Assembly: GCA_017448825.1 (NCBI GenBank)
Contig: JAFSKR010000043.1
Location: 1-64,000 of the forward strand
From: Bacteroidaceae bacterium
GTDB taxonomy: Bacteria; Bacteroidota; Bacteroidia; Bacteroidales; Bacteroidaceae
DNA length: 64,000 nt
Reading direction: 5' to 3'
The notes beneath the pieces are model-generated. The model saw nothing but the letters and a program-made list of their open reading frames with translations, was not told the DNA's origin and made no database searches. This document shows, piece by piece, positions 1 to 64,000 of this stretch (positions within the stretch are counted from its first letter, which is position 1; every line of letters starts with the position of its first letter). The position numbers were made by a program, and so were the translations under genes.

Positions 1-290
1 ACTAATTTGTAAGCAATTCACAACCATGGAAGCAAATCGGATAGTACGGCTGTCGTTGTTTCTGATAGTGCAAAGATACTAATTTGTAAGCAATTCACAA
101 CCTTCTTGTGAGATAGTGCCGGCCTTTACTTGTTGTTTCTGATAGTGCAAAGATACTAATTTGTAAGCAATTCACAACCTCTCTCCCTCTCCGCTTTTAT
201 CTCCGCTTGTTGTTTCTGATAGTGCAAAGATACTAATTTGTAAGCAATTCACAACGCATCAACTCTGCATAGGTGGGCAATCCCCGTTGT
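1..290. CRISPR. End of a type II-C-style CRISPR array
   Basis: Three complete 47-bp repeats (55-101, 132-178, 209-255) are identical as far as I can read. A truncated copy lies at 1-24, so the array continues beyond the left edge. The repeat begins GTTGTTTCTGATAGTGCAAA and ends AAGCAATTCACAAC. Spacers at 25-54, 102-131 and 179-208 are each exactly 30 nt. Another 30-nt stretch (256-285) is followed by GTTGT, the first five bases of a repeat, so a worn terminal repeat may sit at 286-290. A 47-bp repeat with 30-nt spacers is typical of Bacteroidetes type II-C (Cas9) arrays. In the usual crRNA orientation the repeat would be read on the minus strand (GTTGTGAATTGC...). No cas gene or obvious tracrRNA is in the window. 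Confidence 0.93.
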
Positions 291-341
291 GAAAGGTATG
301 TGTCGCCACGATTGACGGCTTCGGTGTCTTGCCTAATTGAT

Positions 342-368
342 GAGAGCCACCTGTGATGGGTGGCTCTC
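342..368 (+). terminator. Perfect 10-bp hairpin with T-rich 3' flank
   Basis: GAGAGCCACC and GGTGGCTCTC pair perfectly around a 7-nt loop, and T-rich sequence follows on the plus strand. The hairpin separates the CRISPR array from the leftward STAS/phosphatase genes and could stop transcription from either side. The rest of 291-461 holds no gene I can support. Confidence 0.6.
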
Positions 369-461
369 TCTGGTGTTTCTTTTTGGACTTTTTTCTCCAA
401 GCATGGCATAGCCCAAACCTTTTTTTGCTATGCGCTTGTTGTGTTCATTTCTATGTTACCT

Positions 462-764
462 TTACTTGAACTGGAACAGGTTGATGAAGCCTGTAATCGA
501 GAAGATGTTGCGGATGTCGTCGTTCAAACCTGTGAGATAGACTTTGCCGCCCCATGTTTTGGCGTTCTTCAGCACGCTGAGGAACACGCGGAGGCCGCTG
601 GAGGAGATGTAAGTCAGTTTCGTGCAGTCGAGGATGATTTCCTTGGGGTTTTTCTCCAGCATGGGTTTCAGATCCTGCTCCACGGCGGGGGAGGCTGCTG
701 TGTCGATTCTTCCGTCGAATGCGGCAACGTAGCTGCCGTTCTGTTCTGTGATGATTGTTTTCAT
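462..764 (-). CDS. STAS-domain anti-sigma-factor-antagonist-like protein
   Basis: A 100-residue single STAS domain of the SpoIIAA/RsbV kind. The block DCTKLTYISSSGLRVFL around residues 46-62 carries the serine(s) that are phosphorylated in this family. In partner switching the unphosphorylated protein sequesters a HATPase-type switch kinase, and a PP2C phosphatase restores it. The gene lies 39 nt downstream of the sensor phosphatase/kinase on the same strand, so the two form an operon and presumably act together. The final target is not visible: Bacteroidales lack sigma-B, and no sigma factor is adjacent. Function is inferred from family and context. Confidence 0.85.
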   Translation of the reverse strand: MKTIITEQNGSYVAAFDGRIDTAASPAVEQDLKPMLEKNPKEIILDCTKLTYISSSGLRVFLSVLKNAKTWGGKVYLTGLNDDIRNIFSITGFINLFQFK

Positions 765-803
765 ACTTTTGTTTTTTTAGAGATGATTGATGTTTTTTAT
801 TTG

Positions 804-3014
804 TTAGTTGAGTTTCTTGCGTAGGGTGAGGATGTTTTTGCCGTCTATGCGCTCGTAGTTGATGGAGTCCATGAGTTGGCGCACGAGGTGGATGCCGAGT
901 CCGCCGATGGGTCGTTCTTCGGCCTTGAGGGTGGTATCGACTTCTTCCTTGGCGGTGGGATCGAAGGGTGTGCCGCTGTCGGTGATGGTGAATTTCAGCC
1001 TTACGTCGTTGGCTTGGGCCTCGATGCAGATGTTGCCTTTCTTGTTTTTGGGATAGGCGTAGTTCATGACGTTCACCACGGCTTCTTCGATGGCGAGGTT
1101 AATGCTCATGGTGGTAGCGGGGTCGAACTCTACAACCTCGCACACTTCTTCGACGAATTGTGCCAGCTGGGGCACTTCTTCGACGTTGTTTGTGAGCGTG
1201 ATGCTGCGTAGCAGCCGCACATCCAGCTGTGGCTTGGTGTATTGGATGGCGAGCATGGTCAGGTCGTCGCTTTGTTCGGCTTCACCTACAAAGCCGTGGA
1301 CGGCATCTGTCATCTGGCGGATGACGGCTTGTGGCTCTTGCTTGTTTTCTTTCTGGGCGTTACGTGCCACAGAGAGCATACGGTCTTCGCCGAAGAGGTT
1401 GTGGTTAGTGTCTTCGGCTTCGGTCAGTCCGTCGGTGTAGAGGAAGATGGTGTTTTGGGGAACTATCATGGTTTCTTGTGTGGGGAATTTCCAGCCTGTC
1501 ATCACTCCCACGGGGATGTTGGCTTCGACGGGGAGCAGTTTCACGTCGCTCGCCATGATGATGGGCGCGTCGTGTCCGGCGTTGCTGTATCGCAGACGTC
1601 CTGTGGGCAGGTCGAGCACGCCCACGAAGAGGGTGACGAACATATTGGTCTCGTTCATCTCTGCCATGGCGTCGTTCAAGGATGCCATGATGCGCTCTGG
1701 CATGGCTTCATGGGCTGCCACGGTGCGGAAGAGGCTTCGTGTCACGGCCATTACCAACGATGCGGGCACGCCTTTTCCGCTCACGTCTCCGATGCAGAAG
1801 AAGAGTTTTTCGTCGCGGATGAAGTAGTCGTAGAGGTCGCCGCCCACTTCCTTGGCGGGTTCCAGTGAGCCGAATATCTCCACGTCGTTGCGTTCGGGGT
1901 AGGGGGGAAATATCTTAGGTAGCATGCCTCTCTGTATGTTGCTGGCGATGCGGAGTTCGCTGCCGATGCGTTCTTTTTCGGCATTCACATCTTGCAACTT
2001 GCGTGCACCGCGGGCGATGCGATAGATGATGAAGACCATGAGGGCAAGCCCTGCAAGCATGAGCAGCATCAGGCTGAAGGTCACTTGCCGCAGACCATAG
2101 TAGATTTCGTGGTCGGAACAGACAACTGCCATCGACCATCCTGTCTGTCCATCGTCCAATGGGGCGTAGAAGACGTAATTCTTTTTTCCTTTCGGGTCTT
2201 TTACAGAGGCTTGGCCGCTTTTTCCTGCCATCATTTGGCGGTTCACGTGGAGCACTGTCGTGTCTTCTGCTTTGGCTGTCAGTTCTTGAATGGTTTGCCG
2301 CATCACCAGGCTTTCCACAGGGCACGCCATCATCTGTCCCTTGCGCGAAATCACGAGGTTGTAGGAGGAGGGGTAGATGTGATGGGCGTTGATGACGCCG
2401 CTCAGCCAGTCGAGCGAAACGTCGGCTGTGAAGATGGCCACTGCCTTGCCTGTCTGGTCGTGGATGGGGATGGAATAGGTGGACATCATCATCTCACCGC
2501 CCCCTTCGTCGTAGTAAGGTTCGCTCCAATGGCCATGTCCTGACTGCAGGGGTGCTGTGTACCACTCCTTTTCGTGGTATTCATACTGCTCTGTGCCCAG
2601 CTGCTTGCTCTCGATGGTTTTGCCTTGCTTGTATGAGTAGGGGGAGTATTGCCTCCCCTTTTCTGGATAATAGTAAGGTTCGAAGGCGATGGCGCTTCCT
2701 ACGATGATTTCGTTGTCTGCCAGCAGTTTGCGGGTGATGCCCCACATGGTGTCGGGCTGTGCCAACTGCTGCTCTATCCACCAGGCCTTGTTGTTGACTG
2801 CCACTTCCACGGCTGTCAGGACGTTCTGGATTTCCAGACTTTTCACTTTCAGTTCGCTTTCCGCGCGGTGCTGCACTTCTTTCTGGATGCCGTTGCTGGC
2901 AAACCAGTACTGTATGGCTGATGTTGCCTCAATCAACACAGCTGCCGTGATGATAAGGGCGAGGCTCGATTTCCATCGTGGCGTCTGGGGTTGGATTTTC
3001 TTGAATATATTCAC
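804..3014 (-). CDS. Membrane sensor fused to SpoIIE-type PP2C phosphatase and RsbW-like HATPase
   Basis: A 736-residue protein with three recognisable parts. A transmembrane segment near 18-38 and another near 311-331 bracket an extracytoplasmic sensor region of the Cache type. A PP2C/SpoIIE phosphatase domain follows (about 375-575), with EVGGDLYDYF and GDVSGKGVPASL metal-site motifs. A C-terminal GHKL ATPase (about 610-736) shows an N box (EEAVVNVMNYAY), G1 (DSGTPFDP) and G2 (GGLGIHLV). Phosphatase and switch-kinase activities are usually separate proteins, so this fusion, with the adjacent STAS protein, would be a complete partner-switching module under one extracellular signal. The promoter lies just upstream at 3077-3084. 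Confidence 0.88.
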   Translation of the reverse strand: MNIFKKIQPQTPRWKSSLALIITAAVLIEATSAIQYWFASNGIQKEVQHRAESELKVKSLEIQNVLTAVEVAVNNKAWWIEQQLAQPDTMWGITRKLLADNEIIVGSAIAFEPYYYPEKGRQYSPYSYKQGKTIESKQLGTEQYEYHEKEWYTAPLQSGHGHWSEPYYDEGGGEMMMSTYSIPIHDQTGKAVAIFTADVSLDWLSGVINAHHIYPSSYNLVISRKGQMMACPVESLVMRQTIQELTAKAEDTTVLHVNRQMMAGKSGQASVKDPKGKKNYVFYAPLDDGQTGWSMAVVCSDHEIYYGLRQVTFSLMLLMLAGLALMVFIIYRIARGARKLQDVNAEKERIGSELRIASNIQRGMLPKIFPPYPERNDVEIFGSLEPAKEVGGDLYDYFIRDEKLFFCIGDVSGKGVPASLVMAVTRSLFRTVAAHEAMPERIMASLNDAMAEMNETNMFVTLFVGVLDLPTGRLRYSNAGHDAPIIMASDVKLLPVEANIPVGVMTGWKFPTQETMIVPQNTIFLYTDGLTEAEDTNHNLFGEDRMLSVARNAQKENKQEPQAVIRQMTDAVHGFVGEAEQSDDLTMLAIQYTKPQLDVRLLRSITLTNNVEEVPQLAQFVEEVCEVVEFDPATTMSINLAIEEAVVNVMNYAYPKNKKGNICIEAQANDVRLKFTITDSGTPFDPTAKEEVDTTLKAEERPIGGLGIHLVRQLMDSINYERIDGKNILTLRKKLN

Positions 3015-3076
3015 CTGTGGTATCTGTTTTTTTGAATCTTTCTTTGTTGTGCGTCCAATGCGCTCAATTTTGAATG

Positions 3077-3084
3077 CAAAGATA
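3077..3084 (-). promoter_or_regulatory. -7 box for the sensor-phosphatase/STAS operon
   Basis: Read on the minus strand this is TATCTTTG, matching Bacteroidetes TAnnTTTG, about 63 nt before the start codon. No clear TTTG -33 box is seen. Confidence 0.6.
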
Positions 3085-3100
3085 AGGAATAAAACTAAAA

Positions 3101-3260
3101 AAACGCTGCGCTAAATGAGAAATGATAAGTGATAAATGAAAAATATGTGCTCCTTTTTTATCATTTGTCATTTTTCCTTTCTCATTTAGCATAGCGTTTA
3201 CCATTTTTCATATCTCGTTTAGCGTAGCGTTTCTCATTTCTCATTTCTTATTTAGCGCAG
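3101..3260. repeat. Imperfect inverted and direct repeats rich in CTCATTT and TTTAGCGYAGCG
   Basis: The arm ACGCTGCGCTAAATGAGAAA (from 3103) is the imperfect complement of the arm ending in CTCATTTAGCATAGCGT near 3198. Two more copies of the TTTAGCGTAGCG core follow at about 3217 and 3250. The block fills the gap between the TolC-like gene and the phosphatase promoter. It could act as a terminator for the leftward nine-gene operon's neighbours or be a dispersed intergenic repeat. No coding sequence is present. Confidence 0.6.
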
Positions 3261-3266
3261 CGCGTA

Positions 3267-4580
3267 TCAAAAGGCGATGCCACGGTAGAAGTTGAGGAGT
3301 TTCTGCCGGAAAAGGAAGGTGTAGCGCGACTGGATGGCAGTGCTCTCTGCTTTCTGTAGGGCAGTCTTCGACTCTTGGAACTCGGTGGCGGTGGCTTTCC
3401 CGTTTTCGTATTTCTTCTGCATCAGGTTGAAAGCTGTCTGGCTACTCTGCAGGGCGGCATCGCTGCTGATGCATTGCTTTTGGGCGGCGATGGCGTTGTA
3501 GTAGGCTTGCTGGATTTCCTTGTATAGTGTCTTTTTGGTCTCTTCGAGTTGCAGCTGCTGGTTGACCACCTGCAAACGTGCGGTGCGGACGTTGTTGCGG
3601 GTGGCGAAGCGGTTGAAGATGGGGATGGAGAGCGAGAGGCTGATGGATTGGTTGAAGTTATCCTCCATCTGCTTGCCGAAAGATGCTGCCTCAAAGCCCG
3701 ATGTCTTGTAGTAACTGCTGCCCAGCCCGCCCGAGAGATACACAGAGGGGTAGAATCCTGCTTGAGCAACCTTGACGTTTTTCTCGGCACTTTGTATGTT
3801 CAGCAGTCCCGACTGGATTTGGGGTTTGATGCCGAGAGCTTCGCTGTAGATGACGTCTGGCGTGGTGAGCAGGACGGTGGTGGGGTCGCTGGTTTCTGGA
3901 CGCTGAATGTCAAACTGTTCGGGCGAGGGAAGTTCGAGCAGTTGGGAGAGTTCAAGCAGAGCGAGCATGGCACTGTTCTGTTGTTGGGTGAGGGCGAGTT
4001 CGTCGGCTGCCACGTGTGATTGGGCTTCTGCCAGTTCGCTTTCAGAGACTTTGCCGTTTTTGAGCAGGAGGCCGATGCGTTGGACTTGGGCGGTACTCAG
4101 TTCCAGTTGCTGCTGTGCCACGCTGACGAGGTCTTTCTGATAGACGGCTTCGAGGTAGGCAGATACAACCTGCATACTGATGTTTTCCTTGGCACGGTCG
4201 AGGTCGGCAAGAGCGGCTTGCAGGTTGAGTTTGCTCATTTTGATTTGGTTGGGTATTTGACCACCTGTGATGAGGGGGACGCTGGTGCCGATGTTGAAGG
4301 AGGTGCTCTGCGTGTTGCGGTTGGCATAGGTGTTGTCCATTGTCAAGCCGCGTCCGAAGCCGAGGCTCTCACTGGCAGATGCTTCGAGGTTGGGCAAACG
4401 GGAGTTCTTGGCGGTGCTGAGAGCCACCTCTTGGTTCTTCACGTTCACTTCTTGCTGCTTGATGCTGATGTTGTGCTCAATGGCGTGGGCTATGCATTGT
4501 TGGAGACTCCACTGATTCGTCTGTGCTGTGATTGGAGAGACGAAGAGCACACATATCATATATATCAAAGAATGTTTCAT
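3267..4580 (-). CDS. TolC-family outer membrane efflux protein
   Basis: 437 residues with an N-terminal signal peptide ending near AQTNQ. Two long heptad-rich halves typical of outer membrane efflux channels follow, with the internal duplication visible as repeated Q/A/L-rich helices. It is the last gene of the leftward operon, directly after the periplasmic adaptor (6-nt gap) and the two MacB-like permeases. The inferred role is to form the outer membrane duct of that tripartite exporter. The substrate is unknown; envelope-active compounds or lipid and peptide cargo are usual for MacB-type systems. Confidence 0.9.
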   Translation of the reverse strand: MKHSLIYMICVLFVSPITAQTNQWSLQQCIAHAIEHNISIKQQEVNVKNQEVALSTAKNSRLPNLEASASESLGFGRGLTMDNTYANRNTQSTSFNIGTSVPLITGGQIPNQIKMSKLNLQAALADLDRAKENISMQVVSAYLEAVYQKDLVSVAQQQLELSTAQVQRIGLLLKNGKVSESELAEAQSHVAADELALTQQQNSAMLALLELSQLLELPSPEQFDIQRPETSDPTTVLLTTPDVIYSEALGIKPQIQSGLLNIQSAEKNVKVAQAGFYPSVYLSGGLGSSYYKTSGFEAASFGKQMEDNFNQSISLSLSIPIFNRFATRNNVRTARLQVVNQQLQLEETKKTLYKEIQQAYYNAIAAQKQCISSDAALQSSQTAFNLMQKKYENGKATATEFQESKTALQKAESTAIQSRYTFLFRQKLLNFYRGIAF

Positions 4581-4586
4581 GTCTTA

Positions 4587-5696
4587 TTATTCTTTTTCTT
4601 TGTCGATGATTTCTATGCCTCTCACTTTCTCGCCCACCTTCAGTCCTTTCTTCACTTCGATGCTGATGCCGTCGCTGATGCCAGTGGTGACAGGGATGCG
4701 TTGGAACTTCTGTCCTGAGGTGCTGTCGGTCAACACATAAACAAAGGTGGAGTCGCCTTCAAATTCCAGCGAGGCTTCGGGCACGCAGATGGTCTTGGCG
4801 GCACGTTCCAGCACGATTTCGGCGTTGGCACTGTAGCCTGAACGGATTTTCACGTCGTTGGGCAACTGGATGGCAGCCTTGATTTCAAACATATTGGCAC
4901 CGTTCTCTTCCACTCCCTTCGGTGAGATGTATTCGAGGGTGGCATCCAGCTTGAGGTCTTGGATGGCTCCTACGGTGATTTTTACGGGCATACCCTCCAC
5001 GATGCGTCCCACTTCCGTCTCGTCAATCTTGCCACGGAAGATGAGGTCTTGCATGTTGGCGACGGTGGCGATGGTGGTACCGTCGTTGAAGGAGTTGCTG
5101 AGGATGACCGAGTTGCCAATCTTGACAGGCACATCGAGCACCAGTCCGTCGATGGTGGAGCGGATGAGGGTGGTGCTCATCTGGGCGTTGCTGAGCGAGA
5201 TGCCTTCGCGGGTGATGTTGAGGGCATCTTTGGCATTGTTCATCTCTGCCTTGGCGTTCTTGAGGGTCACTTCTGCCTTTTCGTAGTCTTCGGCAGAGAC
5301 CACTTTTTCGTTGTAGAGGTTCTTCATGCGGTCGAAGTCCGTCTGTGCCTGTTTGAGACTGATTTCAGCGAGTTTCACACGGTTCTCGGCACTGCTCAGC
5401 GAGGACATATCGGGGATGACCTTCACCTTGGCAATCACTTCGTCCTTCTTCACCACGTCGCCCGCCTGCTTGTAGAGGGCGGTGATGATGCCTGAGATTT
5501 GTGGTTTGATGTTCACTTCGTCACGTGGCTCGATTTTGCCTGTGATGATGGTGACCTTTTCGATGTCCTTCACCTTGGCGGTGTTGATTTCGTAGGTGGT
5601 CACTTTCGGCTGCGACTTCTGGTAGAGGAAGACGAATGTGCCGATGAAAATGGCAGCGATAAGGGCGATGCCAGCCCATTTGAAAAACTTTTTCAT
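4587..5696 (-). CDS. Periplasmic adaptor (HlyD/MacA-type membrane fusion protein)
   Basis: 369 residues: a single N-terminal membrane anchor (about 6-25), a lipoyl-like half (IKPQISGIITALYKQAGDVV near 65-85), a long coiled-coil hairpin (about 105-170), the second lipoyl half and a beta-barrel region. This is the MacA/HlyD order. It should bridge the inner membrane permeases encoded upstream and the TolC-like channel encoded 6 nt downstream. The 209-nt gap before it, the only large gap in the operon, is filled by an inverted repeat (5711-5896). Confidence 0.9.
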   Translation of the reverse strand: MKKFFKWAGIALIAAIFIGTFVFLYQKSQPKVTTYEINTAKVKDIEKVTIITGKIEPRDEVNIKPQISGIITALYKQAGDVVKKDEVIAKVKVIPDMSSLSSAENRVKLAEISLKQAQTDFDRMKNLYNEKVVSAEDYEKAEVTLKNAKAEMNNAKDALNITREGISLSNAQMSTTLIRSTIDGLVLDVPVKIGNSVILSNSFNDGTTIATVANMQDLIFRGKIDETEVGRIVEGMPVKITVGAIQDLKLDATLEYISPKGVEENGANMFEIKAAIQLPNDVKIRSGYSANAEIVLERAAKTICVPEASLEFEGDSTFVYVLTDSTSGQKFQRIPVTTGISDGISIEVKKGLKVGEKVRGIEIIDKEKE

Positions 5697-5710
5697 AATG
5701 CAGACCCTCT

Positions 5711-5896
5711 TTGTCCTGCGGACATCTCCCCCTCTATGGGGAGAGCCGTCCGGCTTGTTTGCAAATGGGGGATTTTGTTATTGTTATTAATTATTATTAC
5801 CACTATTTTTTCTGTTTTCTTCTTTCCCCCAACATCCCGCATGGCTCTCCCCTTAGGGGTGATTCGAGGGGGAGATGCCCGTAGGGCAGAGGGGAC
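5711..5896. repeat. Inverted repeat element with CATCTCCCCCTC arms inside the operon
   Basis: The left arm (about 5715-5752) contains GGACATCTCCCCCTC and GGGGAGAGCC. The right arm (about 5839-5893), read on the other strand, contains GGGCATCTCCCCCTC and GGGGAGAGCC in the same order. An AT-rich loop of about 85 nt separates them. Similar GC-rich dyads are common between genes in Bacteroidales. Here the element splits the adaptor gene from the permease genes and could lower downstream expression or stabilise upstream mRNA. Confidence 0.7.
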
Positions 5897-5905
5897 GGAG
5901 TGGTC

Positions 5906-7156
5906 TTATTCTTCTCTCATCGCATCTACAGGTTTAATCTGCATGGCTCTTAACGTAGGTGCTAAGCCAGCCAGCACACCCAAGGTGGCGAGCATGAGGG
6001 CGGCGCCGATGGCGATGGCAAAAGTGATTTGGAACACGGCTCCGGGCGTTTCGGCCTGTACGCTGTTCTCCACCACTTGCAGGATGAGGACGGCGAAGAC
6101 GATGCCGCTCATACCGGCGATGAGGGTGAGCACGATGCTCTCGCTCATAATCATGGAGAGGATGTCGGTGGGTGTTGCTCCGATGGCGCGGCGGATGCCG
6201 ATTTCGGTGGTGCGCTCCTTCACCGTCACCACCATGATGTTGCTCACACCAATGGCTCCTGCAAAGAGGGTGCCTAAACCAATCATCCACACGAGGATGC
6301 TCACGCCCTTGAAGAGGTTGTCTATCATGGAGAAGATGGCTTCAGCGTTCACCTTCACCACGGCTTGCGTGTCGTCGGGGTGGATGAGGTGCTTGCGTTT
6401 CAGCACGGCCTCCACCTTCTGCTGTAAGTCCGACATCTTGTAGCCTTCACGAGCCGTGAGGCAGAGAATGTCCACGCGGTTGCCTCGGTTGTAGGCACTC
6501 TGCATGGTCGTGTAGGGAATGTGGACGGTCGTGGTGGCGTTGCCGCCGATGCTGATGCCGCCTTCGCTCTTGCCGCTGATGCCCACCACTTGGTAGTAGA
6601 TGCCGTCGATGGCGATTTTGTTGCCGAGGGCTTTTTCGTCGCTCTTGAACAGTTCTTCCACGATGCGCTTTCCGATGACACACACCTTGCGTCCTTGCTG
6701 CACGTCCACGTCGTTCAGCCCGCGTCCGGCTCGAATTTTGGGGTCTTCAATCAGCGAGGCGTTAGGGTATTCGCCCTTGACGCTGACACTCGATTTTTTG
6801 TCTTCGAATGTGGCTGTGCTGCCCCAGTTGCTGAGGGAGGGTGAGATGATGTCGAGTTCGGGAACACAGGAACGGATGAGGGGAAGGTCGGTGGTCTCGA
6901 TGTTCCAATACCGTCCCTTTTGGAAGCCCTTATATGCTTCGCTGGTGACATTAGCCATCATGAAGCCCGAGTTGTTGGCAAAACCGGCAAAGTTGGTGGC
7001 CAGCATGGATTGCAAGCCTTGTCCGCCACCCATCAGGAGCACCAGCATGAAGACACCCCAGAAGATGCCGAACGCTGTGAGGAACGTGCGGGTCTTGTTG
7101 CGTGAGAGCGAGTCGAAAATCTCCTCCCACTGGTCTCTGTCTATTCTTAGTTTCAT
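5906..7156 (-). CDS. MacB-like ABC permease, second copy (FtsX fold)
   Basis: 416 residues with the MacB/LolC arrangement: an N-terminal transmembrane helix (about 22-46), a large periplasmic core domain (about 50-270) and three C-terminal helices of the FtsX domain (about 285-405). The FtsX motif VKERTTEIGIRRAIGA is present. The start codon overlaps the stop of the preceding permease gene by four bases (ATGA), implying translational coupling. Two different permeases plus one ATPase suggest a heterodimeric transporter rather than the MacB homodimer, where ATPase and permease are fused. Confidence 0.9.
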   Translation of the reverse strand: MKLRIDRDQWEEIFDSLSRNKTRTFLTAFGIFWGVFMLVLLMGGGQGLQSMLATNFAGFANNSGFMMANVTSEAYKGFQKGRYWNIETTDLPLIRSCVPELDIISPSLSNWGSTATFEDKKSSVSVKGEYPNASLIEDPKIRAGRGLNDVDVQQGRKVCVIGKRIVEELFKSDEKALGNKIAIDGIYYQVVGISGKSEGGISIGGNATTTVHIPYTTMQSAYNRGNRVDILCLTAREGYKMSDLQQKVEAVLKRKHLIHPDDTQAVVKVNAEAIFSMIDNLFKGVSILVWMIGLGTLFAGAIGVSNIMVVTVKERTTEIGIRRAIGATPTDILSMIMSESIVLTLIAGMSGIVFAVLILQVVENSVQAETPGAVFQITFAIAIGAALMLATLGVLAGLAPTLRAMQIKPVDAMREE

Positions 7157-8409
7157 CCTCTTAGTGCTTCTATGGGTTTCACTTTAGCTGCCTTGCGGGC
7201 AGGGAAGAATCCTGCCAGTGCGCCAGCAATAATAATTACGGCGGTCGCTTGAATGCAGGTGCCAATATCGACGGTGGGATCAACGAAGTATTTCTGTTGA
7301 AACACGCCCATGTCCATCGTCTGACTGCCCACAGTGGCATCCATATATTCGCAGAAGCCCACGCCGAGCAACATGCCGATGTAGCCGAAGATGGTGGTGA
7401 TAACGATGCTTTCCATCACGACCATGCTGATGATGTTGTGTGGCTTGGCACCGATTGCCTTACGGATGCCGAACTCGTGGGTGCGTTCCTTCACCGAGAT
7501 GAGCATGATATTGCTCACGCCCGTCACACCGCTGAGCAGGGTGAGCAATCCCAGCACCCAGAGAGCGGTGTGGAGGATGTTGCTTGCCTTGTTCATGTCG
7601 GCATTGCTGCTTGCGTTGTTCCATATCCAGAGGGCTGATTCGTCAGTAGGGTCAAAACTGTGCTTGTCTGCCATGACTTTTCGGTACTTTTCCTCGAAAG
7701 CTTCGTTTGCCTCTTCAGTGTCGAGGTTCTTGACCTTCAGGTTCAATGCCTCCACGAATTTCCCCTTGCCGTAGATGGTGCGCACGGTGGTGTAGGGAGC
7801 GTAGAACATGTTGTTTCTGTTCATCGCGTTGTCTTTGTAGATGCCTACAATGGTATAGGAGATGCCGTCTATGCGGACTTGGCGATGGATGGCATTTTCC
7901 CCCTTCTTGAAGAGGTCTTTGACGTGCAAGTCGCTGATGACTATGACCTTGCGGTGCTCGTCGATGTCGATTTTGTTGATGAAACGACCCTCTAAAAGTT
8001 TGGTGGCATCCATCTCCTGCATGGAGGGTTGTACGCCTTCGAGTGTGACACCGCTCAGATGGTTCTTTCCAACCGAGGCTGACGTGACTTTTTGGCTGCA
8101 TTGCCCAATGGCGCTCGTCACCTCGTTGATGAACGACTTTTCCGACACTTCCGCATCGCTCTCGTCCAGCCGGATGCTGCGCCCTTCCTTCATGCCTTCG
8201 AAGGGTTTGGAGGTGAAACCTGGGTAGATGTAGATGGCATCGAAGGCAAAGTCCTCGCTGTTCTGTTCGAAGGTGTGGATGATGCCGTTGCCAGCACCTT
8301 GCAGCACGATGAGCAGGAAGAGCCCACTTGCCACAGCAAAGCCTGTGGCGAGGGTGCGGAGGAGGTTGCGTCTGAGCGAGCCGATGATTTCTGTAATGTA
8401 GTCAATCAT
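7153..8409 (-). CDS. MacB-like ABC permease, first copy (FtsX fold)
   Basis: 418 residues with the same plan as its downstream neighbour: a first transmembrane helix near 17-40, a periplasmic domain to about 275 and an FtsX domain with the motif VKERTHEFGIRKAIGA before the second helix. The start overlaps the ATPase gene's stop (ATGA), and its own stop overlaps the next permease. The two permeases differ throughout, including the periplasmic domain, so they look like old paralogues forming a heterodimer. The inferred role is mechanotransmission of substrate from the periplasm to the TolC-like channel. Confidence 0.9.
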   Translation of the reverse strand: MIDYITEIIGSLRRNLLRTLATGFAVASGLFLLIVLQGAGNGIIHTFEQNSEDFAFDAIYIYPGFTSKPFEGMKEGRSIRLDESDAEVSEKSFINEVTSAIGQCSQKVTSASVGKNHLSGVTLEGVQPSMQEMDATKLLEGRFINKIDIDEHRKVIVISDLHVKDLFKKGENAIHRQVRIDGISYTIVGIYKDNAMNRNNMFYAPYTTVRTIYGKGKFVEALNLKVKNLDTEEANEAFEEKYRKVMADKHSFDPTDESALWIWNNASSNADMNKASNILHTALWVLGLLTLLSGVTGVSNIMLISVKERTHEFGIRKAIGAKPHNIISMVVMESIVITTIFGYIGMLLGVGFCEYMDATVGSQTMDMGVFQQKYFVDPTVDIGTCIQATAVIIIAGALAGFFPARKAAKVKPIEALRG

Positions 8410-9065
8410 ACGATTTGTCCATCAACAATGTGAATGATTCGGTTTGTCTGTGCGCCCACATCCTGCTCATGGGTGACCACCACGATGGTCAAGCCCTGCC
8501 TGTTGAGTTCTTTCAGCAGTTCCATCACTTCGATGGTGGTCTTGCTGTCGAGGGCACCTGTGGGTTCGTCGGCCAAGATGATTTGCGGATGGGTGATGAG
8601 GGCACGGGCGATGGCGACACGTTGCTTCTGTCCACCCGACATCTCGTTGGGCAGATGGTGTGCCCAATCCTTCAGCCCCACCTTGTCCAGATACTCCATC
8701 GCCAGGGCGTTGCGCTTGCGGCGACTTACGCCTTGATAGAAGAGGGGTAGGGCGACGTTTTCCATCGCGTCCTTGTAGGGGATGAGGTTGAACGACTGGA
8801 AGACGAAGCCAATCATCTTGTTGCGATATTCGGCAGCCTTTGTCTCGCTGAGGTCTTTGATGAGGGTGCCGTTGAGGGTGTATTCGCCCTCGTCGTAGTC
8901 GTCAAGGATGCCGAGGATGTTGAGCAGGGTCGATTTGCCCGAACCCGAGGCACCCATGATGGCGACGAACTCGCCCTCTTCGATGTTGAGGTCGATGCCC
9001 TTCAAGACGTGCAAGGGTTGCGCGCCCTTGTACGTCTTGTGGATTCCTTTCAGCTGAATCATCAT
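8406..9065 (-). CDS. ABC transporter ATP-binding protein (MacB/LolD type)
   Basis: The start at 9065 gives 219 residues beginning [13 protein letters not shown] longer in-frame start at 9158 would overlap the DUF2807 gene, and the 9065 start lies 5 nt after that gene's stop with AAGAG upstream. Walker A is GASGSGKST (about 39-47), the signature MSGGQKQR (about 144-151) and Walker [12 protein letters not shown]. It should power the two FtsX-type permeases encoded next. Confidence 0.93.
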
Positions 9066-9070
9066 ATCTC

Positions 9071-9889
9071 TTATTGAATCACAATGTTTTCGTGAATCGC
9101 CAAATTGCGTGAGTCGATGCTTGCCATTCCGCTGGAACGTTTGGTCAGGTGGCCGCATTCACCTTTCAGTTCCACCTCACCTGTGCCACTGGCTATGACG
9201 CTGATGTCCTGACACTTCACGTCGAGGTCGGCATCGCCCGCACCGCTGATTTGTACGCTGATGTTATTCGCCTTCACGTCGGCCTTCATGTCGCCAGCAC
9301 CGCTGATTTGGATGTCGGCCTTGCCTTTGCACTTGATTTTCTCGGCCTTGATGTCGCCGGCACCGCTGATTTGCAGGCAGAAGTTCTGACACTTCAGACG
9401 GTCAATGTCCACGTCGCCTGCTCCTGCAATGGTGATGTTGAGGTCGTTGGAAAGTTCGATGGTGTCTTTCATCTCGATGTCGCCAGCACCAGCCACGTGG
9501 ATGCTTTCGAGCGTGGGGGCGGTGATGGTCAGTTTGATGCTGGGCAGTTTGCGGTCGGCATCAGGCTTTTTCTCCACCAAGAGGATGCCATCCTCCACGC
9601 GGATGTCGTTGCCCTCGATGGCCAGTTCGTTTCCGTAGGCTTCCACGCTCACAGCATCGCCTTGGCGGAACTTGATGTCGGCATTGCCAGCCAGATTGAT
9701 GTGGGTGAACTCCGTGAGGTCGAGGGTCTTCGTGATGACCTTGCCCCATTTCTTGCTGTCGCGGTAGTCGTCTTTGCCAGCTTCCTTACGGACAATACGT
9801 TTTAACTCGTCTTTCGACATGGTGCATGAGGTCATGCTGCTGATGAGGATGCCAAGCGTGATGGCAAGGATGATTTTGTTGAGATGCAT
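9071..9889 (-). CDS. DUF2807 putative auto-adhesin lipoprotein
   Basis: 272 residues. The N-terminus has a lipoprotein signal with lipobox SSMTSC (Cys about 22). The mature part is a repeated beta structure with recurrent (A/S)GAGD motifs roughly every 18-20 residues (GAGDIE, GAGDVD, GAGDIK, GAGDMK, GAGDAD, GTGEVE), as in the DUF2807 head domain that forms a beta-helix. It lies between the GntR regulator and the MacB-like ATPase with 4-5 nt gaps. DUF2807 proteins often accompany GntR/ABC genes in Bacteroidetes; whether it is a sensor, an adhesin or a substrate-binding partner is unknown. Confidence 0.85.
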   Translation of the reverse strand: MHLNKIILAITLGILISSMTSCTMSKDELKRIVRKEAGKDDYRDSKKWGKVITKTLDLTEFTHINLAGNADIKFRQGDAVSVEAYGNELAIEGNDIRVEDGILLVEKKPDADRKLPSIKLTITAPTLESIHVAGAGDIEMKDTIELSNDLNITIAGAGDVDIDRLKCQNFCLQISGAGDIKAEKIKCKGKADIQISGAGDMKADVKANNISVQISGAGDADLDVKCQDISVIASGTGEVELKGECGHLTKRSSGMASIDSRNLAIHENIVIQ

Positions 9890-9893
9890 AGTG

Positions 9894-10259
9894 TTATTTC
9901 TCCATTTGATAGTTGATGATTCCGTTTGTTAACTCGTTCATGGTGATGTCGAGGTTCGCCATCTGGCGTGCCACTTCGGGCAGGGTCTCCGTGAGGAACT
10001 CCTGACGCTTCATCTGTCGGATGGCATCTTTGGCTCCCACGCAGACGAAGTAGCCGAGGCCACGTTTTGTGTAGATGATGTCCTGTCCTTGCAGCCAGTC
10101 GTAGGCACGGGCACAGGTGTTGGCGTTCACCTCCACCGTGGCGGCATACTCTCTCACGCTGGGGATGCGTTCGTCCTCCAGAAACTTCTCTTGAAGGATG
10201 TCCTCGCTGATGAGGTCGGCTATTTGTGCATAGATAGGTTTGTTGTCTTTGAACTGCAT
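9894..10259 (-). CDS. GntR-family transcriptional regulator, YtrA subfamily
   Basis: 121 residues, the short form typical of YtrA: a GntR winged helix (about 10-75; IPSVREYAATVEVNANTCARAYDWL contains the recognition helix) and only a short C-terminal dimerisation helix with no large effector domain. YtrA repressors generally control the ABC transporter operons they sit in. Here it is the third gene of a nine-gene operon whose promoter carries a 24-bp palindrome (12134-12157) over the start site, which I take to be its operator. The signal is probably cell-envelope stress, by analogy. Confidence 0.9.
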   Translation of the reverse strand: MQFKDNKPIYAQIADLISEDILQEKFLEDERIPSVREYAATVEVNANTCARAYDWLQGQDIIYTKRGLGYFVCVGAKDAIRQMKRQEFLTETLPEVARQMANLDITMNELTNGIINYQMEK

Positions 10260-10267
10260 AGATACAT

Positions 10268-11206
10268 TTATTTATTTAAGGGAGTGGTGATTTGGGCACG
10301 GGTGTAGAGGCTGTAGCTCTTCCAGCCGAGCACGGCGGCGAGGATGAGTGCCAGTGTGCCTGCAATGTAGTATCCTGTGGTCATGTTGCGGAGAAGGACT
10401 TCTCCACCGTTCTCCATTTCGGTGACAACATCCACATGGTCGGCAAAGATGGCGACACCGACGAAGAACAGGATGACAAGGATGAACCCCAGTATCTGCA
10501 TGGCGACGTAGGTGAGGATGATGTTGTATTTATACTTCACGGCGTTGCCGAACAGATAGATGGCTATTTCGGCAATGATGCCACACAGAATGCCGAAGCT
10601 CAGGGCGGAGAGGAGGGCGACACCCTTTTGTGTCTCGTGGTTCATGGCAATAGCGTCGCCGTTGACTGTTAAGAAGGAGCCTCCAAGCCAATCGGTGATG
10701 TTCAGACGGAGAATTTCCCAGATGCTTTCGGTCAGCGATTTCACGCCGCCTTCGCTGCCATAGACAGCCAGCGTGAGCAGGGCATTGATGCCGTCGGCCA
10801 GCAGAATGGAAAGGATGCAGAGGATGAAGCCGCCGCCAATCATCAGTCCTGTGTGCCAGGTGAACTTCTCCAGATTGGTGGCAGGCAGGGTCAGTTCGGT
10901 GATGCGTCCCTGCTTGTTGCGCAGGTTGTGGAAACTGCAACCGGCAAAGATGTAAAGCATGAAGACGAGGAAGCCCAGCACGTAGGCAGCTGTCATGAAT
11001 AGCCAGTTGTAGCCTGCCTGAGAGAATGGGTCTCTGTCGCCCATGAAGGTCATGTTTTCCCACATGGTGTAGCGTGCCATGAAGCCTAACACGTTGATGC
11101 CTATGGTGCCAACTACGGTGAAAAGTGCCAGATTGCGATAAAACACCTTGTTGATGGCAAGGTCGTATTTCGCGAAGTTCGCGAAGCGTTCTTTGTTGAA
11201 GTTCAT
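10268..11206 (-). CDS. ABC-2-like permease of the YtrA-type operon
   Basis: 312 residues with about six transmembrane segments (near 25-45, 72-95, 120-142, 198-218, 228-252, 280-300). No ATP-binding motif is present. It lies 4 nt downstream of an ABC ATPase gene and 8 nt upstream of the GntR regulator, so it is most likely that ATPase's membrane partner. The sequence is weakly conserved, as is usual for such permeases; the substrate cannot be read from it. Confidence 0.75.
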   Translation of the reverse strand: MNFNKERFANFAKYDLAINKVFYRNLALFTVVGTIGINVLGFMARYTMWENMTFMGDRDPFSQAGYNWLFMTAAYVLGFLVFMLYIFAGCSFHNLRNKQGRITELTLPATNLEKFTWHTGLMIGGGFILCILSILLADGINALLTLAVYGSEGGVKSLTESIWEILRLNITDWLGGSFLTVNGDAIAMNHETQKGVALLSALSFGILCGIIAEIAIYLFGNAVKYKYNIILTYVAMQILGFILVILFFVGVAIFADHVDVVTEMENGGEVLLRNMTTGYYIAGTLALILAAVLGWKSYSLYTRAQITTPLNK

Positions 11207-11210
11207 ACGT

Positions 11211-11951
11211 TTATCCTCCTATTTCTGCTTTGGTTAATGTCTTGATGAAGAGTTCCTCCAGGTTGACGGGTTCTTCCATGTTCATTTTCTCGTTGAGCAG
11301 GACGGCGTTCTGCTCGATGATGGTCACGTGGTCGAGCAGTGTCTCCACGTCGCGCACCTGATGGGTGGAGATGATGACCGTCTGGTCGTCCCTCATGCCC
11401 TGTGCCACCACCTTGCGGAACTGGCTCTTGCTGGGGATGTCGAGGCCATTGGTCGGCTCGTCCATCAGCAGCAGTTTCGTGCGTGCAGCGATGGCGATGC
11501 ACATGTAAATCTTCTTTTTCTGCCCCATCGACAGCGCACCGAGGTTGATGTTCGGAAGACCATTCTCGTCGAGGGTGGCACCGTCGACATGGAGCATTTC
11601 GAAGACGGTGAGCAGTTGCACCATCAGTTGCTCGTCGAAGTTGGGGTAGAAGGGCTTGAGCACCTTCACATAGTCGGGCAGCAGGATGGAGGGCAGGTTG
11701 TACTCCTCGGGCACGATGAACATTTCCCTGAGTGTCTCGGGTTGGCGTTCTTGCGTGTTCATGCCGTCGAAGGTGATTTGACCCTGACGGGGACGGAGCA
11801 GTCCCATGATGAGGTAGAGCAGGGTGCTCTTGCCCGTGCCGTTCTTGCCCAAGAGGCCGTAGATGCCGGGTTCCTCGTACTGGAGCGAGAAGTTTTCCAG
11901 TACGTGGTGGATGGCGTTGTAGCCAAACGTTATGTTTTCAATCTTTAGCAT
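11211..11951 (-). CDS. ABC transporter ATP-binding protein, first gene of the nine-gene operon
   Basis: 246 residues. Walker A GLLGKNGTGKST (about 33-44), a signature region LSMGQKKK, where the usual LSGGQ has Met in place of the first Gly, and Walker B LLLMDEPTNGLD. The subfamily is that of ABC-2 type and bacitracin-resistance-like ATPases. It opens the operon; its start lies about 200 nt downstream of the promoter, and that leader contains three 23-bp dyad repeats. It pairs with the permease encoded next. Confidence 0.9.
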   Translation of the reverse strand: MLKIENITFGYNAIHHVLENFSLQYEEPGIYGLLGKNGTGKSTLLYLIMGLLRPRQGQITFDGMNTQERQPETLREMFIVPEEYNLPSILLPDYVKVLKPFYPNFDEQLMVQLLTVFEMLHVDGATLDENGLPNINLGALSMGQKKKIYMCIAIAARTKLLLMDEPTNGLDIPSKSQFRKVVAQGMRDDQTVIISTHQVRDVETLLDHVTIIEQNAVLLNEKMNMEEPVNLEELFIKTLTKAEIGG

Positions 11952-12005
11952 AGTGTTTTTATTTATATATAATGTGTATGTTTATAATTGCTTGCTCATG
12001 ACCTC

Positions 12006-12078
12006 AAAACCGACGTGGGGCACGCCGCCTTACCGATGTGGGGCACGTCGCCTCACCGATGTGGGGCACGTCGGTTTT
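12006..12078. repeat. Three tandem 23-bp dyad units (family A) in the operon leader
   Basis: Units at 12009-12031, 12032-12054 and 12055-12077 are each exactly 23 bp, of the form ACCGAYGTGGGGCACGYCG. Each is a near-palindrome with a GGG centre. The array is bounded by a perfect 12-bp inverted repeat, AAAACCGACGTG (12006-12017) and CACGTCGGTTTT (12067-12078). The same unit, also three times with the same 23-bp period, occurs at 28744-28812. It lies in the predicted 5' leader of the ABC operon. Confidence 0.85.
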
Positions 12079-12133
12079 GTGGTTGTTTCCGTGTCACCTT
12101 GGCGATGTTTCCGACTCCATTCTTTATGTTATT

Positions 12134-12166
12134 AGTGTACTACTTAAGTAATACACTGCAAAGGTA
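12134..12166 (-). promoter_or_regulatory. Promoter and YtrA-like operator of the nine-gene ABC operon
   Basis: The -7 box TACCTTTG is read leftward at 12159-12166. Directly downstream, over the expected start site, AGTGTACTACTT (12134-12145) and AAGTAATACACT (12146-12157) form a 24-bp palindrome with one mismatched pair. AGTGTA/TACACT ends resemble operators described for YtrA-type GntR repressors. The placement fits repression by the GntR protein encoded third in this operon (autoregulation). Confidence 0.75.
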
Positions 12167-12254
12167 GTGCATTTCATCCCGAACTTCCAAACAAATGATG
12201 AAAAAAGTTTCATTATTTAACATTCTTTTAACATTGCGTGTCGGAAAAAGTTTG

Positions 12255-12262
12255 TACCTTTG
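12255..12262 (+). promoter_or_regulatory. -7 box for the NIF3 gene
   Basis: TACCTTTG with ATTG 18 bases upstream. The predicted leader before the start codon is about 55 nt. It diverges from the ABC operon promoter at 12159-12166. Confidence 0.65.
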
Positions 12263-12322
12263 CAGCCGAAACGTGTGGAGAGGCAGATTGGCATAAATTG
12301 AAACAACCACGTTTCCGACATC

Positions 12323-13126
12323 ATGAAAGTAAAGGATATCTTAGGTGCCCTTGAAGAGTTCGCTCCTCTGGCCCTGCAAGACGGCTACGATAATGCGGGA
12401 TTGCAGATTGGATTAGCAGAGGACGCAGAGGCTACAGGGGCATTGTTGTGTTTGGACGTCAATGAAGACGTCGTGGATGAGGCGGTTCAGCGCGGCTGCA
12501 ACCTCATCGTGAGTCATCACCCCCTGTTGTTCCATCCCGTGAAGAGCATCACGTCGCAGGACTATGTGGGTCGTACCATCATGCGTGCCATCCAGAAGGG
12601 CGTTGCTATCTATGCCGCCCACACTAACCTGGATGCTGCCTATGACGGTGTGTGTTTCAAAATGGCAGACAAGCTGGGTCTTGCCGCTCCACAGTGGCTC
12701 TCTCCGACAGAGTCTTATGTGCGTGACGGACAGGAGTGCATGGCAGGCGATGGCATCATTGCCACCTTCCCGACACCACTCTCCCAGAAGGCATTCATGG
12801 AGCGCGTGAAAGAGGTCTTCCATCTGAAGTCCCTGCGTGCCAATAATGCTGACAAGGAGAAAATCAGCCGTGTGGCACTGTGTGGCGGTTCGGGTGCCTT
12901 CCTGATACCCGATGCCATCGAGAAAGGTGCCGATGCCTTCTTGACGGGCGAGATTGGTTACCACCACTTCTTCGGCCATGAGCAAGACATCCTGCTCCTG
13001 GAGGTGGGACACTACGAGAGTGAGCAATACACCTTGGAGATTCTGAGAGACATTCTCCACAAGGCCGACGAGCAACTGCCCATCTACGAGACAGAGAAGA
13101 AGGTAAATCCTATCAACTATTTATAA
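12323..13126 (+). CDS. NIF3-like dinuclear metal-centre protein (YbgI/GTP cyclohydrolase-I type 2 family)
   Basis: 267 residues. Family metal-binding histidines appear in IVSHHPLLFHP (about 62-72) and GEIGYHHFFGHE (about 209-220), and YAAHTNLDAAYDGV (about 96-109) is the conserved central block. NIF3 proteins form toroidal hexamers with a two-metal site; their reaction is still poorly defined. The gene is followed 6 nt later by a coiled-coil zinc-ribbon gene, a pairing common in Bacteroidetes. The length matches the short form without the inserted PII-like domain. Confidence 0.92.
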   Translation: MKVKDILGALEEFAPLALQDGYDNAGLQIGLAEDAEATGALLCLDVNEDVVDEAVQRGCNLIVSHHPLLFHPVKSITSQDYVGRTIMRAIQKGVAIYAAHTNLDAAYDGVCFKMADKLGLAAPQWLSPTESYVRDGQECMAGDGIIATFPTPLSQKAFMERVKEVFHLKSLRANNADKEKISRVALCGGSGAFLIPDAIEKGADAFLTGEIGYHHFFGHEQDILLLEVGHYESEQYTLEILRDILHKADEQLPIYETEKKVNPINYL

Positions 13127-13132
13127 TATTAT

Positions 13133-13957
13133 ATGGCAAAGAAAAAAGAAAATCCTGCGGACATGCCGGTGGAAGAGCGCCTGAAAAATCTGTTTCAGCT
13201 GCAAACCATTTTGACAGAAATCGACCGCATCCGCACTTTGCGTGGAGAACTCCCCTTGGAGGTGGAAGACCTCGAAGACACAATTGAGGGGCTGAAAACC
13301 CGCATCAGCAAGACACAGACGGAAATTGTGGACCTTCGCTCGAAGATTGCCGAGTTCCGTGGCAAGATTGAACTGGCCACCTCACAGTTGGCAACCTATA
13401 AGGAGCAGATGGACAATGTGCGCAACAACCGCGAGTACGACCTGCTGAACAAGGAGATTGAGTTCCAAACCCTCGAAATCGAACTTTGCAACAAGCGCAT
13501 CCGTGAGGCACAAGTGCAGGAGCGCGCCAAAGTGGAATATCAGGACAAGAGCAAGGAGGAACTGGAAGACCGTCTGCAAGACCTTGACGTGAAGAAAAAC
13601 GAACTGGACGAAATCGTGGCAGAAACCAAGGCCGACGAAGAGAAACTGCGTGAGAAGGCAAAGAATCTGGAAACGCTCATCGAGCCACGCCTCTTGCAGA
13701 GCTTCAAGCGCATCCGCAAGAACTGCCGCAACGGTCTCGGCATCGTGTATGTGCAGCGTGATGCCTGTGGTGGTTGCTTCGCCAAGATTCCACCCCAGCG
13801 ACAACTCGATGTGCGTATGCGCAAGAAGGTCATCGTCTGTGAATACTGCGGACGCATCCTCATCGACCCAGAACTGGCAGGCGTAAAGCAAGAAGCGCCC
13901 GTGGTGGAGGAAAAGCCCAAGCGCCGTTCGCGTCGCAAGAAGGAAGAGGACGAATAG
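13133..13957 (+). CDS. Coiled-coil zinc-ribbon protein (CT398/HP0958-like)
   Basis: 274 residues. An N-terminal antiparallel coiled coil of about 170 residues (Glu/Lys/Leu-rich heptads) precedes a four-cysteine zinc ribbon: CGGC near 206-209 and CEYC near 230-233. It ends in a basic-acidic tail (KPKRRSRRKKEEDE). Relatives such as HP0958 bind protein or RNA partners, but no activity is settled for the Bacteroidetes members. It is probably co-transcribed with NIF3, since the gap is only 6 nt. Confidence 0.88.
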   Translation: MAKKKENPADMPVEERLKNLFQLQTILTEIDRIRTLRGELPLEVEDLEDTIEGLKTRISKTQTEIVDLRSKIAEFRGKIELATSQLATYKEQMDNVRNNREYDLLNKEIEFQTLEIELCNKRIREAQVQERAKVEYQDKSKEELEDRLQDLDVKKNELDEIVAETKADEEKLREKAKNLETLIEPRLLQSFKRIRKNCRNGLGIVYVQRDACGGCFAKIPPQRQLDVRMRKKVIVCEYCGRILIDPELAGVKQEAPVVEEKPKRRSRRKKEEDE

Positions 13958-13969
13958 AACCCCAAAAGA

Positions 13970-14040
13970 AACACGGAAGGATAAAAGTGAGCGTTGCTGT
14001 CTGAATGGACTCGCAACGCTCACTTTTATCCTTCCATGTT
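13970..14040. terminator. 28-bp hairpin between convergent genes
   Basis: Arms 13970-13997 and 14013-14040 pair over 28 bp with a single G-T position and a 15-nt loop. The arm ends are AACACGGAAGG and CCTTCCATGTT. The hairpin lies between the rightward zinc-ribbon gene and the leftward PD-(D/E)XK gene and probably terminates both. Its TTTTATCCTTCC segment is the founding copy of the 21-bp repeats that follow. Confidence 0.75.
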
Positions 14041-14144
14041 TAGTTTTTATCCTTCCGTGTTTCGCCTTTATCGCTCGGGCTTCCTTTGCCAGGCTTTCGG
14101 CACATTGCGTTTTTTATCCTTCCGCGTATCATTTTTATCCTTCT
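14024..14144. repeat. Degenerate 21-bp tandem repeats with TTTTATCCTTCC core
   Basis: TTTTATCC starts at 14024 and 14045 (21 apart) and again at 14112 and 14133 (21 apart), with a worn copy near 14066. The block overlaps the 3' end of the next leftward gene by about 10 nt. Confidence 0.6.
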
Positions 14145-14611
14145 TGCATGATTTCCGCATACGTCGGCACATCCTCCAAAAAGACATACCCACCAGTTTT
14201 GATGTCCACCCGACAGCAATAGTGCTTCATCCCATTGCTCACCACCAGATACTCCACCTCCAGTACCATGTTGTATCGGCAAATCTGACTGAACACCTTC
14301 TGCGTAATCTCCACGTCAGGACGCTTGTACTCAATAATCATCCTCGGCCTCAAACCCTCCTGCCGATACACCACCGTGTCACACCGTCGGCTCATGCCGT
14401 TCAGCGTCACCGCCACCTCGTTCGCCATCAGCGTAGGGGAGTACCCCTTGTGTGCGATGAGAAAATGCACAAAATGCTGCCGCACCCACTCCTCAGGCGT
14501 GAGTGCCACAAACTTATGGCGAAGCACATCCAGTATCTTCACCATACCGTTCATCCTCTTGATGTTCGCCTCAAAAGGCGGTAAATTCAGCGGTTGTGTC
14601 ATGACTGTCAA
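14135..14611 (-). CDS. HsdR-N/PD-(D/E)XK nuclease-fold protein
   Basis: 158 residues resembling the N-terminal nuclease domain of type I restriction HsdR. The motifs are a conserved Glu in NEVAVTL, CDTVVY (catalytic Asp) and IIEYKRP (E-x-K), spaced as in PD-(D/E)XK enzymes. There are no helicase motifs, and no HsdM/HsdS genes are adjacent, so it is not a working type I system. Stand-alone proteins of this kind are widespread in Bacteroidetes without a settled function. A start three codons later (MTQPL) is equally possible. Confidence 0.75.
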   Translation of the reverse strand: MTVMTQPLNLPPFEANIKRMNGMVKILDVLRHKFVALTPEEWVRQHFVHFLIAHKGYSPTLMANEVAVTLNGMSRRCDTVVYRQEGLRPRMIIEYKRPDVEITQKVFSQICRYNMVLEVEYLVVSNGMKHYCCRVDIKTGGYVFLEDVPTYAEIMQEG

Positions 14612-14663
14612 TGAAGGAAAAATACCCTCCTCATTCTATAACTCCCATCAGCTTCCATCTACT

Positions 14664-14824
14664 CAACTATCTGAAGTTATCGCTTCGCTCGAAGTGAGCG
14701 AAGTTAACGAAGTGAGTGACGATACTTCTTGCGATAGTTTTCAATGCTGTTTCAATGTCCTTAACTATTGTCGTTAACTTCGAGCGAAGCGAAAACTTCG
14801 CTAACTTCGTTAACTTCAAAGATA
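14664..14824. repeat. Interleaved CGCTTCGCTCGAAG / GCGAAGTTAACGAAG repeats
   Basis: TCGCTTCGCTCGAAGT near 14679 recurs on the opposite strand near 14780 (ACTTCGAGCGAAGCGA), and GCGAAGTTAACGAAGT recurs as an inverted copy near 14800. The result is a nested imperfect inverted repeat about 150 nt long. Candidate leftward -7 boxes (TATCTTTG) lie at 14817-14824 and 14880-14887 and could serve the PD-(D/E)XK gene. Otherwise 14888-15143 shows only a short CCGACACC/GGTGTCGG hairpin near 15047-15078. Confidence 0.55.
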
Positions 14825-15143
14825 TACAACTTGCGACACTTAAATCATCTATTTGTTGTTGATTAGGACTATTGTGCTGCAAAGATACAACAAATCTCCT
14901 CATACAGCAACAAACTTTGAAAAAACATCCCTCTTGACACCACACTTCTACCCACACATGAGTCGCTTTTACCAATTTCCCACCTCTCCCCAAGCCCCTC
15001 ATGGTGCTCTGGTATGGATGCTTCAGTGTCACAAGAAGCAACGTTGCCGACACCTATGCAGCAATGTGGGGGTGTCGGTGGTTGATTCCCTAAAAAATGT
15101 GAGGATATTTTGGTGGGAAGTTGGAAATGTTGTGAAAACTTTG

Positions 15144-15151
15144 TAACTTTG
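15144..15151 (+). promoter_or_regulatory. -7 box for ftsZ
   Basis: TAACTTTG matches TAnnTTTG, with GTTG 20 bases upstream (15120-15123). The predicted leader is about 80 nt before the first start codon. Confidence 0.6.
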
Positions 15152-15235
15152 TGGCGAGAATATATGATAGAGTGAGATGCCAACGCTGATGGGTTGGCAA
15201 AATGTTTGTATAACTTATTAAAATCTGAGAATTGA

Positions 15236-16555
15236 ATGAAAGAAAGTGCAGAAAGAATGCAGGGTCAAGGTTACTTGAACCATGCTAAAGTGCAGTCCAT
15301 GTCCTCTAAGGAAGATGAGTTGCTTCCTTATAATTTCCCCATTGAGGACAAGTCGGAGCGAATTATCAAAGTAATCGGTGTTGGCGGTGGCGGTGGTAAC
15401 GCGGTGCAGCACATGTGGGAAGCTGGTGTGAAGAACGTGACGTTTGTGGTGGCTAACACGGATAGCCAGGTGTTGAAGGCAAATCTTGTGCCCAACAAGA
15501 TGCAGATAGGTTCAGGGCTTGGTACGGGTGGAAGACCTGAACTGGGTCGTGAGATGGCAGAAGCGAGTGTTCAGGACATCAAGGCGATGTTTGAGGATGA
15601 CACCAAGATGGTGTTCATTACGGCAGGCATGGGAGGAGGCACGGGAACGGGTGCGGCACCTGTGATTGCTCGTGTGGCAAAGGAAATGGGTATCTTGACG
15701 GTGGGTGTGGTGACGTTGCCTTTCAAAATGGAAGGGAAACAGCGTATCAACAAGGCATTGCAGGGGATGGAGGCGTTGCGGAAGTGTGTGGATTCGCTGA
15801 TCGTGATTAACAACGAGAAGTTGCTGGAGCATGAGGAATACCATAACTTGACATGGGAAGAAGGCATGAAGAAAGCCGATGAGGTGCTGACCATCGCTAC
15901 CAAGACTATTGCCGAAATCATCACGGTGAGAGGACTTATCAATCGTGACTACAATGATGTGAGAACGGTGATGCTGAATGGTGGTGCGGCACTGGTATCG
16001 GTGGCGAAGGCGAGTGGTGAGAAACGTGTGATGAAGGCGATGTCGGAAGCGGTGAGTTCGCCGCTCATTGCCAATGTGGACAAGCAGAAGACCAGAAGGT
16101 TGCTGTACATCGTGTATAGTGGCAATGTGAATCCTGCCAAGATGGACGAACTGGATGAACTCCGCGAGTTCATGGAGAATTTTGATGAGGATATCGAAGT
16201 GCTTTGGGGGCACTACAAGGATGATTCTTTGGGTGATGAAATTAAGGTCTCGGTTGTGGCCACAGGTTTTGATAGCTTAGACAATGTTGAGGAGGAAGAT
16301 AAGTCGGCCGACGAGAAGAATCATTTGAAGTCGTTGCGTGAAAAGTATTACGGTGCGGTTGGCCGAGTGATGGCAAAGTCTTCGGGGGAGAAGGATGAAT
16401 CGCTGTGTTCTGGTGAGGAAGGCACTGTGGGTGTTTCGGATTTAGAAGATACTTCGCAGTCGTTAGATTGTTGCATCAACGAGGAGAAACCTGCTCAGCC
16501 CATCTCTTTCATGGGACGGCTGGTGGCCAAATTGAATCGACTGATGGAAGAGTGA
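15236..16555 (+). CDS. ftsZ: FtsZ-family tubulin-like GTPase, stand-alone copy
   Basis: 439 residues. The tubulin signature GMGGGTGTGAAP is at 131-142, the phosphate-loop glycines GVGGGGGNA near 48-56, and the T7 catalytic loop NRDYND at 236-241, so GTP binding and hydrolysis residues are kept. A Met at residue 22 (MSSKEDELLPYNF) better matches the usual FtsZ start. The C-terminus lacks the usual FtsA-binding peptide and instead ends FMGRLVAKLNRLMEE, a predicted amphipathic helix. Neighbours are not dcw cell-wall genes, so this may be a second, divergent FtsZ. It converges with dinB, 18 nt away. Confidence 0.85.
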   Translation: MKESAERMQGQGYLNHAKVQSMSSKEDELLPYNFPIEDKSERIIKVIGVGGGGGNAVQHMWEAGVKNVTFVVANTDSQVLKANLVPNKMQIGSGLGTGGRPELGREMAEASVQDIKAMFEDDTKMVFITAGMGGGTGTGAAPVIARVAKEMGILTVGVVTLPFKMEGKQRINKALQGMEALRKCVDSLIVINNEKLLEHEEYHNLTWEEGMKKADEVLTIATKTIAEIITVRGLINRDYNDVRTVMLNGGAALVSVAKASGEKRVMKAMSEAVSSPLIANVDKQKTRRLLYIVYSGNVNPAKMDELDELREFMENFDEDIEVLWGHYKDDSLGDEIKVSVVATGFDSLDNVEEEDKSADEKNHLKSLREKYYGAVGRVMAKSSGEKDESLCSGEEGTVGVSDLEDTSQSLDCCINEEKPAQPISFMGRLVAKLNRLMEE

Positions 16556-16573
16556 TGATGGGCGGAGAGAAGT

Positions 16574-17686
16574 CTATAGCTCCCAATCCTCGAAAGGCAA
16601 GTATTGGTCAATCCATTCTTCCCGATGAGGCGCATCCGCTTCGTCGGGAGTATTTTGTGGATTGCCGACCGATAGTCCCAACAGGCGGATGGAGTGCTCA
16701 TCGAATGTGACTTTGTTGAGCAATTCTTTGGTGAGGGGCAGCAGTTGCTCTTTGGTGAGCAGGAGGTCGGGAGATGTGATGGAGCGTGTGATTTGTGTGA
16801 AATCATGGAATTTCACTTTCAGTGTGAGGGTATAGCCTTGAAACTGGGTGCGGTGCAAACGGTCGAGTAGTTCGAGCAGGATGTGGTACAGTTCGATGGT
16901 GACGGCAGAACGGGTGGAGATGTCGTGCTCGAAGGTGTGTTCGCACCCCACGGACTTCCGTACCCAGTCGGTCACCACAGGACGTTCGTCAATGCCTCGT
17001 GCGAAGTCGTAAAACATCTGTCCTGCCTTGCCAAAGGCAGTGGTGAGTCCCTGAAGGGAATAATCTCTCAGTTGTGCTCCGTTGTAGATGCCCATGCGGT
17101 GCATCTTCTCTGCCGTTTTTTTGCCCACCAACCAGAACTTCTCGATGGGCAGCTGTGCGATGAAGGAGAGGGCTCGGTCTGGATGGATGGTGCAGAGCCC
17201 GTTGGGTTTGCGGTAGTCGGAGGCTATCTTGGCAAGAAACTTGCAATAGGAGACACCCGCCGATGCCGTCAGTGAGGTCTCTTCCACGATGCGCCGCTTG
17301 ATGTCCTTGGCAATCTCCATCGCCAATTCCATGCCCTTTTTGTTGGTCGTCACATCAAGGAACGCCTCATCCAACGACAGCGGCTCAATTACATCCGTGT
17401 ATTCGTGCATGATGTCCCGAATCTGATGCGAGACCTCCTTGTACTTTTCGAAATGGGCAGGTACGATGATGAGCTGTGGACAGAGTCGTTTCGCTACCAT
17501 GATGCTTTGTGCCGAATGTACCCCAAACTTGCGGGCTTCGTAGCTGGCGGTCGATACCACACCGCGTTCCCCATCATAACCTACCGCCACGGGGAGTCCC
17601 CGTAGCTCTGGATTGTCCCGTTGCTCTACCGCTGCAAAGAACTGATCCATGTCGATATGGATGATTTTTCGCTGTGTGTCCATCAT
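16574..17686 (-). CDS. dinB: DNA polymerase IV (Y-family translesion polymerase)
   Basis: The chosen start gives 370 residues beginning MMDTQRKIIHIDMDQFFAAVEQ. An upstream in-frame start at 17803 is ruled out because the promoter (17711-17718) lies inside it. Family motifs are HIDMDQFFAAVEQ with the metal-binding aspartate, YEARKFGV, SLDEAFLDVT with the DE pair near 104-105, and the SAGVSYCKFLAKIASDYRKP block. The polymerase bypasses damaged DNA at the cost of fidelity. There is no obvious LexA box at the promoter. The C-terminus does not end in a clear clamp-binding motif. Confidence 0.94.
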   Translation of the reverse strand: MMDTQRKIIHIDMDQFFAAVEQRDNPELRGLPVAVGYDGERGVVSTASYEARKFGVHSAQSIMVAKRLCPQLIIVPAHFEKYKEVSHQIRDIMHEYTDVIEPLSLDEAFLDVTTNKKGMELAMEIAKDIKRRIVEETSLTASAGVSYCKFLAKIASDYRKPNGLCTIHPDRALSFIAQLPIEKFWLVGKKTAEKMHRMGIYNGAQLRDYSLQGLTTAFGKAGQMFYDFARGIDERPVVTDWVRKSVGCEHTFEHDISTRSAVTIELYHILLELLDRLHRTQFQGYTLTLKVKFHDFTQITRSITSPDLLLTKEQLLPLTKELLNKVTFDEHSIRLLGLSVGNPQNTPDEADAPHREEWIDQYLPFEDWEL

Positions 17687-17710
17687 TGTCTTCTGCAAGA
17701 ATTTCACCCA

Positions 17711-17718
17711 CAAAGGTA
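17711..17718 (-). promoter_or_regulatory. -7 box for dinB
   Basis: TACCTTTG on the minus strand, about 25 nt before the dinB start codon. It diverges from the holA promoter at 17783-17790. Confidence 0.7.
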
Positions 17719-17782
17719 CAAAAACTTTTGGAGAACCATGCATTTTTAGGGTGTGCATTACGGCTATATCAGATTTTTCATG

Positions 17783-17790
17783 TACCTTTG
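17783..17790 (+). promoter_or_regulatory. -7 box for holA
   Basis: TACCTTTG. Its position excludes the upstream in-frame start codons at 17674 and 17794 and points to 17806 (or 17812) as the holA start. Confidence 0.7.
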
Positions 17791-17805
17791 CACATGAGAA
17801 CACGT

Positions 17806-18834
17806 ATGTTTATGGCAAAGACAAACATTACACATCGGGAAATTGTGGAGCTGGTGCGGAAACAGGAGTATGCACCCATCTATCTGCTGATGGGGGAGGA
17901 AGCATATTACATTGACCGCATCTCGGAGTACATCGCAGACAATGTGCTGACCAAGGACGAACAGGATTTCAACCAAACGATTATCTATTGTACGCGCGAA
18001 ACCTCGGTGGGAGACATCATCAATTGTGCACGTCGCTATCCTATGATGGCAAAATATCAAGTGATAATTGTTAAAGAAGCACAGAATTTGTTAAAAATTG
18101 ATGAGTTGGCTGTCTATGCTCAAAATCCATTAAAGACCACAATTTTAGTGATTTGCTACAAGAATGGAACTGTGGATGGACGCAAGAAACTGGTGCCGGC
18201 CATCGAGAAAGTGGGCATTGTGTTCGAGAGTAAGAAGCTGAAAGAGGGTATGCTGCCACAGTTCATCGCTGACTATTTGCGCCGCAAACAGGCGAGTATC
18301 GATGAGCGGGCTTGTCAAATCCTTGCCGAAAGTGTAGGGGCAGACCTCAACCGCTTGGCGAGCGAACTGGACAAGCTTGTCCTTGCACTTCCAACGGGGC
18401 AAAATAGGCTCAATGCCGACCTCGTGGAACAGAATGTTGGTATCTCTAAGGAGTTCAATATGTGGGAGTTACGTTCATCTGTTGTCAACAAGGACGTGGC
18501 GAAAGCTAACAAGATTCTCTACCATATGGAACAGAATCCTAAAGACAATCCTCCTGTGATGATCGTGTCCATGCTGTTCAACTTCTTTGCCGTCGTGATG
18601 CAGGCGTTCTATTCGCCCGACCGCTCGGAACAGGGCTTGATGAAGCATCTGGAACTGCGTCAGAGCTGGCAACTGCGGGAATACACCACAGCCATGCGTC
18701 GTTACACGGCCATGAAAACGATGCAAATCATTGGTAAACTGCGCGAGACAGATGCTCGACTCAAGGGTATCAATCGAGGAAACTTGACTGATGCCGACAT
18801 CATGCACGAATTGCTCTTTTTCATCCTGCATTGA
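17806..18834 (+). CDS. holA: DNA polymerase III delta subunit
   Basis: 342 residues from the chosen start (MFMAKTNITHREIVELV); MAKTN two codons later is an alternative. The N-terminal half matches the HolA clamp-loader fold: IYLLMGEEAYYIDRISEYI, then QVIIVKEAQNLLK, and TILVICYKNGTVDGRKKL. The C-terminal part forms the helical collar (WELRSSVVNKDVAKANKILYHME). Delta opens the beta clamp in the clamp loader. A strong terminator follows 119 nt downstream. Confidence 0.93.
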   Translation: MFMAKTNITHREIVELVRKQEYAPIYLLMGEEAYYIDRISEYIADNVLTKDEQDFNQTIIYCTRETSVGDIINCARRYPMMAKYQVIIVKEAQNLLKIDELAVYAQNPLKTTILVICYKNGTVDGRKKLVPAIEKVGIVFESKKLKEGMLPQFIADYLRRKQASIDERACQILAESVGADLNRLASELDKLVLALPTGQNRLNADLVEQNVGISKEFNMWELRSSVVNKDVAKANKILYHMEQNPKDNPPVMIVSMLFNFFAVVMQAFYSPDRSEQGLMKHLELRQSWQLREYTTAMRRYTAMKTMQIIGKLRETDARLKGINRGNLTDADIMHELLFFILH

Positions 18835-18952
18835 GAAGAGGGACCCATCGGGTGACATCCATTCGTCGTCCTCTGCAAAATTTCTTTATGCATATTTTTG
18901 TCTGGGGAAATGGATTCTTTATTTTTGTTCAGAAAAAACTGCCTGAAAAATT

Positions 18953-19004
18953 AAAAGCCACATTTTTTGACATCGTTTTGTGTGTCAAAAAGTGTGGCTT
19001 TTTT
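18953..19004 (+). terminator. 20-bp hairpin terminator after holA
   Basis: AAAAGCCACATTTTTTGACA (18953-18972) pairs with 18983-19002 over 20 bp with one wobble and a 10-nt loop, then runs into a T tract. It is a textbook intrinsic terminator. Confidence 0.88.
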
Positions 19005-19491
19005 GTTGTTTTGAGACGATAAAGAACGAATTTTGGGTTGATTTTTTAGCCTTAAAATCGCAAACAAAATCTCTTTCACCCCAAAAATCGTACAAAAAAA
19101 ATGGGGGAATTTCATCGGAAAATCAGGCATTTAACCCCTGAAAAAGCCCCTCAAAAATACTCTTTTTTTCGAAAAAAAATCGGGTGAAGACCATCTGTGC
19201 GATTCTCGTGAAAATGGGCTTTTTTTCGTCAAAAAAACAACCGCAAAATTTTACGTTAAATAATTTTAAGGTTTCACAGAGTAAACTTTACAAACAGAAA
19301 ATAGGCAAAAAGGCCGATTGATTTTTATAAACGTAACCCCCCGAGGCAGAATGCCCAACATCTTCAAATGGGGTTAACGACGCTTTAGATTCGTAAAGTT
19401 AAAATGTTTCAAAATGTAAACGTTTCTTTATTCATTCCAATTTGCTTGTTTTTAACAGATTGAAATAAGAAAATTTACAGATACTTATTCA
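19005..19491. other. AT-rich stretch without a supported gene
   Basis: The region contains many A and T homopolymers (for example TTTTTTTCGAAAAAAAA near 19166) and several G/C-poor short hairpins. I see no ORF with coding character and no good promoter here. It separates holA from a candidate small membrane protein and the HTH gene. It might encode an unrecognised small RNA, but nothing in the sequence proves this. Confidence 0.5.
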
Positions 19492-19668
19492 ATGAAAACA
19501 ACCGATACTCATCCTTGTAACCCCCCTATTTCAAAAGAAAAACAGACTTTTACGCCCATTTTTACGATTGGTGTTATCGTAATCACTTCAATATCAGTAT
19601 ATATTATCCAATTTTACGAAGTGATGGTAAAAGTCGATTATAGGTATCTGTTTTACACGAGTGCATGA
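19492..19668 (+). CDS. Candidate 58-residue single-pass membrane protein
   Basis: An ATG-initiated frame of 58 codons starting MKTTDTHPCNPPISK, with one predicted transmembrane segment near 21-41 (TPIFTIGVIVITSISVYIIQ). The tail (about 42-58) is short, polar and aromatic. There is no clear promoter or ribosome-binding site, and the surrounding DNA is AT-rich, where hydrophobic ORFs arise by chance. It lies 141 nt upstream of an HTH gene on the same strand. It is listed because an orderly N-in/TM/C-out layout is visible; conservation has not been tested. Confidence 0.3.
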   Translation: MKTTDTHPCNPPISKEKQTFTPIFTIGVIVITSISVYIIQFYEVMVKVDYRYLFYTSA

Positions 19669-19760
19669 TTTTACAATCATATCATCCGGCCTTCTTTTAC
19701 AAAACAAAATAATTGAATTATGAAAATTAAATTTATAATTACAAAAAGAAAGGTAAAAGT

Positions 19761-19791
19761 TTTGATGTTTGGAAAATAGTCCTTACCTTTG
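19761..19791 (+). promoter_or_regulatory. Consensus promoter TTTG-N19-TACCTTTG for the HTH gene
   Basis: The -33 box TTTG is at 19761-19764 and the -7 box TACCTTTG at 19784-19791, with the canonical 19-base spacer. The leader to the ATG at 19810 is only about 13 nt. Confidence 0.85.
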
Positions 19792-19809
19792 TAAAAAAAT
19801 TCAAAAGAC

Positions 19810-20448
19810 ATGACAGATAAGGAAAAAATCGAGCTTATCATCCAAGATAAGCATCTCAACAGTACTCAATTCTGCAATGAGGTGTGCATCGCTCCTGGCA
19901 CACTCTCCCACATCCGCAATGGTCGCACCGAGCCAACCCTCAACATCTTGCGTAGTGTCGCCCAAGCGTTTCCTGACATTAACCCCGCCTGGCTATTTTA
20001 TGGAGAGGAACCAATGTATAAGCCTGTGACCTCTCCTACTCCAGCAGACGATGCCGCTGTAGATGACACATATAATAATATGTCGTCAGCGGACAGTGCC
20101 GACGAGGGACAACTCCTTTTCGACTTCTCGTCAGCCCAATCCGCTTCTCGTTCTCATGGGGTGACAGTTGATGCACCTTCCGTCTCCTCCTCGGCCCCGT
20201 CCTCTCCTCGACGTTCTGCTTCGCCTGTAGTGGCATCCCCCTCCCTGCCTTCTTCCGCTGCGCCCTCATCGGTTTCCCCTCGTCCTTCATCCACTTCCCA
20301 GTCCCGCCCCATTCCTGCCCCCTCTGCCTTCAGTGTACAGGAGGTAGTGGCTGAGACGCTCAAACAGCAACAACGTTCGCTACGGAAAGTGGTTGAAGTG
20401 CGCATCTTCTTCGATGATGGAACCTTTGAAACCTTTGGTGCCAAATGA
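19810..20448 (+). CDS. XRE-like HTH protein with Ser/Pro/Ala-rich linker
   Basis: 212 residues in three parts. An N-terminal XRE-type helix-turn-helix (about 1-65) has FCNEVCIAPGTLSHIRNGRTEP as the turn-recognition segment. A low-complexity linker (about 100-170) is composed mostly of Ser, Pro and Ala. A short conserved-looking C-terminal segment (about 172-212) reads FSVQEVVAETLKQQQRSLRKVVEVRIFFDDG. Similar HTH proteins are common in Bacteroides and Prevotella, and the C-terminal block may bind a partner. The target genes are unknown. The linker's composition differs from neighbouring proteins and suggests a flexible tether. Confidence 0.8.
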   Translation: MTDKEKIELIIQDKHLNSTQFCNEVCIAPGTLSHIRNGRTEPTLNILRSVAQAFPDINPAWLFYGEEPMYKPVTSPTPADDAAVDDTYNNMSSADSADEGQLLFDFSSAQSASRSHGVTVDAPSVSSSAPSSPRRSASPVVASPSLPSSAAPSSVSPRPSSTSQSRPIPAPSAFSVQEVVAETLKQQQRSLRKVVEVRIFFDDGTFETFGAK

Positions 20449-20675
20449 TTTAGTTTTAACAAAAATTAAATGATTTTATCAAAATAGATAAAATTAACAA
20501 TTTGGTGTTATATTAGTTTTTGTTTTGTCAATTTAATTTTGTCTTTGAAATTGTTCCAATTAGGAAATTTGTGGTTATTTGTATATTTCCCGAACAAAGG
20601 GGAGAGGGGAAAAGTGGGAGGAACGAGAGTGAAATAATTTCAATGTGGTTCAATTGTGGCTCTATTAAAGAATGT

Positions 20676-20724
20676 CCAAGATGAAAATACTTATAAATCG
20701 TATAGCTAAGTATTATCATCTTGG
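20676..20724. terminator. 18-bp hairpin beside the tRNA gene
   Basis: CCAAGATGAAAATACTTA (20676-20693) pairs with 20707-20724 with one mismatch. GCGTTTTTG follows on the plus strand. It lies immediately 3' of the leftward tRNA and 3' of the rightward HTH gene, so it can end both. The rest of 20449-20675 is AT-rich with nothing I can name. Confidence 0.7.
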
Positions 20725-20733
20725 GCGTTTTTG

Positions 20734-20807
20734 TGACTCGGATGGGACTCAAACCCATGACCTGCAGAACCGGAATCTGATGCTCTATTCAACTGAGCTA
20801 CCGAGCC
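20734..20807 (-). tRNA. tRNA-Arg (anticodon CCG)
   Basis: Read on the minus strand the acceptor stem GGCTCGG pairs with CCGAGTC, followed by discriminator A. The D-arm sequence is GCTCAGTTGAATAGAGC, the anticodon stem-loop CAGA-TTCCGGT-TCTG (anticodon CCG, reads CGG arginine codons) and the T arm GGGTTTGAGTCCC. The 3' CCA is not encoded. The length is 74 nt with no intron or odd stem. Confidence 0.95.
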
Positions 20808-20898
20808 ATGATGTTACAAATCGTTGGCAAAGATAAGGATTTTTATTGAGATTCTTGATTTTGTTGGGAATTTTTGTTCGATTTTTTGGATTTTGTGT

Positions 20899-20906
20899 TA
20901 ATTTTG
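20899..20906 (+). promoter_or_regulatory. -7 box for the OmpA-like gene
   Basis: TAATTTTG fits TAnnTTTG and lies 27 nt before the chosen start (20933). It therefore excludes the longer in-frame start at 20846. Confidence 0.6.
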
Positions 20907-20932
20907 CAACTCTATCAGATAATTTGGTACAA

Positions 20933-22090
20933 ATGAAATGGCATAATCTTTCTCATTTTTGTGTGATATTCCTGTTGCTTGTTGTTGCAATGGGGGCATC
21001 GGCACAGACGAACGTTACGAAGCACAAGCATGGCGATTGGTACTGGGGATTGGCTGGTGGTTTTAGTCAGTCATTGGCGGAGAATGCCCGAGGCACGGAC
21101 TTCATCGTTCATCAGGTTCCATCTGTCAATATGCTATTAGGACATAACTTTACGCCAGCCTTTGGGTTGCGGTTCACGGGAGGACTCAATATGCAACTTT
21201 CTCGATGCAGTAAGGCGGCTGAGAATGCGATGCCCCAAATATATGGCAACGGACGTTATTCTTTCAAGTGCCTTACGGCCACGCTTTCGGGTATTTTCAA
21301 CATCACTAATGTATTCTTTGGTTATGAGGACGAACGGACGATGACATGGAGTCTCCTCTTTGGTGGGGGCTATCTCAAGACTTTTGGTTTCGATGAACAG
21401 AAAATTTGGTCGTGGAATAAATACTCTTACTATCCAATTAATCCTGATGGAGGTGACTATTTTGTGGGGCATGTGGGGGTTCAGTGTGGCGTGCGTGTCA
21501 ACGAGGCATGGAACATTGATCTTGAGTTGCGCACTAATGCCACAGATAATGCTTATAATGGTGTGGAAAATGGTAATAACATTGATTTCTATCTTGACTT
21601 GATGGTCAATTTTGTCTATCATTTCAAGAATGGTAAGCAGGGGTTGCGCCGTTTCCGTGAACCCAAACGTGAGCCCTATTTTGACCCTGTGCTTATTGAC
21701 CATAGCCGTGACTATACCGAGACCGTTCGTTTTGGGGAGTCGATGTACACTGAGATACCGTTCTATGCAGGATTTTACTATCTCAACTCCGTCACGACGA
21801 AACGTGTTGCCCTTGTGGCGAAGTTCTTGCAGCGGCATCCCGAAGTCAATCTGAACATCGTAGGACACCCCGACATTATTCCTGATGAGGATGTCGAATA
21901 TCATCACCATCTTGCTCAAAAGCGTGCTGAAGAGGTTAGGGATGCCCTTGTTAAGAGGTTCCAGATAGATTCAACACGACTCCGTACCTCTATTGAAGAC
22001 CATGCCTTGCAATCCTTCAAGACCGTGCGTGAGTGGGTGCCAGCCGTCAACTTCATCATGGAAGCTTCAGAAGGAGCGGCAGCTCAATAA
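20933..22090 (+). CDS. OmpA-family outer membrane protein
   Basis: 385 residues from the ATG that follows the promoter. The signal peptide is MKWHNLSHFCVIFLLLVVAM, cleaved after GASA. An N-terminal beta-barrel (about 25-240; repeated aromatic-ended strands) is followed by a C-terminal OmpA-like peptidoglycan-binding domain (about 280-375) with NIVGHPDIIPDEDVEYHHHL and QKRAEEVRDALV. The canonical NxxLSxxRA is replaced by HHHLAQKRA, so it is divergent but recognisable. It is probably a structural porin-like anchor to peptidoglycan. It is monocistronic, with its own hairpin terminator. Confidence 0.85.
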   Translation: MKWHNLSHFCVIFLLLVVAMGASAQTNVTKHKHGDWYWGLAGGFSQSLAENARGTDFIVHQVPSVNMLLGHNFTPAFGLRFTGGLNMQLSRCSKAAENAMPQIYGNGRYSFKCLTATLSGIFNITNVFFGYEDERTMTWSLLFGGGYLKTFGFDEQKIWSWNKYSYYPINPDGGDYFVGHVGVQCGVRVNEAWNIDLELRTNATDNAYNGVENGNNIDFYLDLMVNFVYHFKNGKQGLRRFREPKREPYFDPVLIDHSRDYTETVRFGESMYTEIPFYAGFYYLNSVTTKRVALVAKFLQRHPEVNLNIVGHPDIIPDEDVEYHHHLAQKRAEEVRDALVKRFQIDSTRLRTSIEDHALQSFKTVREWVPAVNFIMEASEGAAAQ

Positions 22091-22173
22091 TAATGAGGAG
22101 GATTGTTTCCTGATTTCTGTATCTTACACCTTTCTTGCTATTTTAGCATCCAACGAAAGGTATTATAAATCGT

Positions 22174-22215
22174 GCTGTATTGTTCCTATTGATATCATTT
22201 CAGGAATAATACAGC
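22174..22215. terminator. Hairpin between convergent OmpA-like and GH127 genes
   Basis: GCTGTATTGTTCCT (22174-22187) pairs with AGGAATAATACAGC (22202-22215), one wobble, 14-nt loop, then TATTGTTTTG on the plus strand. Confidence 0.7.
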
Positions 22216-22228
22216 TATTGTTTTGTGT

Positions 22229-25200
22229 CTATTTGTGGAACACTTTCTTGCCCTGATGTATGTAGATATGGTTGGGGAGGGGAGTGGTGGTCTTGCTTCC
22301 GTTGAGGTTGTAGTAGGTGTTGTTGGGGAATGGGGTGGTTAGGGTGGCTGGCAGGTCGTGGATGCTGACCACGTCCTCGATGTTGTCCGTATTGTCGAAG
22401 AAACCGATATAGTAGATGGTAGAGGTACCAGTGGAGGAGGTGAGTCCGAAGATGGTGGCACCTTGACAGATGGAGAAAGGGCTACCCGTGTTGTTGGCAT
22501 CGAGGTCAGACTTGGTCATATCCCAGATGAAGGCTGTGCCCTCTTTGAGTTTCTTCGTTTTTGTGGGTGCCACGCTGCTGCCGTGATTCACGCCATTGAG
22601 CCACCAGAGGTAGGCTGAGCCATTGGTGGTGCGGACATTCGAGGCAACGGCGACCAGATACTTCTGCTCAGCGTTCAGCAGATAATCGTCGATGTTCTCA
22701 TAGTTAAGAGACAGGCACAGGTTGTTGGTGCCTGTGCCTGCCTTAATCGTAATGGTGTTATCGTCGTTGTAGGTGAAGTGGCTTTGTGCCACACGTCCTT
22801 GGTCGCCTGTCTGCCAGTCGGTGGCATTCCACTGATAGGCGTGGTCTTTGTAGTCCTTCAGCAGTCGGAGGTAGTAGACTCCCGGACACATGGTGTTGGG
22901 CGAAGCAACTATCTTGAAAGTGAGCTTCTGCTTCACGTTGCCCTTGCTGTCCAGAAGGAGTTCGTCGGGGATGCGGTATTCCACATTGTAGAAGCCGTTT
23001 TCGTCAGCGCCTCTCACCTTTTGTTGTACGGTGATGTCGCCGATTTTCTGTCCGTCGATGTAGATGTTGGCTGTGCGTCCGTGGTCGGAGGTGATGAAGC
23101 GTAGCATCAGAGAGACATTGGTTTTGACACCCTCGGTGTTTTCGACGACGTATTGGATGTACTCATTAGCTTTAGCATCACGATAGGTCTCGCCGCGGTA
23201 GCTGCCGCTGGTGGAGCCGCTGGAGTACTTTGCCTCATGTCCTGCCTCGCTCTGCTGTTCGCCTGTGGCAACGAAGTCGAGGGTGCGTGCTGTGAGGGCA
23301 GCCTCTTCTGCATCCTTCTTGCCCATCTCCGAGTTAGCATACTCTTCCTCTGTACCTTGATAGAAATAGCAGGAGTAGCGTGAGTGGTGGATGGTGTAGA
23401 AAGGTTCGAGTGCCACGTCACCCTTGTTGGTGGAAGTCAGGGTGAACAGCAACTTGGAAATGTCGTTCTCCTTGATGTTCTGCAGCACCGTAGTGCGGTT
23501 GCCTATGAGCAACGGTGCTGATGAGAGCGGCTTGGTGTTGGCGCGGGCACCAGGGGAATGATCCATGCGTCCCTCGCCACCATATTCGTTCTGCAACTGT
23601 GCTTCCGTCTCGGTACGTGCAGCCAAGAGGATGGGGCCATACTTGAATGCGATGTAACTGCCGTAGTCAGGACATTCTTCATAGCGGAGCGACATGGGCA
23701 AATCCACTTCCACCACATCGCCCGCTTTCCACTTCTTCGTCTCACAGGTGTAGCTCGCTTTGCCGTCTGTGCTTGCCCATGCAGGTTTGCGGATGGCGAG
23801 AGTGAAGGTGCCCCCCTTCGTGATGGTCAGCTTCGTCTTCTGCTCGTAGGGGAAGTTTGTCTCCTGACGGATGCCAAACTTCTTGCTGTTCAGTTCGCTG
23901 GCGGTGAACAGATTCACATACAGTGTGTCGTTTCCCGTGCTGTGGGTGTAGATGAAGTGCCCATACTTACTGTGGTTCTCCATGCCTGTGCCCACACAGC
24001 ACCACATCCCCTGGTTCACCTGCGAGTAGATGCGGTAAGCCTGTGGGCGAAGAGTGGTGAAATACACGTAACCGCCTGTCTCGGGGTCTTGGGTGGACAT
24101 GATGTGGTTCCACATCGTTGCCTCATAGAAGTCGGCATATCGGGCATCGTGTGTGTCGTCGAAGAGGTCTTCGGTGAGTTTCAGCATATTGTTCGAGTTG
24201 CACGACTCGGGGCCTTCAAGGTTGTTGATGTAGCGGTCGCCACTCTGATGGTTCAGGAAGTGCTCGCTCACCGAGTTGCCGCCGATGCAGACAGTGCGGT
24301 TCTCTGCCACATCTTTCCAGAAGTTCAGCACAGACTTTCGGTAATCGGCCAGGGTCTTATCCTCCTGCCAAGCACGTTCGAAGCCGATGTACTTCGGCAC
24401 CTGCGTATTGGCGTGCTTACCGTCGAGGAAAGTGGCGTTGAAGGTCTTCATGCCGTCAATCATTTGGCGGTGGCTGTACTTCTTGGCACCCTCCAGATAC
24501 TTCTTGTCGCCAAAGATTTTGTAAGCATCTGCCAGCGTCTCGTTCATGCCGCCATGCTCCCAACCCAACACCTGTTGCATCTCCTCATCGCTCAGCTTGC
24601 TTACCACGTTCACGCTCCAGTCGGCAAGCCCCTGAAAGAGTTGCTTCGCCAGTTTGCTGCCTGTGTAGAGGTAAGCATCGCGAAGACCCGCCAGTACCTT
24701 GTGCTGACAATAGAAAGGAACCCAACCGCCATACTTGCGGAATTCGGTCAAGTCCTTGGCGTACAGTCCTGTCCAGATTTGGTTGATGGGCTGTCCGCCG
24801 ATAAAGCCCTTCATGCCCTTCGTGTCGTTCTGGTAGGCATCTTGGCAATCTTTCATGATGTCGAGGCAGTAGTTTAGGCGTTCCAGCATCTTTGCCTTCA
24901 TGTCGGCATCGTTGGTGGCAGCGTATGCAAGGGACAGGGCTGTGACATAGTGTCCGCCTACGTGCCCTTCGAGGCTCCAGTCGGAGAGTCCCCAGTTGCT
25001 GAACGAGGGGTGTTTCGTCTCCCACCCGTAGTACTTTGAACTCTTATCTTTCGAGAGTCCTGCCTGACGGATGAATGGGGTCATCAGTCGGTCGGCATCA
25101 TACTTCAAGAGCAGTTCATCGTTTGTCTCCATCATGGTCTTCATCGGGCCATTGAGGAGCGTCACCTCACTGAGGTCGAAATGCTGCGGATAGATTTCAC

Positions 25201-25270
25201 TTTGGGCGACGGCTTCTGTCGCCAACAAGAAGCTTGCGGCCCAAGCGATAGATAGTAATTTCTTATTCAT
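22229..25270 (-). CDS. Exported GH127-type beta-L-arabinofuranosidase-like enzyme
   Basis: 1013 residues. A signal peptide (about 1-22, ending AVAQ) precedes an (alpha/alpha)6-type DUF1680/GH127 catalytic domain (about 30-560) and C-terminal beta-sandwich modules. The GH127 zinc/cysteine site is intact: GPESC gives Glu355 and Cys357, and WCCVGTG gives Cys424 and Cys425, matching the E-x-C and C-C ligand set known from HypBA1, whose catalytic nucleophile is one of the paired cysteines. It probably removes terminal L-arabinofuranose, or a related sugar, from plant glycans in the periplasm. It is close to a GH2 gene but separated from it by the HepT/MntA pair. Its promoter is at 25301-25308. Confidence 0.88.
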   Translation of the reverse strand: MNKKLLSIAWAASFLLATEAVAQSEIYPQHFDLSEVTLLNGPMKTMMETNDELLLKYDADRLMTPFIRQAGLSKDKSSKYYGWETKHPSFSNWGLSDWSLEGHVGGHYVTALSLAYAATNDADMKAKMLERLNYCLDIMKDCQDAYQNDTKGMKGFIGGQPINQIWTGLYAKDLTEFRKYGGWVPFYCQHKVLAGLRDAYLYTGSKLAKQLFQGLADWSVNVVSKLSDEEMQQVLGWEHGGMNETLADAYKIFGDKKYLEGAKKYSHRQMIDGMKTFNATFLDGKHANTQVPKYIGFERAWQEDKTLADYRKSVLNFWKDVAENRTVCIGGNSVSEHFLNHQSGDRYINNLEGPESCNSNNMLKLTEDLFDDTHDARYADFYEATMWNHIMSTQDPETGGYVYFTTLRPQAYRIYSQVNQGMWCCVGTGMENHSKYGHFIYTHSTGNDTLYVNLFTASELNSKKFGIRQETNFPYEQKTKLTITKGGTFTLAIRKPAWASTDGKASYTCETKKWKAGDVVEVDLPMSLRYEECPDYGSYIAFKYGPILLAARTETEAQLQNEYGGEGRMDHSPGARANTKPLSSAPLLIGNRTTVLQNIKENDISKLLFTLTSTNKGDVALEPFYTIHHSRYSCYFYQGTEEEYANSEMGKKDAEEAALTARTLDFVATGEQQSEAGHEAKYSSGSTSGSYRGETYRDAKANEYIQYVVENTEGVKTNVSLMLRFITSDHGRTANIYIDGQKIGDITVQQKVRGADENGFYNVEYRIPDELLLDSKGNVKQKLTFKIVASPNTMCPGVYYLRLLKDYKDHAYQWNATDWQTGDQGRVAQSHFTYNDDNTITIKAGTGTNNLCLSLNYENIDDYLLNAEQKYLVAVASNVRTTNGSAYLWWLNGVNHGSSVAPTKTKKLKEGTAFIWDMTKSDLDANNTGSPFSICQGATIFGLTSSTGTSTIYYIGFFDNTDNIEDVVSIHDLPATLTTPFPNNTYYNLNGSKTTTPLPNHIYIHQGKKVFHK

Positions 25271-25300
25271 AATAGGTGATTGGGGTTATATATCCGTTTG

Positions 25301-25308
25301 CAAATATA
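25301..25308 (-). promoter_or_regulatory. -7 box for the GH127 gene
   Basis: TATATTTG on the minus strand, 30 nt before the start codon. Confidence 0.6.
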
Positions 25309-25351
25309 CATAAAAATCATGATTTATAAGCTGGTCTCCATAAAAAACATT

Positions 25352-25511
25352 GATTATCGGAACAAATTATCGTTAATTATTGGCTATTTTCGTTTATCTT
25401 ACGTCGTAGCGCATGAGGCTACTTCATAAAGATTTTTTTACTCCTTCACCGCCAAGGCGTTTTGGAAAAACGATAATTACCAATAATTGACGATAATTTG
25501 TTCTGATAATT
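25352..25511. repeat. 160-bp MITE-like inverted repeat
   Basis: The left end (25352 onward: GATTATCGGAACAAATTATC) and the right end read backwards from 25511 (AATTATCAGAACAAATTATC) match over about 46 bp with few mismatches. A roughly 65-nt unique core lies between them. There is no ORF inside. The layout is that of a small non-autonomous element or an unusually long hairpin. It lies between the GH127 promoter and the hepT 3' end. No clear target-site duplication is visible. Confidence 0.65.
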
Positions 25512-25514
25512 TTT

Positions 25515-25886
25515 TTATTTCCTCTCTTCCCATTCATCCCAATTTGTCTCTGCGAGGTATTGGGCAATTTGCATATGGAGTATAGGGAGTTCCTTTGTTA
25601 CAACATCCCATACGACAGTATTGTCAATTTGGAAGTATTCATGGACGATATAGTTGCGCATTCCCTTGACCATCCTCCATGGGGTTTCAGGATGGGTGGC
25701 TTGAAATTCCGACGTGAGCATGTTGGCGGCTTCACCCATCATTTCAATATTTTTCACGACGGCATAATACATCATGTCGTCGGCTAACAAGTCTTCGTAA
25801 GTTTTTCCTGTTGTATAGCGAACGACGCGATTGATGGCTGCAAGGATATGTTCCAAACGTTCTCGGTCTCTAAGTTGTTCTCTCAT
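25515..25886 (-). CDS. hepT: HepT-like HEPN ribonuclease toxin
   Basis: 123 residues of the HEPN/DUF86 family. The catalytic R-x4-H-x-Y motif is intact as RNYIVHEY (about 81-88). HepT toxins are RNases silenced when the partner MntA adds AMP to the motif tyrosine. Its start overlaps the 3' end of the nucleotidyltransferase gene by 17 bases, the usual antitoxin-first order. The conserved GEAANML block upstream of the motif also fits the family. Confidence 0.92.
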   Translation of the reverse strand: MREQLRDRERLEHILAAINRVVRYTTGKTYEDLLADDMMYYAVVKNIEMMGEAANMLTSEFQATHPETPWRMVKGMRNYIVHEYFQIDNTVVWDVVTKELPILHMQIAQYLAETNWDEWEERK

Positions 25887-26169
25887 AAATCAGTTGTCTA
25901 TCATGTTCAACACTTTTGCGGGCAAAAGGGGAAAGCGAAGGCTCTGTCACTAAATCCACGTTGCGGTGTAGCAATTCCTTCAGGTCTTCATACATGCCGA
26001 AGAACTTCAAACCGACGGGTTGCGAGTGGTCAAGCACGACGAGAATATCCACGTCGCTGTCAGGTCTTTCCTCTCCACGGGCGAAAGAACCAAAGAGCCA
26101 TGCCTTCAGGACTGGTTGGTTTTTGAAGTAGTTGGCAATCACTTTTTGTATTGTCTGTGTGGTCATCAT
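25870..26169 (-). CDS. mntA: MntA-like nucleotidyltransferase antitoxin
   Basis: 99 residues, a minimal nucleotidyltransferase. The motif GSFARGEERPDSDVDILVV (about 27-45) gives the GS...DxD catalytic site. MntA antitoxins AMPylate their HepT partner, which is encoded directly downstream with overlap. The protein begins MMTTQ; either Met may be used. A candidate promoter (TACCTTTG) lies about 190 nt upstream within the last codons of the GH2 gene. The region 26170-26358 shows no other feature. Confidence 0.9.
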   Translation of the reverse strand: MMTTQTIQKVIANYFKNQPVLKAWLFGSFARGEERPDSDVDILVVLDHSQPVGLKFFGMYEDLKELLHRNVDLVTEPSLSPFARKSVEHDRQLIYERTT

Positions 26170-26358
26170 CTGCTATTTTTTGTTGTCTTCGTTGAGAACG
26201 AACCTTTGAGAGGAGCTGTAAAAACAGCCTCGGCTTTCGGTCAGTCCAAAAGTTTTTGGCCACGAAGCAGCGGTATGAACGGATGGTGTTGTTCATTCGG
26301 CTGGATGTGCCGTGGAAAAGGTTCTATTTCATGGTTTTGGGGTGTTTTAACTTGAAAT

Positions 26359-28170
26359 CTACTGCAAAGGTACAATTTTTTTCTTTTCGTACCATTCTTT
26401 CAGCACATAAAATGCTTTCTTGCGCTTGCCTTGGTCGGAGAAGAGTCCCTTGCGGTTGAAGTAGTCTTGAATTTCGGGCAGGGGACGACGCGGGGAACGG
26501 AAGTCTTTGAGCACCCACGGACAGGTGCCTGAGAGACCGTCTATCTTGTCAAGCATATCGAGGTTCTCCTGATAGAGGCGTTTCTGGAACTCTTCTGTCC
26601 ATCGCTGTTCGGGGGTGCCGTTCAGCCCTGCCTTGGCACCACCGCCAAACTCGCTGATGATGACAGGCTTGTCGTAGGGAATCTCCCACTTCATCTTCTT
26701 GGCATCGTTCACGTCGCGATACCATCCGACGTACTGGTTGAAACTGATGACATCTACGTACCGGTTCATGTTGTCTTGCAGACGGTTCACGTAGTTGGAA
26801 GCCGAAAGCACCTCCATTGCCATACTGATGAGACGGGTCGGGTCTTGCTCTTTGGCCGAGGTGGCAAGGCGGCTCAGGAAGTTGTCGCGGGCATCGCTGT
26901 GAGGGGTCTCGTTGGCAATCGACCAGATGATGACTGCTGCACGGTTCTTGTCGCGGCTGATGAGGTCGGACAGTTGGCGGTGTGCGTTGTTGTAGGTGTC
27001 GGGGTTGCTCCACGAGATGGTCCAATAGACGGGAATCTCTGCCCACAGCAGCATGCCTTGACGTTCCGCCTCACGGATGGCGTGCTCGTTGTGGGGATAG
27101 TGTGCCAGCCGGAGGAAGTTGCAGTTCATCGACTTAGCCCATGCAATGAGTGTGTCGGCATCGGCGGCACAGTTGGCACGGCGGTTGGTGTAGGCAGTTT
27201 CTTCGTGCACGCACACACCACGCAGGAAGATGGGCTTTCCGTTCAACAACAGTTGCTTGCCTCGGGTCTCAATGGTGCGGAAGCCTATCTCGTCGTTCAT
27301 TGTTTCCGAGCCGTGTTGCAGTTGCACGGCATAGAGTTTTGGGGTCTCTGGTGACCAAAGCAGAGGCTTCACTTTAGAAATGGTGAGTGAGGCCTTTCCC
27401 TCAGCATCGGTGATGACCGTCTTCTTCACTTTCAGTTCGGGAATGGTCAGCGTCACCTTCTCGCCAGCCACCTTCTTGTTGAGCTGCACGGAGAAGTCGA
27501 TGCTGTTGTAGGTCTTGTCCGTGAGTTGCAGTTTGTAGTCTTCCATGTAGGTGTCCTCCACATTGACCAGCAGCACATCGCGGGTGATGCCGCCGTAGTT
27601 CCACCAGTCGAAGATGCGGGTGGGCACGTTGTCTGCATGGCGTTTGTTATCCACCTTCACCACCACAAAGTTCTCGCCCTCATGCAACACATCAGTCACG
27701 TCATAGCAGAACGGGGTAAAGCCACCCACGTGCTTGCCCATCTCCTTGCCGTTCACAAAGACAATCGCTTCGTAGTTCACGGCTCCGAAATAGAGTAGGG
27801 CACGCTTCCCCTCTTTCTTATGGTAGTCAAACAGGCGGCGGAACCACACCGTCCCTTCGTAGAAGAACAGTTTCTCGTCAGCCGTGTTCCAATCGCTCGG
27901 AATCTGCATGGACGGCGATTTGTCGAAGTCATACTCAATCAGGTCGCTCGGGCTTTTCGGCTTGGCGTTGACGAAGTAGCCCCACTTGATGGGGTTCATC
28001 CTGTAGTCGTAATACCCTTGCTCCTGCACATCGACAAAGTAGTTCCATGTGCCGTTCAGCGATTGAATATCTCTTGCATAGATGTTTTGAGGTGCTGGCA
28101 CCTCAGCCGCCACGCTGGGGCTGGCGACAACCATCAGCAATGTGACAAGGAAGTAAAGCTTTTTGTTCAT
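26359..28170 (-). CDS. Exported GH2 beta-glucuronidase-like enzyme
   Basis: 603 residues. A signal peptide (about 1-22) is followed by the GH2 sugar-binding, immunoglobulin-like and TIM-barrel domains. The acid/base glutamate is in SIANE (Glu421) and the nucleophile in ISEFGG (Glu507). The glucuronidase-specific N-x-K pair that binds the uronate carboxylate is present as NRKG (Asn572, Lys574), so a beta-glucuronidase is more likely than a galactosidase. It presumably acts in the periplasm on glucuronides or glucuronate-bearing glycans. No SusC/SusD genes are adjacent. Its last codons contain a leftward promoter-like TACCTTTG. Confidence 0.88.
   Translation of the reverse strand: MNKKLYFLVTLLMVVASPSVAAEVPAPQNIYARDIQSLNGTWNYFVDVQEQGYYDYRMNPIKWGYFVNAKPKSPSDLIEYDFDKSPSMQIPSDWNTADEKLFFYEGTVWFRRLFDYHKKEGKRALLYFGAVNYEAIVFVNGKEMGKHVGGFTPFCYDVTDVLHEGENFVVVKVDNKRHADNVPTRIFDWWNYGGITRDVLLVNVEDTYMEDYKLQLTDKTYNSIDFSVQLNKKVAGEKVTLTIPELKVKKTVITDAEGKASLTISKVKPLLWSPETPKLYAVQLQHGSETMNDEIGFRTIETRGKQLLLNGKPIFLRGVCVHEETAYTNRRANCAADADTLIAWAKSMNCNFLRLAHYPHNEHAIREAERQGMLLWAEIPVYWTISWSNPDTYNNAHRQLSDLISRDKNRAAVIIWSIANETPHSDARDNFLSRLATSAKEQDPTRLISMAMEVLSASNYVNRLQDNMNRYVDVISFNQYVGWYRDVNDAKKMKWEIPYDKPVIISEFGGGAKAGLNGTPEQRWTEEFQKRLYQENLDMLDKIDGLSGTCPWVLKDFRSPRRPLPEIQDYFNRKGLFSDQGKRKKAFYVLKEWYEKKKIVPLQ
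26365..26372 (-). promoter_or_regulatory. -7 box inside the GH2 3' end, candidate mntA-hepT promoter
   Basis: TACCTTTG on the minus strand overlaps the last GH2 codons (V-P-L-Q-stop). It is the only consensus -7 box between GH2 and mntA that I find; there is no clear TTTG -33 box. Confidence 0.45.
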
Positions 28171-28202
28171 AAGATAAGAATAGTAAGTCGGTTAATAATG
28201 TG

Positions 28203-28210
28203 CAAAGGTA
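28203..28210 (-). promoter_or_regulatory. -7 box for the GH2 gene
   Basis: TACCTTTG on the minus strand, 33 nt before the start. A second candidate, TATCTTTG, is at 28280-28287. Confidence 0.6.
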
Positions 28211-28326
28211 TGTATTTTTTTTCTACAATCCATCGTTATTCTATATTCTATCGGCAAGTTTTCACTTCATTTGCATCTACAAAGATACTGCTTTTTGCCG
28301 ATGCGGGCAAGTTTTTATGGAATAAA

Positions 28327-28358
28327 TTTGGTTTTTCGTTCATTTCATCCTACCTTTG
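28327..28358 (+). promoter_or_regulatory. Consensus promoter TTTG-N20-TACCTTTG for the ATP-grasp-like gene
   Basis: TTTG at 28327-28330 and TACCTTTG at 28351-28358 with a 20-base spacer. The expected start site falls on or next to the ATG at 28364, so the transcript may be leaderless. Confidence 0.8.
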
Positions 28359-28363
28359 TTCTC

Positions 28364-29422
28364 ATGAAACTCCCCAGCATCTTTAATTGTTCCAACGATA
28401 TGGCATTGGCTGCCCATGTGTGCCAGTATCAGCCTCCCAAGCGCATCCAGCAGATGGAGGCGGATTTGGCGTTGCTGGCACGGGTGTGGGAGGACACGCG
28501 GTTTGCCGGGCCGTGGGGATGGAGCTTGGCGACGAGACAGCGGTACAGGCAGATGGGGGTGGCTGTCGAGGCGTTGCCGTCGGATGACTGGCTGGAAGAG
28601 GTGAGAAGGCTTTCCTCAAGGGAATTTGCGTGTGGATATGTGAAAGGGTTGTTGGTGAAGCTCAATGACCCAAGACTCGTAGGGGAAGAGATGCGATGGG
28701 TTGACCGACAATGCTTCTCATGGGATGTGCTCGCAACCCCTGAACCGACGTGGGGCACATCGGTCAACCGACGTGGGGCACGTCGGTCAACCGACGTGGG
28801 GCACGTCGGTTTGGGGGTGGTGAGAGCACCTCATGCGAGGATATTCAAGTCCCCCTGGTCATCCTCTGGGCGTGGGGTGTTTGTGTCTGACGCGCTTGAC
28901 GAACATACGCAGAAACGTTTGCAGGGTTTTCTCTCTTCGCAGGGCGGCTTCGTGGTGGACAGGTTCTACGAGGATAAGGTGCTGGATTTTGCGATGGAGT
29001 TTTTCGTTCATGAAGACCATCAGGTGGAGTTCTTGGGTTATTCCGTGTTTGAGACAGGCGAACACGGAGCGTATGGCTATAATTACGTGGAGAGTCAGGA
29101 GGAGTTGTTGGAGCGTATTGAGGACGGGGATGAAGGGGTGAATGGGGTGGATAGGGGGCTTCTTGAACGTCTGCTTGCTTATCATCAGGAGCATCTCGGT
29201 CAAACTGCCTATCATGGTCCTGTGGGCATAGATATGCTGAAGACTTCCGGCAGCATCCACCCTTGCCTCGAAATCAATTTCCGCATGAACATGGGCATCC
29301 TCGCTCTGTTGCTGCACGAGCGGTATGGCGCTCATGCCACAGTGGCTCTCACTCCCGAACGGGAGCATGGTTTTCAGGCTCTGGTGGATGACGGACGACT
29401 GATGATTACGTTTCGTCCTTGA
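28364..29422 (+). CDS. ATP-grasp-like protein interrupted by an in-frame 69-bp repeat array
   Basis: 352 residues from MKLPSIFNCSND; the next Met is 12 codons on. The C-terminal half has ATP-grasp hallmarks: KSPWSSSGRGVF (phosphate-binding Lys and Gly-rich loop, about 165-176) and CLEINFRMNMG (Mg-binding Glu/Asn, about 311-321). The substrate is unknown; relatives join carboxylates to amines. Between the N-terminal region and the Lys loop, codons from 28744-28812 encode three 23-bp repeat units (PTWGTS... and TDVGHVG), which are foreign to the fold. The 69-nt insert keeps the frame, so the protein is probably still made. There is no operon partner. Confidence 0.75.
   Translation: MKLPSIFNCSNDMALAAHVCQYQPPKRIQQMEADLALLARVWEDTRFAGPWGWSLATRQRYRQMGVAVEALPSDDWLEEVRRLSSREFACGYVKGLLVKLNDPRLVGEEMRWVDRQCFSWDVLATPEPTWGTSVNRRGARRSTDVGHVGLGVVRAPHARIFKSPWSSSGRGVFVSDALDEHTQKRLQGFLSSQGGFVVDRFYEDKVLDFAMEFFVHEDHQVEFLGYSVFETGEHGAYGYNYVESQEELLERIEDGDEGVNGVDRGLLERLLAYHQEHLGQTAYHGPVGIDMLKTSGSIHPCLEINFRMNMGILALLLHERYGAHATVALTPEREHGFQALVDDGRLMITFRP
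28744..28812. repeat. Three tandem 23-bp dyad units (family A) inside a CDS
   Basis: Units at 28744-28766, 28767-28789 and 28790-28812 read ACCGACGTGGGGCACRTCGG plus TCA or TTT. Each is a palindrome with 8-bp arms around GGG. It is the same family as 12009-12077, again exactly three units of exactly 23 bp, and the last unit again ends CGGTTT. The total of 69 bp equals 23 codons. Confidence 0.9.
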
Positions 29423-29460
29423 AGAACGGGCTTCTGCACAATGGGGACGATGAGGGGAAT

Positions 29461-29502
29461 AAAAAAAAGCCCTCGCACGATCATCGCTGACGGCACGAGG
29501 GA
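29461..29502 (-). terminator. Intrinsic terminator of the beta-barrel gene
   Basis: On the minus strand CCCTCGTGCC... folds with ...GTGCGAGGG and is followed by eight T residues. It lies 25 nt after the stop codon of the outer membrane protein gene. Confidence 0.8.
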
Positions 29503-29526
29503 TGTGTACACTTGTTTAACTGATCT

Positions 29527-32232
29527 TTAATCATTCTTTTTGGGGTCGAATTTATATTTGAAACTCAGCATCACATAGCGGTGGAGGTAGTTTTCGCCGC
29601 TTTCGGTGCGTGAGGTGGCGGTGATGCTGTAGGTGTTGCGTTTGACTTGGTTGAGGAGGTCTTTGCCATCCAGCGTCAGCGTGGCGCGGTTGTGCAGGAA
29701 CGTGTAGGCGATGGAGGCTTTGAGCAGAAACTGGTCGGTGTTCATCTGTGGGGCGATGTGTCCGCGGTCGATGATGAGTTTGGGGCGAAGGTGGAAGGTC
29801 CAGCGAGATAGTTTGTAGCGAAGGTTGAGCTCCGTCTCGTTGTGGAAGATGTCTTGTCCTTGCTGCGTGGGGTCGCTGTAGGTGAAGTTCGTCCAGTTGA
29901 AGGTGTTGGAGAAGTTCACCGTCCAAGCCTTCATGCTCCATCCCATCTCCGTCGTGTAGGAAAACGCTGATTGGCTTTGCCGATTGTAGGTTGTCTCTGT
30001 GGCTTCATCCACCAAGGTCAGCACACCGTAACTTCTGCCCAGCAGTTCCGAGAGTTTGTGCCGCCACGTGAGGTGCTTGCCGATGCTGCGTTCGTAGTCG
30101 AGGCCGATGTGCCACGTGTTGCCGCCCTTCACGTTCTGCTGGGTGGCGTGATACACACCTGTCTGCGAGTTGTAGTGCAGCACAGGGGCGATGGGGTCGT
30201 GCTGCTTCTGGAATTCCGCCGAAAAACTCAGGGCTTGATTGGCGTGGGCGAGCAGCATGTTGTACTTGATATTGGCATGAAGCCTGTGGCTGTTCTTTAG
30301 CTGTGAGTTGCCCGAACGGATGTAGAGCGGATTGGTGTCATCCACATAATCGATGCAATCCAACAGGTTGGCTGGAGTGGTGTTGTACCCCAACGAGCCT
30401 TTCAGCGTCATCTGCTTTCCCAGTTTGTATTTCATCTCCATGTTGGGCTGAATCAGCAGCAGGTTCCGTCGCGCCACGGTGTCGAGTGCGGCACGTTGGT
30501 AGTCAAGGTGTTCGTGCTGATGGGAGAGGGCAACGTTAGGACTTAACGAGAATGTCCCCAGCGTGAGGGTGGCACTCGCTGAAAGCGTGTTTTCCCATGT
30601 ATTGGTGCGGCTGTTGAGGCTGTTGGCGAGGTCGGGGGTGTTATCTCTTTGTCGTTCTTCGTCGTGGGAGTTGTGCCTGTAGGTGGTGGAGAAACGTGTG
30701 CCCATGAACACGTTTTCTCCCAATCCTTTCGAGAGCCCCGCGTTCCACGTGGCAGAGAAGTTCCGCATGTCGGTGTCGTAGTTTTGTGTGTCAAGTGTGC
30801 TCAGTGGGGTGGGGGTGTAGTAGTGATAGTTTCCCTCCGAGGTCCCCTTGTCGCTCTTTTGGCTGAAGTTCAGGTTGATGCCAGTCGAAGCGGCTCCATT
30901 TTTGATATGACGTGTCAGCGAGACATCTCCATTGGCAGTGATGCCTTTGGTGCGGTTGGAGGCGTGATAGGTGGAGGAGTTCACCGTCATGAGACCATCC
31001 TCTGCCTTTTCGGAGAGAGTTTGTTGCTGCTCGTTCTCCTTCCGTCCCTCTTCATACTTCAGTTCGCCCTCCAGTCTTAGTGTGTACTTCTTGAAGTAGC
31101 GGTAAGAGCAGGAGTGGAGAGGCACGTTCAGGGCATGCCGATACGTGTGGCTGGTGGTGCGGCTCTCGGTGGGTGTCGTGCCAGGCAGGAACGTCTGCGT
31201 ATTCTCCCAACTGTCCTTGCTGCGGTCGGTGTGGTTGGGGCTTGCCGTGATGTTCCAGTAGTTGTGGCGCAGTTCCTCGCCCGTTGTCTTCCACGAGTGC
31301 TGATACCCCACCGATGCCATCTGCTGCTTCACGGGTTCGCCACCCCAAGTGCTGCTGGTCGAGTTCATGGTTCTATATTTCATTTCCGCAGGCTCGTTCG
31401 CCACTCGTCCGAACACCAGCAGCGGGTCGGAGTCGCTCAGCCGCAAGGCATCCAATACTGCGGCATAGTGCCCGCTCGAATACCCTGTTCCCATCACCTC
31501 GCCATACATCTTGTCCATCCACGAGGGCTTGATGCTCACATCCAGCACGTGCTCCTCCTTGCCGTCTTTCACACCCGTCCGCTCTGCCAGCTCACTCTTC
31601 TGGTCGTATGCCTTGATGTTCTCCACCGCCTCCACAGGCAGGTGGTGCATCAGCATGTCCCTACTGAACACCTCTCTGCCGTTCATCATCAGTTTGAGCG
31701 GTTCGCCGTTCCAGAGCAGTTGCCCCTCCTTGATGCTTACGCCCGGCAGTTTCTCGATGAGTTCCGAGAGTCGCGCCCCTTCCTCCATGTTGAAGGCTTC
31801 GGGGTTGAACACCACCGTGTCGCCACGCATGTAGAACCGCCGTTTCCGTGCACTCACCTTCACCTCTTTCAGCAGTAGCGGAGAGGGCTTCAGGCGGATG
31901 TCCTTCAGTCGGATGGTGTCATTGCCCTCCAGGCCAATCGTCTTTTCTGTTCCGTCATGGTACCCGAAGTACTTGGCGGTGAAGGTCAGCCGTCCCATGT
32001 CGCCACAGCGATAGTGGAAATAGCCGAGCGAGTCGGTTTCCTTCTTCGTCCAAAAGGTACTTGTCCCAAATGCTTCGCTCACACTCACTTGCGCGCCTTC
32101 CAGTGGTTCACCTGTCTCGGCATCGACCACACGGCCGCGGATGACGTTGGCTTGTAGGGTTGCGATGCTTGCAAAAAGGCATAGCATCAGCAGGATGCGG
32201 AGAGTTCCGCATCGAAACGTTTTGATTTTCAT
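29527..32232 (-). CDS. TonB-receptor-like outer membrane beta-barrel protein with CarboxypepD-reg domain
   Basis: 901 residues. A signal peptide (about 1-28) leads into a carboxypeptidase-regulatory-like domain (VIRGRVVDAETGEPLEGAQVSV, about 30-110). A plug-like domain follows (about 120-240; RLSELIEKLPGVSI), and then a large barrel of the OMP_b-brl_3 type rich in aromatic-ended strands. The final residues KYKFDPKKND resemble a barrel end. It is encoded 21 nt downstream of a membrane-anchored TPR/HTH regulator, so its expression is probably linked to that protein. The ligand is unknown. Confidence 0.85.
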   Translation of the reverse strand: MKIKTFRCGTLRILLMLCLFASIATLQANVIRGRVVDAETGEPLEGAQVSVSEAFGTSTFWTKKETDSLGYFHYRCGDMGRLTFTAKYFGYHDGTEKTIGLEGNDTIRLKDIRLKPSPLLLKEVKVSARKRRFYMRGDTVVFNPEAFNMEEGARLSELIEKLPGVSIKEGQLLWNGEPLKLMMNGREVFSRDMLMHHLPVEAVENIKAYDQKSELAERTGVKDGKEEHVLDVSIKPSWMDKMYGEVMGTGYSSGHYAAVLDALRLSDSDPLLVFGRVANEPAEMKYRTMNSTSSTWGGEPVKQQMASVGYQHSWKTTGEELRHNYWNITASPNHTDRSKDSWENTQTFLPGTTPTESRTTSHTYRHALNVPLHSCSYRYFKKYTLRLEGELKYEEGRKENEQQQTLSEKAEDGLMTVNSSTYHASNRTKGITANGDVSLTRHIKNGAASTGINLNFSQKSDKGTSEGNYHYYTPTPLSTLDTQNYDTDMRNFSATWNAGLSKGLGENVFMGTRFSTTYRHNSHDEERQRDNTPDLANSLNSRTNTWENTLSASATLTLGTFSLSPNVALSHQHEHLDYQRAALDTVARRNLLLIQPNMEMKYKLGKQMTLKGSLGYNTTPANLLDCIDYVDDTNPLYIRSGNSQLKNSHRLHANIKYNMLLAHANQALSFSAEFQKQHDPIAPVLHYNSQTGVYHATQQNVKGGNTWHIGLDYERSIGKHLTWRHKLSELLGRSYGVLTLVDEATETTYNRQSQSAFSYTTEMGWSMKAWTVNFSNTFNWTNFTYSDPTQQGQDIFHNETELNLRYKLSRWTFHLRPKLIIDRGHIAPQMNTDQFLLKASIAYTFLHNRATLTLDGKDLLNQVKRNTYSITATSRTESGENYLHRYVMLSFKYKFDPKKND

Positions 32233-32253
32233 AAAGATGTGGTTTTTTAAGGG

Positions 32254-33897
32254 TTAGTAATTTTCAATCACTTGGTCAAGCGTCACCGTTGGGTCGTTGA
32301 CCCCAAACCCCTCTTTCTTCAGTTTCTGCTTGCGGTGTTGCACGGCAGAGATGGAGATGGCATAAATGGCAGAGAGGGCTGTGTTGTTGAGTTTCAAGCG
32401 GGTGAGCATGCACAGTCGGATGTCGTCCTCGCTGAAGGATGGGTGCTCCGCCCGCAGTCGGCTCACAAACTGGTTGTCCGCCGTGTCGAGCGTTGCCTCA
32501 ATCTCTCGCCAGTTGCGGGCATTGATGATGGTGCGCTTCCCGGCTGTGGGTTCCAGCATTTCGAGAATTTCGCTCTTGTCGATGATGTGTCCGCGCAGGG
32601 CGGCGATGAGCGTCTCTTTCTGTTGCAGTTGTGCCGAAAGTTGTTTCACGGCTTGTTCTTGTGCCAACTGCTCCTCCTTGTGCCTCCGTTTCACCTTCTC
32701 ATGCCAAATCCGCACAAACAGCAGGAGGACAAGCACCGCCATACCCAGACAACCGATGACCGCCCACAGCAGCCGCTCTTGCAACAGGGCAGCCTTGCGC
32801 GCATAGCCGGCAGACAGGTAGGTGCGTGTCTGCACCCCCAGGTGGTTCATGCCGCGTTGTATGTCCTCCTCATATTTCTGTTGCTTGCTCTCCACCGATG
32901 AAACCGTTCCCGCTTTCACCTTTTCCTCGTATGTATGCTCGGCATCCTCGAACAGCCCCTTCGGCACACCGAGTTCCCTCACCATTGTTTTCCCGTCGTA
33001 TAGGGACTGGAATTGGGTGTGGGAAGAGAAAGGGAGCACAGGTGCCCGCTCCACGCTGTCGATGAGTGCCATCACCGAGTCGCACACAGCCTCAGACACC
33101 TCCCCTTTTTGATAGACAATGTTCGCGGCATGCACCAACGTGGGGAAGTTGCGCGGATTGAGCGGCAGCCAAGACAAATAGGCAAACCCATAGTCATTCA
33201 CGATATTGAGCAGCCACTCCACCTTGTCGCGGCATCGGTCGAAGTGGGTCAGAGCCTGCCTGATACACCAGTACGCCTCGTTGTTGGCAGCGGGTGCGTG
33301 GGGATGTTGCAAGTGTCTTCCCAACTGTAGATAGGCGCGATAAGCCAGTTCGTCGTCGCCACATGCCTCGGCGCAATGGATAGCGAGGAGGAGAAGTGGA
33401 TCGGGTTGCAACAGCGAGTCATTGTCTTCATAGTGGCGGCTCAGCACATAGCAGATGCGGCCAAACCGACGCAAATCTTCCTCGTTGTCCGTCACACCGT
33501 CGAGACTCCGCTCTTTATAATAATAGTACGTGCGCAAGAGCGACGAGTCTGCTATCATGCTGTCCAGTTCTTCGTCAAGTTCTCCCTTTTTCAAATCAAT
33601 CGTTCGCTTGAACTCCCATGTCTCCTCCGTATCATGCAGATACACCGCCGTGTCGGCATGAGCACACTGCCATTTTTCCTCCAGAATCAATGCTCGTGTG
33701 AGCGTGTACAGGGCGCGGTCAGCTTTGTTCATGTAGTTCGTGTTGGCTGCTGCCAGATAGCGGGTCGCACTATCGGGATGTATGAAAGCCATCCCTTCAG
33801 CCATAGACAAATCTTTCTTTGTGCAGCTCGAAAGGTAGGCAAGCCCCATTACGACAGTGACACACACAGGAACTTTGAAAATAGTTCTACGTTTCAT
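32254..33897 (-). CDS. Membrane-anchored TPR regulator with C-terminal HTH
   Basis: 547 residues from the ATG downstream of the promoter; a longer start at 33930 overlaps the -7 box. The N-terminus MKRRTIFKVPVCVTV... ends in a lipobox-like AYLSSC. The periplasmic part (about 30-375) consists of TPR-like helices, followed by a transmembrane helix (about 375-397), a coiled coil and a C-terminal LuxR-like HTH (about 455-547; FSEDDIRLCMLTRLKLNNTALSAIY). This is the Bacteroidetes one-component layout: a periplasmic sensor and a cytoplasmic DNA-binding domain in one chain. The downstream barrel gene is the likely target. Confidence 0.82.
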   Translation of the reverse strand: MKRRTIFKVPVCVTVVMGLAYLSSCTKKDLSMAEGMAFIHPDSATRYLAAANTNYMNKADRALYTLTRALILEEKWQCAHADTAVYLHDTEETWEFKRTIDLKKGELDEELDSMIADSSLLRTYYYYKERSLDGVTDNEEDLRRFGRICYVLSRHYEDNDSLLQPDPLLLLAIHCAEACGDDELAYRAYLQLGRHLQHPHAPAANNEAYWCIRQALTHFDRCRDKVEWLLNIVNDYGFAYLSWLPLNPRNFPTLVHAANIVYQKGEVSEAVCDSVMALIDSVERAPVLPFSSHTQFQSLYDGKTMVRELGVPKGLFEDAEHTYEEKVKAGTVSSVESKQQKYEEDIQRGMNHLGVQTRTYLSAGYARKAALLQERLLWAVIGCLGMAVLVLLLFVRIWHEKVKRRHKEEQLAQEQAVKQLSAQLQQKETLIAALRGHIIDKSEILEMLEPTAGKRTIINARNWREIEATLDTADNQFVSRLRAEHPSFSEDDIRLCMLTRLKLNNTALSAIYAISISAVQHRKQKLKKEGFGVNDPTVTLDQVIENY

Positions 33898-33927
33898 GTT
33901 GAGGTTTCTTTTTTTAGTTTTCTGCTG

Positions 33928-33986
33928 CAAAGGTACGGTGAAAATCGTATACCCACAAAAAAAGAAGTGGAAAAATCTTTTTCCAC
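33928..33986 (-). promoter_or_regulatory. Promoter TTTG-N20-TACCTTTG with upstream GTGGAAAAA palindrome
   Basis: The -7 box TACCTTTG is at 33928-33935 and the -33 box TTTG at 33956-33959 (minus strand, N20). Immediately upstream, GTGGAAAAA-TC-TTTTTCCAC (33967-33986) is a perfect 9-bp-arm palindrome. Further TTCCAC copies lie at 34025-34055, including a CCACT/AGTGG hairpin. These are candidate operators for the adjacent membrane regulator. Confidence 0.6.
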
Positions 33987-34096
33987 CTTCTTCTGTTCAA
34001 AATCAATTAATTAGGTCTTCATTTTCCACCCTCCTTCCACTGTTTTTAGTGGAAAAGAGCAGATTGCCAGTTGCCTGTGATGGCTGAAAGATACCG

Positions 34097-34708
34097 TTAG
34101 AAGAATCTCACGATATCATCTAAAGGTCTTCTGTCTGGACGATTCGGCTCTTCGGCTCTGTAGCCTAAAGAGATGACAGCCATGATGGTTTCGTTTTCAG
34201 GAATGCTGAAAAGTGCCCTCAAACCATCTGCGTCACGCATACCCATAATCAACGTGTCGAATCCCATTGCTCTTGCCTTCATAATCAGATAGCAGTTGCT
34301 CAGGCCATTGTCGTAGGCTCCCCAACCGTCGCCCACTTCATTGGTTTGATTCCCTTGGAAGAATCCAGATTTGCCTCTCTCGAAGGTAGAGACAATCAGA
34401 ACTGGGGCATCGGCGATTCTCTCCTTGTTGGCTCCCACCAAATTCTGTACAGCCGCCAGTTTCTCTTCACTGATGGCTACATAGTATTTGGTGGGTTGCT
34501 GATTGGCCCAAGAAGGTGCCTCTTGTGTGGCTGTTAAGAGTTCGCGAACTTCAGCCTCGGAAATCTTTTTCGAAGCGTCATAGCTACGGACACTTCTTCT
34601 GGAGGTGAGCACGTCATCAAAAGAGGTGACTTTCGATTCCTGCTGTTTGTAGCAGCTTGTAAAGGCGAGTAGTGCAGCAAGGGTACCCGTTAAAAATAAT
34701 TTATTCAT
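34097..34708 (-). CDS. Nitroreductase-family protein with a lipoprotein signal
   Basis: 203 residues. The nitroreductase core is clear: SRRSVRSYDASKKI (FMN phosphate contact), EAPSWANQQPTKYYV, and GWGAYDNGLSNCYLIMKARAMGFDTLIMG. Unusually, it begins with a lipoprotein signal peptide, MNKLFLTGTLAALLAFTSC, so the enzyme would be exported and membrane-anchored, where cytoplasmic NAD(P)H is not available. It is the last gene of the redox/metal operon, 27 nt after the flavodoxin gene. The electron donor is unknown. Confidence 0.88.
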   Translation of the reverse strand: MNKLFLTGTLAALLAFTSCYKQQESKVTSFDDVLTSRRSVRSYDASKKISEAEVRELLTATQEAPSWANQQPTKYYVAISEEKLAAVQNLVGANKERIADAPVLIVSTFERGKSGFFQGNQTNEVGDGWGAYDNGLSNCYLIMKARAMGFDTLIMGMRDADGLRALFSIPENETIMAVISLGYRAEEPNRPDRRPLDDIVRFF

Positions 34709-34735
34709 GTTGTGAGATTTTGTGTTATGAATAAA

Positions 34736-35143
34736 TTATAGGGTCGATTGAATAAACTTGCGAAGGTTGTCCATGTCCTGTTGGTCAGGATGTCCAGCAT
34801 GGAGTGGTCCCATTGAACCTTTGCAAGTGAACTCCTTTTCTGAGACGGTGATGCCTTGTGCTTCGAGCAGGCTGCGCATCTGCGGAACGGGAGACTTGAT
34901 GATGGCACACGAACCGAAACAAACCACCTGCTTCACCTTATCGGGAGTCAGACTGCGAATGAAACGAGTCATATCGCTGCTAATCTTGCCAAGGAAGACA
35001 CCAGAACCCAGATAGAGCACATCTACAGGCTCGCTGATGGGAACATCGGTTGTTTCTGGCTTAACACCAGTCACCTCACTTACTGTCTCGGCCATCTTGG
35101 CACTATGGCCGAACTTGCTGTAATACCTTATTGCTATTGCCAT
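34736..35143 (-). CDS. Flavodoxin-like protein
   Basis: 135 residues of flavodoxin fold. The N-terminal strand and phosphate loop read IRYYSKFGHSAKMAETV (the usual T/S-x-T-G-x-T variant), followed by VDVLYLGSGVFLG and KVKQVVCFGSCAIIKSP. It is likely an FMN electron carrier. Its place between a radical SAM gene and a nitroreductase gene (gaps of 15 and 27 nt) suggests it reduces one or both; radical SAM enzymes commonly draw electrons from flavodoxin. Confidence 0.85.
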   Translation of the reverse strand: MAIAIRYYSKFGHSAKMAETVSEVTGVKPETTDVPISEPVDVLYLGSGVFLGKISSDMTRFIRSLTPDKVKQVVCFGSCAIIKSPVPQMRSLLEAQGITVSEKEFTCKGSMGPLHAGHPDQQDMDNLRKFIQSTL

Positions 35144-35158
35144 TGTTGTAATTAGTTT

Positions 35159-36262
35159 TTATATTACCATTTTTTCTATTTCTTCACGATGCTCGAACAG
35201 GGTGCAACCACCTGTATGTTCCCATCCGAGGGCACGGGCGGCACGAATCTTGCGGAAGAGGAGCGACTGCAACGCCTTTCGTACTCCCATTCCCGCCACA
35301 TTGCTATCGCTGAAGGGTGAGAACGGACATGGTTCGGCAGAACCATCAGGACCAATGTGGAAGAATCCACGTCCTGATGCCAGACAGCCACCGAGTGCTT
35401 TCTCGTCGCCTGGGAAAGAGAGGAAGATGATGTCGGCATAGTCCCGACGCCGTTCTTCGAGCAACTCTTCCATCTGTTGGACGTGTTCATCTGTGAATGC
35501 CAGATGCTCTGTGCCCGGTTCCGTAGGCACATACTCTATGAAGAACACTATCTTGCAGCCATAAGACCGCAACTGGTCGATGAAGTCACGGGATGTAACC
35601 ATCTGTAGGTTCTCTGTCGTCACGGTGATGCTGGTGCCGAAGAACAGATCTTCCTGTTTCAGCAGTTCCATTGACTGCATGGCGCGACGGAACACGCCTT
35701 GCCCACGCCGTTTGTCAGTCCCCATAGCGGTTCCCTCAATGCTGATGATGGGTATGAGGTTCAGTCGACTGCGCAGGAACTCTATGTAAGCGGGGCCTAT
35801 CAGCGTGCCATTGGTGAAAATGGGGAAAATCATATCCTTCACATCGCTGACTGCCTCCAGTATGTCACGCCGCATCATCGGTTCCCCACCAGCCAGCAAC
35901 GAGAAGTTGATACCCATCGAGGCGGCTTCTGTGAAGATGTTGCGCCATTGTTCTGGAGTGAGTGTCCTTTTTCTGTCGGTTTCATCATCTTCGGCGATAC
36001 CGTTGCTACGGGCATAGCATCCTTTGCAATGCAGATTGCATGTGGTGGAGATGCTGCTGATAAGGAACGGCGGCACGTCCAACCCCTCCTGCTCCTTCAC
36101 CTTCTTTCGCAATTTCTCCGATTTGGAGAACAGTTGCTGCATGTGGAAGGCGAATTTCGCTTCACGGGGATTGGACAGTACATTCTTGTAAGCCTTGGCC
36201 ATGATGTTGTGGATACTGCCGCTCATGTAGTCTGCCAAGTCTAATTTTTCTTTTTCTTCCAT
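35159..36262 (-). CDS. Radical SAM protein with SPASM-like C-terminal cysteines
   Basis: 367 residues. The radical SAM cluster motif CNLHCKGC (about 74-81) matches CxxxCxxC, followed by the SAM-contact GGEP (about 126). The C-terminal third has further cysteines in GGCLASGRG, EPCPF and GGCTLF, typical of SPASM/twitch auxiliary cluster domains found in peptide- and enzyme-maturing radical SAM proteins. The N-terminal 60 residues are helical and family-specific. It sits between the ZIP transporter and flavodoxin genes in the redox operon. The substrate is unknown; no precursor peptide gene is seen nearby. Confidence 0.88.
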   Translation of the reverse strand: MEEKEKLDLADYMSGSIHNIMAKAYKNVLSNPREAKFAFHMQQLFSKSEKLRKKVKEQEGLDVPPFLISSISTTCNLHCKGCYARSNGIAEDDETDRKRTLTPEQWRNIFTEAASMGINFSLLAGGEPMMRRDILEAVSDVKDMIFPIFTNGTLIGPAYIEFLRSRLNLIPIISIEGTAMGTDKRRGQGVFRRAMQSMELLKQEDLFFGTSITVTTENLQMVTSRDFIDQLRSYGCKIVFFIEYVPTEPGTEHLAFTDEHVQQMEELLEERRRDYADIIFLSFPGDEKALGGCLASGRGFFHIGPDGSAEPCPFSPFSDSNVAGMGVRKALQSLLFRKIRAARALGWEHTGGCTLFEHREEIEKMVI

Positions 36263-36287
36263 AATAACCTTGATTTACCATTAACAA

Positions 36288-37064
36288 TTATCCCATCACT
36301 ACGTCGAGCACCATCATCAGGACGAAGCCGACGGCAAAGCCAATGGTGCTGAGGTTTGAATGCTCGTCCTTACTGGCCTCTGGTATCAACTCCTCGACCA
36401 CCACATAGAACATGGCTCCTGCAGCAAAGGCCAACATATACGGAAGAACAGGCATCAGTAGCGAGGCCAACAGCAAGACGGCCAAAGCTCCTATAGGTTC
36501 GACGGCACCGCTGAGCGAACCGATGATGAATGACTTCCATTTGCTGTTGCCCGCCGCACGCATGGGCATAGAGATGATGGCTCCCTCTGGGATATTCTGA
36601 ATAGCTATACCCAGAGAGACGGCAATTGCACTTGCCAGTGAAATGTTCGAGATGCCGCTCTCTGCTCCTGCAAAGACCACACCTACAGCCATGCCTTCAG
36701 GCAGGTTATGGATGGTGACGGCAAGGGCAAGCATGGCAGTCCGAGACAGATGCGACCGCGGACCTTCGGGCTTGTCGGTGCCTATATGCAGGTGAGGAGT
36801 CAGTTCGTCTATCATCAGCAAGAAGCCTATACCCAACAGGAATCCCACGGCAGCAGGCACTACCGACCACCGTCCGCTGTCTGCTACCATCTCCATCGAC
36901 GGAATCAGCAGCGACCATACTGATGCCGCTACCATCACCCCCGAAGCAAAACCGAGCAACGTTTTTTGTACACGGAGCGACATTTCGTCCTTCATCAGAA
37001 AGACAAATGCCGCTCCAAGCATTGTTCCCCAAAGGGGAATGAGCAAGCCGATAACTAAGACCAT
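36288..37064 (-). CDS. ZIP-family metal transporter
   Basis: 258 residues with eight predicted transmembrane helices. The ZIP metal-site motifs are in helix IV (HNLPEGMAVGV) and helix V (QNIPEGAIISMPM). The loop between helices III and IV contains a histidine-bearing stretch (ELTPHLHIGTDKPEG). It should import Zn2+, Fe2+ or Mn2+. The context (ferritin-like protein, OhrR-like regulator, peroxidase) favours iron or manganese. It starts 3 nt after the stop of the 57-residue winged-helix gene. Confidence 0.9.
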   Translation of the reverse strand: MVLVIGLLIPLWGTMLGAAFVFLMKDEMSLRVQKTLLGFASGVMVAASVWSLLIPSMEMVADSGRWSVVPAAVGFLLGIGFLLMIDELTPHLHIGTDKPEGPRSHLSRTAMLALAVTIHNLPEGMAVGVVFAGAESGISNISLASAIAVSLGIAIQNIPEGAIISMPMRAAGNSKWKSFIIGSLSGAVEPIGALAVLLLASLLMPVLPYMLAFAAGAMFYVVVEELIPEASKDEHSNLSTIGFAVGFVLMMVLDVVMG

Positions 37065-37067
37065 AGG

Positions 37068-37241
37068 TTATTTAGCGGGTTCCCATTTGCAACGCACGGG
37101 CGATACGATAGCACCCTCCTTCTTCAGTTCGGCGAAAGCCTTGTCTACTATTTTGCGGTCGAGACCGGTCAACTCTGCCACCTTACCGGCGTTCAGAGGT
37201 TCACCTGCCTCGCGCATGGCCTGTAATATCTGTTCTTTCAT
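37068..37241 (-). CDS. 57-residue winged-helix DNA-binding protein
   Basis: A 57-codon gene in a slot that would otherwise be a 210-nt gap. It reads MKEQILQAMREAGEPLNAGK, then VAELTGLDRKIVDKAFAEL, then a wing-like KKEGAIVSPVRCKWEPAK. That is helix, helix-turn-helix, wing, with nothing else. The stop is 3 nt from the ZIP start, so the two are translated together. It may be an accessory regulator of the metal transporter or an iron-sulphur sensor remnant; only one Cys is present. Confidence 0.75.
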   Translation of the reverse strand: MKEQILQAMREAGEPLNAGKVAELTGLDRKIVDKAFAELKKEGAIVSPVRCKWEPAK

Positions 37242-37277
37242 ATTAACTCGAATTATTAGTTATAGTTAAAAGATCAG

Positions 37278-37733
37278 TTATACTTGTGTGAACAGCCAGT
37301 TCTGGGCACCGATACAGTCAATCATATCTAATGCGCCCTGGCTCCAGTAGAGGTCTTCCTCCTCGTCCTTCAGGTAGGCCTTCAGCAGGTCGTAGGTGGT
37401 GGGGTCGTCCTTTACGCCCTCCATGCACTTCATCAGCATCTCAACACCAGGCTGCTGGATGGCGAGGTCAGCCTTGACATACTCGATGGGGTCATTGATG
37501 AGGTCGCGGTTCTTCATACCCTCGAACTTGACATCTGCGCCAAGGTCAAGGATGCGCTCTGTGAACTTCTCTACCCATTCCATCTCCTCATTGAAGTGAT
37601 TGATGTACTTCTGGCCGAGCTTAGTAAAGCCTTTCGACTTGAAAATCATGCCCTGCTGCTTGTGAACGATGGCACCTTCTGCCAGATGGGTTACGAAAAA
37701 CTGTAATGCTTCAATAGATTTCTTGGTTTCCAT
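37278..37733 (-). CDS. Ferritin-like domain protein
   Basis: 151 residues, mostly helical. It begins with a helix containing HLAEGAIVHKQQG, then HFNEEMEWVEKFTERI with a carboxylate/His pattern, and ends with LLKAYLKDEEEDLYWSQGALDMI. This four-helix carboxylate-rich pattern suits the bacterioferritin/Dps-like superfamily, although the exact ferroxidase ligands cannot be assigned by eye. Its position downstream of the OhrR-like gene supports a role in iron or peroxide handling. It may instead be a bacterioferritin-like relative without mineral storage. Confidence 0.75.
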   Translation of the reverse strand: METKKSIEALQFFVTHLAEGAIVHKQQGMIFKSKGFTKLGQKYINHFNEEMEWVEKFTERILDLGADVKFEGMKNRDLINDPIEYVKADLAIQQPGVEMLMKCMEGVKDDPTTYDLLKAYLKDEEEDLYWSQGALDMIDCIGAQNWLFTQV

Positions 37734-37779
37734 GATTTTGTTTTGTTTTAGATGATTATTGATATTTTGTGAACTGATA

Positions 37780-38220
37780 CTATTTCTTTAATGTTTTTAT
37801 AATCGAATCAAGTTCTTGAGCCAGACGCTGGTAGTCTTCGAACTTCAGCGGACAGGCTGAAAGTTTTTCGCCCATGCCAGAAGGAATCTGAGCGAAAGCT
37901 TCTTCTTCCAATTCCTTGCCTTTGGGGGTCAGGCTGACAATTTGCTGACGTTTGTCCTGCTCCCCCTTTCTGCGGCTGACGATACCGAGCTTCTCCATGC
38001 GCTGAAGCAGGGGAGTGACGGTGTTTGTCTCCAAAAGTAGGCGATGGGCTATGTCGTTAACAGGCTGGTTGTCCTTTTCCCAAAGCACCATCAACACGAG
38101 GTACTGCGGATAGGTGATTCCCAGTGCTGTCAATATCGGCGTGTAAGCCTGTGTAATCAATCGTGTTGCCGTATAGAGACGGAAGCAAACCTGATTGTCA
38201 AGTTGTAACTCTGTGTGCAC
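37780..38220 (-). CDS. OhrR-like MarR-family regulator
   Basis: 146 residues. The MarR winged helix spans about 30-110 (NDIAHRLLLETNTVTPLLQRMEKLGIV is the HTH, RRKGEQDKRQQIVSLT the wing). The N-terminus LDNQVCFRLYTATRLI contains the single reactive cysteine (Cys12) in the position used by OhrR to sense organic peroxides. It is the second gene of the operon, 39 nt after the glutathione peroxidase gene. The three palindromes at 38819-38910 are its likely operators. Confidence 0.9.
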   Translation of the reverse strand: MHTELQLDNQVCFRLYTATRLITQAYTPILTALGITYPQYLVLMVLWEKDNQPVNDIAHRLLLETNTVTPLLQRMEKLGIVSRRKGEQDKRQQIVSLTPKGKELEEEAFAQIPSGMGEKLSACPLKFEDYQRLAQELDSIIKTLKK

Positions 38221-38259
38221 AATCTATTGCGGAAGTAATTATTTTTTTACTTTTCACTT

Positions 38260-38802
38260 CTAAAGCATAGCTTCAACATCTTTCTCAAAGTCCTTCGGCT
38301 CTGTAGTGGGAGCATATCGTTTGATGGTCTCGCCGTCCTTCGAGATGAGAAACTTGGTGAAGTTCCACTTGATGTCGCTGTCCTTCTCCACGCTGTTGCT
38401 GATGGTCTTGAACAGAGCCTTGGCTGCTTTAGCCTTCAGGCCGTTATACTCCTCGGTGGGAGCCTGTGTCTTCAGATACTCGAAAATAGGCTCTGCAGCA
38501 GGACCGTTCACGTCGGTCTTCTTCATAATCTGGAAGGTCACACCGTAGTTCAGCTGGCAGAACTCCTCAATCTGACCATCAGTGCCAGGGTCTTGCTCCT
38601 TGAACTGGTTGCAGGGGAAGCCGATGATGACCAGTCCCTTGTCCTTATACTTCTGGTTTAGTTCCTCCAGCCCAGCGAACTGAGGGGTGAAACCGCACTT
38701 ACTGGCTGTGTTCACAATCAACAATACCTTACCTTCGAACTGGGCGAAATCCAGTTCCTTACCTTTGCTCGTCAGAGCTTTGAAATCATAAATCCTTTTC
38801 AT
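38260..38802 (-). CDS. Glutathione-peroxidase-family thiol peroxidase
   Basis: 180 residues. The peroxidatic cysteine is in NTASKCGFTPQ (Cys36), so this is a cysteine rather than selenocysteine enzyme. The conserved Gln is in FPCNQFKEQDPG, and the Trp/Asn pair in KWNFTKFLI. Bacterial members mostly use thioredoxin. It is the first gene of the operon; peroxide should inactivate the OhrR-like repressor and raise its own removal enzyme. Confidence 0.95.
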   Translation of the reverse strand: MKRIYDFKALTSKGKELDFAQFEGKVLLIVNTASKCGFTPQFAGLEELNQKYKDKGLVIIGFPCNQFKEQDPGTDGQIEEFCQLNYGVTFQIMKKTDVNGPAAEPIFEYLKTQAPTEEYNGLKAKAAKALFKTISNSVEKDSDIKWNFTKFLISKDGETIKRYAPTTEPKDFEKDVEAML

Positions 38803-38818
38803 ACTTTTCTATGTTTTT

Positions 38819-38910
38819 ATCGTTTGCGATGCAAAGGTAAGAAGATTTATTTATATCGCAAGCGATTTAATGAAAATTTTAAGGATGTTTAACAATAAAT
38901 CGTGCACGAT
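38819..38910 (-). promoter_or_regulatory. Redox operon promoter with three ATCG-N4-CGAT palindromes
   Basis: The palindromes are ATCGTTTGCGAT (38819-38830), ATCGCAAGCGAT (38855-38866) and ATCGTGCACGAT (38899-38910). The leftward -7 box TACCTTTG is at 38832-38839, and a -33-like CTTG at 38859-38862 with N19 lies inside the second palindrome. The first palindrome covers the start site. This layout suits strong repression by a dimeric winged-helix protein, most simply the OhrR-like regulator. Confidence 0.75.
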
Positions 38911-38994
38911 ATAAACATTGGTGTTTTGGAAGGGCTATTGTGGCTATCTGAGAATGGGGCTTGGGAACATTGAAACGTTCTATTACTACGATGG

Positions 38995-40767
38995 TTACTT
39001 TTTCTTCTTTTTCTTGCCCTTGGAGGTTTTAGTGGTGCGTTTCAAGTCTCGATTGGCTCTTCCTTCCTTGGTCACTACTCGGCTATTCGTGTGAGCATGA
39101 TAGCTCCCGCTGTTCCCTCGGTTGATAAGTCTTGGCACATTGATGTGTTGAGGTAGTTCAAAGGTGGGTTTCACTTCCTGGAGAGCAGGGCTTTCGTTGC
39201 CGAAGCGGTCAATGGCAGTCACGGCATAGTGACGCACTTTCTGGGCACGTGCATTGAGTTGCCATTGGGTGTCGCAGACACGGGCTGCCAGGAGATTCTC
39301 GGCTTGGGTGATGTCAACAGGATAGGTGTTAGAGCCGTAGATATTATAGAGAAGACCCCCGACCCTTGAAGAAGGAGGGTTAACACAGTCTTTGTCGTTA
39401 GGGGCTATTGTGGCAACGTTGTGTAAGCCCTCCATGCTTCCCGTCCCCTCTCCCTCTGAGGGCTGGGGGGCAGGTTGTGGCTGGGGGGCTTGCCAATGGA
39501 GCGTTCCGTTTTCGTATTGAATAGAGGTGGGGGCAGCGGGTGCAAGGGTGTCGCCCATCCATGTCATGCGGGCAGTGAGGGCTGGATAGGGGAAGAACTC
39601 GTCACAAGTAGTGTCGTAGATGCCCTTGTAGTTTTTGGTGAGGAACTCGCCGCGATAGAAGGCGATGCCGCCGATGCCGCTGTTGCGTGCTGTGTGCATC
39701 TCGGCACGCACTTCATTGAGGGTCCATCTGCCTTCGCGAGGGTCGAGGAAGTAGATGCCAAGTCCAGGTACAATGGGATGCCCATGAGAGTTCTCAAGCC
39801 ACTGGAAGAGGAAGGGGTAGTAGTTGTTGCCCGTGAAGTACATCATGGGGAAGAGGAGGTCTTGCAGGTCTTCCTTCAGCCAAAGTATGGGGTCTTGCCA
39901 TACAGCATTGTAGCCATTCCAGCCGCCAGCACTGTATCGATGGGTGTCGGCGTATTTGCCGATAGGCGAACTGCTGAGCTTCACCCACGGCTTGATGGGC
40001 TTCACCACATCGTGTACACGACGGACGATGCGTGTGATGTTTTCACGTCGCCAATCGGCTTTCGATAAACTTGAAGCACGTGGGTAGAGTTCGTCATCGG
40101 AGAAGTTGAAGATGAATTCAGGATAACGGATGTAGTCGAGCGAGATACCATCTACATCGTAGTTTTCGACAATCTCTCGACAGATGTTGGCGATGTAGTC
40201 GGCAGTTTCGGGCTTGCCAGGTATCATGAACATCTCGCCTCCCTTGGCTGTCTTCACCAATTCTTTGTGTTGCTTGACGATGGATGCTGAGCCGTAGCCG
40301 CTTTGTCGTTCCTTGGTGCCAATGGGGATGCACACCACCCATGTGTGTAGTTCCATGCCTCGCTTATGGCACTCTTCGATACAGAAAGCCAAAGGGTCGT
40401 ACCCCGGATTCATGCCAGCCTTGCCTGTCAGTGAGAGTTCCCAAGGTTCAATCTTGGATGGATAAAGAACGGCGGCACGGACACGTGTCTGGAAAATGAC
40501 CGTGTTGATGTTGGCACGTTTGTAGTTGTCAAGAATTTTGATGAGTTCCTGCTTCTGACGTTCGCGGCTGGCGGCATCAGTTGCTTTGGTGCGTGGCCAG
40601 TCGAGTCCATTGATAGTGGTGAGCCAGACGGCACGAGTTTCGCGGAGAGGGTGTACTTTCTCGTAGAGATATTCGGTGCGTGAAAATGTGTCATTCTGTG
40701 ACCAAAGAGTTGTAATCACAAGACTCAAAAACGCCCCCAAAATAGATGCTTTATATCGATTAGTCAT
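38995..40767 (-). CDS. GHL10-family (DUF187) glycosyl hydrolase-like exported protein
   Basis: 590 residues starting MTNRYKASIL; an alternative start is at 40776, and the longest start at 40791 overlaps the -7 box. After a signal/anchor segment comes the GHL10 domain (about 45-430): ETRAVWLTTINGLDWP, INTVIFQTRVRAAVLYPS, DVDGISLDYIRYPEF with the conserved Asp. The C-terminal fibronectin-like part is interrupted by a Pro/Gln/Gly-rich stretch (PQPQPAPQPSEGEG... to ...SSRVGG), and the protein ends in six lysines. Family members act on cell-wall or surface glycans. Confidence 0.85.
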   Translation of the reverse strand: MTNRYKASILGAFLSLVITTLWSQNDTFSRTEYLYEKVHPLRETRAVWLTTINGLDWPRTKATDAASRERQKQELIKILDNYKRANINTVIFQTRVRAAVLYPSKIEPWELSLTGKAGMNPGYDPLAFCIEECHKRGMELHTWVVCIPIGTKERQSGYGSASIVKQHKELVKTAKGGEMFMIPGKPETADYIANICREIVENYDVDGISLDYIRYPEFIFNFSDDELYPRASSLSKADWRRENITRIVRRVHDVVKPIKPWVKLSSSPIGKYADTHRYSAGGWNGYNAVWQDPILWLKEDLQDLLFPMMYFTGNNYYPFLFQWLENSHGHPIVPGLGIYFLDPREGRWTLNEVRAEMHTARNSGIGGIAFYRGEFLTKNYKGIYDTTCDEFFPYPALTARMTWMGDTLAPAAPTSIQYENGTLHWQAPQPQPAPQPSEGEGTGSMEGLHNVATIAPNDKDCVNPPSSRVGGLLYNIYGSNTYPVDITQAENLLAARVCDTQWQLNARAQKVRHYAVTAIDRFGNESPALQEVKPTFELPQHINVPRLINRGNSGSYHAHTNSRVVTKEGRANRDLKRTTKTSKGKKKKKK

Positions 40768-40784
40768 TATTCTCATTAATTTTT

Positions 40785-40816
40785 TTTGCAAAGGTAAGGA
40801 TTATTCCGTACTTTTG
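40785..40816. promoter_or_regulatory. Overlapping divergent promoters of GHL10 and cstA
   Basis: Rightward: TTTG (40785-40788), N20, TACTTTTG (40809-40816). Leftward: TACCTTTG at 40789-40796, wholly inside the rightward spacer. RNA polymerase cannot occupy both at once. Confidence 0.75.
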
Positions 40817-40844
40817 CTCTCAATTTGTAAAAATATAAATTAAA

Positions 40845-42356
40845 ATGTTTACTTTTATTGTTTCTTTCCTGCTCCTTGTACTGGGTTATTTCCTCTATGG
40901 AGCCTTGGTGAATTGGGTTTTTGGTGCCGACCCCCAACGAAAGACACCGTGTTTTGTTTCTCAGGATGGGGTGGACTATATTCCGCTGCCGACATGGAAG
41001 GTTTTCTTGATTCAGTTCCTGAACATTGCCGGAACGGGACCCATCTTCGGCGCCATCTTGGGCGTGCTGTTTGGTCCTGCGGCCTATCTTTGGATTGTGT
41101 TGGGTTGCATCTTTGGAGGTGCGGTGCACGACTATATGTCGGGTATGATTAGCCTCCGCAAGAATGGAGCAAGTCTGCCAGAGATAGTGGGTGACGAGTT
41201 GGGCACGGGTGCGCGTATGGCACTGAGAGTCCTCTCGCTGGTGCTGATGGTGCTGGTAGGTGCTGTGTTTGTTACGACTCCTGCGGGTCTGTTGGCGAAT
41301 ATGGTTGGCGGCGATACATGGTTCGGACAAAGCCTTACGTGGGTGGTGCTCATCTTTATATATTATATATGTGCGACCCTGTTGCCGATAGACAAACTGA
41401 TAGGCAAAATTTACCCTCTCTTCGGAATGGCATTGCTCATCATGGCGTTGGGCATGATGTATGGCATCTTTGCCTATAGCAGTGAGATGCCTGAAATTAC
41501 AGAGGCGTTCAGCAACCATCATCCGACGAGTTCGATTCCGATATTCCCAGGGTTGTGCATCACGATAGCCTGTGGTGCCGTGTCAGGTTTCCATGGAACA
41601 CAAAGCCCCATGATGGCACGTTGTTTGCAGAACGAGAAGTATGGTCGTCCCATCTTCTATGGAGCCATGATAACAGAAGGTTTGGTGGCACTGATATGGG
41701 CGGCTGCAGCGATTGCCTTTGCCAGCAGTTTTGATGTGACACAGTTTGGTATGACAGGTGAGGAACCTCCGTATGAGAAACTGTGGGCCATCATGACGAA
41801 TGGTGGCACGTCAGGACCTAACCCGGCTGTGCTGGTGAATAAGGTTTGTTCGACATGGCTTGGTTCGGTGGGTGCAGTACTGGCAGTGCTGGGTGTGGTG
41901 GCCGCTCCGGTGACGAGCGGTGACACAGCGTTCCGTAGCGCACGATTGATTGCAGCCGATTTCATGCACTACAAACAGGATAAAATATATAAGCGTCTGC
42001 TGCTTTCAGTACCGCTCTTCGTGGTGAGCATCGTGCTGATGTTCATCAATTTCGACATCTTGTGGCGTTATTTTGCTTGGTTCAACCAGACCTTGGCAGT
42101 CATCACGTTGTGGACCATTACAGTATGGCTCACGAAACGGAGTGTTGCAGAAGGTACAAAGCGCTATGCTTACCTCATCGCATTGGTGCCGTCACTGTGG
42201 ATGACCCTGATATGTTCTACCTACATCATGATTGCCCCAGAAGGGTTCCAACTCAATCATGTCGTGGCATACTCCATCGGTGGTGCAGTAACGGTGGGTG
42301 CACTCGTGTGGTACATCTTGTGGGCAAGAGGAATTGCAAAGACACGAAATAGATGA
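40845..42356 (+). CDS. cstA: CstA-family carbon starvation protein
   Basis: 503 residues with a dozen or more predicted membrane segments. Signature blocks are GPIFGAILGVLFGPAAYLWI, GGAVHDYMSGMISLR, and GAVSGFHGTQSPMMARC. CstA and BtsT relatives take up pyruvate or peptides when carbon is scarce. The protein is shorter than E. coli CstA (about 700), as is usual for Bacteroidetes. It begins an operon: the next gene starts in the ATGA overlap with its stop. Confidence 0.93.
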   Translation: MFTFIVSFLLLVLGYFLYGALVNWVFGADPQRKTPCFVSQDGVDYIPLPTWKVFLIQFLNIAGTGPIFGAILGVLFGPAAYLWIVLGCIFGGAVHDYMSGMISLRKNGASLPEIVGDELGTGARMALRVLSLVLMVLVGAVFVTTPAGLLANMVGGDTWFGQSLTWVVLIFIYYICATLLPIDKLIGKIYPLFGMALLIMALGMMYGIFAYSSEMPEITEAFSNHHPTSSIPIFPGLCITIACGAVSGFHGTQSPMMARCLQNEKYGRPIFYGAMITEGLVALIWAAAAIAFASSFDVTQFGMTGEEPPYEKLWAIMTNGGTSGPNPAVLVNKVCSTWLGSVGAVLAVLGVVAAPVTSGDTAFRSARLIAADFMHYKQDKIYKRLLLSVPLFVVSIVLMFINFDILWRYFAWFNQTLAVITLWTITVWLTKRSVAEGTKRYAYLIALVPSLWMTLICSTYIMIAPEGFQLNHVVAYSIGGAVTVGALVWYILWARGIAKTRNR

Positions 42357-42535
42357 AGATATATGTTTGGCAGCCATTGGCCTTTTTTGTGGTAGGTCTG
42401 GGCTTTTACATCTACAACGGTGTGACATGGAACACATGGGTCAACTACCTGCCGCACATCATTGGATATGCCTTGATTTGTGGTGCCTTGGCATGGGCAC
42501 GCTATCGTCAGGAACAACTTAAAAAACAGTCGTAA
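42353..42535 (+). CDS. Two-helix small membrane protein, partner of CstA
   Basis: 60 residues: helix one about 6-24 (WQPLAFFVVGLGFYIYNGV), helix two about 33-48 (LPHIIGYALICGALAW), then a basic tail RYRQEQLKKQS. It overlaps cstA by four bases, so it is translationally coupled. Small accessory proteins next to CstA are known in other bacteria (the YbdD/KstC type), but this one does not resemble them clearly. A role in transporter stability is an inference from context. Confidence 0.75.
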   Translation: MKIYVWQPLAFFVVGLGFYIYNGVTWNTWVNYLPHIIGYALICGALAWARYRQEQLKKQS

Positions 42536-42536
42536 T

Positions 42537-43070
42537 ATGAAAAAAGCTATCTTTACACTTCTTTTTGCCGTAGTGGGCATTAGCAGTGCGTTTGCACAGT
42601 TTGAGAAAGGCAAGTACTATCTGGGAGCAACCACCAATGCGGCAGGGCTTTCCTACAACAAGCACGAAAAGCTTGGCATCAACCTCGGCATCAACGGAGG
42701 ATATATGTTCGAAGAGGCATGGATGCTGATTACAGAAGTGGGTTTTGACTATCGCGACAAGGATTTGCAGAAGCTCTATGCAGGAATGAAGTGTCGATAT
42801 CTCATCGAGCAGAACGGACTCTTCATTCAGGCTGGTGTCAAGTATGTGCACGGGGCACCCAGCTACAACGATTTGATGGTCACCCCCGAGCTTGGCTACT
42901 GCTTCTTCCTCAATCGCCATCTCACCATCGAGCCATCCCTCTATTGTGACATATCAACGAACAATTTCTCTGACTACACCAAGGCAGGTGTGAAGGTTGG
43001 ATTGGCATGGTATTTTGACAATAGTAAAAAGCCTTCCGATTATGTTAAGCGTCTCAGAACTAAACGATAG
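42537..43070 (+). CDS. Small outer membrane beta-barrel protein
   Basis: 177 residues from MKKAIFTLLF (an earlier in-frame Met lies inside the preceding gene). A signal peptide of about 20 residues ends in SAFA. The mature part alternates polar and aromatic residues in about eight strands (KYYLGATTNAAGLSY, LGINLGINGGYMF) and ends in VGLAWYFDNSKK. It is a porin-like family of unknown ligand. It starts 1 nt after the small membrane gene, and its last 29 bases overlap nadC. Confidence 0.85.
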   Translation: MKKAIFTLLFAVVGISSAFAQFEKGKYYLGATTNAAGLSYNKHEKLGINLGINGGYMFEEAWMLITEVGFDYRDKDLQKLYAGMKCRYLIEQNGLFIQAGVKYVHGAPSYNDLMVTPELGYCFFLNRHLTIEPSLYCDISTNNFSDYTKAGVKVGLAWYFDNSKKPSDYVKRLRTKR

Positions 43071-43920
43071 ACTTATCGACCTCGCCTTTGCAGAAGACAT
43101 CGGCGACGGCGACCATACCACACTCTGTTGCATCCCTGCTGATGCCTATGGCGAGAGCAAGCTCCTCATCAAGGAGGAGGGCATCTTTGCTGGTGTGGAA
43201 ATCGCCAAGGAAGTGTTCCGTCGCTTCGATCCCACCATGCAGGTTGAGGTCTATGTTGAGGATGGTGCCCATGTCCGTCCTGGCGATATCGTCATGTCCG
43301 TGAAGGGCAAGGAACAAAGCCTTTTGCAGACCGAACGCCTCATGCTCAACATCCTTCAGCGCATGAGCGGCATCGCCACCATGACCCACAAGTATCAGCA
43401 AGCCCTCATCGATGCTGGCACCAAGACCCGTGTGCTCGACACCCGCAAGACCACCCCTGGTATGCGTATGCTGGAGAAGGAAGCCGTGAAGATTGGTGGC
43501 GGCATGAACCACCGCATCGGTCTCTTCGACATGATTCTGCTGAAAGACAATCACATTGACTTCTGCGGTGGTGTGCATAATGCCATCTCACGTGCCAAGC
43601 AGTACTGCAAGGACCACGGGAAAGACCTGAAAATTGAGTGTGAGGTGCGTAACTTCAAGGAACTCGAGGAAGCCCTTGCCGAAGGTTGCGACCGAATCAT
43701 GTTCGACAACTTCACACCCGAAGACACCGAAAAGGCGGTCAAACTCGTGGCTGGTCGTGCCGAAACCGAATCTTCAGGCGGCATCACCTTCGACACCATG
43801 ATTCCCTATGCCAAAGCCGGTGTCGATTTCATCTCCTTCGGTGCCTTGACCCACTCGGTCAAAGGGCTCGACATGAGTTTCAAGGCAGCAGGAAGTGATA
43901 AGTTGATTATCAAGAAATAG
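43042..43920 (+). CDS. nadC: Nicotinate-nucleotide pyrophosphorylase (carboxylating)
   Basis: 292 residues starting MLSVSELNDRLID inside the OMP gene's end. Quinolinate phosphoribosyltransferase motifs are EDIGDGDHTT, ERLMLNILQRMSGIAT, RVLDTRKTTPGMR (substrate-binding Arg/Lys), GGGMNHRIGLFDMILLKDNH and IMFDNF. It converts quinolinate and PRPP to nicotinate mononucleotide in de novo NAD synthesis. nadA and nadB are not in the window. The coupling to cstA through overlapping genes is unusual metabolically. A long hairpin follows. Confidence 0.96.
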   Translation: MLSVSELNDRLIDLAFAEDIGDGDHTTLCCIPADAYGESKLLIKEEGIFAGVEIAKEVFRRFDPTMQVEVYVEDGAHVRPGDIVMSVKGKEQSLLQTERLMLNILQRMSGIATMTHKYQQALIDAGTKTRVLDTRKTTPGMRMLEKEAVKIGGGMNHRIGLFDMILLKDNHIDFCGGVHNAISRAKQYCKDHGKDLKIECEVRNFKELEEALAEGCDRIMFDNFTPEDTEKAVKLVAGRAETESSGGITFDTMIPYAKAGVDFISFGALTHSVKGLDMSFKAAGSDKLIIKK

Positions 43921-43927
43921 AAAATTA

Positions 43928-44038
43928 AAAATAAAGTGAAGAGTGAAAAGTGAAAAATTTGCTGCCGCAGCAGTAAGCCAACAAGAATGACTAACAAGTG
44001 CGGTAGCAAATTTTTCACTTTTCACTTTATTTTTTCAC
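43928..44038. repeat. Long inverted repeat with TTTGCTRCCGCA core, shared terminator
   Basis: The left arm (about 43928-43969) contains AGTGAAAAATTTGCTGCCGCA, and the right arm (about 43999-44038) its complement TGCGGTAGCAAATTTTTCACT. The stem is about 38 bp with one 7-nt bulge and a loop of about 30 nt. It ends nadC and the convergent HU-like gene. The same core occurs at 55188-55289. Confidence 0.75.
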
Positions 44039-44439
44039 TCTTCTTCATCCAGCATCTCCACATCCTCAAACTCCATCTTTTTCAGCGTTTCTTGAAATTC
44101 CTTGTGGGGATAAAAACGCACTTTCACGGAGTGTATGCACTTGGCACTGAGTTGTTCAGCCGATTCGGCACTTGTTGCATTAAAAACAGGTCTCAACGTG
44201 CCAATGCCGCCAATCTGTACGCTGTGTCCCAAACTCAAATAGTGCCGCAATCGGTCAGACATGGCACAGGCAATGCCTTTCACTTGTGCTTGTGCCACGC
44301 CTTGCGACATCATGCACTCTTTCACAAAATCCTCGAATGATACAGGCGTAGGGCACACCTGTTGCATCAGCCATGCCTCATGGGTCGTGTGGTCGGGGTT
44401 GATGACTTGTCTCTTCACTTTACGGTAAGCGATACTCAT
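44035..44439 (-). CDS. HU-family DNA-binding-like protein
   Basis: 134 residues. It resembles the Bacteroidetes HU-related group: an N-terminal MSIAYRKVKRQVINPDH, the helical VSFEDFVKECMMSQGVAQAQVKGIACAMSDRL, then a beta segment GHSVQIGGIGTLRPVFNA (GxGxxR/P-like turn), ending in an acidic tail EFEDVEMLDEEE. It is probably a nucleoid-associated protein, possibly with a modified DNA-binding arm. It is monocistronic, with the promoter at 44519-44526. Confidence 0.75.
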   Translation of the reverse strand: MSIAYRKVKRQVINPDHTTHEAWLMQQVCPTPVSFEDFVKECMMSQGVAQAQVKGIACAMSDRLRHYLSLGHSVQIGGIGTLRPVFNATSAESAEQLSAKCIHSVKVRFYPHKEFQETLKKMEFEDVEMLDEEE

Positions 44440-44518
44440 AGTTATAAAACTTTTTTGTGGGTTAATATCGAAGGTTAACTAATACTTTCAACACTCTTTT
44501 TCTTCTGTTTTTACGCTG

Positions 44519-44526
44519 CAAAGATA
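44519..44526 (-). promoter_or_regulatory. -7 box for the HU-like gene
   Basis: TATCTTTG on the minus strand, about 80 nt before the start codon. 44527-44634 shows nothing else. Confidence 0.6.
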
Positions 44527-44634
44527 CAACATTTTTTCGCCAAAGTCAATACCTTTTTGCAAGTGGATCATATTAAGCCACTTGCAAACACTTCTTCCCC
44601 AATTTCTGCATAGATGCTTCAATGATTAACAAAT

Positions 44635-44703
44635 CGTACCCCTCGGGTTCGCCGTGCCGTACCCGAGGGGTACACCACAGCGTACCCGAGGGGTACGGTT
44701 TTG
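44635..44703. repeat. Three tandem 23-bp dyad units (family B)
   Basis: Units at 44635-44657, 44658-44680 and 44681-44703 are each exactly 23 bp. Units two and three carry the palindrome CGTACCC-GAG-GGGTACG fully or in part. Unit one has the centre inverted (ACCC-CTC-GGGT). The sequence is unrelated to family A but has the same period, copy number and trailing GGTTTTG. It lies in the 3' region of the 726-residue exported protein gene. Confidence 0.85.
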
Positions 44704-44729
44704 TAGAATAGAGATAAACAGCCCTGATT

Positions 44730-46910
44730 TTAATACCGCTTGTTCATCGTGTATTGTTGGCTCTTTCCCTTTTTATGTATGACAAGTGTTGTATCACTCA
44801 CAGACACAATGGTGAACATGAAAACGGTCTGGTCGTCAAAAAGAAGACTCACATCACCACTTTGGGGAGTATTGAGTTTGTAAGTGAAGGACCGTTCTTT
44901 GCCACCGACAATATAAGTGCCTGTTTGGTTATCGTCATTGTTGAACGTGAACGTCACCATATCGCCATCTACTTCACCAGTCCATGTACCGAACAGATTC
45001 TCCGTTTTTTCTTCATCAATAACCTTGCCTGGTGTTTTCGACTCATAGCCACCGTCTGGGAAGAATACTGAATCTCGTTGCGGTATCGGCAAGTAGTTGC
45101 CAATATGGTAGGTCATACTATCAACTTTTGCCGTGCCTACTACAGAGGCACCCGAGATGTACGTGGCTACACCATTTGTCCCGTATGCCGTGATGGGCAT
45201 GATGTGACTGTCGTGCAGTACATTAACATCTTTATAGGCGATAGTATAACCTGCGTAGTGGAAGATTGGGCTCACACGTAACGGATTTGTGTCCGGGTTA
45301 GTCCGTTTGGGTAGTTCAAACGAGGCTTCAAAACCTTGTACCATCGTCGTGTCTGGCTGAATCAAGTCTTCCACAAATATACTGTCGATAATGTTGTCAT
45401 CCTTGTCAAGAAGAATGAAGCCTGTCTCCAATTCATGTGGAATTTTATTTTCTACTTTAGTGGAAACCGTGACATCTGTTGTTGTTTGGGTGCTTGCTTC
45501 TACGCCACGAGTCTCTTCATATTGAGGCAATAAGTCTATAGTGTGTTCCTGTCCATAAGCCTCAATGGAAAAAAGATTCTTCATCTCAAGAGATTCCTTT
45601 CTCCAAGGTCTGCGATAAACAAGGTCTCCATCCAATGTAAACTTGTTTCTTTCTGTAAACGCACACAGGCCATACGATTCTGGGGAGTATTCATGCATAT
45701 CGGACAGTAGTTTCCCGCTTACCTTTGCTTCGAATTCGGGACCGTATTTAATATTTGCACGTGCTCCCAATACTTTCCCTACAAAAGTAACCTCAAGTCC
45801 CATGATTGCACCCAAATAGATAGTTCCATCTAACATGACTTCGGCATGAAACGTGTCTTTCACTCCTTCTTCTCCAGGAACTTCAGCGAATTTGACATCT
45901 ACATCATCGAATGTGCGGGTGATGCTCACTCTTCTCAGGAAAGTTCTATGAGCCCCCATTTCTAAAGCCATTTCAGCCTTTGCGTCAATAAAAAGCCCTG
46001 CGGCAACCCCAAAGTTAATCACATTATACAAAGTTGCAAAAGGAGTATAATTATCATGGAATGTATTGACACTTATTGAATCCTTATCTCGAGCATAGAT
46101 TTTGAAATCAACTCCCAGATCAATTGATACATCAATATCAGTGTGTGTGTAAAATCGCAGAGGCTGTATCACGGCTTGCCCCTTCGCACTCAATTTTGTA
46201 CCAGGTGTGAGTTCTCCGTGCTTCCCTAATGGAATCTTTGCATTCAAAGTCATTCCATCCCATTGGAATTCATGTGTTTCTTCTTCGGCTTTCCGCATGG
46301 CGGATGCTTTTCTTCCATTCACTTCAACCATCTTCTCCTCATATATCGGACCTGCGTAGAAGAACTTGCTGAAAATCTCGTTCAGTTCCACATTCTCAAT
46401 GTCCACGCGGATTTCGTCGGCCAGCGTGGTCACGGCGGTGGCTTTGGCGGTCAGGCCGTAGGGGAAGATGACGGCTTCGGAGGTGTCGCCATCCAAACCG
46501 TAGAAGAGGCGTTGGCCCACTTTGGGTAGGATGTTGGCAGGGGTGTTGAGGCGATAGTAGATGGCTTCGCCGTCGAAGCGGAGAATCCATGGGAGATCGG
46601 TCTCGGCGGTCATCTCCTTCACGTTGGGGCGCATCTCGATGGCGTTGCGGCTGCCGAACGCCACGCTATCTATCTCGGCGATGGGCACCACCATCGTGGT
46701 GTCGTCGGCATAGAACACTTGAGAAACCACCTCGTCGTGCAGGACACTGTCGGCATCGTAGGCAGACAGTTCGATGCGGTCAAGTTGGGAGGCATAGAAC
46801 AGGTTGACCTCGCCCGAATGGCGGAAGACCAGCACCTGCTCTTCGTCGCTCTGGGCATGGAGTCCTATGGCAAAGACCCATGCACTCATCAGATACAGCA
46901 ACCGTTTCAT
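44730..46910 (-). CDS. Exported protein of unknown function (726 aa)
   Basis: I do not recognise this family. A signal peptide (about 1-19, ending LHAQ) is followed by mostly beta-rich sequence. An N-terminal region (about 25-90) resembles the short repeat found in the next protein upstream (hydrophobic LVFRHSGEVNLFYASQLDRIEL versus an equivalent start there). A central region has long alternating strands, and a C-terminal 90-residue lipocalin-like beta segment runs LFGTWTGEVDGDMVTFTFNND. It is the last gene of a three-gene operon of exported proteins, overlapping its neighbour by four bases. It is possibly a surface or periplasmic sensor/adhesin; this is a guess. Confidence 0.7.
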   Translation of the reverse strand: MKRLLYLMSAWVFAIGLHAQSDEEQVLVFRHSGEVNLFYASQLDRIELSAYDADSVLHDEVVSQVFYADDTTMVVPIAEIDSVAFGSRNAIEMRPNVKEMTAETDLPWILRFDGEAIYYRLNTPANILPKVGQRLFYGLDGDTSEAVIFPYGLTAKATAVTTLADEIRVDIENVELNEIFSKFFYAGPIYEEKMVEVNGRKASAMRKAEEETHEFQWDGMTLNAKIPLGKHGELTPGTKLSAKGQAVIQPLRFYTHTDIDVSIDLGVDFKIYARDKDSISVNTFHDNYTPFATLYNVINFGVAAGLFIDAKAEMALEMGAHRTFLRRVSITRTFDDVDVKFAEVPGEEGVKDTFHAEVMLDGTIYLGAIMGLEVTFVGKVLGARANIKYGPEFEAKVSGKLLSDMHEYSPESYGLCAFTERNKFTLDGDLVYRRPWRKESLEMKNLFSIEAYGQEHTIDLLPQYEETRGVEASTQTTTDVTVSTKVENKIPHELETGFILLDKDDNIIDSIFVEDLIQPDTTMVQGFEASFELPKRTNPDTNPLRVSPIFHYAGYTIAYKDVNVLHDSHIMPITAYGTNGVATYISGASVVGTAKVDSMTYHIGNYLPIPQRDSVFFPDGGYESKTPGKVIDEEKTENLFGTWTGEVDGDMVTFTFNNDDNQTGTYIVGGKERSFTYKLNTPQSGDVSLLFDDQTVFMFTIVSVSDTTLVIHKKGKSQQYTMNKRY

Positions 46911-47374
46911 TTCTTTCGAATTTTGTGGGTTTCGTCACCAACGACAATTACATAGACATCGGGCATCAGCCCCGTCAAATCAAGAATCACTTGGCCATCT
47001 GTTCCGATGGTTCTGTGTACGTTCTGCTCCACTCCTTTTGAAGAATAGATATGTACTACAGCCGATGCGTCCTTCGCTCGCAAGGCAATCTTCTCGCCGT
47101 CCAGCCGTGTCATGGCCACGCCATCCTTGCCTGCCTCCACCGTCTCAATCCCAACTGCTTCGTTCTTGCTGAACGTGTACTTTTTCACATCTGTGATTTG
47201 GTAGCGTTCAGTGTTGATGCAGAGAACATTACCTTCAAAGGTGATTTGAGGTTTCTCATCGACAGGGAAAGAGAGAGTTGTACCAGAATTGAGGTAGAGG
47301 ATGAGATTGTTGGTCTCCATGGCACAACAAGTTACAGATGCAATAAAAAATAGAAAGGAAATGCAATTTTTCAT
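46907..47374 (-). CDS. Exported protein of unknown function (155 aa)
   Basis: The start at 47374 (MKNCISFLFFIASVTCC) gives a clean signal peptide; a longer start at 47425 adds a basic non-signal leader. The mature part begins NLILYLNSGTTLSFPVDEKP, a beta-rich segment seen in Bacteroidetes proteins that end with a secretion-like domain. It finishes VHRTIGTDGQVILDLTGLMP...IVVGDETHKIRKK, resembling a type IX-style C-terminal beta sandwich in shape. Whether it is secreted by T9SS cannot be told here. It is coupled to the 726-residue gene by a four-base overlap. Confidence 0.65.
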   Translation of the reverse strand: MKNCISFLFFIASVTCCAMETNNLILYLNSGTTLSFPVDEKPQITFEGNVLCINTERYQITDVKKYTFSKNEAVGIETVEAGKDGVAMTRLDGEKIALRAKDASAVVHIYSSKGVEQNVHRTIGTDGQVILDLTGLMPDVYVIVVGDETHKIRKK

Positions 47375-47391
47375 ATAAAATCCCTTTTTTT

Positions 47392-48027
47392 TTATTTTAT
47401 ATGATAAAGTTTCCCTTTTATCCATCGTAATTCATTTGTATGACGCCCCCCATAATCTGTATACCCTTCATAATTGTCATCATAATATATGTATATGACA
47501 TTCCCTTCAATACCATATTTTATGGGTATGGACTCTTCTGTGTCTCCTTCCTTAGTGTACCAAATACCAGTCCCATCTGTATTAAATAAAACGTGCTTCC
47601 ATGTTGCATATCCTTTTGTTCCAAAATCCAATTTTTTCCCACACAACTCATCCAACGTAAAATCAGACTTCAATGTGTTTGCCACCTCTGCCACAGGTAC
47701 ATTCAGTATCTGGCTTTTGCCAATCAGTACATCATCTACAGTGACAGCGATAGACATGGGAAGTTTTCCAATAGCGACATCTTTGAATGTGTCTGCATTG
47801 CCTACCGTAAACGAGAGGATGCCAAAGTCATTACTGGTAACGGTTTGTGTTTCAGAACATACGACATCGTTTTGCGAGTCTGTGATGGTGACTTCTGCTT
47901 TCACCGTTTCATTGGCACGTGGTTCGCCTGTTGCCGAGTTGAGCAACGCCACTTGGTAGCCAATCTGTGCTTGTGCTACTGAGAAAAAGAGGCATACAAG
48001 GATGCCCAAAAGTGTTTTCTTTTTCAT
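47392..48027 (-). CDS. Exported protein of unknown function (211 aa), first gene of operon
   Basis: A signal peptide (MKKKTLLGILVCLFFSVAQ) precedes an immunoglobulin-like domain beginning IGYQVALLNSATGEPRANETV and containing DFGILSFTVGNADTF. A smaller C-terminal beta segment (about 135-211) has a lipocalin-like WKHVLFNTDGTGIWYT. The C-terminal segment recalls the end of the 726-residue protein, so the operon may encode related surface domains. A leader of about 260 nt with several stems precedes it. Confidence 0.7.
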   Translation of the reverse strand: MKKKTLLGILVCLFFSVAQAQIGYQVALLNSATGEPRANETVKAEVTITDSQNDVVCSETQTVTSNDFGILSFTVGNADTFKDVAIGKLPMSIAVTVDDVLIGKSQILNVPVAEVANTLKSDFTLDELCGKKLDFGTKGYATWKHVLFNTDGTGIWYTKEGDTEESIPIKYGIEGNVIYIYYDDNYEGYTDYGGRHTNELRWIKGKLYHIK

Positions 48028-48322
48028 TTTACTTGCTTTTAAAAGGTTAATAATAAGATTGATAAAAAGTTTCCTTTCTCTATGGGAAACTGCACTAACC
48101 TATGGCATAAGAAAAGTGCAGACTCTCCATACTCTCAGCCAGGTCTGCAACAACCCCTAATATCCTATGGTGAAGCCTGCACTTTATAGTGCGGCTCCAA
48201 TGGATATTAGTTTTTGCTTTTTTCTCTTCGAGGTTGCAGTTCGGCTGAGAAATTGAGCAAATAAAATGTCATGCTCCGAAGAACATGTTGCAAATGTACA
48301 AAGACTTTTTCAGAAGAACAAA
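48028..48322 (-). promoter_or_regulatory. Promoter and long structured 5' leader of the exported-protein operon
   Basis: The -7 box TACATTTG at 48291-48298, with TTTG 20 bases upstream (48319-48322), starts a leader of about 258 nt. Stems are: CTAATATCC/GGATATTAG (48157-48165 with 48202-48210) holding an inner GCACT/AGTGC; TGCAGAC/GTCTGCA (48117-48123 with 48143-48149); GCACT/AGTGC (48092-48096 with 48115-48119); and GTTTCC/GGAAAC (48069-48074 with 48085-48090). The second and third stems share bases 48117-48119, so they exclude each other. Confidence 0.6.
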
Positions 48323-48396
48323 AGAAAGAGGCTAAAAAATGTGCCTTGGGATGTGAATTTCTCCTAAGGCACAGGATTTTTATAGAGACCATTCAA

Positions 48397-49152
48397 TCAG
48401 GCATCCCCTTTTGATACCACCTTCATCCGTACCCACAACCACCTCGGAATCAGCCGCCAGAAGAAGACGAGGAGGCGGTAGTGCCAATCGATGGTGATGA
48501 TGGAACGGTTGTGGCGGATGCCCTTTGCAATGGAGAGGGCAACGCGGTGTGGGTCGAGTTGGAAGGGGTAGTGATGACCGTCTGCAAGGAGTGGGGTGCG
48601 GACGAAGCCGGGACGGATGTCGTGGAGGTGGATGTGGCGGATGCCTCGGATATGGCAGAGTTGGGTGAGGCATTCGAGATAGTGACTGATGTATCGTTTC
48701 GTGGAAGAATAGGCAGGGGCGGCACCGAGTCCCCGTGTGCCAGCGATGCTGCTGATGACGGCGAGGTGGGCTTCCTGCTCGGGATGCTCCATGAAGTAGT
48801 GGAAGGCTGTATTGACCATTTGGGTGAAACCTGTGACGTTGGTGGCAACGGTCATCATCTCCTTGTCGGTGTCGAGGTTTGGGTTCTGATAGCCGATGCC
48901 GGCACTGTGGAAGTAGAGATTCATGCCGCCAGTCTTGCCGATGAGGGTGAGGAGACGTTTCGGAGCGTCCCCTCGAGTGATGTCGATGCACTCGGTGGCG
49001 ACCACGTCAAGGTTCTTACTTTGTATTTGTTGTAGTCGCTCTTGCCGACGACCGGCGATGCCTACTTGCCACCCTTGCGAGGTGAGCACCTTGACCAGTT
49101 CGAGTCCAATGCCTGATGTGGCACCAATAATGATGGCTTTCCGTTGTGTCAT
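48397..49152 (-). CDS. Short-chain dehydrogenase/reductase
   Basis: The start at 49152 gives 251 residues (MTQRKAIIIGATSGIG...). The SDR motifs are the cofactor loop GATSGIG (about 10-16), the catalytic Ser in VISSIAG and the Tyr/Lys pair YSSTK (about 146-150). GRRQERL after the second strand suggests NADP preference. The C-terminal 40 residues are hydrophobic and basic (LLVFFWRLIPRWLWVRMK), possibly a membrane-associating tail. The substrate is unknown. It diverges from the dipeptidase gene. Confidence 0.88.
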   Translation of the reverse strand: MTQRKAIIIGATSGIGLELVKVLTSQGWQVGIAGRRQERLQQIQSKNLDVVATECIDITRGDAPKRLLTLIGKTGGMNLYFHSAGIGYQNPNLDTDKEMMTVATNVTGFTQMVNTAFHYFMEHPEQEAHLAVISSIAGTRGLGAAPAYSSTKRYISHYLECLTQLCHIRGIRHIHLHDIRPGFVRTPLLADGHHYPFQLDPHRVALSIAKGIRHNRSIITIDWHYRLLVFFWRLIPRWLWVRMKVVSKGDA

Positions 49153-49200
49153 GCAGTCCTTTTGTTTCGTTAATTCTTGTAGAGTGATTGATTGCAAAGG

Positions 49201-49258
49201 CAAATGTACGAAAATTTCTTCAAAATGATGTGGTTTTCAATTTATTTCTCTACCTTTG
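49201..49258. promoter_or_regulatory. Divergent -7 boxes of SDR and dipeptidase genes
   Basis: Leftward TACATTTG at 49201-49208 serves the SDR gene; rightward TACCTTTG at 49251-49258 serves the dipeptidase gene. Confidence 0.6.
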
Positions 49259-49281
49259 CAAGAGTAAATGGAAGATAATCT

Positions 49282-50946
49282 ATGGCAATGAAGAATTTTA
49301 TGCTATCAGTAGTGGCATGGGTGGTTTCTGCTCTTGCTACTGTCGTGTTTGCTTGCACCAACATCATTGTGGGCAAGGGTGCTTCTGCTGACGGAAGCGT
49401 GTTTGTGAGTTATAACGCGGATTCTTACGGTATGTATGGAAACATCTACCATCATGTGGGAGGCATCCATGCCAAGGGCGAGATGCGCAAGGTGTACGAC
49501 TGGGACTCGAACAAGTACCTGGGCGAGATACCGCAGGCCGAACGCACCTACACTGTGGTGGGGCAGATGAACGAGCATCAGGTGAGTGTTACGGAGACCA
49601 CGTATGGCGGTCGTGAAGAACTCTGGAAGACTGAGGGCATGATTGACTATGGTTCGCTCATCTACATCGCCTTGGAGCGTTCCACCTCAGCTCGCGACGC
49701 CATCCACATCATGACCTCATTGGTGGATCAGTACGGCTATTGTTCAGAGGGTGAGACCTTCTCCATCTGTGACAAGAACGAGGCATGGATTCTGGAGATG
49801 ATTGGTAAGGGCAAGGGTGAGAAAGGTGCTGTGTGGGCGGCTGTCAGGATTCCCGACGATTGTGTGTCAGCTCATGCCAACCAGAGCCGCATCACCCGTC
49901 TGAGCCAGTATGACAAGAAACAGGTGTTGTGCTCGAAAGATGTGATTACATTTGCACGTAAGAAGGGTTACTTCTCGGGCAAGGATGCCGAGTTCTCTTT
50001 CCGCGATGCGTATGCACCTAACGATTTTAGTGCGGTGCGGTATTGCGAGGCGCGTGTGTGGAGCATCTTCAACCGTCTGTGCGATGGCATGGAGCAGTAT
50101 GTGGATTATGCCAAGGGCAACGACCTGAAAGGCGAGATGCCACTCTACATGAAACCCAAGCAGAAGGTGACCCTTCATGATGTGATGAACGGGATGCGTG
50201 ACCACTACGAGGGCACCCCGTTTGACATTCTGAACGAGCTGGGTGCAGGGCCTTACAATATGCCTTATCGTCCCACACCCTTGGAGTGGGAGAGCGAGGG
50301 CAAGAAATACTTCAACGAGCGTCCAGTTTCCACCCAGCAGACGGCTTTCTCGTTTGTGGGTCAGATGCGCGCACAGTATCCCGATGCCATTGGTGGTATC
50401 GTGTGGGTGACCAACGACGACCCCAACATGGCTCCCTACGTGCCGCTTCATTGCTGCATCACCGAGATGCCCAAGTGTTTCCGTCGCATAGACGGTGTAC
50501 AGGACGATGTCACCTTCTCCTGGGAGAGTGCCTTCTGGGTACAGAATGCCGTGAGCAATCTCGTTTACCCTTACTATGAAAAGATGTTTCCCGATGTGCT
50601 GAAGCAACGGGAGAAGATGGAAGCGGATGTTGACGCGGGAGGAATGGAAGAGTATCCGCTCCAGTTGCTCAAGGAACAGGGTGAAGGAGCTGTGGTGAAG
50701 TACTTGACCGAGGCATCGCTCATCCGTTCCAACATGATGTTGGCTGCATGGCAGCACCTCTTCGAGTACCTCATGGTCAAGCACTTAGACATGGCAACGA
50801 AGAAGACTGCCGACGATGACCCTCTGCTCATCAACTTCGACAAGACCGCAAACGGCTTTGCCGCTCCTCCCACACGTCCAGGCTACCCAGAGGCATTCCG
50901 CAAGCAAATCATCAAAGAAACAGGTGACAAATACTTGATGAAGTAG
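49282..50946 (+). CDS. C69-family dipeptidase
   Basis: 554 residues. A signal-like hydrophobic start (about 3-24) is followed at once by CTNIIVGKGASADGSVF. This matches the family layout in which the N-terminal Cys, exposed after processing, is the catalytic nucleophile (Ntn fold). Later blocks are GMIDYGSLIYIALERSTSARDAI and YCSEGETFSICDKNEAWILEMIG. It probably cleaves short peptides in the periplasm and could feed transporters such as CstA. An ATG two codons later (MKNFM) is the alternative start. Confidence 0.9.
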   Translation: MAMKNFMLSVVAWVVSALATVVFACTNIIVGKGASADGSVFVSYNADSYGMYGNIYHHVGGIHAKGEMRKVYDWDSNKYLGEIPQAERTYTVVGQMNEHQVSVTETTYGGREELWKTEGMIDYGSLIYIALERSTSARDAIHIMTSLVDQYGYCSEGETFSICDKNEAWILEMIGKGKGEKGAVWAAVRIPDDCVSAHANQSRITRLSQYDKKQVLCSKDVITFARKKGYFSGKDAEFSFRDAYAPNDFSAVRYCEARVWSIFNRLCDGMEQYVDYAKGNDLKGEMPLYMKPKQKVTLHDVMNGMRDHYEGTPFDILNELGAGPYNMPYRPTPLEWESEGKKYFNERPVSTQQTAFSFVGQMRAQYPDAIGGIVWVTNDDPNMAPYVPLHCCITEMPKCFRRIDGVQDDVTFSWESAFWVQNAVSNLVYPYYEKMFPDVLKQREKMEADVDAGGMEEYPLQLLKEQGEGAVVKYLTEASLIRSNMMLAAWQHLFEYLMVKHLDMATKKTADDDPLLINFDKTANGFAAPPTRPGYPEAFRKQIIKETGDKYLMK

Positions 50947-50951
50947 ATTCC

Positions 50952-51668
50952 ATGAAGACATTACCCTTACTTGTTTTTATAGCCTTGATTTCCAGTGCTG
51001 TGCTGACCAGTCTTGGCAGTTGCCATGTGCAGGCACGAAACATTGACAACGACGTACAGTCAGCACTCTCGCAGACCTTGGCAGAACGCCCTTCATACGT
51101 GGTGGATGCCGATACCATTCGTGTTTACCGCAGCTACATCGTCACAGCCGAAGTGCGCGACACGGCATCCATTTCCGTGAAGACCATCCGTCAAGGCGAA
51201 CGGGACGTAGCCGTGTTCGAAGCCGATGCCGGCTACTCGTTCCTTACGCTTTGGGGCTTGTCCGACCAACGTCCTGCTGGCACGTTGGCGGTGCTTGCCA
51301 TACTGTGGGCAATCGGTTGTTATTGGTATCGGCGCAGACATCCCGAGGTGTGCATGGTCGTGGCAAACGGCAGCCACATCGCTTTCGGAGGTCTCTTTTA
51401 TGTTCCAGAGGAAAGCGCTTTCCACACCGATAGCGGCACAGAGCTTCACCTCACTCCCATGCAGCAGCAACTCATGGAGATGTTTTTCCGTTCACCCTCC
51501 CATACCCTCTCCAAACAGGACATTTGCAACACCCTCTGGCCCAAGAAACCCGATGCCAATGACACGCTCTACACCCTTATCCGTCGCCTCAAACCTGTCA
51601 TCGAGGAACATAGCCAACTCAAAATTGAGTCGGATAGGGGACGTTCTTATCGGTTGACTGACAAATAG
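50952..51668 (+). CDS. ToxR-like membrane-bound regulator with C-terminal OmpR-type winged helix
   Basis: 238 residues. The N-terminus is a signal peptide or lipobox-like anchor (LTSLGSC). A periplasmic stretch (about 30-105) follows, then a transmembrane helix (about 108-125, LAVLAILWAIGCYW) and an RRRHPE cytoplasmic start. A Trans_reg_C winged helix occupies about 143-236 (LTPMQQQLMEMFF, HTLSKQDICNTLWP, TLYTLIRRLKPVI). The order is the reverse of ToxR, but the principle is the same: a periplasmic signal is passed directly to a DNA-binding domain. The TonB-type receptor gene follows, behind three 11-bp direct repeats. Confidence 0.85.
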   Translation: MKTLPLLVFIALISSAVLTSLGSCHVQARNIDNDVQSALSQTLAERPSYVVDADTIRVYRSYIVTAEVRDTASISVKTIRQGERDVAVFEADAGYSFLTLWGLSDQRPAGTLAVLAILWAIGCYWYRRRHPEVCMVVANGSHIAFGGLFYVPEESAFHTDSGTELHLTPMQQQLMEMFFRSPSHTLSKQDICNTLWPKKPDANDTLYTLIRRLKPVIEEHSQLKIESDRGRSYRLTDK

Positions 51669-51678
51669 ATAGCTTTTC

Positions 51679-51747
51679 TGTCAACAAAATGTCAGACAAA
51701 TGTCAGGGAACTTTTTCGTTGGATGGTGAAACTGTTTCATACCTTTG
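51679..51747 (+). promoter_or_regulatory. PHO-box-like 11-bp direct repeats and promoter of the receptor gene
   Basis: TGTCA occurs at 51679, 51690 and 51701, exactly 11 bases apart, each followed by an A-rich spacer (ACAAAA, GACAAA, GGGAAC). The -7 box TACCTTTG is at 51740-51747, and the expected -33 position near 51717-51720 lies just after the repeats. OmpR/PhoB-type winged helices bind 11-bp direct repeats side by side, so the regulator encoded 10 nt upstream is the obvious candidate. Confidence 0.75.
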
Positions 51748-51777
51748 TGGCGCAAAACAATTTTAACGCACAAAAGT

Positions 51778-53907
51778 ATGAAACAGTTTTTTCTTTTCTT
51801 TTTCTTGATGAGTGCTTCTGTTGTGCTCAAGGGACAGGAAGTGGCAACGGATTCGTTGCAAACGGATTCAACGGTTATCAGCAAGTCTGTAGAACTCAAG
51901 GAGGTCACTATCAAAGCAGAACGGGTGGTGCAGACGGATGAGGGCATGAAAGTCTTCCCTACGGAAAAGCAACTGGAGGCTTCGCCCAATGGGTATTCGC
52001 TTCTGCAGAAACTCAGCTTGCCGGGCATCAAGGTGGATGAGGTGATGCACACGGTGTCGTCGCCCGAACTGATAGGTTCCGTGCAGGTGCGCATCAACGA
52101 TGTGGTGGCATCGATGCAAGACCTGCTGTCGCTGGACATGGCGATGGTGCAGAGCATCGACTACATCACCTCGCCAGGGCTTCGCTATGGTGAGGGGGTG
52201 GCGTATGTGATTGACATCCATGTGCTTCGCCCCATGAGCGGGTATGTGGCAGGGGGTAACATTCTCCAGTCGCTCAACAGTCGAAGGAATACCGACGATG
52301 TTTATTTCCGCCTGAACCACGGCAAGAGTGAGTTTTCGTTGGGTTACGACTTCAGTTGGACGGACTTTCGTGGTTACCGTTTCGACGACAGGACGGATTA
52401 TCTGTTGGCGGATGGCACGACCGCTTCGGTCATCACCCGCAGCATTTCCTACAAGAATCCCAACATTCATCATGGTCTTTCGCTGAAATATAGCCTTGCC
52501 GAGGAGGAGAAGTATCTCTTTTTGGCCACACTTTCGCAAGGTTTTAACCATTCGCCTTCCTACCATAACCAACAGGAAGTCGTCATGCCCCTTGCCACCG
52601 ACACAGTGAATTACCAAAGCAAAGACCGTAACAACAGCACCCAGCTCGACCTTTACTTCAACCTCCGCCTGCCTCATGCACAGACGTTGACAGCCAATGC
52701 TGTGGGCACGTTTGTGGGCAGCCGTTACCGCTATTCGTCCGATGCCGTATCGCTCTATCAGTATGAGGCGAAGGGCAAGACCTATTCGCTGACGTCGGAG
52801 GCACTCTATGAGAACCGTCTCAAGCCCTTCACGCTGTCGGCTGGGGTGAAGTATCATCAGCAGTACATCGGCAATGAGTATAGCGGTGATGTGTTGAGGG
52901 ACAATCCGTTGCGGGAGTCGGGTCAGTACTTCTATGCCCAACTCAGAGGCGCACTGATTCCGTCGCTCACCTATAGGGCTGGCATGGGTGTGAGCCACCT
53001 GCATTATAGTCAGTCGGGCACATCCTACAGCTATTGGGTGCCCCGTCCGAACGTACTTTTGAATTACAAGCTGACCCCTTCGCTTTCGGTGAATTATGTG
53101 TTCAACCTGAAAGCCAGTGTCCCCCGCATCGCCTACATCACTGACGTGACCCAAACCAACAAACGGGTGATGACCTCTTCGGTGCTGGTCGAGGAACTGA
53201 ACGTCGGTAATCCCGACATCAAGGTGACACCCAACACCGAGCATTCGCTGAAGGTCACTTACACCAGCCCTCATCTGGTCAACAATTTTCACGCGATGTT
53301 TCGCAACTGCCATCGAACCTATATGCAAGACATCACCCGACAGACGCTCCCCGACGGCACGACGCAGTTTCTCTTCTCGCGGAGCAACCAGCGGAGCATC
53401 AAGATGTTGTATGTGATGGACGACCTCACCCTTCACCTTATTCCCGAAACCCTCGACCTCTCCCTCAACGGCTCCTTCTTGCGGTGCTTCAACTTTGGCG
53501 ACCACTACACCCACTGCCGCAGCACCTTCATGGGCGGTGCCGACCTCCAAGCCTATCTCGGCAATTTCGCCCTTTCTTTCCATTACGACAGCGGGTGGCA
53601 TTTCCTCGAAGGTGAAGGGAAAGGGGATAATTCCTACTCCACCTATCTTACCGCCTCCTATCAACTGGGCAAGTGGGGAACGCTCTCCCTCTTCTGGCAG
53701 CATCTCTTCGACAGCAATGTGCGGCAAGAGCAATTCGAGCGCCTCAATCGCTATCTGCACAGGATGTACACCGCCTATTCCACGGATATCGGAAACATGA
53801 TTTCCGTGCAGCTGACCGTCAACCTCTCGCATGGAAGAAAATATCAGACGAAACAGCAAACGTTGAAGAATACCGCAGTGGATGCAGGGGTCGTGAAGCA
53901 AGAATGA
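51778..53907 (+). CDS. TonB-dependent-receptor-like outer membrane protein
   Basis: 709 residues from MKQFFLFFFLMS; a longer start at 51745 lies in the -7 box. A signal peptide (ending LKGQ) precedes a plug-like domain (about 35-160; LKEVTIKAERVVQ, GYSLLQKLSLPGI) and a barrel of long aromatic-rich strands. There is no obvious carboxypeptidase-like N-terminal domain and no SusD partner. The protein continues to NTAVDAGVVKQE without a classical terminal Phe. The ligand is unknown. Confidence 0.83.
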   Translation: MKQFFLFFFLMSASVVLKGQEVATDSLQTDSTVISKSVELKEVTIKAERVVQTDEGMKVFPTEKQLEASPNGYSLLQKLSLPGIKVDEVMHTVSSPELIGSVQVRINDVVASMQDLLSLDMAMVQSIDYITSPGLRYGEGVAYVIDIHVLRPMSGYVAGGNILQSLNSRRNTDDVYFRLNHGKSEFSLGYDFSWTDFRGYRFDDRTDYLLADGTTASVITRSISYKNPNIHHGLSLKYSLAEEEKYLFLATLSQGFNHSPSYHNQQEVVMPLATDTVNYQSKDRNNSTQLDLYFNLRLPHAQTLTANAVGTFVGSRYRYSSDAVSLYQYEAKGKTYSLTSEALYENRLKPFTLSAGVKYHQQYIGNEYSGDVLRDNPLRESGQYFYAQLRGALIPSLTYRAGMGVSHLHYSQSGTSYSYWVPRPNVLLNYKLTPSLSVNYVFNLKASVPRIAYITDVTQTNKRVMTSSVLVEELNVGNPDIKVTPNTEHSLKVTYTSPHLVNNFHAMFRNCHRTYMQDITRQTLPDGTTQFLFSRSNQRSIKMLYVMDDLTLHLIPETLDLSLNGSFLRCFNFGDHYTHCRSTFMGGADLQAYLGNFALSFHYDSGWHFLEGEGKGDNSYSTYLTASYQLGKWGTLSLFWQHLFDSNVRQEQFERLNRYLHRMYTAYSTDIGNMISVQLTVNLSHGRKYQTKQQTLKNTAVDAGVVKQE

Positions 53908-53924
53908 GAAAAGGTGTGCTCGAT

Positions 53925-54017
53925 ACCCCCAAAGGGGAGTGAGTCATACCCCCAAAAGGGGAGTGAGTCACACCTCTAAAGGGGAGTGAGTCACACCCCT
54001 TTTGGGGGTATGGGCGA
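53925..54017. repeat. Tandem 23-bp dyad units (family C), three direct and one inverted
   Basis: Units at 53925-53947 (23), 53948-53971 (24), 53972-53994 (23) and 53995-54017 read ACCCCCAAAGGGGAGTGAGT in the direct copies. The fourth has the core inverted (CACCCCTTTTGGGGGT). ATACCCCC near 53923 and GGGGGTAT near 54004 close the array as an inverted repeat. It lies just 3' of the receptor gene. Confidence 0.85.
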
Positions 54018-54061
54018 TACGGATTTGTGGTCTTTGGGCGGGCCATTTTTCCCTTTGTTTG

Positions 54062-54093
54062 TTTGGTCACTTCGTTTGAATGTCGTACCTTTG
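54062..54093 (+). promoter_or_regulatory. Consensus promoter TTTG-N20-TACCTTTG for the YccF gene
   Basis: TTTG at 54062-54065 and TACCTTTG at 54086-54093. Confidence 0.8.
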
Positions 54094-54134
54094 TGGCTGT
54101 TTCATCAAAATCAGCGATTTGAACAACAAGGAAA

Positions 54135-54512
54135 ATGAAAATTCTGGGTAATTTGCTATGGTGGCTGTTTGGCGGCTTGGAGGCAGCACTGGGATATTTT
54201 ACCGCCAGTTTGGCAATGGTGTGTACGATTGTGGGCATTCCCGTGGCATTGCAGACTTTCAAGATAGGTTTGCTCTGTTTGTGGCCCTTTGGTGCGAAGG
54301 TGAAGAAAACAAAAAGTCCAACGGGCTGCATCCGCATTCCGTTGAACATCTTGTGGGTTATCTTTGGGGGATTTTGGGCGTGGTGTAACCACATCTTTTT
54401 TGGTGTGCTGCTCTACATCACCATCATCGGCATCCCCTTCGGCAAGCAGCATTTCAAAATGGCTCGTCTCTCTTTGGCACCTTTTGGGAAAGATGTGGAA
54501 TTGAATTTTTGA
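54135..54512 (+). CDS. YccF-family inner membrane protein
   Basis: 125 residues built as two copies of the YccF half: GNLLWWLFGGLEAALGYF then a GIPVALQTFKIGLLCLWPFG loop, and LNILWVIFGGFWAWCNH then GIPFGKQHFKMARLSLAPFG. The conserved turn IxGIPxGxQxFK-x-ARL-x-LxPFG is intact in the second half. The function of YccF is not established. It has its own promoter and converges with the next hypothetical gene, 18 nt away. Confidence 0.92.
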   Translation: MKILGNLLWWLFGGLEAALGYFTASLAMVCTIVGIPVALQTFKIGLLCLWPFGAKVKKTKSPTGCIRIPLNILWVIFGGFWAWCNHIFFGVLLYITIIGIPFGKQHFKMARLSLAPFGKDVELNF

Positions 54513-54530
54513 GACGGGATACCACAGCCG

Positions 54531-55115
54531 TCAAGCAGGAAGAGGTGTCTCGTTTCCTCCCTCTTCACCTAAGAAAGTGTATTCAAAATGAGGGCTTTTT
54601 GCTGATGGAAACTGAGAACGAGGGTCAATTTCCGGGCGATGCTGCAGATGGTCAACGATGCGGTTGTAGGCATCCATCGCGCTGATGGCCTTGAGGCGTA
54701 CTCGGAAACGGGTGTCGATGTACTTGCATTTGCCCGTTTCCGGCATGGTGATGACACGCTTGAAGAGCAAGCCTGCTTCCCACCATCCTATTTTCTCTTC
54801 GTTCAGTGCATCAAGGGCTGCTTTCTTTTTCTCTGCCATCGTTTGTACACGGTCGGCTTTCTGCTCCTTGCGCAGCGCCTCTTCCTCCTTGAACTGCTCT
54901 ATTGTCTCTGCCTCGGTTTTCAGGAAGAGCACGTAGTTGGAGTAGCTTACCTTCAGGCGGAAGGGGTAGAGGTTAGAGGAGTTCAGAAAGGTGGAGATGC
55001 GGCTGGCCGTGTTGCTTTCCACTTTGATTTCATCTATGGTATGAAGAAAATCGATGGCATCATCTACACTTTTGGCCAAATACTCGTGGTCAAAATATCT
55101 AACGTATAAGTTCAT
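54531..55115 (-). CDS. Hypothetical protein (194 aa) with central coiled coil
   Basis: I do not recognise the family. It has no signal peptide or membrane segment. The N-terminal half is mixed alpha/beta (MNLYVRYFDHEYLAKSVDDA). A charged helix with coiled-coil character lies at about 70-105 (EQFKEEEALRKEQKADRV, EKKKAALDALNEEK), followed by GWWEAGLLFKRVI and a short C-terminal region. It is probably cytoplasmic, with its own promoter at 55145-55152. Confidence 0.65.
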   Translation of the reverse strand: MNLYVRYFDHEYLAKSVDDAIDFLHTIDEIKVESNTASRISTFLNSSNLYPFRLKVSYSNYVLFLKTEAETIEQFKEEEALRKEQKADRVQTMAEKKKAALDALNEEKIGWWEAGLLFKRVITMPETGKCKYIDTRFRVRLKAISAMDAYNRIVDHLQHRPEIDPRSQFPSAKSPHFEYTFLGEEGGNETPLPA

Positions 55116-55144
55116 ATTGTTTGTCTGATTGGTTTTTCTGGGTG

Positions 55145-55152
55145 CAAAGGTA
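55145..55152 (-). promoter_or_regulatory. -7 box for the 194-aa hypothetical gene
   Basis: TACCTTTG on the minus strand, 30 nt before the start codon. Confidence 0.65.
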
Positions 55153-55187
55153 CGGAAAAAACTAAAAACTAAAATCTAAAAATTAAA

Positions 55188-55310
55188 AATTTGCTACCGC
55201 ATCAGAGAAAAACTAAAAACGCGAACTAAAAACGAATTTGCTACCGCACTTCAGCGTCAACTGCTTGGCGAACAGCTGCGGTAGCAAACTTTTTGTTTTA
55301 GTTTTTGGTT
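55188..55310. repeat. TTTGCTACCGCA repeats with an inverted copy
   Basis: AATTTGCTACCGCA is found at 55188-55201 and 55235-55248, and its complement TGCGGTAGCAAAC at 55277-55289, amid ACTAAAAAC-type AT-rich repeats. The core is shared with the nadC/HU-like intergenic hairpin at 43928-44038. The inverted pair could fold into a terminator for the leftward methyltransferase gene, whose last codons it touches. Confidence 0.7.
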
Positions 55311-56668
55311 TTTCTGATTCTCCATTCGGCAGGATAGAGATTGTTGGCACGGTTGCCGATGTTTTTGGCAAAGCCGAGAGGATGTCCCTGGTACGTGATG
55401 AGCACGTAGCCCCGTGGCGTGTCGGCTGGCAGTTGCAATGCCTCGGTGCGCAGGTAGGCAATGGCTTGGTTTTCATCCACCTCCACCCTTGGGAAGGCCT
55501 CTGGGCTTAGGTGGTTGCTCATGGTCAAACTGTGGCAGGGCTGTAGGTTTTTCCCTTTCATGATGGCCAATTCGATGCCTGCATGAATCACTCTGAGTGT
55601 ACTCTTTGCCTGCTTGAGGACATCTATATGTGCCGTTGGGAAAGCGGTGAAGGTCTCTTGAGTTTCCATGATGGTGAAGTCTTGGGCATCAGATAGCCAG
55701 CCATTCAGTTCGGCAGGAGTCTTACTGCTTGTCTTTCTCTGCTTGCAGTCTTTCTCCTTTCTCCTCCTTCCCGCTTCTGTCGTCAGTGGCTCATGGTCTG
55801 TTTTCTTTCGCAGCACGCTGATGAAGAAGCCCTCCCCCTTGATGCAATGAGGAAAGAAATGGGGGTTCTTCTCAGCAAGCCCCCATTCGGGCAGAGGGTG
55901 GCATGAGAGCACGTCTGCTCCCAAAGTGTTGGCTATCCATTGTACGTTCTCTTCGTCTTCCAACGGGTTGTAAGTGCAGGTGCTGTAGATGAATAGCCCT
56001 CCAGCCTTCAACGTGTGCCAGATGTCTTGCACGATGTCCCGTTGCCGCCGCCAGCAGGTGTCCACATTGGCGAGGCTCCATTCCCCGATGCTGTCGGGGT
56101 CTTTGCGGAACATCCCTTCGCCCGAGCAAGGTGCATCGCAGATGATGAGGTCGAACATACCGCTGAAAGTGCCAAAGTCCTCGGCATAGTTGTTGGTGAC
56201 GATACAGTTGGGATTGCCCCACTTGATGATGTTTTCTGCCAAAATGTTGGCTCGCTGTCTCACCACCTCGTTGGCCACCAGCAGGGAACCTTGGGGCAGG
56301 TGGGAAAGTGCCAGTGTTGACTTTCCGCCAGGGGCTACACAGAGGTCAAGTGCTGTAATTGGTTCGGTGACATAATGTTTCAGCACATGAGCCAGAAACA
56401 TGGAAGAAGCTTCCTGCACATAGTAACAGCCCGCATGGAAGAGTGGGTCGAACGTGAAGGAAGGGCGTTCGGAGAGATAAAAGCCATCGGCACACCAAGG
56501 GACAGGCTCTGTCTCCGTCCTTGCTTCCATTTCCCCCATTCCCCTTTTCTCGGGATTGATGCGGATGCTGGTTGGTGCAGAGTCGGAAAGTGCGTCGGCA
56601 AGCAGAGCGTACTCATCCTTGCCGAGGTAAGCGGTCATGGCTTGTTCGAAGTCGTGCGGTAGATTCAT
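55298..56668 (-). CDS. RsmF/RsmB-type 5-methylcytosine RNA methyltransferase
   Basis: 456 residues. SAM-binding motif I is ALDLCVAPGGKST (about 104-116). The two catalytic cysteines are in CDAPCSGEG (about 175-183) and STCTYNPLEDEEN (about 229-241), the hallmark of RsmB/RsmF/NSUN enzymes. The C-terminal region (about 300-456) looks like the RsmF-type RNA-binding extension. It should methylate a cytosine in 16S rRNA; which one is not certain. The start overlaps folA's stop by four bases. Confidence 0.9.
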   Translation of the reverse strand: MNLPHDFEQAMTAYLGKDEYALLADALSDSAPTSIRINPEKRGMGEMEARTETEPVPWCADGFYLSERPSFTFDPLFHAGCYYVQEASSMFLAHVLKHYVTEPITALDLCVAPGGKSTLALSHLPQGSLLVANEVVRQRANILAENIIKWGNPNCIVTNNYAEDFGTFSGMFDLIICDAPCSGEGMFRKDPDSIGEWSLANVDTCWRRQRDIVQDIWHTLKAGGLFIYSTCTYNPLEDEENVQWIANTLGADVLSCHPLPEWGLAEKNPHFFPHCIKGEGFFISVLRKKTDHEPLTTEAGRRRKEKDCKQRKTSSKTPAELNGWLSDAQDFTIMETQETFTAFPTAHIDVLKQAKSTLRVIHAGIELAIMKGKNLQPCHSLTMSNHLSPEAFPRVEVDENQAIAYLRTEALQLPADTPRGYVLITYQGHPLGFAKNIGNRANNLYPAEWRIRKTKN

Positions 56669-57153
56669 GCTTTTCTTTCTAAATTGACGAAAGCATACCG
56701 ATAGGCGTGTTTCTCATCCACTTCATGTTCCTCTCGGAAAGTTTCCACCCACTCGTCTTCATCGATTTCTGGGAAGAACGTGTCGGCTTTTTCTGGGGTG
56801 TCGTAGATGTAGGTGAGGCAGAGGCGGTCAGCCTTGGGAAGTGCCTCTTTGTACACCGAAGCACCGCCGATGATGTACACATCGCCCTCGCAGGAGGCAA
56901 GTGCTTCGTCAAGGGTAGGGTAGAGGTCAGCACCCGGAAAGTCCTCGGCCTTTCCTCGTCGTGACAGGACGATGTTGCGTCGGTTGGGCAACGCACCCTT
57001 GGGTAGGCTCTCAAACGTGCGGCGACCCATGATGATGGTGTTGCTTGTCGTCAACGCCTTAAAGCGTTTTAGGTCGTTGGGCAACCAATAAATCAGTTTG
57101 TTCTCTGAGCCGATGGCTCTGTTCTCAGCTATGGCAACTATTATAGAAATCAT
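56665..57153 (-). CDS. folA: Dihydrofolate reductase
   Basis: The start at 57153 gives 162 residues beginning MISIIVAIAENRAIG, the standard DHFR start; the seven extra codons upstream are unlikely. Motifs are LIYWLPNDLKRFKALT (substrate Asp), IIMGRRTFESLP (NADPH) and VYIIGGASVYKEAL. It regenerates tetrahydrofolate after thymidylate synthesis; thyA lies directly upstream (35-nt gap), the usual pairing. Confidence 0.96.
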   Translation of the reverse strand: MISIIVAIAENRAIGSENKLIYWLPNDLKRFKALTTSNTIIMGRRTFESLPKGALPNRRNIVLSRRGKAEDFPGADLYPTLDEALASCEGDVYIIGGASVYKEALPKADRLCLTYIYDTPEKADTFFPEIDEDEWVETFREEHEVDEKHAYRYAFVNLERKA

Positions 57154-57188
57154 CAGTAAATTGTAAATAGTCAAATTATAAATACACC

Positions 57189-57986
57189 CTATACGCTGAC
57201 CGTCGCTTTGATATGTGGATGAGGGTCATAGTCCGTCAGTTCGAAGTCCTCATACTGGAAATCGAAGATGCTCTTCACGTTCGGGTTAATGTGCATCTTA
57301 GGCAGTGGACGCGGTTCGCGGGTGAGTTGCAAACGTGCTTGTTCCAGATGGTCAAGGTAGAGGTGGGTGTCGCCCGTGGTATAGACGAAATCGCCTGCTT
57401 TTAGGTCGCACACCTGGGCTACCATCATGGTCAGCAACGAATAGGACGCGATGTTGAATGGCACACCAAGGAAGGTGTCGGCACTGCGTTGATAGAGTTG
57501 GCAACTCAATTTACCGTTGGCCACATAGAACTGAAACAGGATATGGCACGGCGGCAGGTTCATGTTCTCGATGTCTGCCACGTTCCAAGCCGAAACCAGC
57601 AGTCGGCGTGAATTGGGATTGTGCTTGATTTGGTCAATCACCTGACTGATTTGGTCGATATGTCCCCCGTTGTAGTCGGGCCAACTGCGCCACTGGTAAC
57701 CGTAGATATGTCCCACGTCACCCGTTTCAGGGTCAGCCCATTCGTTCCAAATGCGTACACCACGCTCCTGCAACCACTTTGCGTTGGTGTTTCCCTGCAA
57801 GAACCACAGCAACTCATAGATAATCGACTTCAGATGTAACTTTTTGGTTGTCAACATCGGGAAACCCTCTTCCAGATTAAATCGCATCTGGTTACCGAAC
57901 ACAGAGATGGTGCCTGTGCCTGTGCGGTCGCCCTTCTGTACACCCTCCTTCAGGATGCGGTCGAGCAAGTCAAGATATTGTTTCAT
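57189..57986 (-). CDS. thyA: Thymidylate synthase
   Basis: 265 residues, typical length for ThyA. Family blocks: [34 protein letters not shown], the active-site Cys in [12 protein letters not shown] (about 155), [17 protein letters not shown] and [11 protein letters not shown]. It makes dTMP from dUMP with methylene-tetrahydrofolate and probably forms an operon with folA and the RNA methyltransferase. Confidence 0.97.
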
Positions 57987-58015
57987 ATTTTAGGTGATTA
58001 GGTGTTGTCTATAAA

Positions 58016-59887
58016 TTAGAGATGGATGTTCACGCCTCCCATGAACGTTGCACGCGGCATGGGGTAGCCGAGATTGATTTCGTAGCGTTGTGCCAGCAGG
58101 TTCTCGCCACGCACCCAAAGCCCCAAGTTCTTGCAAACTGAATAGTTGATTGTGGCGTTGAGCAGGCAGAAGTTCTCTTTCTTCTCGTTGTCACCTACTG
58201 TGGTGTAGAGTCCGTGGATGTACTGCAAGCCAGCGATAATGTTCCACTTGTCTTGGTGGAAGTTCGCGTCAAGGAAGCCTTTGTACTTGGGCGCAGCCAC
58301 TACAGGATGCTCCATGTGTAGCAGTGAGTGATTGGTGCTCACGTTCCAGTGGCTGTCAATACTCCAAGCGGCTTCTACTTCCATGCCGCAGTTTTCTATT
58401 TCTCCTGTATTTACATTTTTTTTGTTGATGGTCTGAATCATGTTGTCTCCCTTGATGTAGAAGAGGTTGGCACCATAGGTGACTGCCCCGAGGCGATGCC
58501 GCCAAGAGAGTTCGTAGTTCCAGATGCGTTCAGGTTCCAGTTCTTCGTTAGAAGGGGGATAGAGATACATCTCGCGCATGGTGGGGTTGCGGAAGCCTTT
58601 GCTTGCCATAGCCTTGATTTCTCCTGTCTTTATTGGACGGGTGACAATGCCTATCTGTGGAATCCATTCTGTGCCTGTCACGTTATGATGGTCACATCTG
58701 ATACCAGCATCGGCGGTGAGCCAACTGAAGAGATCCTGTCGGAAATCGACATAACCCGCTATCTCGTTGCGATATGACTTTCCGCTCTGCTTGTTGGGCG
58801 TGTCGAGCGTTTCGCCTGTTGCTTTCGAGGTGTAGTAAGCGTGGCCATAAATGTGCTGATAATCCATGCCGACTGTTAGGCGGTTTCCTTCAAAAAGTTG
58901 TGCACTCTGATACCATGACACGCCTGTCAAAGCGTCCTTCGAACGGAAATAGCGTTGTGTGGGTTGTGTTGGGTCTGCTATTCCATCGTCAATCTTGTGG
59001 CGTCCGAAGTTTGAATAGACACTCAAGGCACCACTGGTACGATTGTAGTGATTCTCCAATGCAGCCGACACCACGCCACGTGTAATCCATTGGTCGGCAT
59101 CGTAGAGAGGTGCTGTTGTACTGCCAGGGTAGGAAGAGTTGAAATGTGTGATGTCTGCATCGATGTATGCGTTCCAGTGTGCTGTGAAGTCATACCCCAA
59201 CTTTGCATAGCCGCCATACTGCTCGAAACTCATGCGAGGACGATGGTTGTCTGTACGGTTATATTGCGCTGAGACGGTGCTGCTGAACTTTCCGCTGCGC
59301 ACCTGATTGGAGGCTTCTGTCTGGATGGTGCCATAGCTACCGGCTCCAGCCGTGATGTGTGTCATGACCCCATCTTTATGCATCGAACGGGTCACGATGT
59401 TCAGCACACCACCCATCGCATTGCTGCCATAGAGTACAGATGCTGGGCCACGCAACACCTCCACTCGTTCTGCCATCAGAGTCTGATAGCTGTCGGAGAT
59501 GGGGTGACCATAGACTCCATTATATTGCGGATGTCCGTCGATGAGCACCAGTAATTGTCCTGCTCCACCTGAGATACCACGCATATTGATGCCACCAGCA
59601 GCACCTGTTGATACACCATACCCCATCATGGAACGGCTGGTGATAAAGAGTCCTGGCACCTGCTGCATCGCTGTGGGCAATACCGAAGGTTGTTGCTGTT
59701 CAGTGAGTTTTTCGTGGTCAATTACCGTCACAGTCATGGGCAGATGTCTCACATCCACTGCATTGCGTGTACCAGTTACGACCACTTCCTGTAAGGCGAG
59801 AGAGTCATTTTGGGCATGACAAACTATACCCATGCCCATCAGAATGGAGAGCATCGAATACAATCTTTGTATGTACGTTTTCATCAT
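58016..59887 (-). CDS. TonB-dependent receptor
   Basis: 623 residues. A signal peptide ends near CHAQ, a TonB-box-like LQEVVVTGTRNAV is followed by a complete plug (about 45-160; GGINMRGISGGAGQLLVLIDGHP, VEVLRGPASVLYGSNAMGGVLNIVT) and a 22-strand-sized barrel (about 170-623). The size and plug fit siderophore- or cobalamin-type receptors (BtuB/FepA class) rather than SusC. No metal-responsive operator is obvious. It uses the ExbB/ExbD motor encoded at the end of the window. Confidence 0.92.
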   Translation of the reverse strand: MMKTYIQRLYSMLSILMGMGIVCHAQNDSLALQEVVVTGTRNAVDVRHLPMTVTVIDHEKLTEQQQPSVLPTAMQQVPGLFITSRSMMGYGVSTGAAGGINMRGISGGAGQLLVLIDGHPQYNGVYGHPISDSYQTLMAERVEVLRGPASVLYGSNAMGGVLNIVTRSMHKDGVMTHITAGAGSYGTIQTEASNQVRSGKFSSTVSAQYNRTDNHRPRMSFEQYGGYAKLGYDFTAHWNAYIDADITHFNSSYPGSTTAPLYDADQWITRGVVSAALENHYNRTSGALSVYSNFGRHKIDDGIADPTQPTQRYFRSKDALTGVSWYQSAQLFEGNRLTVGMDYQHIYGHAYYTSKATGETLDTPNKQSGKSYRNEIAGYVDFRQDLFSWLTADAGIRCDHHNVTGTEWIPQIGIVTRPIKTGEIKAMASKGFRNPTMREMYLYPPSNEELEPERIWNYELSWRHRLGAVTYGANLFYIKGDNMIQTINKKNVNTGEIENCGMEVEAAWSIDSHWNVSTNHSLLHMEHPVVAAPKYKGFLDANFHQDKWNIIAGLQYIHGLYTTVGDNEKKENFCLLNATINYSVCKNLGLWVRGENLLAQRYEINLGYPMPRATFMGGVNIHL

Positions 59888-59934
59888 AATTCGTGTGTTT
59901 AGTGTTGCTTTTTTGTGTGGTCTCTAATTTTTGA

Positions 59935-59942
59935 CAAAGGTA
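59935..59942 (-). promoter_or_regulatory. -7 box for the TonB receptor gene
   Basis: TACCTTTG on the minus strand, 48 nt before the start codon. There is no clear TTTG -33 box. Confidence 0.6.
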
Positions 59943-59992
59943 CGTATTTATTCTCATATACCTATCTTTTTGTGAGGAAAAAGTAAAAGAAA

Positions 59993-60028
59993 GGGGACGG
60001 AGGGAGAGGGTGAGGGGGGAGGAATGGG
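59993..60028 (+). other. G-quadruplex-capable purine tract
   Basis: GGGG-ACGGA-GGG-AGA-GGG-TGA-GGGGGG followed by GGAAT-GGG fits G3+N1-7 repeated four or more times. It lies about 50 nt upstream of the receptor's leftward promoter and just after the ABC exporter's stop codon. Confidence 0.6.
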
Positions 60029-60048
60029 AAGGTGAAGGTGCATCTTGG

Positions 60049-61854
60049 TCATTCTTGCTCTTTGGGGGTGTTGAGTGTGTGAGCAAGTTTGTCGATGTTG
60101 AGACTTCGGGCAGAGGCATCAACGATGTCTTTATAGACCCCACCTTTCTGATAGAGTTCGTCGGGGTTGCCCGATTGTTCTACGCGACCGTCCTTGAGGG
60201 CATACACCATATCGGAGTCGATGATTTGGGAGATGCTGTGGCTGATGATGATGACGGTGCGGTCGCGCTTAATGGCATCGATACTGGCTTTGATTTGTTC
60301 GGTGGCGACGGCATCGAGGCTGGCGGTGGGTTCGTCGAGGAAGATGATGGGCGGATTCTTGAGGAACATACGAGCGATGGCGATGCGCTGCTGCTGTCCG
60401 CCAGAGAGGGCGGTGGCTTGACTCTGGAAGCCTTTGGGCAGACTCATCACTTGGTCATAGATGAAGGCTTTTTTAGCAGCCTCAATTACCTCAGCATCAG
60501 TGGCTTCAGGCTTTCCATAACGGATGTTCTCTTCGATGGTTCCTTCGAAGATGTGGTTTTTCTGGAGCACTAACCCGATGTGGTTGCGGAGGGCTTGGGT
60601 GTCGTATTCGCGAAGGTCTATCCCGTCTAATAGGATTTGTCCGCAATCGGGTTCGTAGAACTTGTCTAACAGATTGACAATGGTGGATTTGCCCGCTCCC
60701 GAAAGACCAACTAGGGCGGTGATGTGTCCGCTACTGATGGTCATGTTGATGTTGTGGAGGGCTTTGGTGCCATTGGGGTAGGTGAAATCGACGTTGCGAA
60801 TTTCAAACTCGCCTTTCACAGTAGTGGGGCGATAGGTGCCAGTCGGTTCTGTCTCTTCTTTGGCATCAAGGATGTCGAAGAAGCCTTCGGCATAGATAAG
60901 GGCATCGTTGAGGGAGTCGAAGATGCGTTGTAGTTGGGTGATGGGGGCGGTCACGTTGGCGAATAGCATGACGTGGTACATGATTTTACCGATGGTCATG
61001 CCAGGGTATTCTATGAGCACGAGATAGGCGGTGAGAATGATGATGAGCACGGTGCCGACTTGCTGCACGAGGCTTTTCATGCCGTCGAAGTAGAAAGAGG
61101 TCTTGCGCACTTTCATCTGATTGTCTGTGAATTGTGTCTGAATGTCCCATTGCTTTTGACTTTCGATGTTCTCGCGGTTAAACGACTTGATGACATTCAT
61201 GCTTCCGATGATGCCCACGATGCCGTTGGACTTTAGTTCGCGGAACATGCGCATGTTGGCTCGCCAGCCTTTCAGACGGTGAGCTTGTGCAATGGTAATC
61301 CAAATGTAGATGGGCACGATGAAGAGGGCTGTGAGGCCAACATAGACGTTAGCCATGAACATGAGCACCAATGCCAGAAAGGCACTGGTGAAAAGGGGAA
61401 GCAAGTCGATGAAAACGCTCTGCACGGTGGCAGAAAGGCTGCCTACACCTTGGTCGATACGGGTTTGCAGCTTGCCTGTCTCATTGCCAGAACGGGAGAA
61501 GAAGGCCATGCGGTAGCTCAGAATCCTATCCACCACAGCTTGCGAGAGGTCTTTGCTGACGAAGATGCGCATACGTTCGCCGTAGTAGTTTTGGGCATAG
61601 CGGATGATGGCGGCGAGAACTTCCTTGCCCAGCAGGATGGCACTGATAATGGTCAGAATGTTGGCAGCTTTGCTCCACTCGAACCCTTCGGGTACCACCA
61701 GTGCATTGATAGCATCGACGGTGCGGTCGAGCACCACGGCATTGACCTGTGCGATGAGTGAACCTGCCAAGGTGAGGACAAGTGTTGCCACCACTAACCA
61801 ACGGTAGGGGCGAACGTAGGGCGCAATTTTGCGCATGAGGGTGATAAGATTCAT
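60049..61854 (-). CDS. ABC transporter, fused permease-ATPase (MsbA/ABCB type)
   Basis: 601 residues: six transmembrane helices (about 18-300) and a nucleotide-binding domain. Walker A is GLSGAGKST (383-391), the signature LSGGQQQR (483-490) and Walker B IIFLDEPTAS (503-512). A half transporter that homodimerises; MsbA-like lipid exporters and multidrug exporters share this layout. It has its own promoter, embedded in the terminator of the upstream exb operon. Confidence 0.92.
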   Translation of the reverse strand: MNLITLMRKIAPYVRPYRWLVVATLVLTLAGSLIAQVNAVVLDRTVDAINALVVPEGFEWSKAANILTIISAILLGKEVLAAIIRYAQNYYGERMRIFVSKDLSQAVVDRILSYRMAFFSRSGNETGKLQTRIDQGVGSLSATVQSVFIDLLPLFTSAFLALVLMFMANVYVGLTALFIVPIYIWITIAQAHRLKGWRANMRMFRELKSNGIVGIIGSMNVIKSFNRENIESQKQWDIQTQFTDNQMKVRKTSFYFDGMKSLVQQVGTVLIIILTAYLVLIEYPGMTIGKIMYHVMLFANVTAPITQLQRIFDSLNDALIYAEGFFDILDAKEETEPTGTYRPTTVKGEFEIRNVDFTYPNGTKALHNINMTISSGHITALVGLSGAGKSTIVNLLDKFYEPDCGQILLDGIDLREYDTQALRNHIGLVLQKNHIFEGTIEENIRYGKPEATDAEVIEAAKKAFIYDQVMSLPKGFQSQATALSGGQQQRIAIARMFLKNPPIIFLDEPTASLDAVATEQIKASIDAIKRDRTVIIISHSISQIIDSDMVYALKDGRVEQSGNPDELYQKGGVYKDIVDASARSLNIDKLAHTLNTPKEQE

Positions 61855-61921
61855 AGGATGTAGGTGTTGAATGTTCTGCTAACCCAGGGTTTTCACGTGT
61901 GTGAGGCAGAGATTAGTGGCA

Positions 61922-61962
61922 CAAAGGTACAAAAAAAGAGCGACTTGGAAAAAAGTCGCTCT
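61922..61962 (-). terminator. exb operon terminator merged with the ABC exporter promoter
   Basis: AGAGCGACTT (61937-61946) and AAGTCGCTCT (61953-61962) form a perfect 10-bp hairpin that, read leftward, is followed by seven T residues. The -7 box TACCTTTG of the exporter (61922-61929) begins one base later. Confidence 0.8.
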
Positions 61963-61983
61963 TCTTTTTTATAGAAAAATGTG

Positions 61984-62451
61984 TTAGTCTTGTTTCTTGT
62001 TGGCCGAGTAAACAATCTTGAGGGCATAAGCCTTACGGAGCACCTGCTTCACGTCGGTGATGATACCCATTGGGGTGTGGTGGTCAACTTTGAGTGAAAC
62101 GGTGTAGAAAGGCTTGTCAGACTCTGCAAGTTCTGAACGGTCTTCCATCACGTAGTCATAGATTTCGGGTGCCTCAGCATACTTGTCGTTCAACTGGATA
62201 CGATGAGCGGAACCAAACTGGCCTCTCAATGCATCGGTAGGCTGACCAATATAGATGAAGGAAGTACAAGACTTACGAGCCAATTTCTCAAGCTGCGTAC
62301 CGATTGGCTTCTCGAATTTCACCTTCAAAGTCACCTCACGCATGGTGGTTACCATCATGAAGAAGAACAGGATGGTGAAGATCAAGTCGGGGAGAGATGA
62401 GGTGTTCATCTCAGGCATTTCTCTGCCTTCGCCTTTGTTAAATCTGCTCAT
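61984..62451 (-). CDS. exbD: ExbD/TolR-family protein, second copy
   Basis: 155 residues. The N-terminal cytoplasmic segment is followed by one transmembrane helix (about 20-40) with the conserved Asp in LPDLIFTILFFFMMVTT, which carries the proton path in ExbD/TolR. The periplasmic domain is about 45-155. It overlaps the first exbD by one base (TAATG). Two dissimilar ExbD proteins are usual in Bacteroidetes. Confidence 0.92.
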   Translation of the reverse strand: MSRFNKGEGREMPEMNTSSLPDLIFTILFFFMMVTTMREVTLKVKFEKPIGTQLEKLARKSCTSFIYIGQPTDALRGQFGSAHRIQLNDKYAEAPEIYDYVMEDRSELAESDKPFYTVSLKVDHHTPMGIITDVKQVLRKAYALKIVYSANKKQD

Positions 62452-63041
62452 TATTGTTGTCCTCCATATTTCTTGGGTTCTGCCTCAGATATCTTCTGTG
62501 GATACACTTCACGGATAGCTTTCTGCTGGTCATCGGTCAGAAACTCGTACTTGAAGCCAAATTCGGCTTTAGCCAGTTCGTCGCGAAGTTCGTTGTAGGC
62601 TGTCACGAGGGCATCCTGCACTGCAAAGTAAACTCCGTAGTCGGTGCCACGGTCGGTCTGCACTGAGATGACGTGGTTTTCTGTCACCATCATCGTCTTT
62701 CCCAAGCCTTTGATTTTCTTTGGCTTTAGTTCTGGCAGGTTAGGCCTGTTTTCCTCGTTCTTGATAAACTCTTTCGCTCTCTCCTTGATGTCGGCAAGCG
62801 AAGCGTAGTCGTCGCCAATCATCACGTAGTTATCCTTGTTGATACGAATGTTCAGAATATTGCGTTCTTTTATCTTGATTTCGTTGTTCAACTGGTCATC
62901 CTCTGGTGGTTTCGGCAGTGTACGTGCCAAACCTTGGTCGGTGTCCATTGACGTTGTCACAAGGAAGAAGATGAGCAACATGAATGAGATGTCGGCTGTA
63001 GAACTGGTGTTCAGTCCTGGCATTTTTCTTTTCTTTCCCAT
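62451..63041 (-). CDS. exbD: ExbD/TolR-family protein, first copy
   Basis: 196 residues. The transmembrane helix carries the essential Asp in STADISFMLLIFFLVTTSM. The periplasmic domain is longer than in the second copy (about 40-196) and ends EPKKYGGQQ. It is probably a heterodimer with the second ExbD in the proton-driven motor that energises TonB. Confidence 0.92.
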   Translation of the reverse strand: MGKKRKMPGLNTSSTADISFMLLIFFLVTTSMDTDQGLARTLPKPPEDDQLNNEIKIKERNILNIRINKDNYVMIGDDYASLADIKERAKEFIKNEENRPNLPELKPKKIKGLGKTMMVTENHVISVQTDRGTDYGVYFAVQDALVTAYNELRDELAKAEFGFKYEFLTDDQQKAIREVYPQKISEAEPKKYGGQQ

Positions 63042-63065
63042 ATTATTTGCTCTGAGTTAAAGGGT

Positions 63066-63578
63066 TTATTTTTTGTTGGTTACCATACTAAAGACAGTCG
63101 CAGCGATGGTAACTATCGTCAGAATGAGGATAGAAACCATTGACATATCTGTCAGAATGATGTCTGATGGTACGTTCCAGTCTTTACCGTTGATGAGGAG
63201 CACCTCATCCTTGCTGGCGAAACCAACAATAAGACCGATGATGACAGAGACGATGAATGTACCCCATGCGATGACACCAGCCTTGCTGGCCATACCGATA
63301 TCTTCGTGCTTTGACTTGTTGCTGCCATTCATAAAGCCGTAGATGACTGCGCCAATCGTTGCGATAGCTGTCACGGCAATGAGAATGTAAGTCCAGACGA
63401 TGAGGAGGTCGGTAAGCTGTGGATCGTTGAAGTTAGGATTTTCCTCGTACTTGTTATCGTAACCAACGAGGAGGAAGAGAGCCATGACCACAATGGTGAT
63501 GCCAATGAGCACCCACAGTGTAATCTTGGAGATTTTCTCCACCTTGTCCTGTGCGCTTATTACTTGTGTATTATCCAT
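63066..63578 (-). CDS. Four-helix membrane protein of the exb operon
   Basis: 170 residues with four predicted transmembrane helices (about 20-39, 60-84, 104-123, 144-166) and short loops. I cannot assign a named family. A protein of this shape between exbB and exbD is common in Bacteroidetes. It probably stabilises or regulates the ExbB/ExbD motor. The gap to exbD is 24 nt. Confidence 0.8.
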   Translation of the reverse strand: MDNTQVISAQDKVEKISKITLWVLIGITIVVMALFLLVGYDNKYEENPNFNDPQLTDLLIVWTYILIAVTAIATIGAVIYGFMNGSNKSKHEDIGMASKAGVIAWGTFIVSVIIGLIVGFASKDEVLLINGKDWNVPSDIILTDMSMVSILILTIVTIAATVFSMVTNKK

Positions 63579-63629
63579 TTTGTTTTCTCCTTTTAATTAG
63601 TTAGTGACTGATTTTAATAGTCCCCTAAT

Positions 63630-64000
63630 TTACTTCTTGTTGCTGTACTTTGCAACGATGTCAAGGAGAGAAATGGTGGAGTCTTCCATCTTAGCGGTAA
63701 GACCTTCGATTTCAGCAAGAATGTAGTTGTAGAATACCTGAAGAATGAGGGCAACGACGATACCGAAGATGGTTGTCAAAAGGGCCACCTTCATACCACC
63801 TGCAACGACTGTTGGAGAGATGTCACCTGCAGCCTGGATGTCGTCGAATGCCTGCACCATACCAATCACAGTTCCCAAGAATCCGAGAGATGGAGCCATG
63901 CCGATGAAGAGGGTAATCCAAGAGCAACCGCTTTCGAGCTTGGAAGCCTGCACTGCACCGTAAGCAACGACTGACTTTTCTACAGCATCAGCACCGTCAT
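63630..64000 (-). CDS. exbB: ExbB/TolQ/MotA-family proton channel protein (5' end beyond window)
   Basis: Partial: the frame is open to the window edge (DGADAVEKSVVAYGAVQAS is the first readable part). Two transmembrane helices with family motifs are visible: LFIGMAPSLGFLGTVIGMVQAF and VAGGMKVALLTTIFGIVVALI, including the conserved GTVxGM and the Thr-bearing third helix. It ends in KYSNKK. It forms the channel pentamer around ExbD. Confidence 0.93.
   Translation of the reverse strand, partial: DGADAVEKSVVAYGAVQASKLESGCSWITLFIGMAPSLGFLGTVIGMVQAFDDIQAAGDISPTVVAGGMKVALLTTIFGIVVALILQVFYNYILAEIEGLTAKMEDSTISLLDIVAKYSNKK

Follow-up and report, generated by a model that had tools for sequence, protein, structure and literature searches.

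The window analysed here, a stretch of 64,000 nucleotides, starts at the beginning of contig 32 of its source genome (G000; 2.95 Mb in 75 contigs, 86% complete). It contains four arrays of short palindromes (dyads) that repeat with a period of 23 bp (Table 1). All four had been pointed out in the first-pass annotation and all are confirmed: Tandem Repeats Finder (TRF) returns period 23 for three of them (12009–12073, 28743–28810 and 53925–53999), and the family B array was recognised by eye and by BLAST, with matches (as coordinates only) at the corresponding place in G019, G062, G025, G035, G017 and G034. The array starting at 28743 is located inside a protein-coding frame, which corrects the annotation. 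This frame has no Pfam match at E ≤ 0.1, and at the array point its orthologs in relatives have no insert, an array that differs or some other repeat. The family C array had been described as three units plus one inverted unit; it parses instead as three GTGASTCAC-centred units with spacings of 24 and 23. Around this dyad, three units are present in nine of 13 distinct places, with one place each having one, two, five and six.

Table 1. Coordinates of the four arrays, their frames and neighbouring genes in the window.
Feature	Position	Strand	Details
ABC-transporter ATPase gene	11211–11951	-	One side of site 1; context, outside the element
Left frame CCTCAAAAC of the 12011 array	12002–12010	.	
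Family A array	12011–12073	.	Three 17 bp dyads (12011–12027, 12034–12050, 12057–12073); 23 bp period; core GGGGC in all three
Right frame GTTTTGTGGT of the 12011 array	12074–12083	.	
NIF3-like gene	12323–13126	+	Other side of site 1; context, outside the element
Protein-coding frame holding the 28746 array	28364–29422	+	Weak NCBIfam match LdmS, E = 0.0034
Left frame AACCCCTGAAC of the 28746 array	28735–28745	.	
Family A array	28746–28808	.	Dyads 28746–28762, 28769–28785, 28792–28808; core GGGGC in all three; in frame in ORF 28364–29422
Right frame GTTTGGGGGT of the 28746 array	28809–28818	.	
Family B array	44635–44697	.	Dyads 44635–44651, 44658–44674, 44681–44697; 23 bp period
Family C array	53925–54017	.	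Three GTGASTCAC-centred dyads; GAGTC at 53941, 53965 and 53988; CCCCCAAAGGGG before, CCCCTTTTGGGG after

At gathering level, the Rfam matches in the window are one tRNA and three CRISPR repeats only, with none at the arrays; the three repeats are of the CRISPR-DR49 type and lie at 55–255. A separate dispersed repeat of ∼110 bp with 7 bp units, which has very many matches across the genus, occupies 43933–44045. The family B array stands in front of an HU-family gene (44035–44439, minus strand; HU-HIG, E = 2.2e-22). Elsewhere, A-type arrays are found ∼110 bp upstream of an HU-like paralog (L009, contig C13 of the source genome) and ∼390 bp upstream of an HU-family gene (L123, UBA4359). Dyad arrays were seen in front of genes for HU-family DNA-binding proteins in at least three contexts.

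The elements are dispersed, ∼100 bp in length, and consist of three tandem imperfect palindromes on a 23 bp ruler inside an inverted outer frame. The A-type unit is composed of a 6 nt arm, a 5 nt core, a second 6 nt arm and a 6 nt link (CGAYRT, the five-base core, AYRTCG and then six linking bases), where the core is GCCCC, CCCCG or CGACG or one of their complements, with CCCGG as a variant. Three units are the normal size and correspond to 69 bp, or 23 codons. The same geometry is seen with the arm families CGACCA, CGTACC/CGCACC, GTGASTCAC and TGTAACA. In 113 of 115 three-unit arrays the cores are oriented all one way or with one end unit inverted, and the middle unit alone is inverted in just two. 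Independent flipping of single units is thereby rejected; the orientation patterns look inherited.

Outside the units, family A has the inverted frame consensus CTTCCACAgCCTCTAAAC ... GTTTAGAGGcTGTGGAAG, and the flank consensus adjoining the first unit is CTAAAC/GTTTAG (119 A arrays). The families had been taken to be unrelated in sequence, which does not hold for A and C: the inner frame CCYC...GRGG is common to both. With the left part taken as CCTC or CCCC and the right part as GAGG or GGGG, each within 14 nt, both inner parts are present in 78 of 119 A arrays and in ten of 11 C arrays (two C arrays with under three units being left out), compared with 16 of 2640 positions chosen at random. 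Neither the CCYC nor the GRGG part is present in the family B array of the window. Folded as single-stranded DNA, six elements score between z = −3.6 and z = −8.4 relative to shuffled sequences; element L003 forms three separate hairpins on an outer stem, while most other folded elements form one long hairpin.

The significance of the 3 × 23 geometry was assessed using a sequence-independent scan for three equally spaced dyads (at least seven of nine pairs; spacings 12–44) covering 864 kb from seven genomes of the same genus, namely 464 kb of the source genome and 400 kb of six relatives. With overlapping matches of one array counted separately, the scan gives 15 matches at spacing 23 (source genome 7, G019 2, G012 3, G034 2, G003 1, G062 0 and G026 0) versus three at all other spacings, all in G012, and no equal-spacing triples in one block-shuffled copy of each sequence set. 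The seven matches in the source genome correspond to five distinct arrays, of which one contributes three matches, and the other 32 spacings tried give no dyad triples in these 464 kb. The threshold is strict and detects just the 28746 array among the four in the window. Three units at a 23 bp period are more than coincidence.

TRF provides a similar picture. The 464 kb of the source genome contain 21 non-overlapping arrays of period 23, compared with eight of period 21 and one each of periods 22 and 24, and 80 kb of G019 contain eight of period 23. This peak is present in array-bearing genomes, the samples compared between genomes being small; arrays of this period were not found in the samples from G026 (120 kb), G007 (40 kb) and G024 (20 kb). 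In 188 kb from 12 genomes of other genera there are three such arrays, two of them ∼1.4 kb apart in one genome. In G054, which belongs to another family of the order, three- and four-unit 23 bp arrays (8231–8300 and 9647–9740 of L400) flank a DUF4143/AAA ATPase gene. Many period-23 arrays of the source genome have no clear palindrome, unrelated sequences and ∼2–6 units (for example C60:77037–77116, C60:99599–99813, C59:4594–4736, C59:105995–106136 and C74:75453–75563), and a general 23 bp repeat process may operate beside the dyad elements.

The many loci anticipated in the annotation are also found, and the copy number is near-constant. A family A search of the source genome yielded 24 distinct arrays that were read, of which 17 have three units, four have four, two have two (one of these cut by a contig end) and one has six, a few weaker places being left out. 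Over all loci, 115 of 132 distinct A-type arrays have three units, ten have two, four have four and three have six; this count requires at least two units, many arrays having been fetched by a two-unit pattern, and leaves single units uncounted. One six-unit array (L190) is a tandem 3 + 3 of two core types in one 23 bp register. The pattern-based counts refer to type A only and to draft genomes. Frames of at least 250 codons contain 21 of 101 arrays, compared with 328 of 555 randomly chosen positions.

A search of ∼85,000 species genomes with a degenerate family A pattern matched 100 stretches, all from assemblies titled Bacteroidaceae, Prevotellaceae, Bacteroidales or Prevotella. Where the source is named it is goat, roe deer or reindeer, with rumen or reticulum given for goat and roe deer. 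Among 45 genomes of the genus, the two-unit A pattern (at most two mismatches) is present in 20 and absent from 25, with 62 matches in the source genome and 0–92 elsewhere; the reversed pattern, used as a control, has no match in any of the 45. The A consensus of the source genome has no match in 24 sampled genomes of other genera. In these genomes of uncultured gut bacteria, the elements are spread over many contigs and are mainly extragenic, with some inside genes.

Orthologous sites show that the architecture is retained while the sequence changes. At site 1 (11951–12323 of the window, between the ABC ATPase and NIF3-like genes), six of 22 genomes contain an array: type A in the source genome, CGACCACGTCGTGGTCG in G019, CGYACCCGTCGGGTNCG in G034, four CGTAGTCGAGGGG-type units in G013, and three and two CGCACCCCTCGGGTCCG-type units in G035 and G017, respectively. 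The other 16 have no 23 bp repeat (lag-23 matches at most 22/44). At site 2 (window 28746, inside the coding frame), arrays are found in eight of 23 genomes, with A units in the source genome, GTCCCCGAY in G012, CGACCA in G019, CGTCG/CGACG-core units in G009 and G010, and CGTACCCGAGGGG-type units in G013, G017 and G035 (two units in the last). The other 15 show nothing or unrelated repeats by eye, with lag-23 scores of at most 22/44 except for G023, which scores 26/44 but has no dyads. Site 2 is empty in G036, a close relative of G012, relative to which the insert is ∼102 bp. Three 23 bp units are kept in four of six array-bearing genomes at site 1 and in seven of eight at site 2.

A third site is the glycerate kinase gene, where the array is in frame in 11 of 12 genomes read, with cores of GCCCC type in two, CCCCG in two and CGACG in seven; the gene of G002 is empty. 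Empty sites in relatives, a further expectation of the annotation, are thus present in the site 1, site 2 and glycerate kinase comparisons. Most genomes are dominated by one A-type core: GCCCC accounts for 73 of 74 units in the source genome, CCCCG for 76 of 80 in RGIG3223 and CGACG for 36 of 39 in RGIG4941 and 16 of 17 in RUG418, with RUG242 being mixed (15 GCCCC and five CGACG). Among 12 loci with three-unit arrays in at least two genomes and both flanks matching, the cores differ at seven. For instance, L146 (RUG418) and L205 (RGIG3223) have flanks that are 97–99% identical and units that differ in core type and number. At glycerate kinase the adjoining gene sequence bears signs of allele exchange, and the core differences at shared loci may in part reflect the exchange of whole alleles.

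Small palindromic elements with some of these properties are known. In the available portions of the cited reports, REPINs are described as inverted doublets of REPs that carry a GTAG-type guide and adjoin their RAYT (PMC3116915, PMC6006769), and Escherichia coli genomes with a RAYT hold more REPINs (PMC8049555). As far as these portions go, the present elements are similar in being short, dispersed, mostly intergenic, non-autonomous hairpin elements with several sequence groups per genome, and in being more numerous in genomes with an enzyme, here of one subtype. They differ in that 115 of 132 arrays are triplets on a 23 bp ruler rather than inverted doublets, in that no GTAG/GTGG guide is seen 0–2 nt 5′ of the hairpin foot (in the flank consensus of 119 A arrays only), and in the ∼345-residue enzyme that scores under the family cut-off, the in-frame insertions in genes and the loops and arms that vary at orthologous sites. 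Having neither doublet nor guide, they are not filed as REPINs, yet they may work like one. Autonomous IS200/IS605 elements are different in another way: the present elements are ∼100 bp and contain no Y1 transposase within the unit.

The Bacteroidetes TnpA-REP subclasses 2.6 (with atypical repeats nearby) and 2.4 (with REPs) are described in the same partial source as having NHxH together with either YIHxNP or YIxNNP, at median lengths of 179 and 194 residues (PMC6006769). They come from the same phylum and are likewise HUH enzymes tied to secondary structures with copies elsewhere in the genome; by the motifs and lengths listed there, the protein considered here (DHLH, YLxxNP, ∼345 residues) is set apart. 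Rickettsia palindromic elements, according to the sections available, are ∼150 bp long, belong to several families and are often in frame in metabolic genes (PMC10969869). In-frame palindromic insertion in protein genes is shared with the arrays in glycerate kinase and in ORF 28364–29422, while three 23 bp dyads, a uniform geometry across families and core switching at shared sites differ from that description. In the open-licence literature, judged by title or the start of the abstract, no paper on three-unit 23 bp dyads in this group was found.

A classical RAYT as defined by Pfam PF01797 was considered and rejected: nothing is matched in the source genome at E ≤ 0.001, and the matches in 18 of 41 genomes of the genus do not follow array content. 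After this result, a diverged RAYT type was found by protein search. On contig C15 of the source genome, the glycerate kinase gene with its array is followed directly by a gene for a protein of 345 residues with HUH and YLxxNP motifs. This protein matches the NCBIfam model for REP-associated tyrosine transposases with E = 1.3e-13 and 51 bits, under the equivalog cut-off of 80, and Pfam Y1_Tnp marginally (E = 0.0088). The MPDHLH and W..YL..NPLRL motifs are kept across the 17 ORFs read. A single-sequence structure prediction had a mean pLDDT of 36 and was not used.

With homologs in 34 of the 41 genomes of the genus, the enzyme family taken together shows no correspondence with the arrays. This is different for the subtype of the source genome, defined as at least 74% identical to its protein over the whole length, a line that was drawn after the sequences had been seen and falls in a clear gap. 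Of the 15 genomes that are array-rich (≥5 A-type pair matches), 12 encode the subtype, in each case as read from the sequence; among the 26 others, a close protein is present in G006 only (65% identical; Fisher p = 6.8e-7 for 12 of 15 versus one of 26, without kinship correction). The next best homologs are at most 57% identical among those read, which do not cover every homolog of every genome, and relatives at the 57% level are found in array-rich and array-poor genomes alike. Two of the three array-rich genomes without it, G009 (L385) and G010 (L167), have a remnant of the subtype beside glycerate kinase, 77–80% identical over residues 239–344; the pieces correspond to residues 1–21 or 1–13 and 239–344 of the source protein, as if the gene had been lost after the arrays spread. 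The third, G032 (97% complete), has 63 pair matches but nothing that matches the query enzyme. A tree built from two proteins of 29 genomes shows scarcity of arrays together with absence or near-absence of the gene on several branches (G034; G008 and G015; G026).

The subtype occurs once in each genome read. The array in the neighbouring glycerate kinase gene is ∼0.6–2 kb from the RAYT-like gene in most genomes read and may represent one ancestral event. Repeats of lag 22/23 in front of RAYT-like genes show no clear excess (3/27 versus a background of 17/407), and at the threshold used a triple-dyad array is absent from all 35 loci L346–L380, which extend up to 1.5 kb on each side of Y1/RAYT-like matches. 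In G013 (L384, C46:8500–15500) a TGTAACA...TGTTACA array on the 23 bp ruler, at ∼3950–4060 of the locus, lies directly before a stop-interrupted RAYT-like gene. The enzymes of the source genome and G019 are 98.6% identical, and the units of G019 at sites 1 and 2 have CGACCA arms; with near-identical enzymes and different units, the enzyme alone cannot dictate the unit sequence.

The correspondence between subtype and arrays, the remnants in G009 and G010 and the coinciding tree branches together favour a RAYT-type mechanism acting on single-stranded hairpins. The 23 bp geometry, the three-unit copy number, the shared inner frame, the empty and alternative states of orthologous sites, the genome-specific cores and the folding as single-stranded DNA also count for this reading, as does a strand polarity: 79 of 113 triples show G·T wobbles or A·C mismatches, but not both, on a given strand. 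With moderate confidence, we interpret the arrays as REPIN-like non-autonomous elements that a RAYT-type HUH (Y1) transposase would copy in trans as single-strand DNA hairpins. The best candidate for this enzyme is the ∼345-residue protein beside glycerate kinase, which would catalyse the copying. It would recognise the fold of three hairpins, or the frame, and not a particular loop sequence, such that a new successful hairpin variant could spread within a genome with the architecture unchanged, and insertions within genes would survive as three units keep the reading frame. That the elements are mobilised, that this enzyme mobilises them and that it recognises fold over sequence are all inferred from these comparisons. 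No transposition event or target duplication was observed at the sites compared.

Alternatively, the hairpin arms and loops could be replaced genome-wide and in concert inside frames that persist, by an active and possibly HUH-driven templated rewriting in which `three hairpins, 23 bp apart' is recognised rather than a sequence. The arms and links of orthologous arrays with different cores have a similarity of 40.8/48 (25 pairs, which are not independent) versus 38.2 (sd 3.0) for unrelated arrays with different cores, and the right orientation scores above the flipped one in 20 of the 25. If the better orientation is taken, unrelated different-core arrays reach 40.1 (sd 2.5). Several of the pair counts share genomes and hence are not independent. 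These similarities are suggestive at best of core change in place over re-insertion, and we regard concerted rewriting as a tentative possibility.

It is unlikely that the elements are classical MITEs, with the frame CTTCCACAGCCTCTAAAC as a terminal inverted repeat cut by an IS DDE transposase and the three dyads as cargo. The frame is indeed an inverted repeat with an inner part common to families A and C, empty sites exist and the elements are dispersed over many contigs. However, left–right pairing in the frame is mostly 0.6–0.9 over the nine bases beside the array (0.3–0.5 at two of them) and mostly 0.3–0.5 beyond, and in some elements the flanks run on as more copies at 23 bp spacing. This gradual outward decay does not resemble a sharp terminal repeat. 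Moreover, palindromy is conserved across sequence families in the dyads as well as at the ends, which would not be required of cargo.

We are more doubtful still about a 23 bp minisatellite process, in which slippage or an enzyme with a 23 nt stagger copies any sequence, palindromes persist by repeatedly disturbing replication and a count of three is favoured since 3 × 23 preserves reading frames. The non-palindromic period-23 arrays common in the source genome, the period-23 peak in array-bearing genomes that is absent from the 120 kb of G026 and the 69 bp in frame in glycerate kinase would all agree with it. It leaves unexplained the shared frame, the dispersed near-identical families, the genome-specific cores and the fact that arrays outside long reading frames (80 of 101) likewise stop at three.

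A functional structured site under selection, such as a terminator, an mRNA-stability element or a landing site for a nucleoid protein, with the arrays before HU-family genes being regulatory, is likewise improbable. The strong hairpins, the location of most arrays outside long reading frames and the three HU-like contexts speak for it. Among the 21 arrays within reading frames, the wobble strand coincides with the sense strand in 12 and with the opposite strand in seven, with two ties; with no clear sense-strand bias, function at the mRNA level is not an obvious driver and was rejected. Arrays are also found inside enzymes, and copy number varies widely within one genus (0 to 92 pair matches in 45 genomes).

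Porphyromonas gingivalis belongs to Bacteroidales, the same order as the present genus. Its BrickBuilt elements have, in the part of the source available, 23 nt repeats in 1 to 22.8 copies at 19 places per genome, a unique leader and tail of up to ∼300 nt and IS5-type ends GAGACC... (PMC4596501). Membership of that MITE family is highly improbable: the elements are alike as dispersed 23 nt tandem repeats in the same order at a comparable number of places (19 versus 24 read here), but the copy number and ends were tested and do not fit, the present arrays having a near-constant three palindromic units in a short frame of other sequence, with no leader, tail or IS5-like ends.

The earlier proposal of a mechanism that makes or recognises three units rather than one mobile sequence is partly supported. 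Its three-unit part is strengthened, as orthologous sites keep three 23 bp units in most array-bearing genomes while the sequence changes. `Rather than one mobile sequence' is wrong as worded, because the arrays are dispersed in the manner of mobile elements, families A and C have a common inner frame and the A cores are nearly uniform within most genomes. A better statement is that of a family of mobile-type three-hairpin elements in which the hairpin sequence turns over between species.

To our knowledge, how REP-like and RPE-like palindromic elements spread and persist in bacterial genomes is still unsettled. Here, within one genus and 45 genomes, a given site can be empty in one genome, filled in another and, in a third, filled with another sequence of the same geometry, and small mobile-type hairpin elements add 23-residue segments to an enzyme with the reading frame intact. 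Whether such elements are recognised by sequence or by fold becomes directly testable in this genus.
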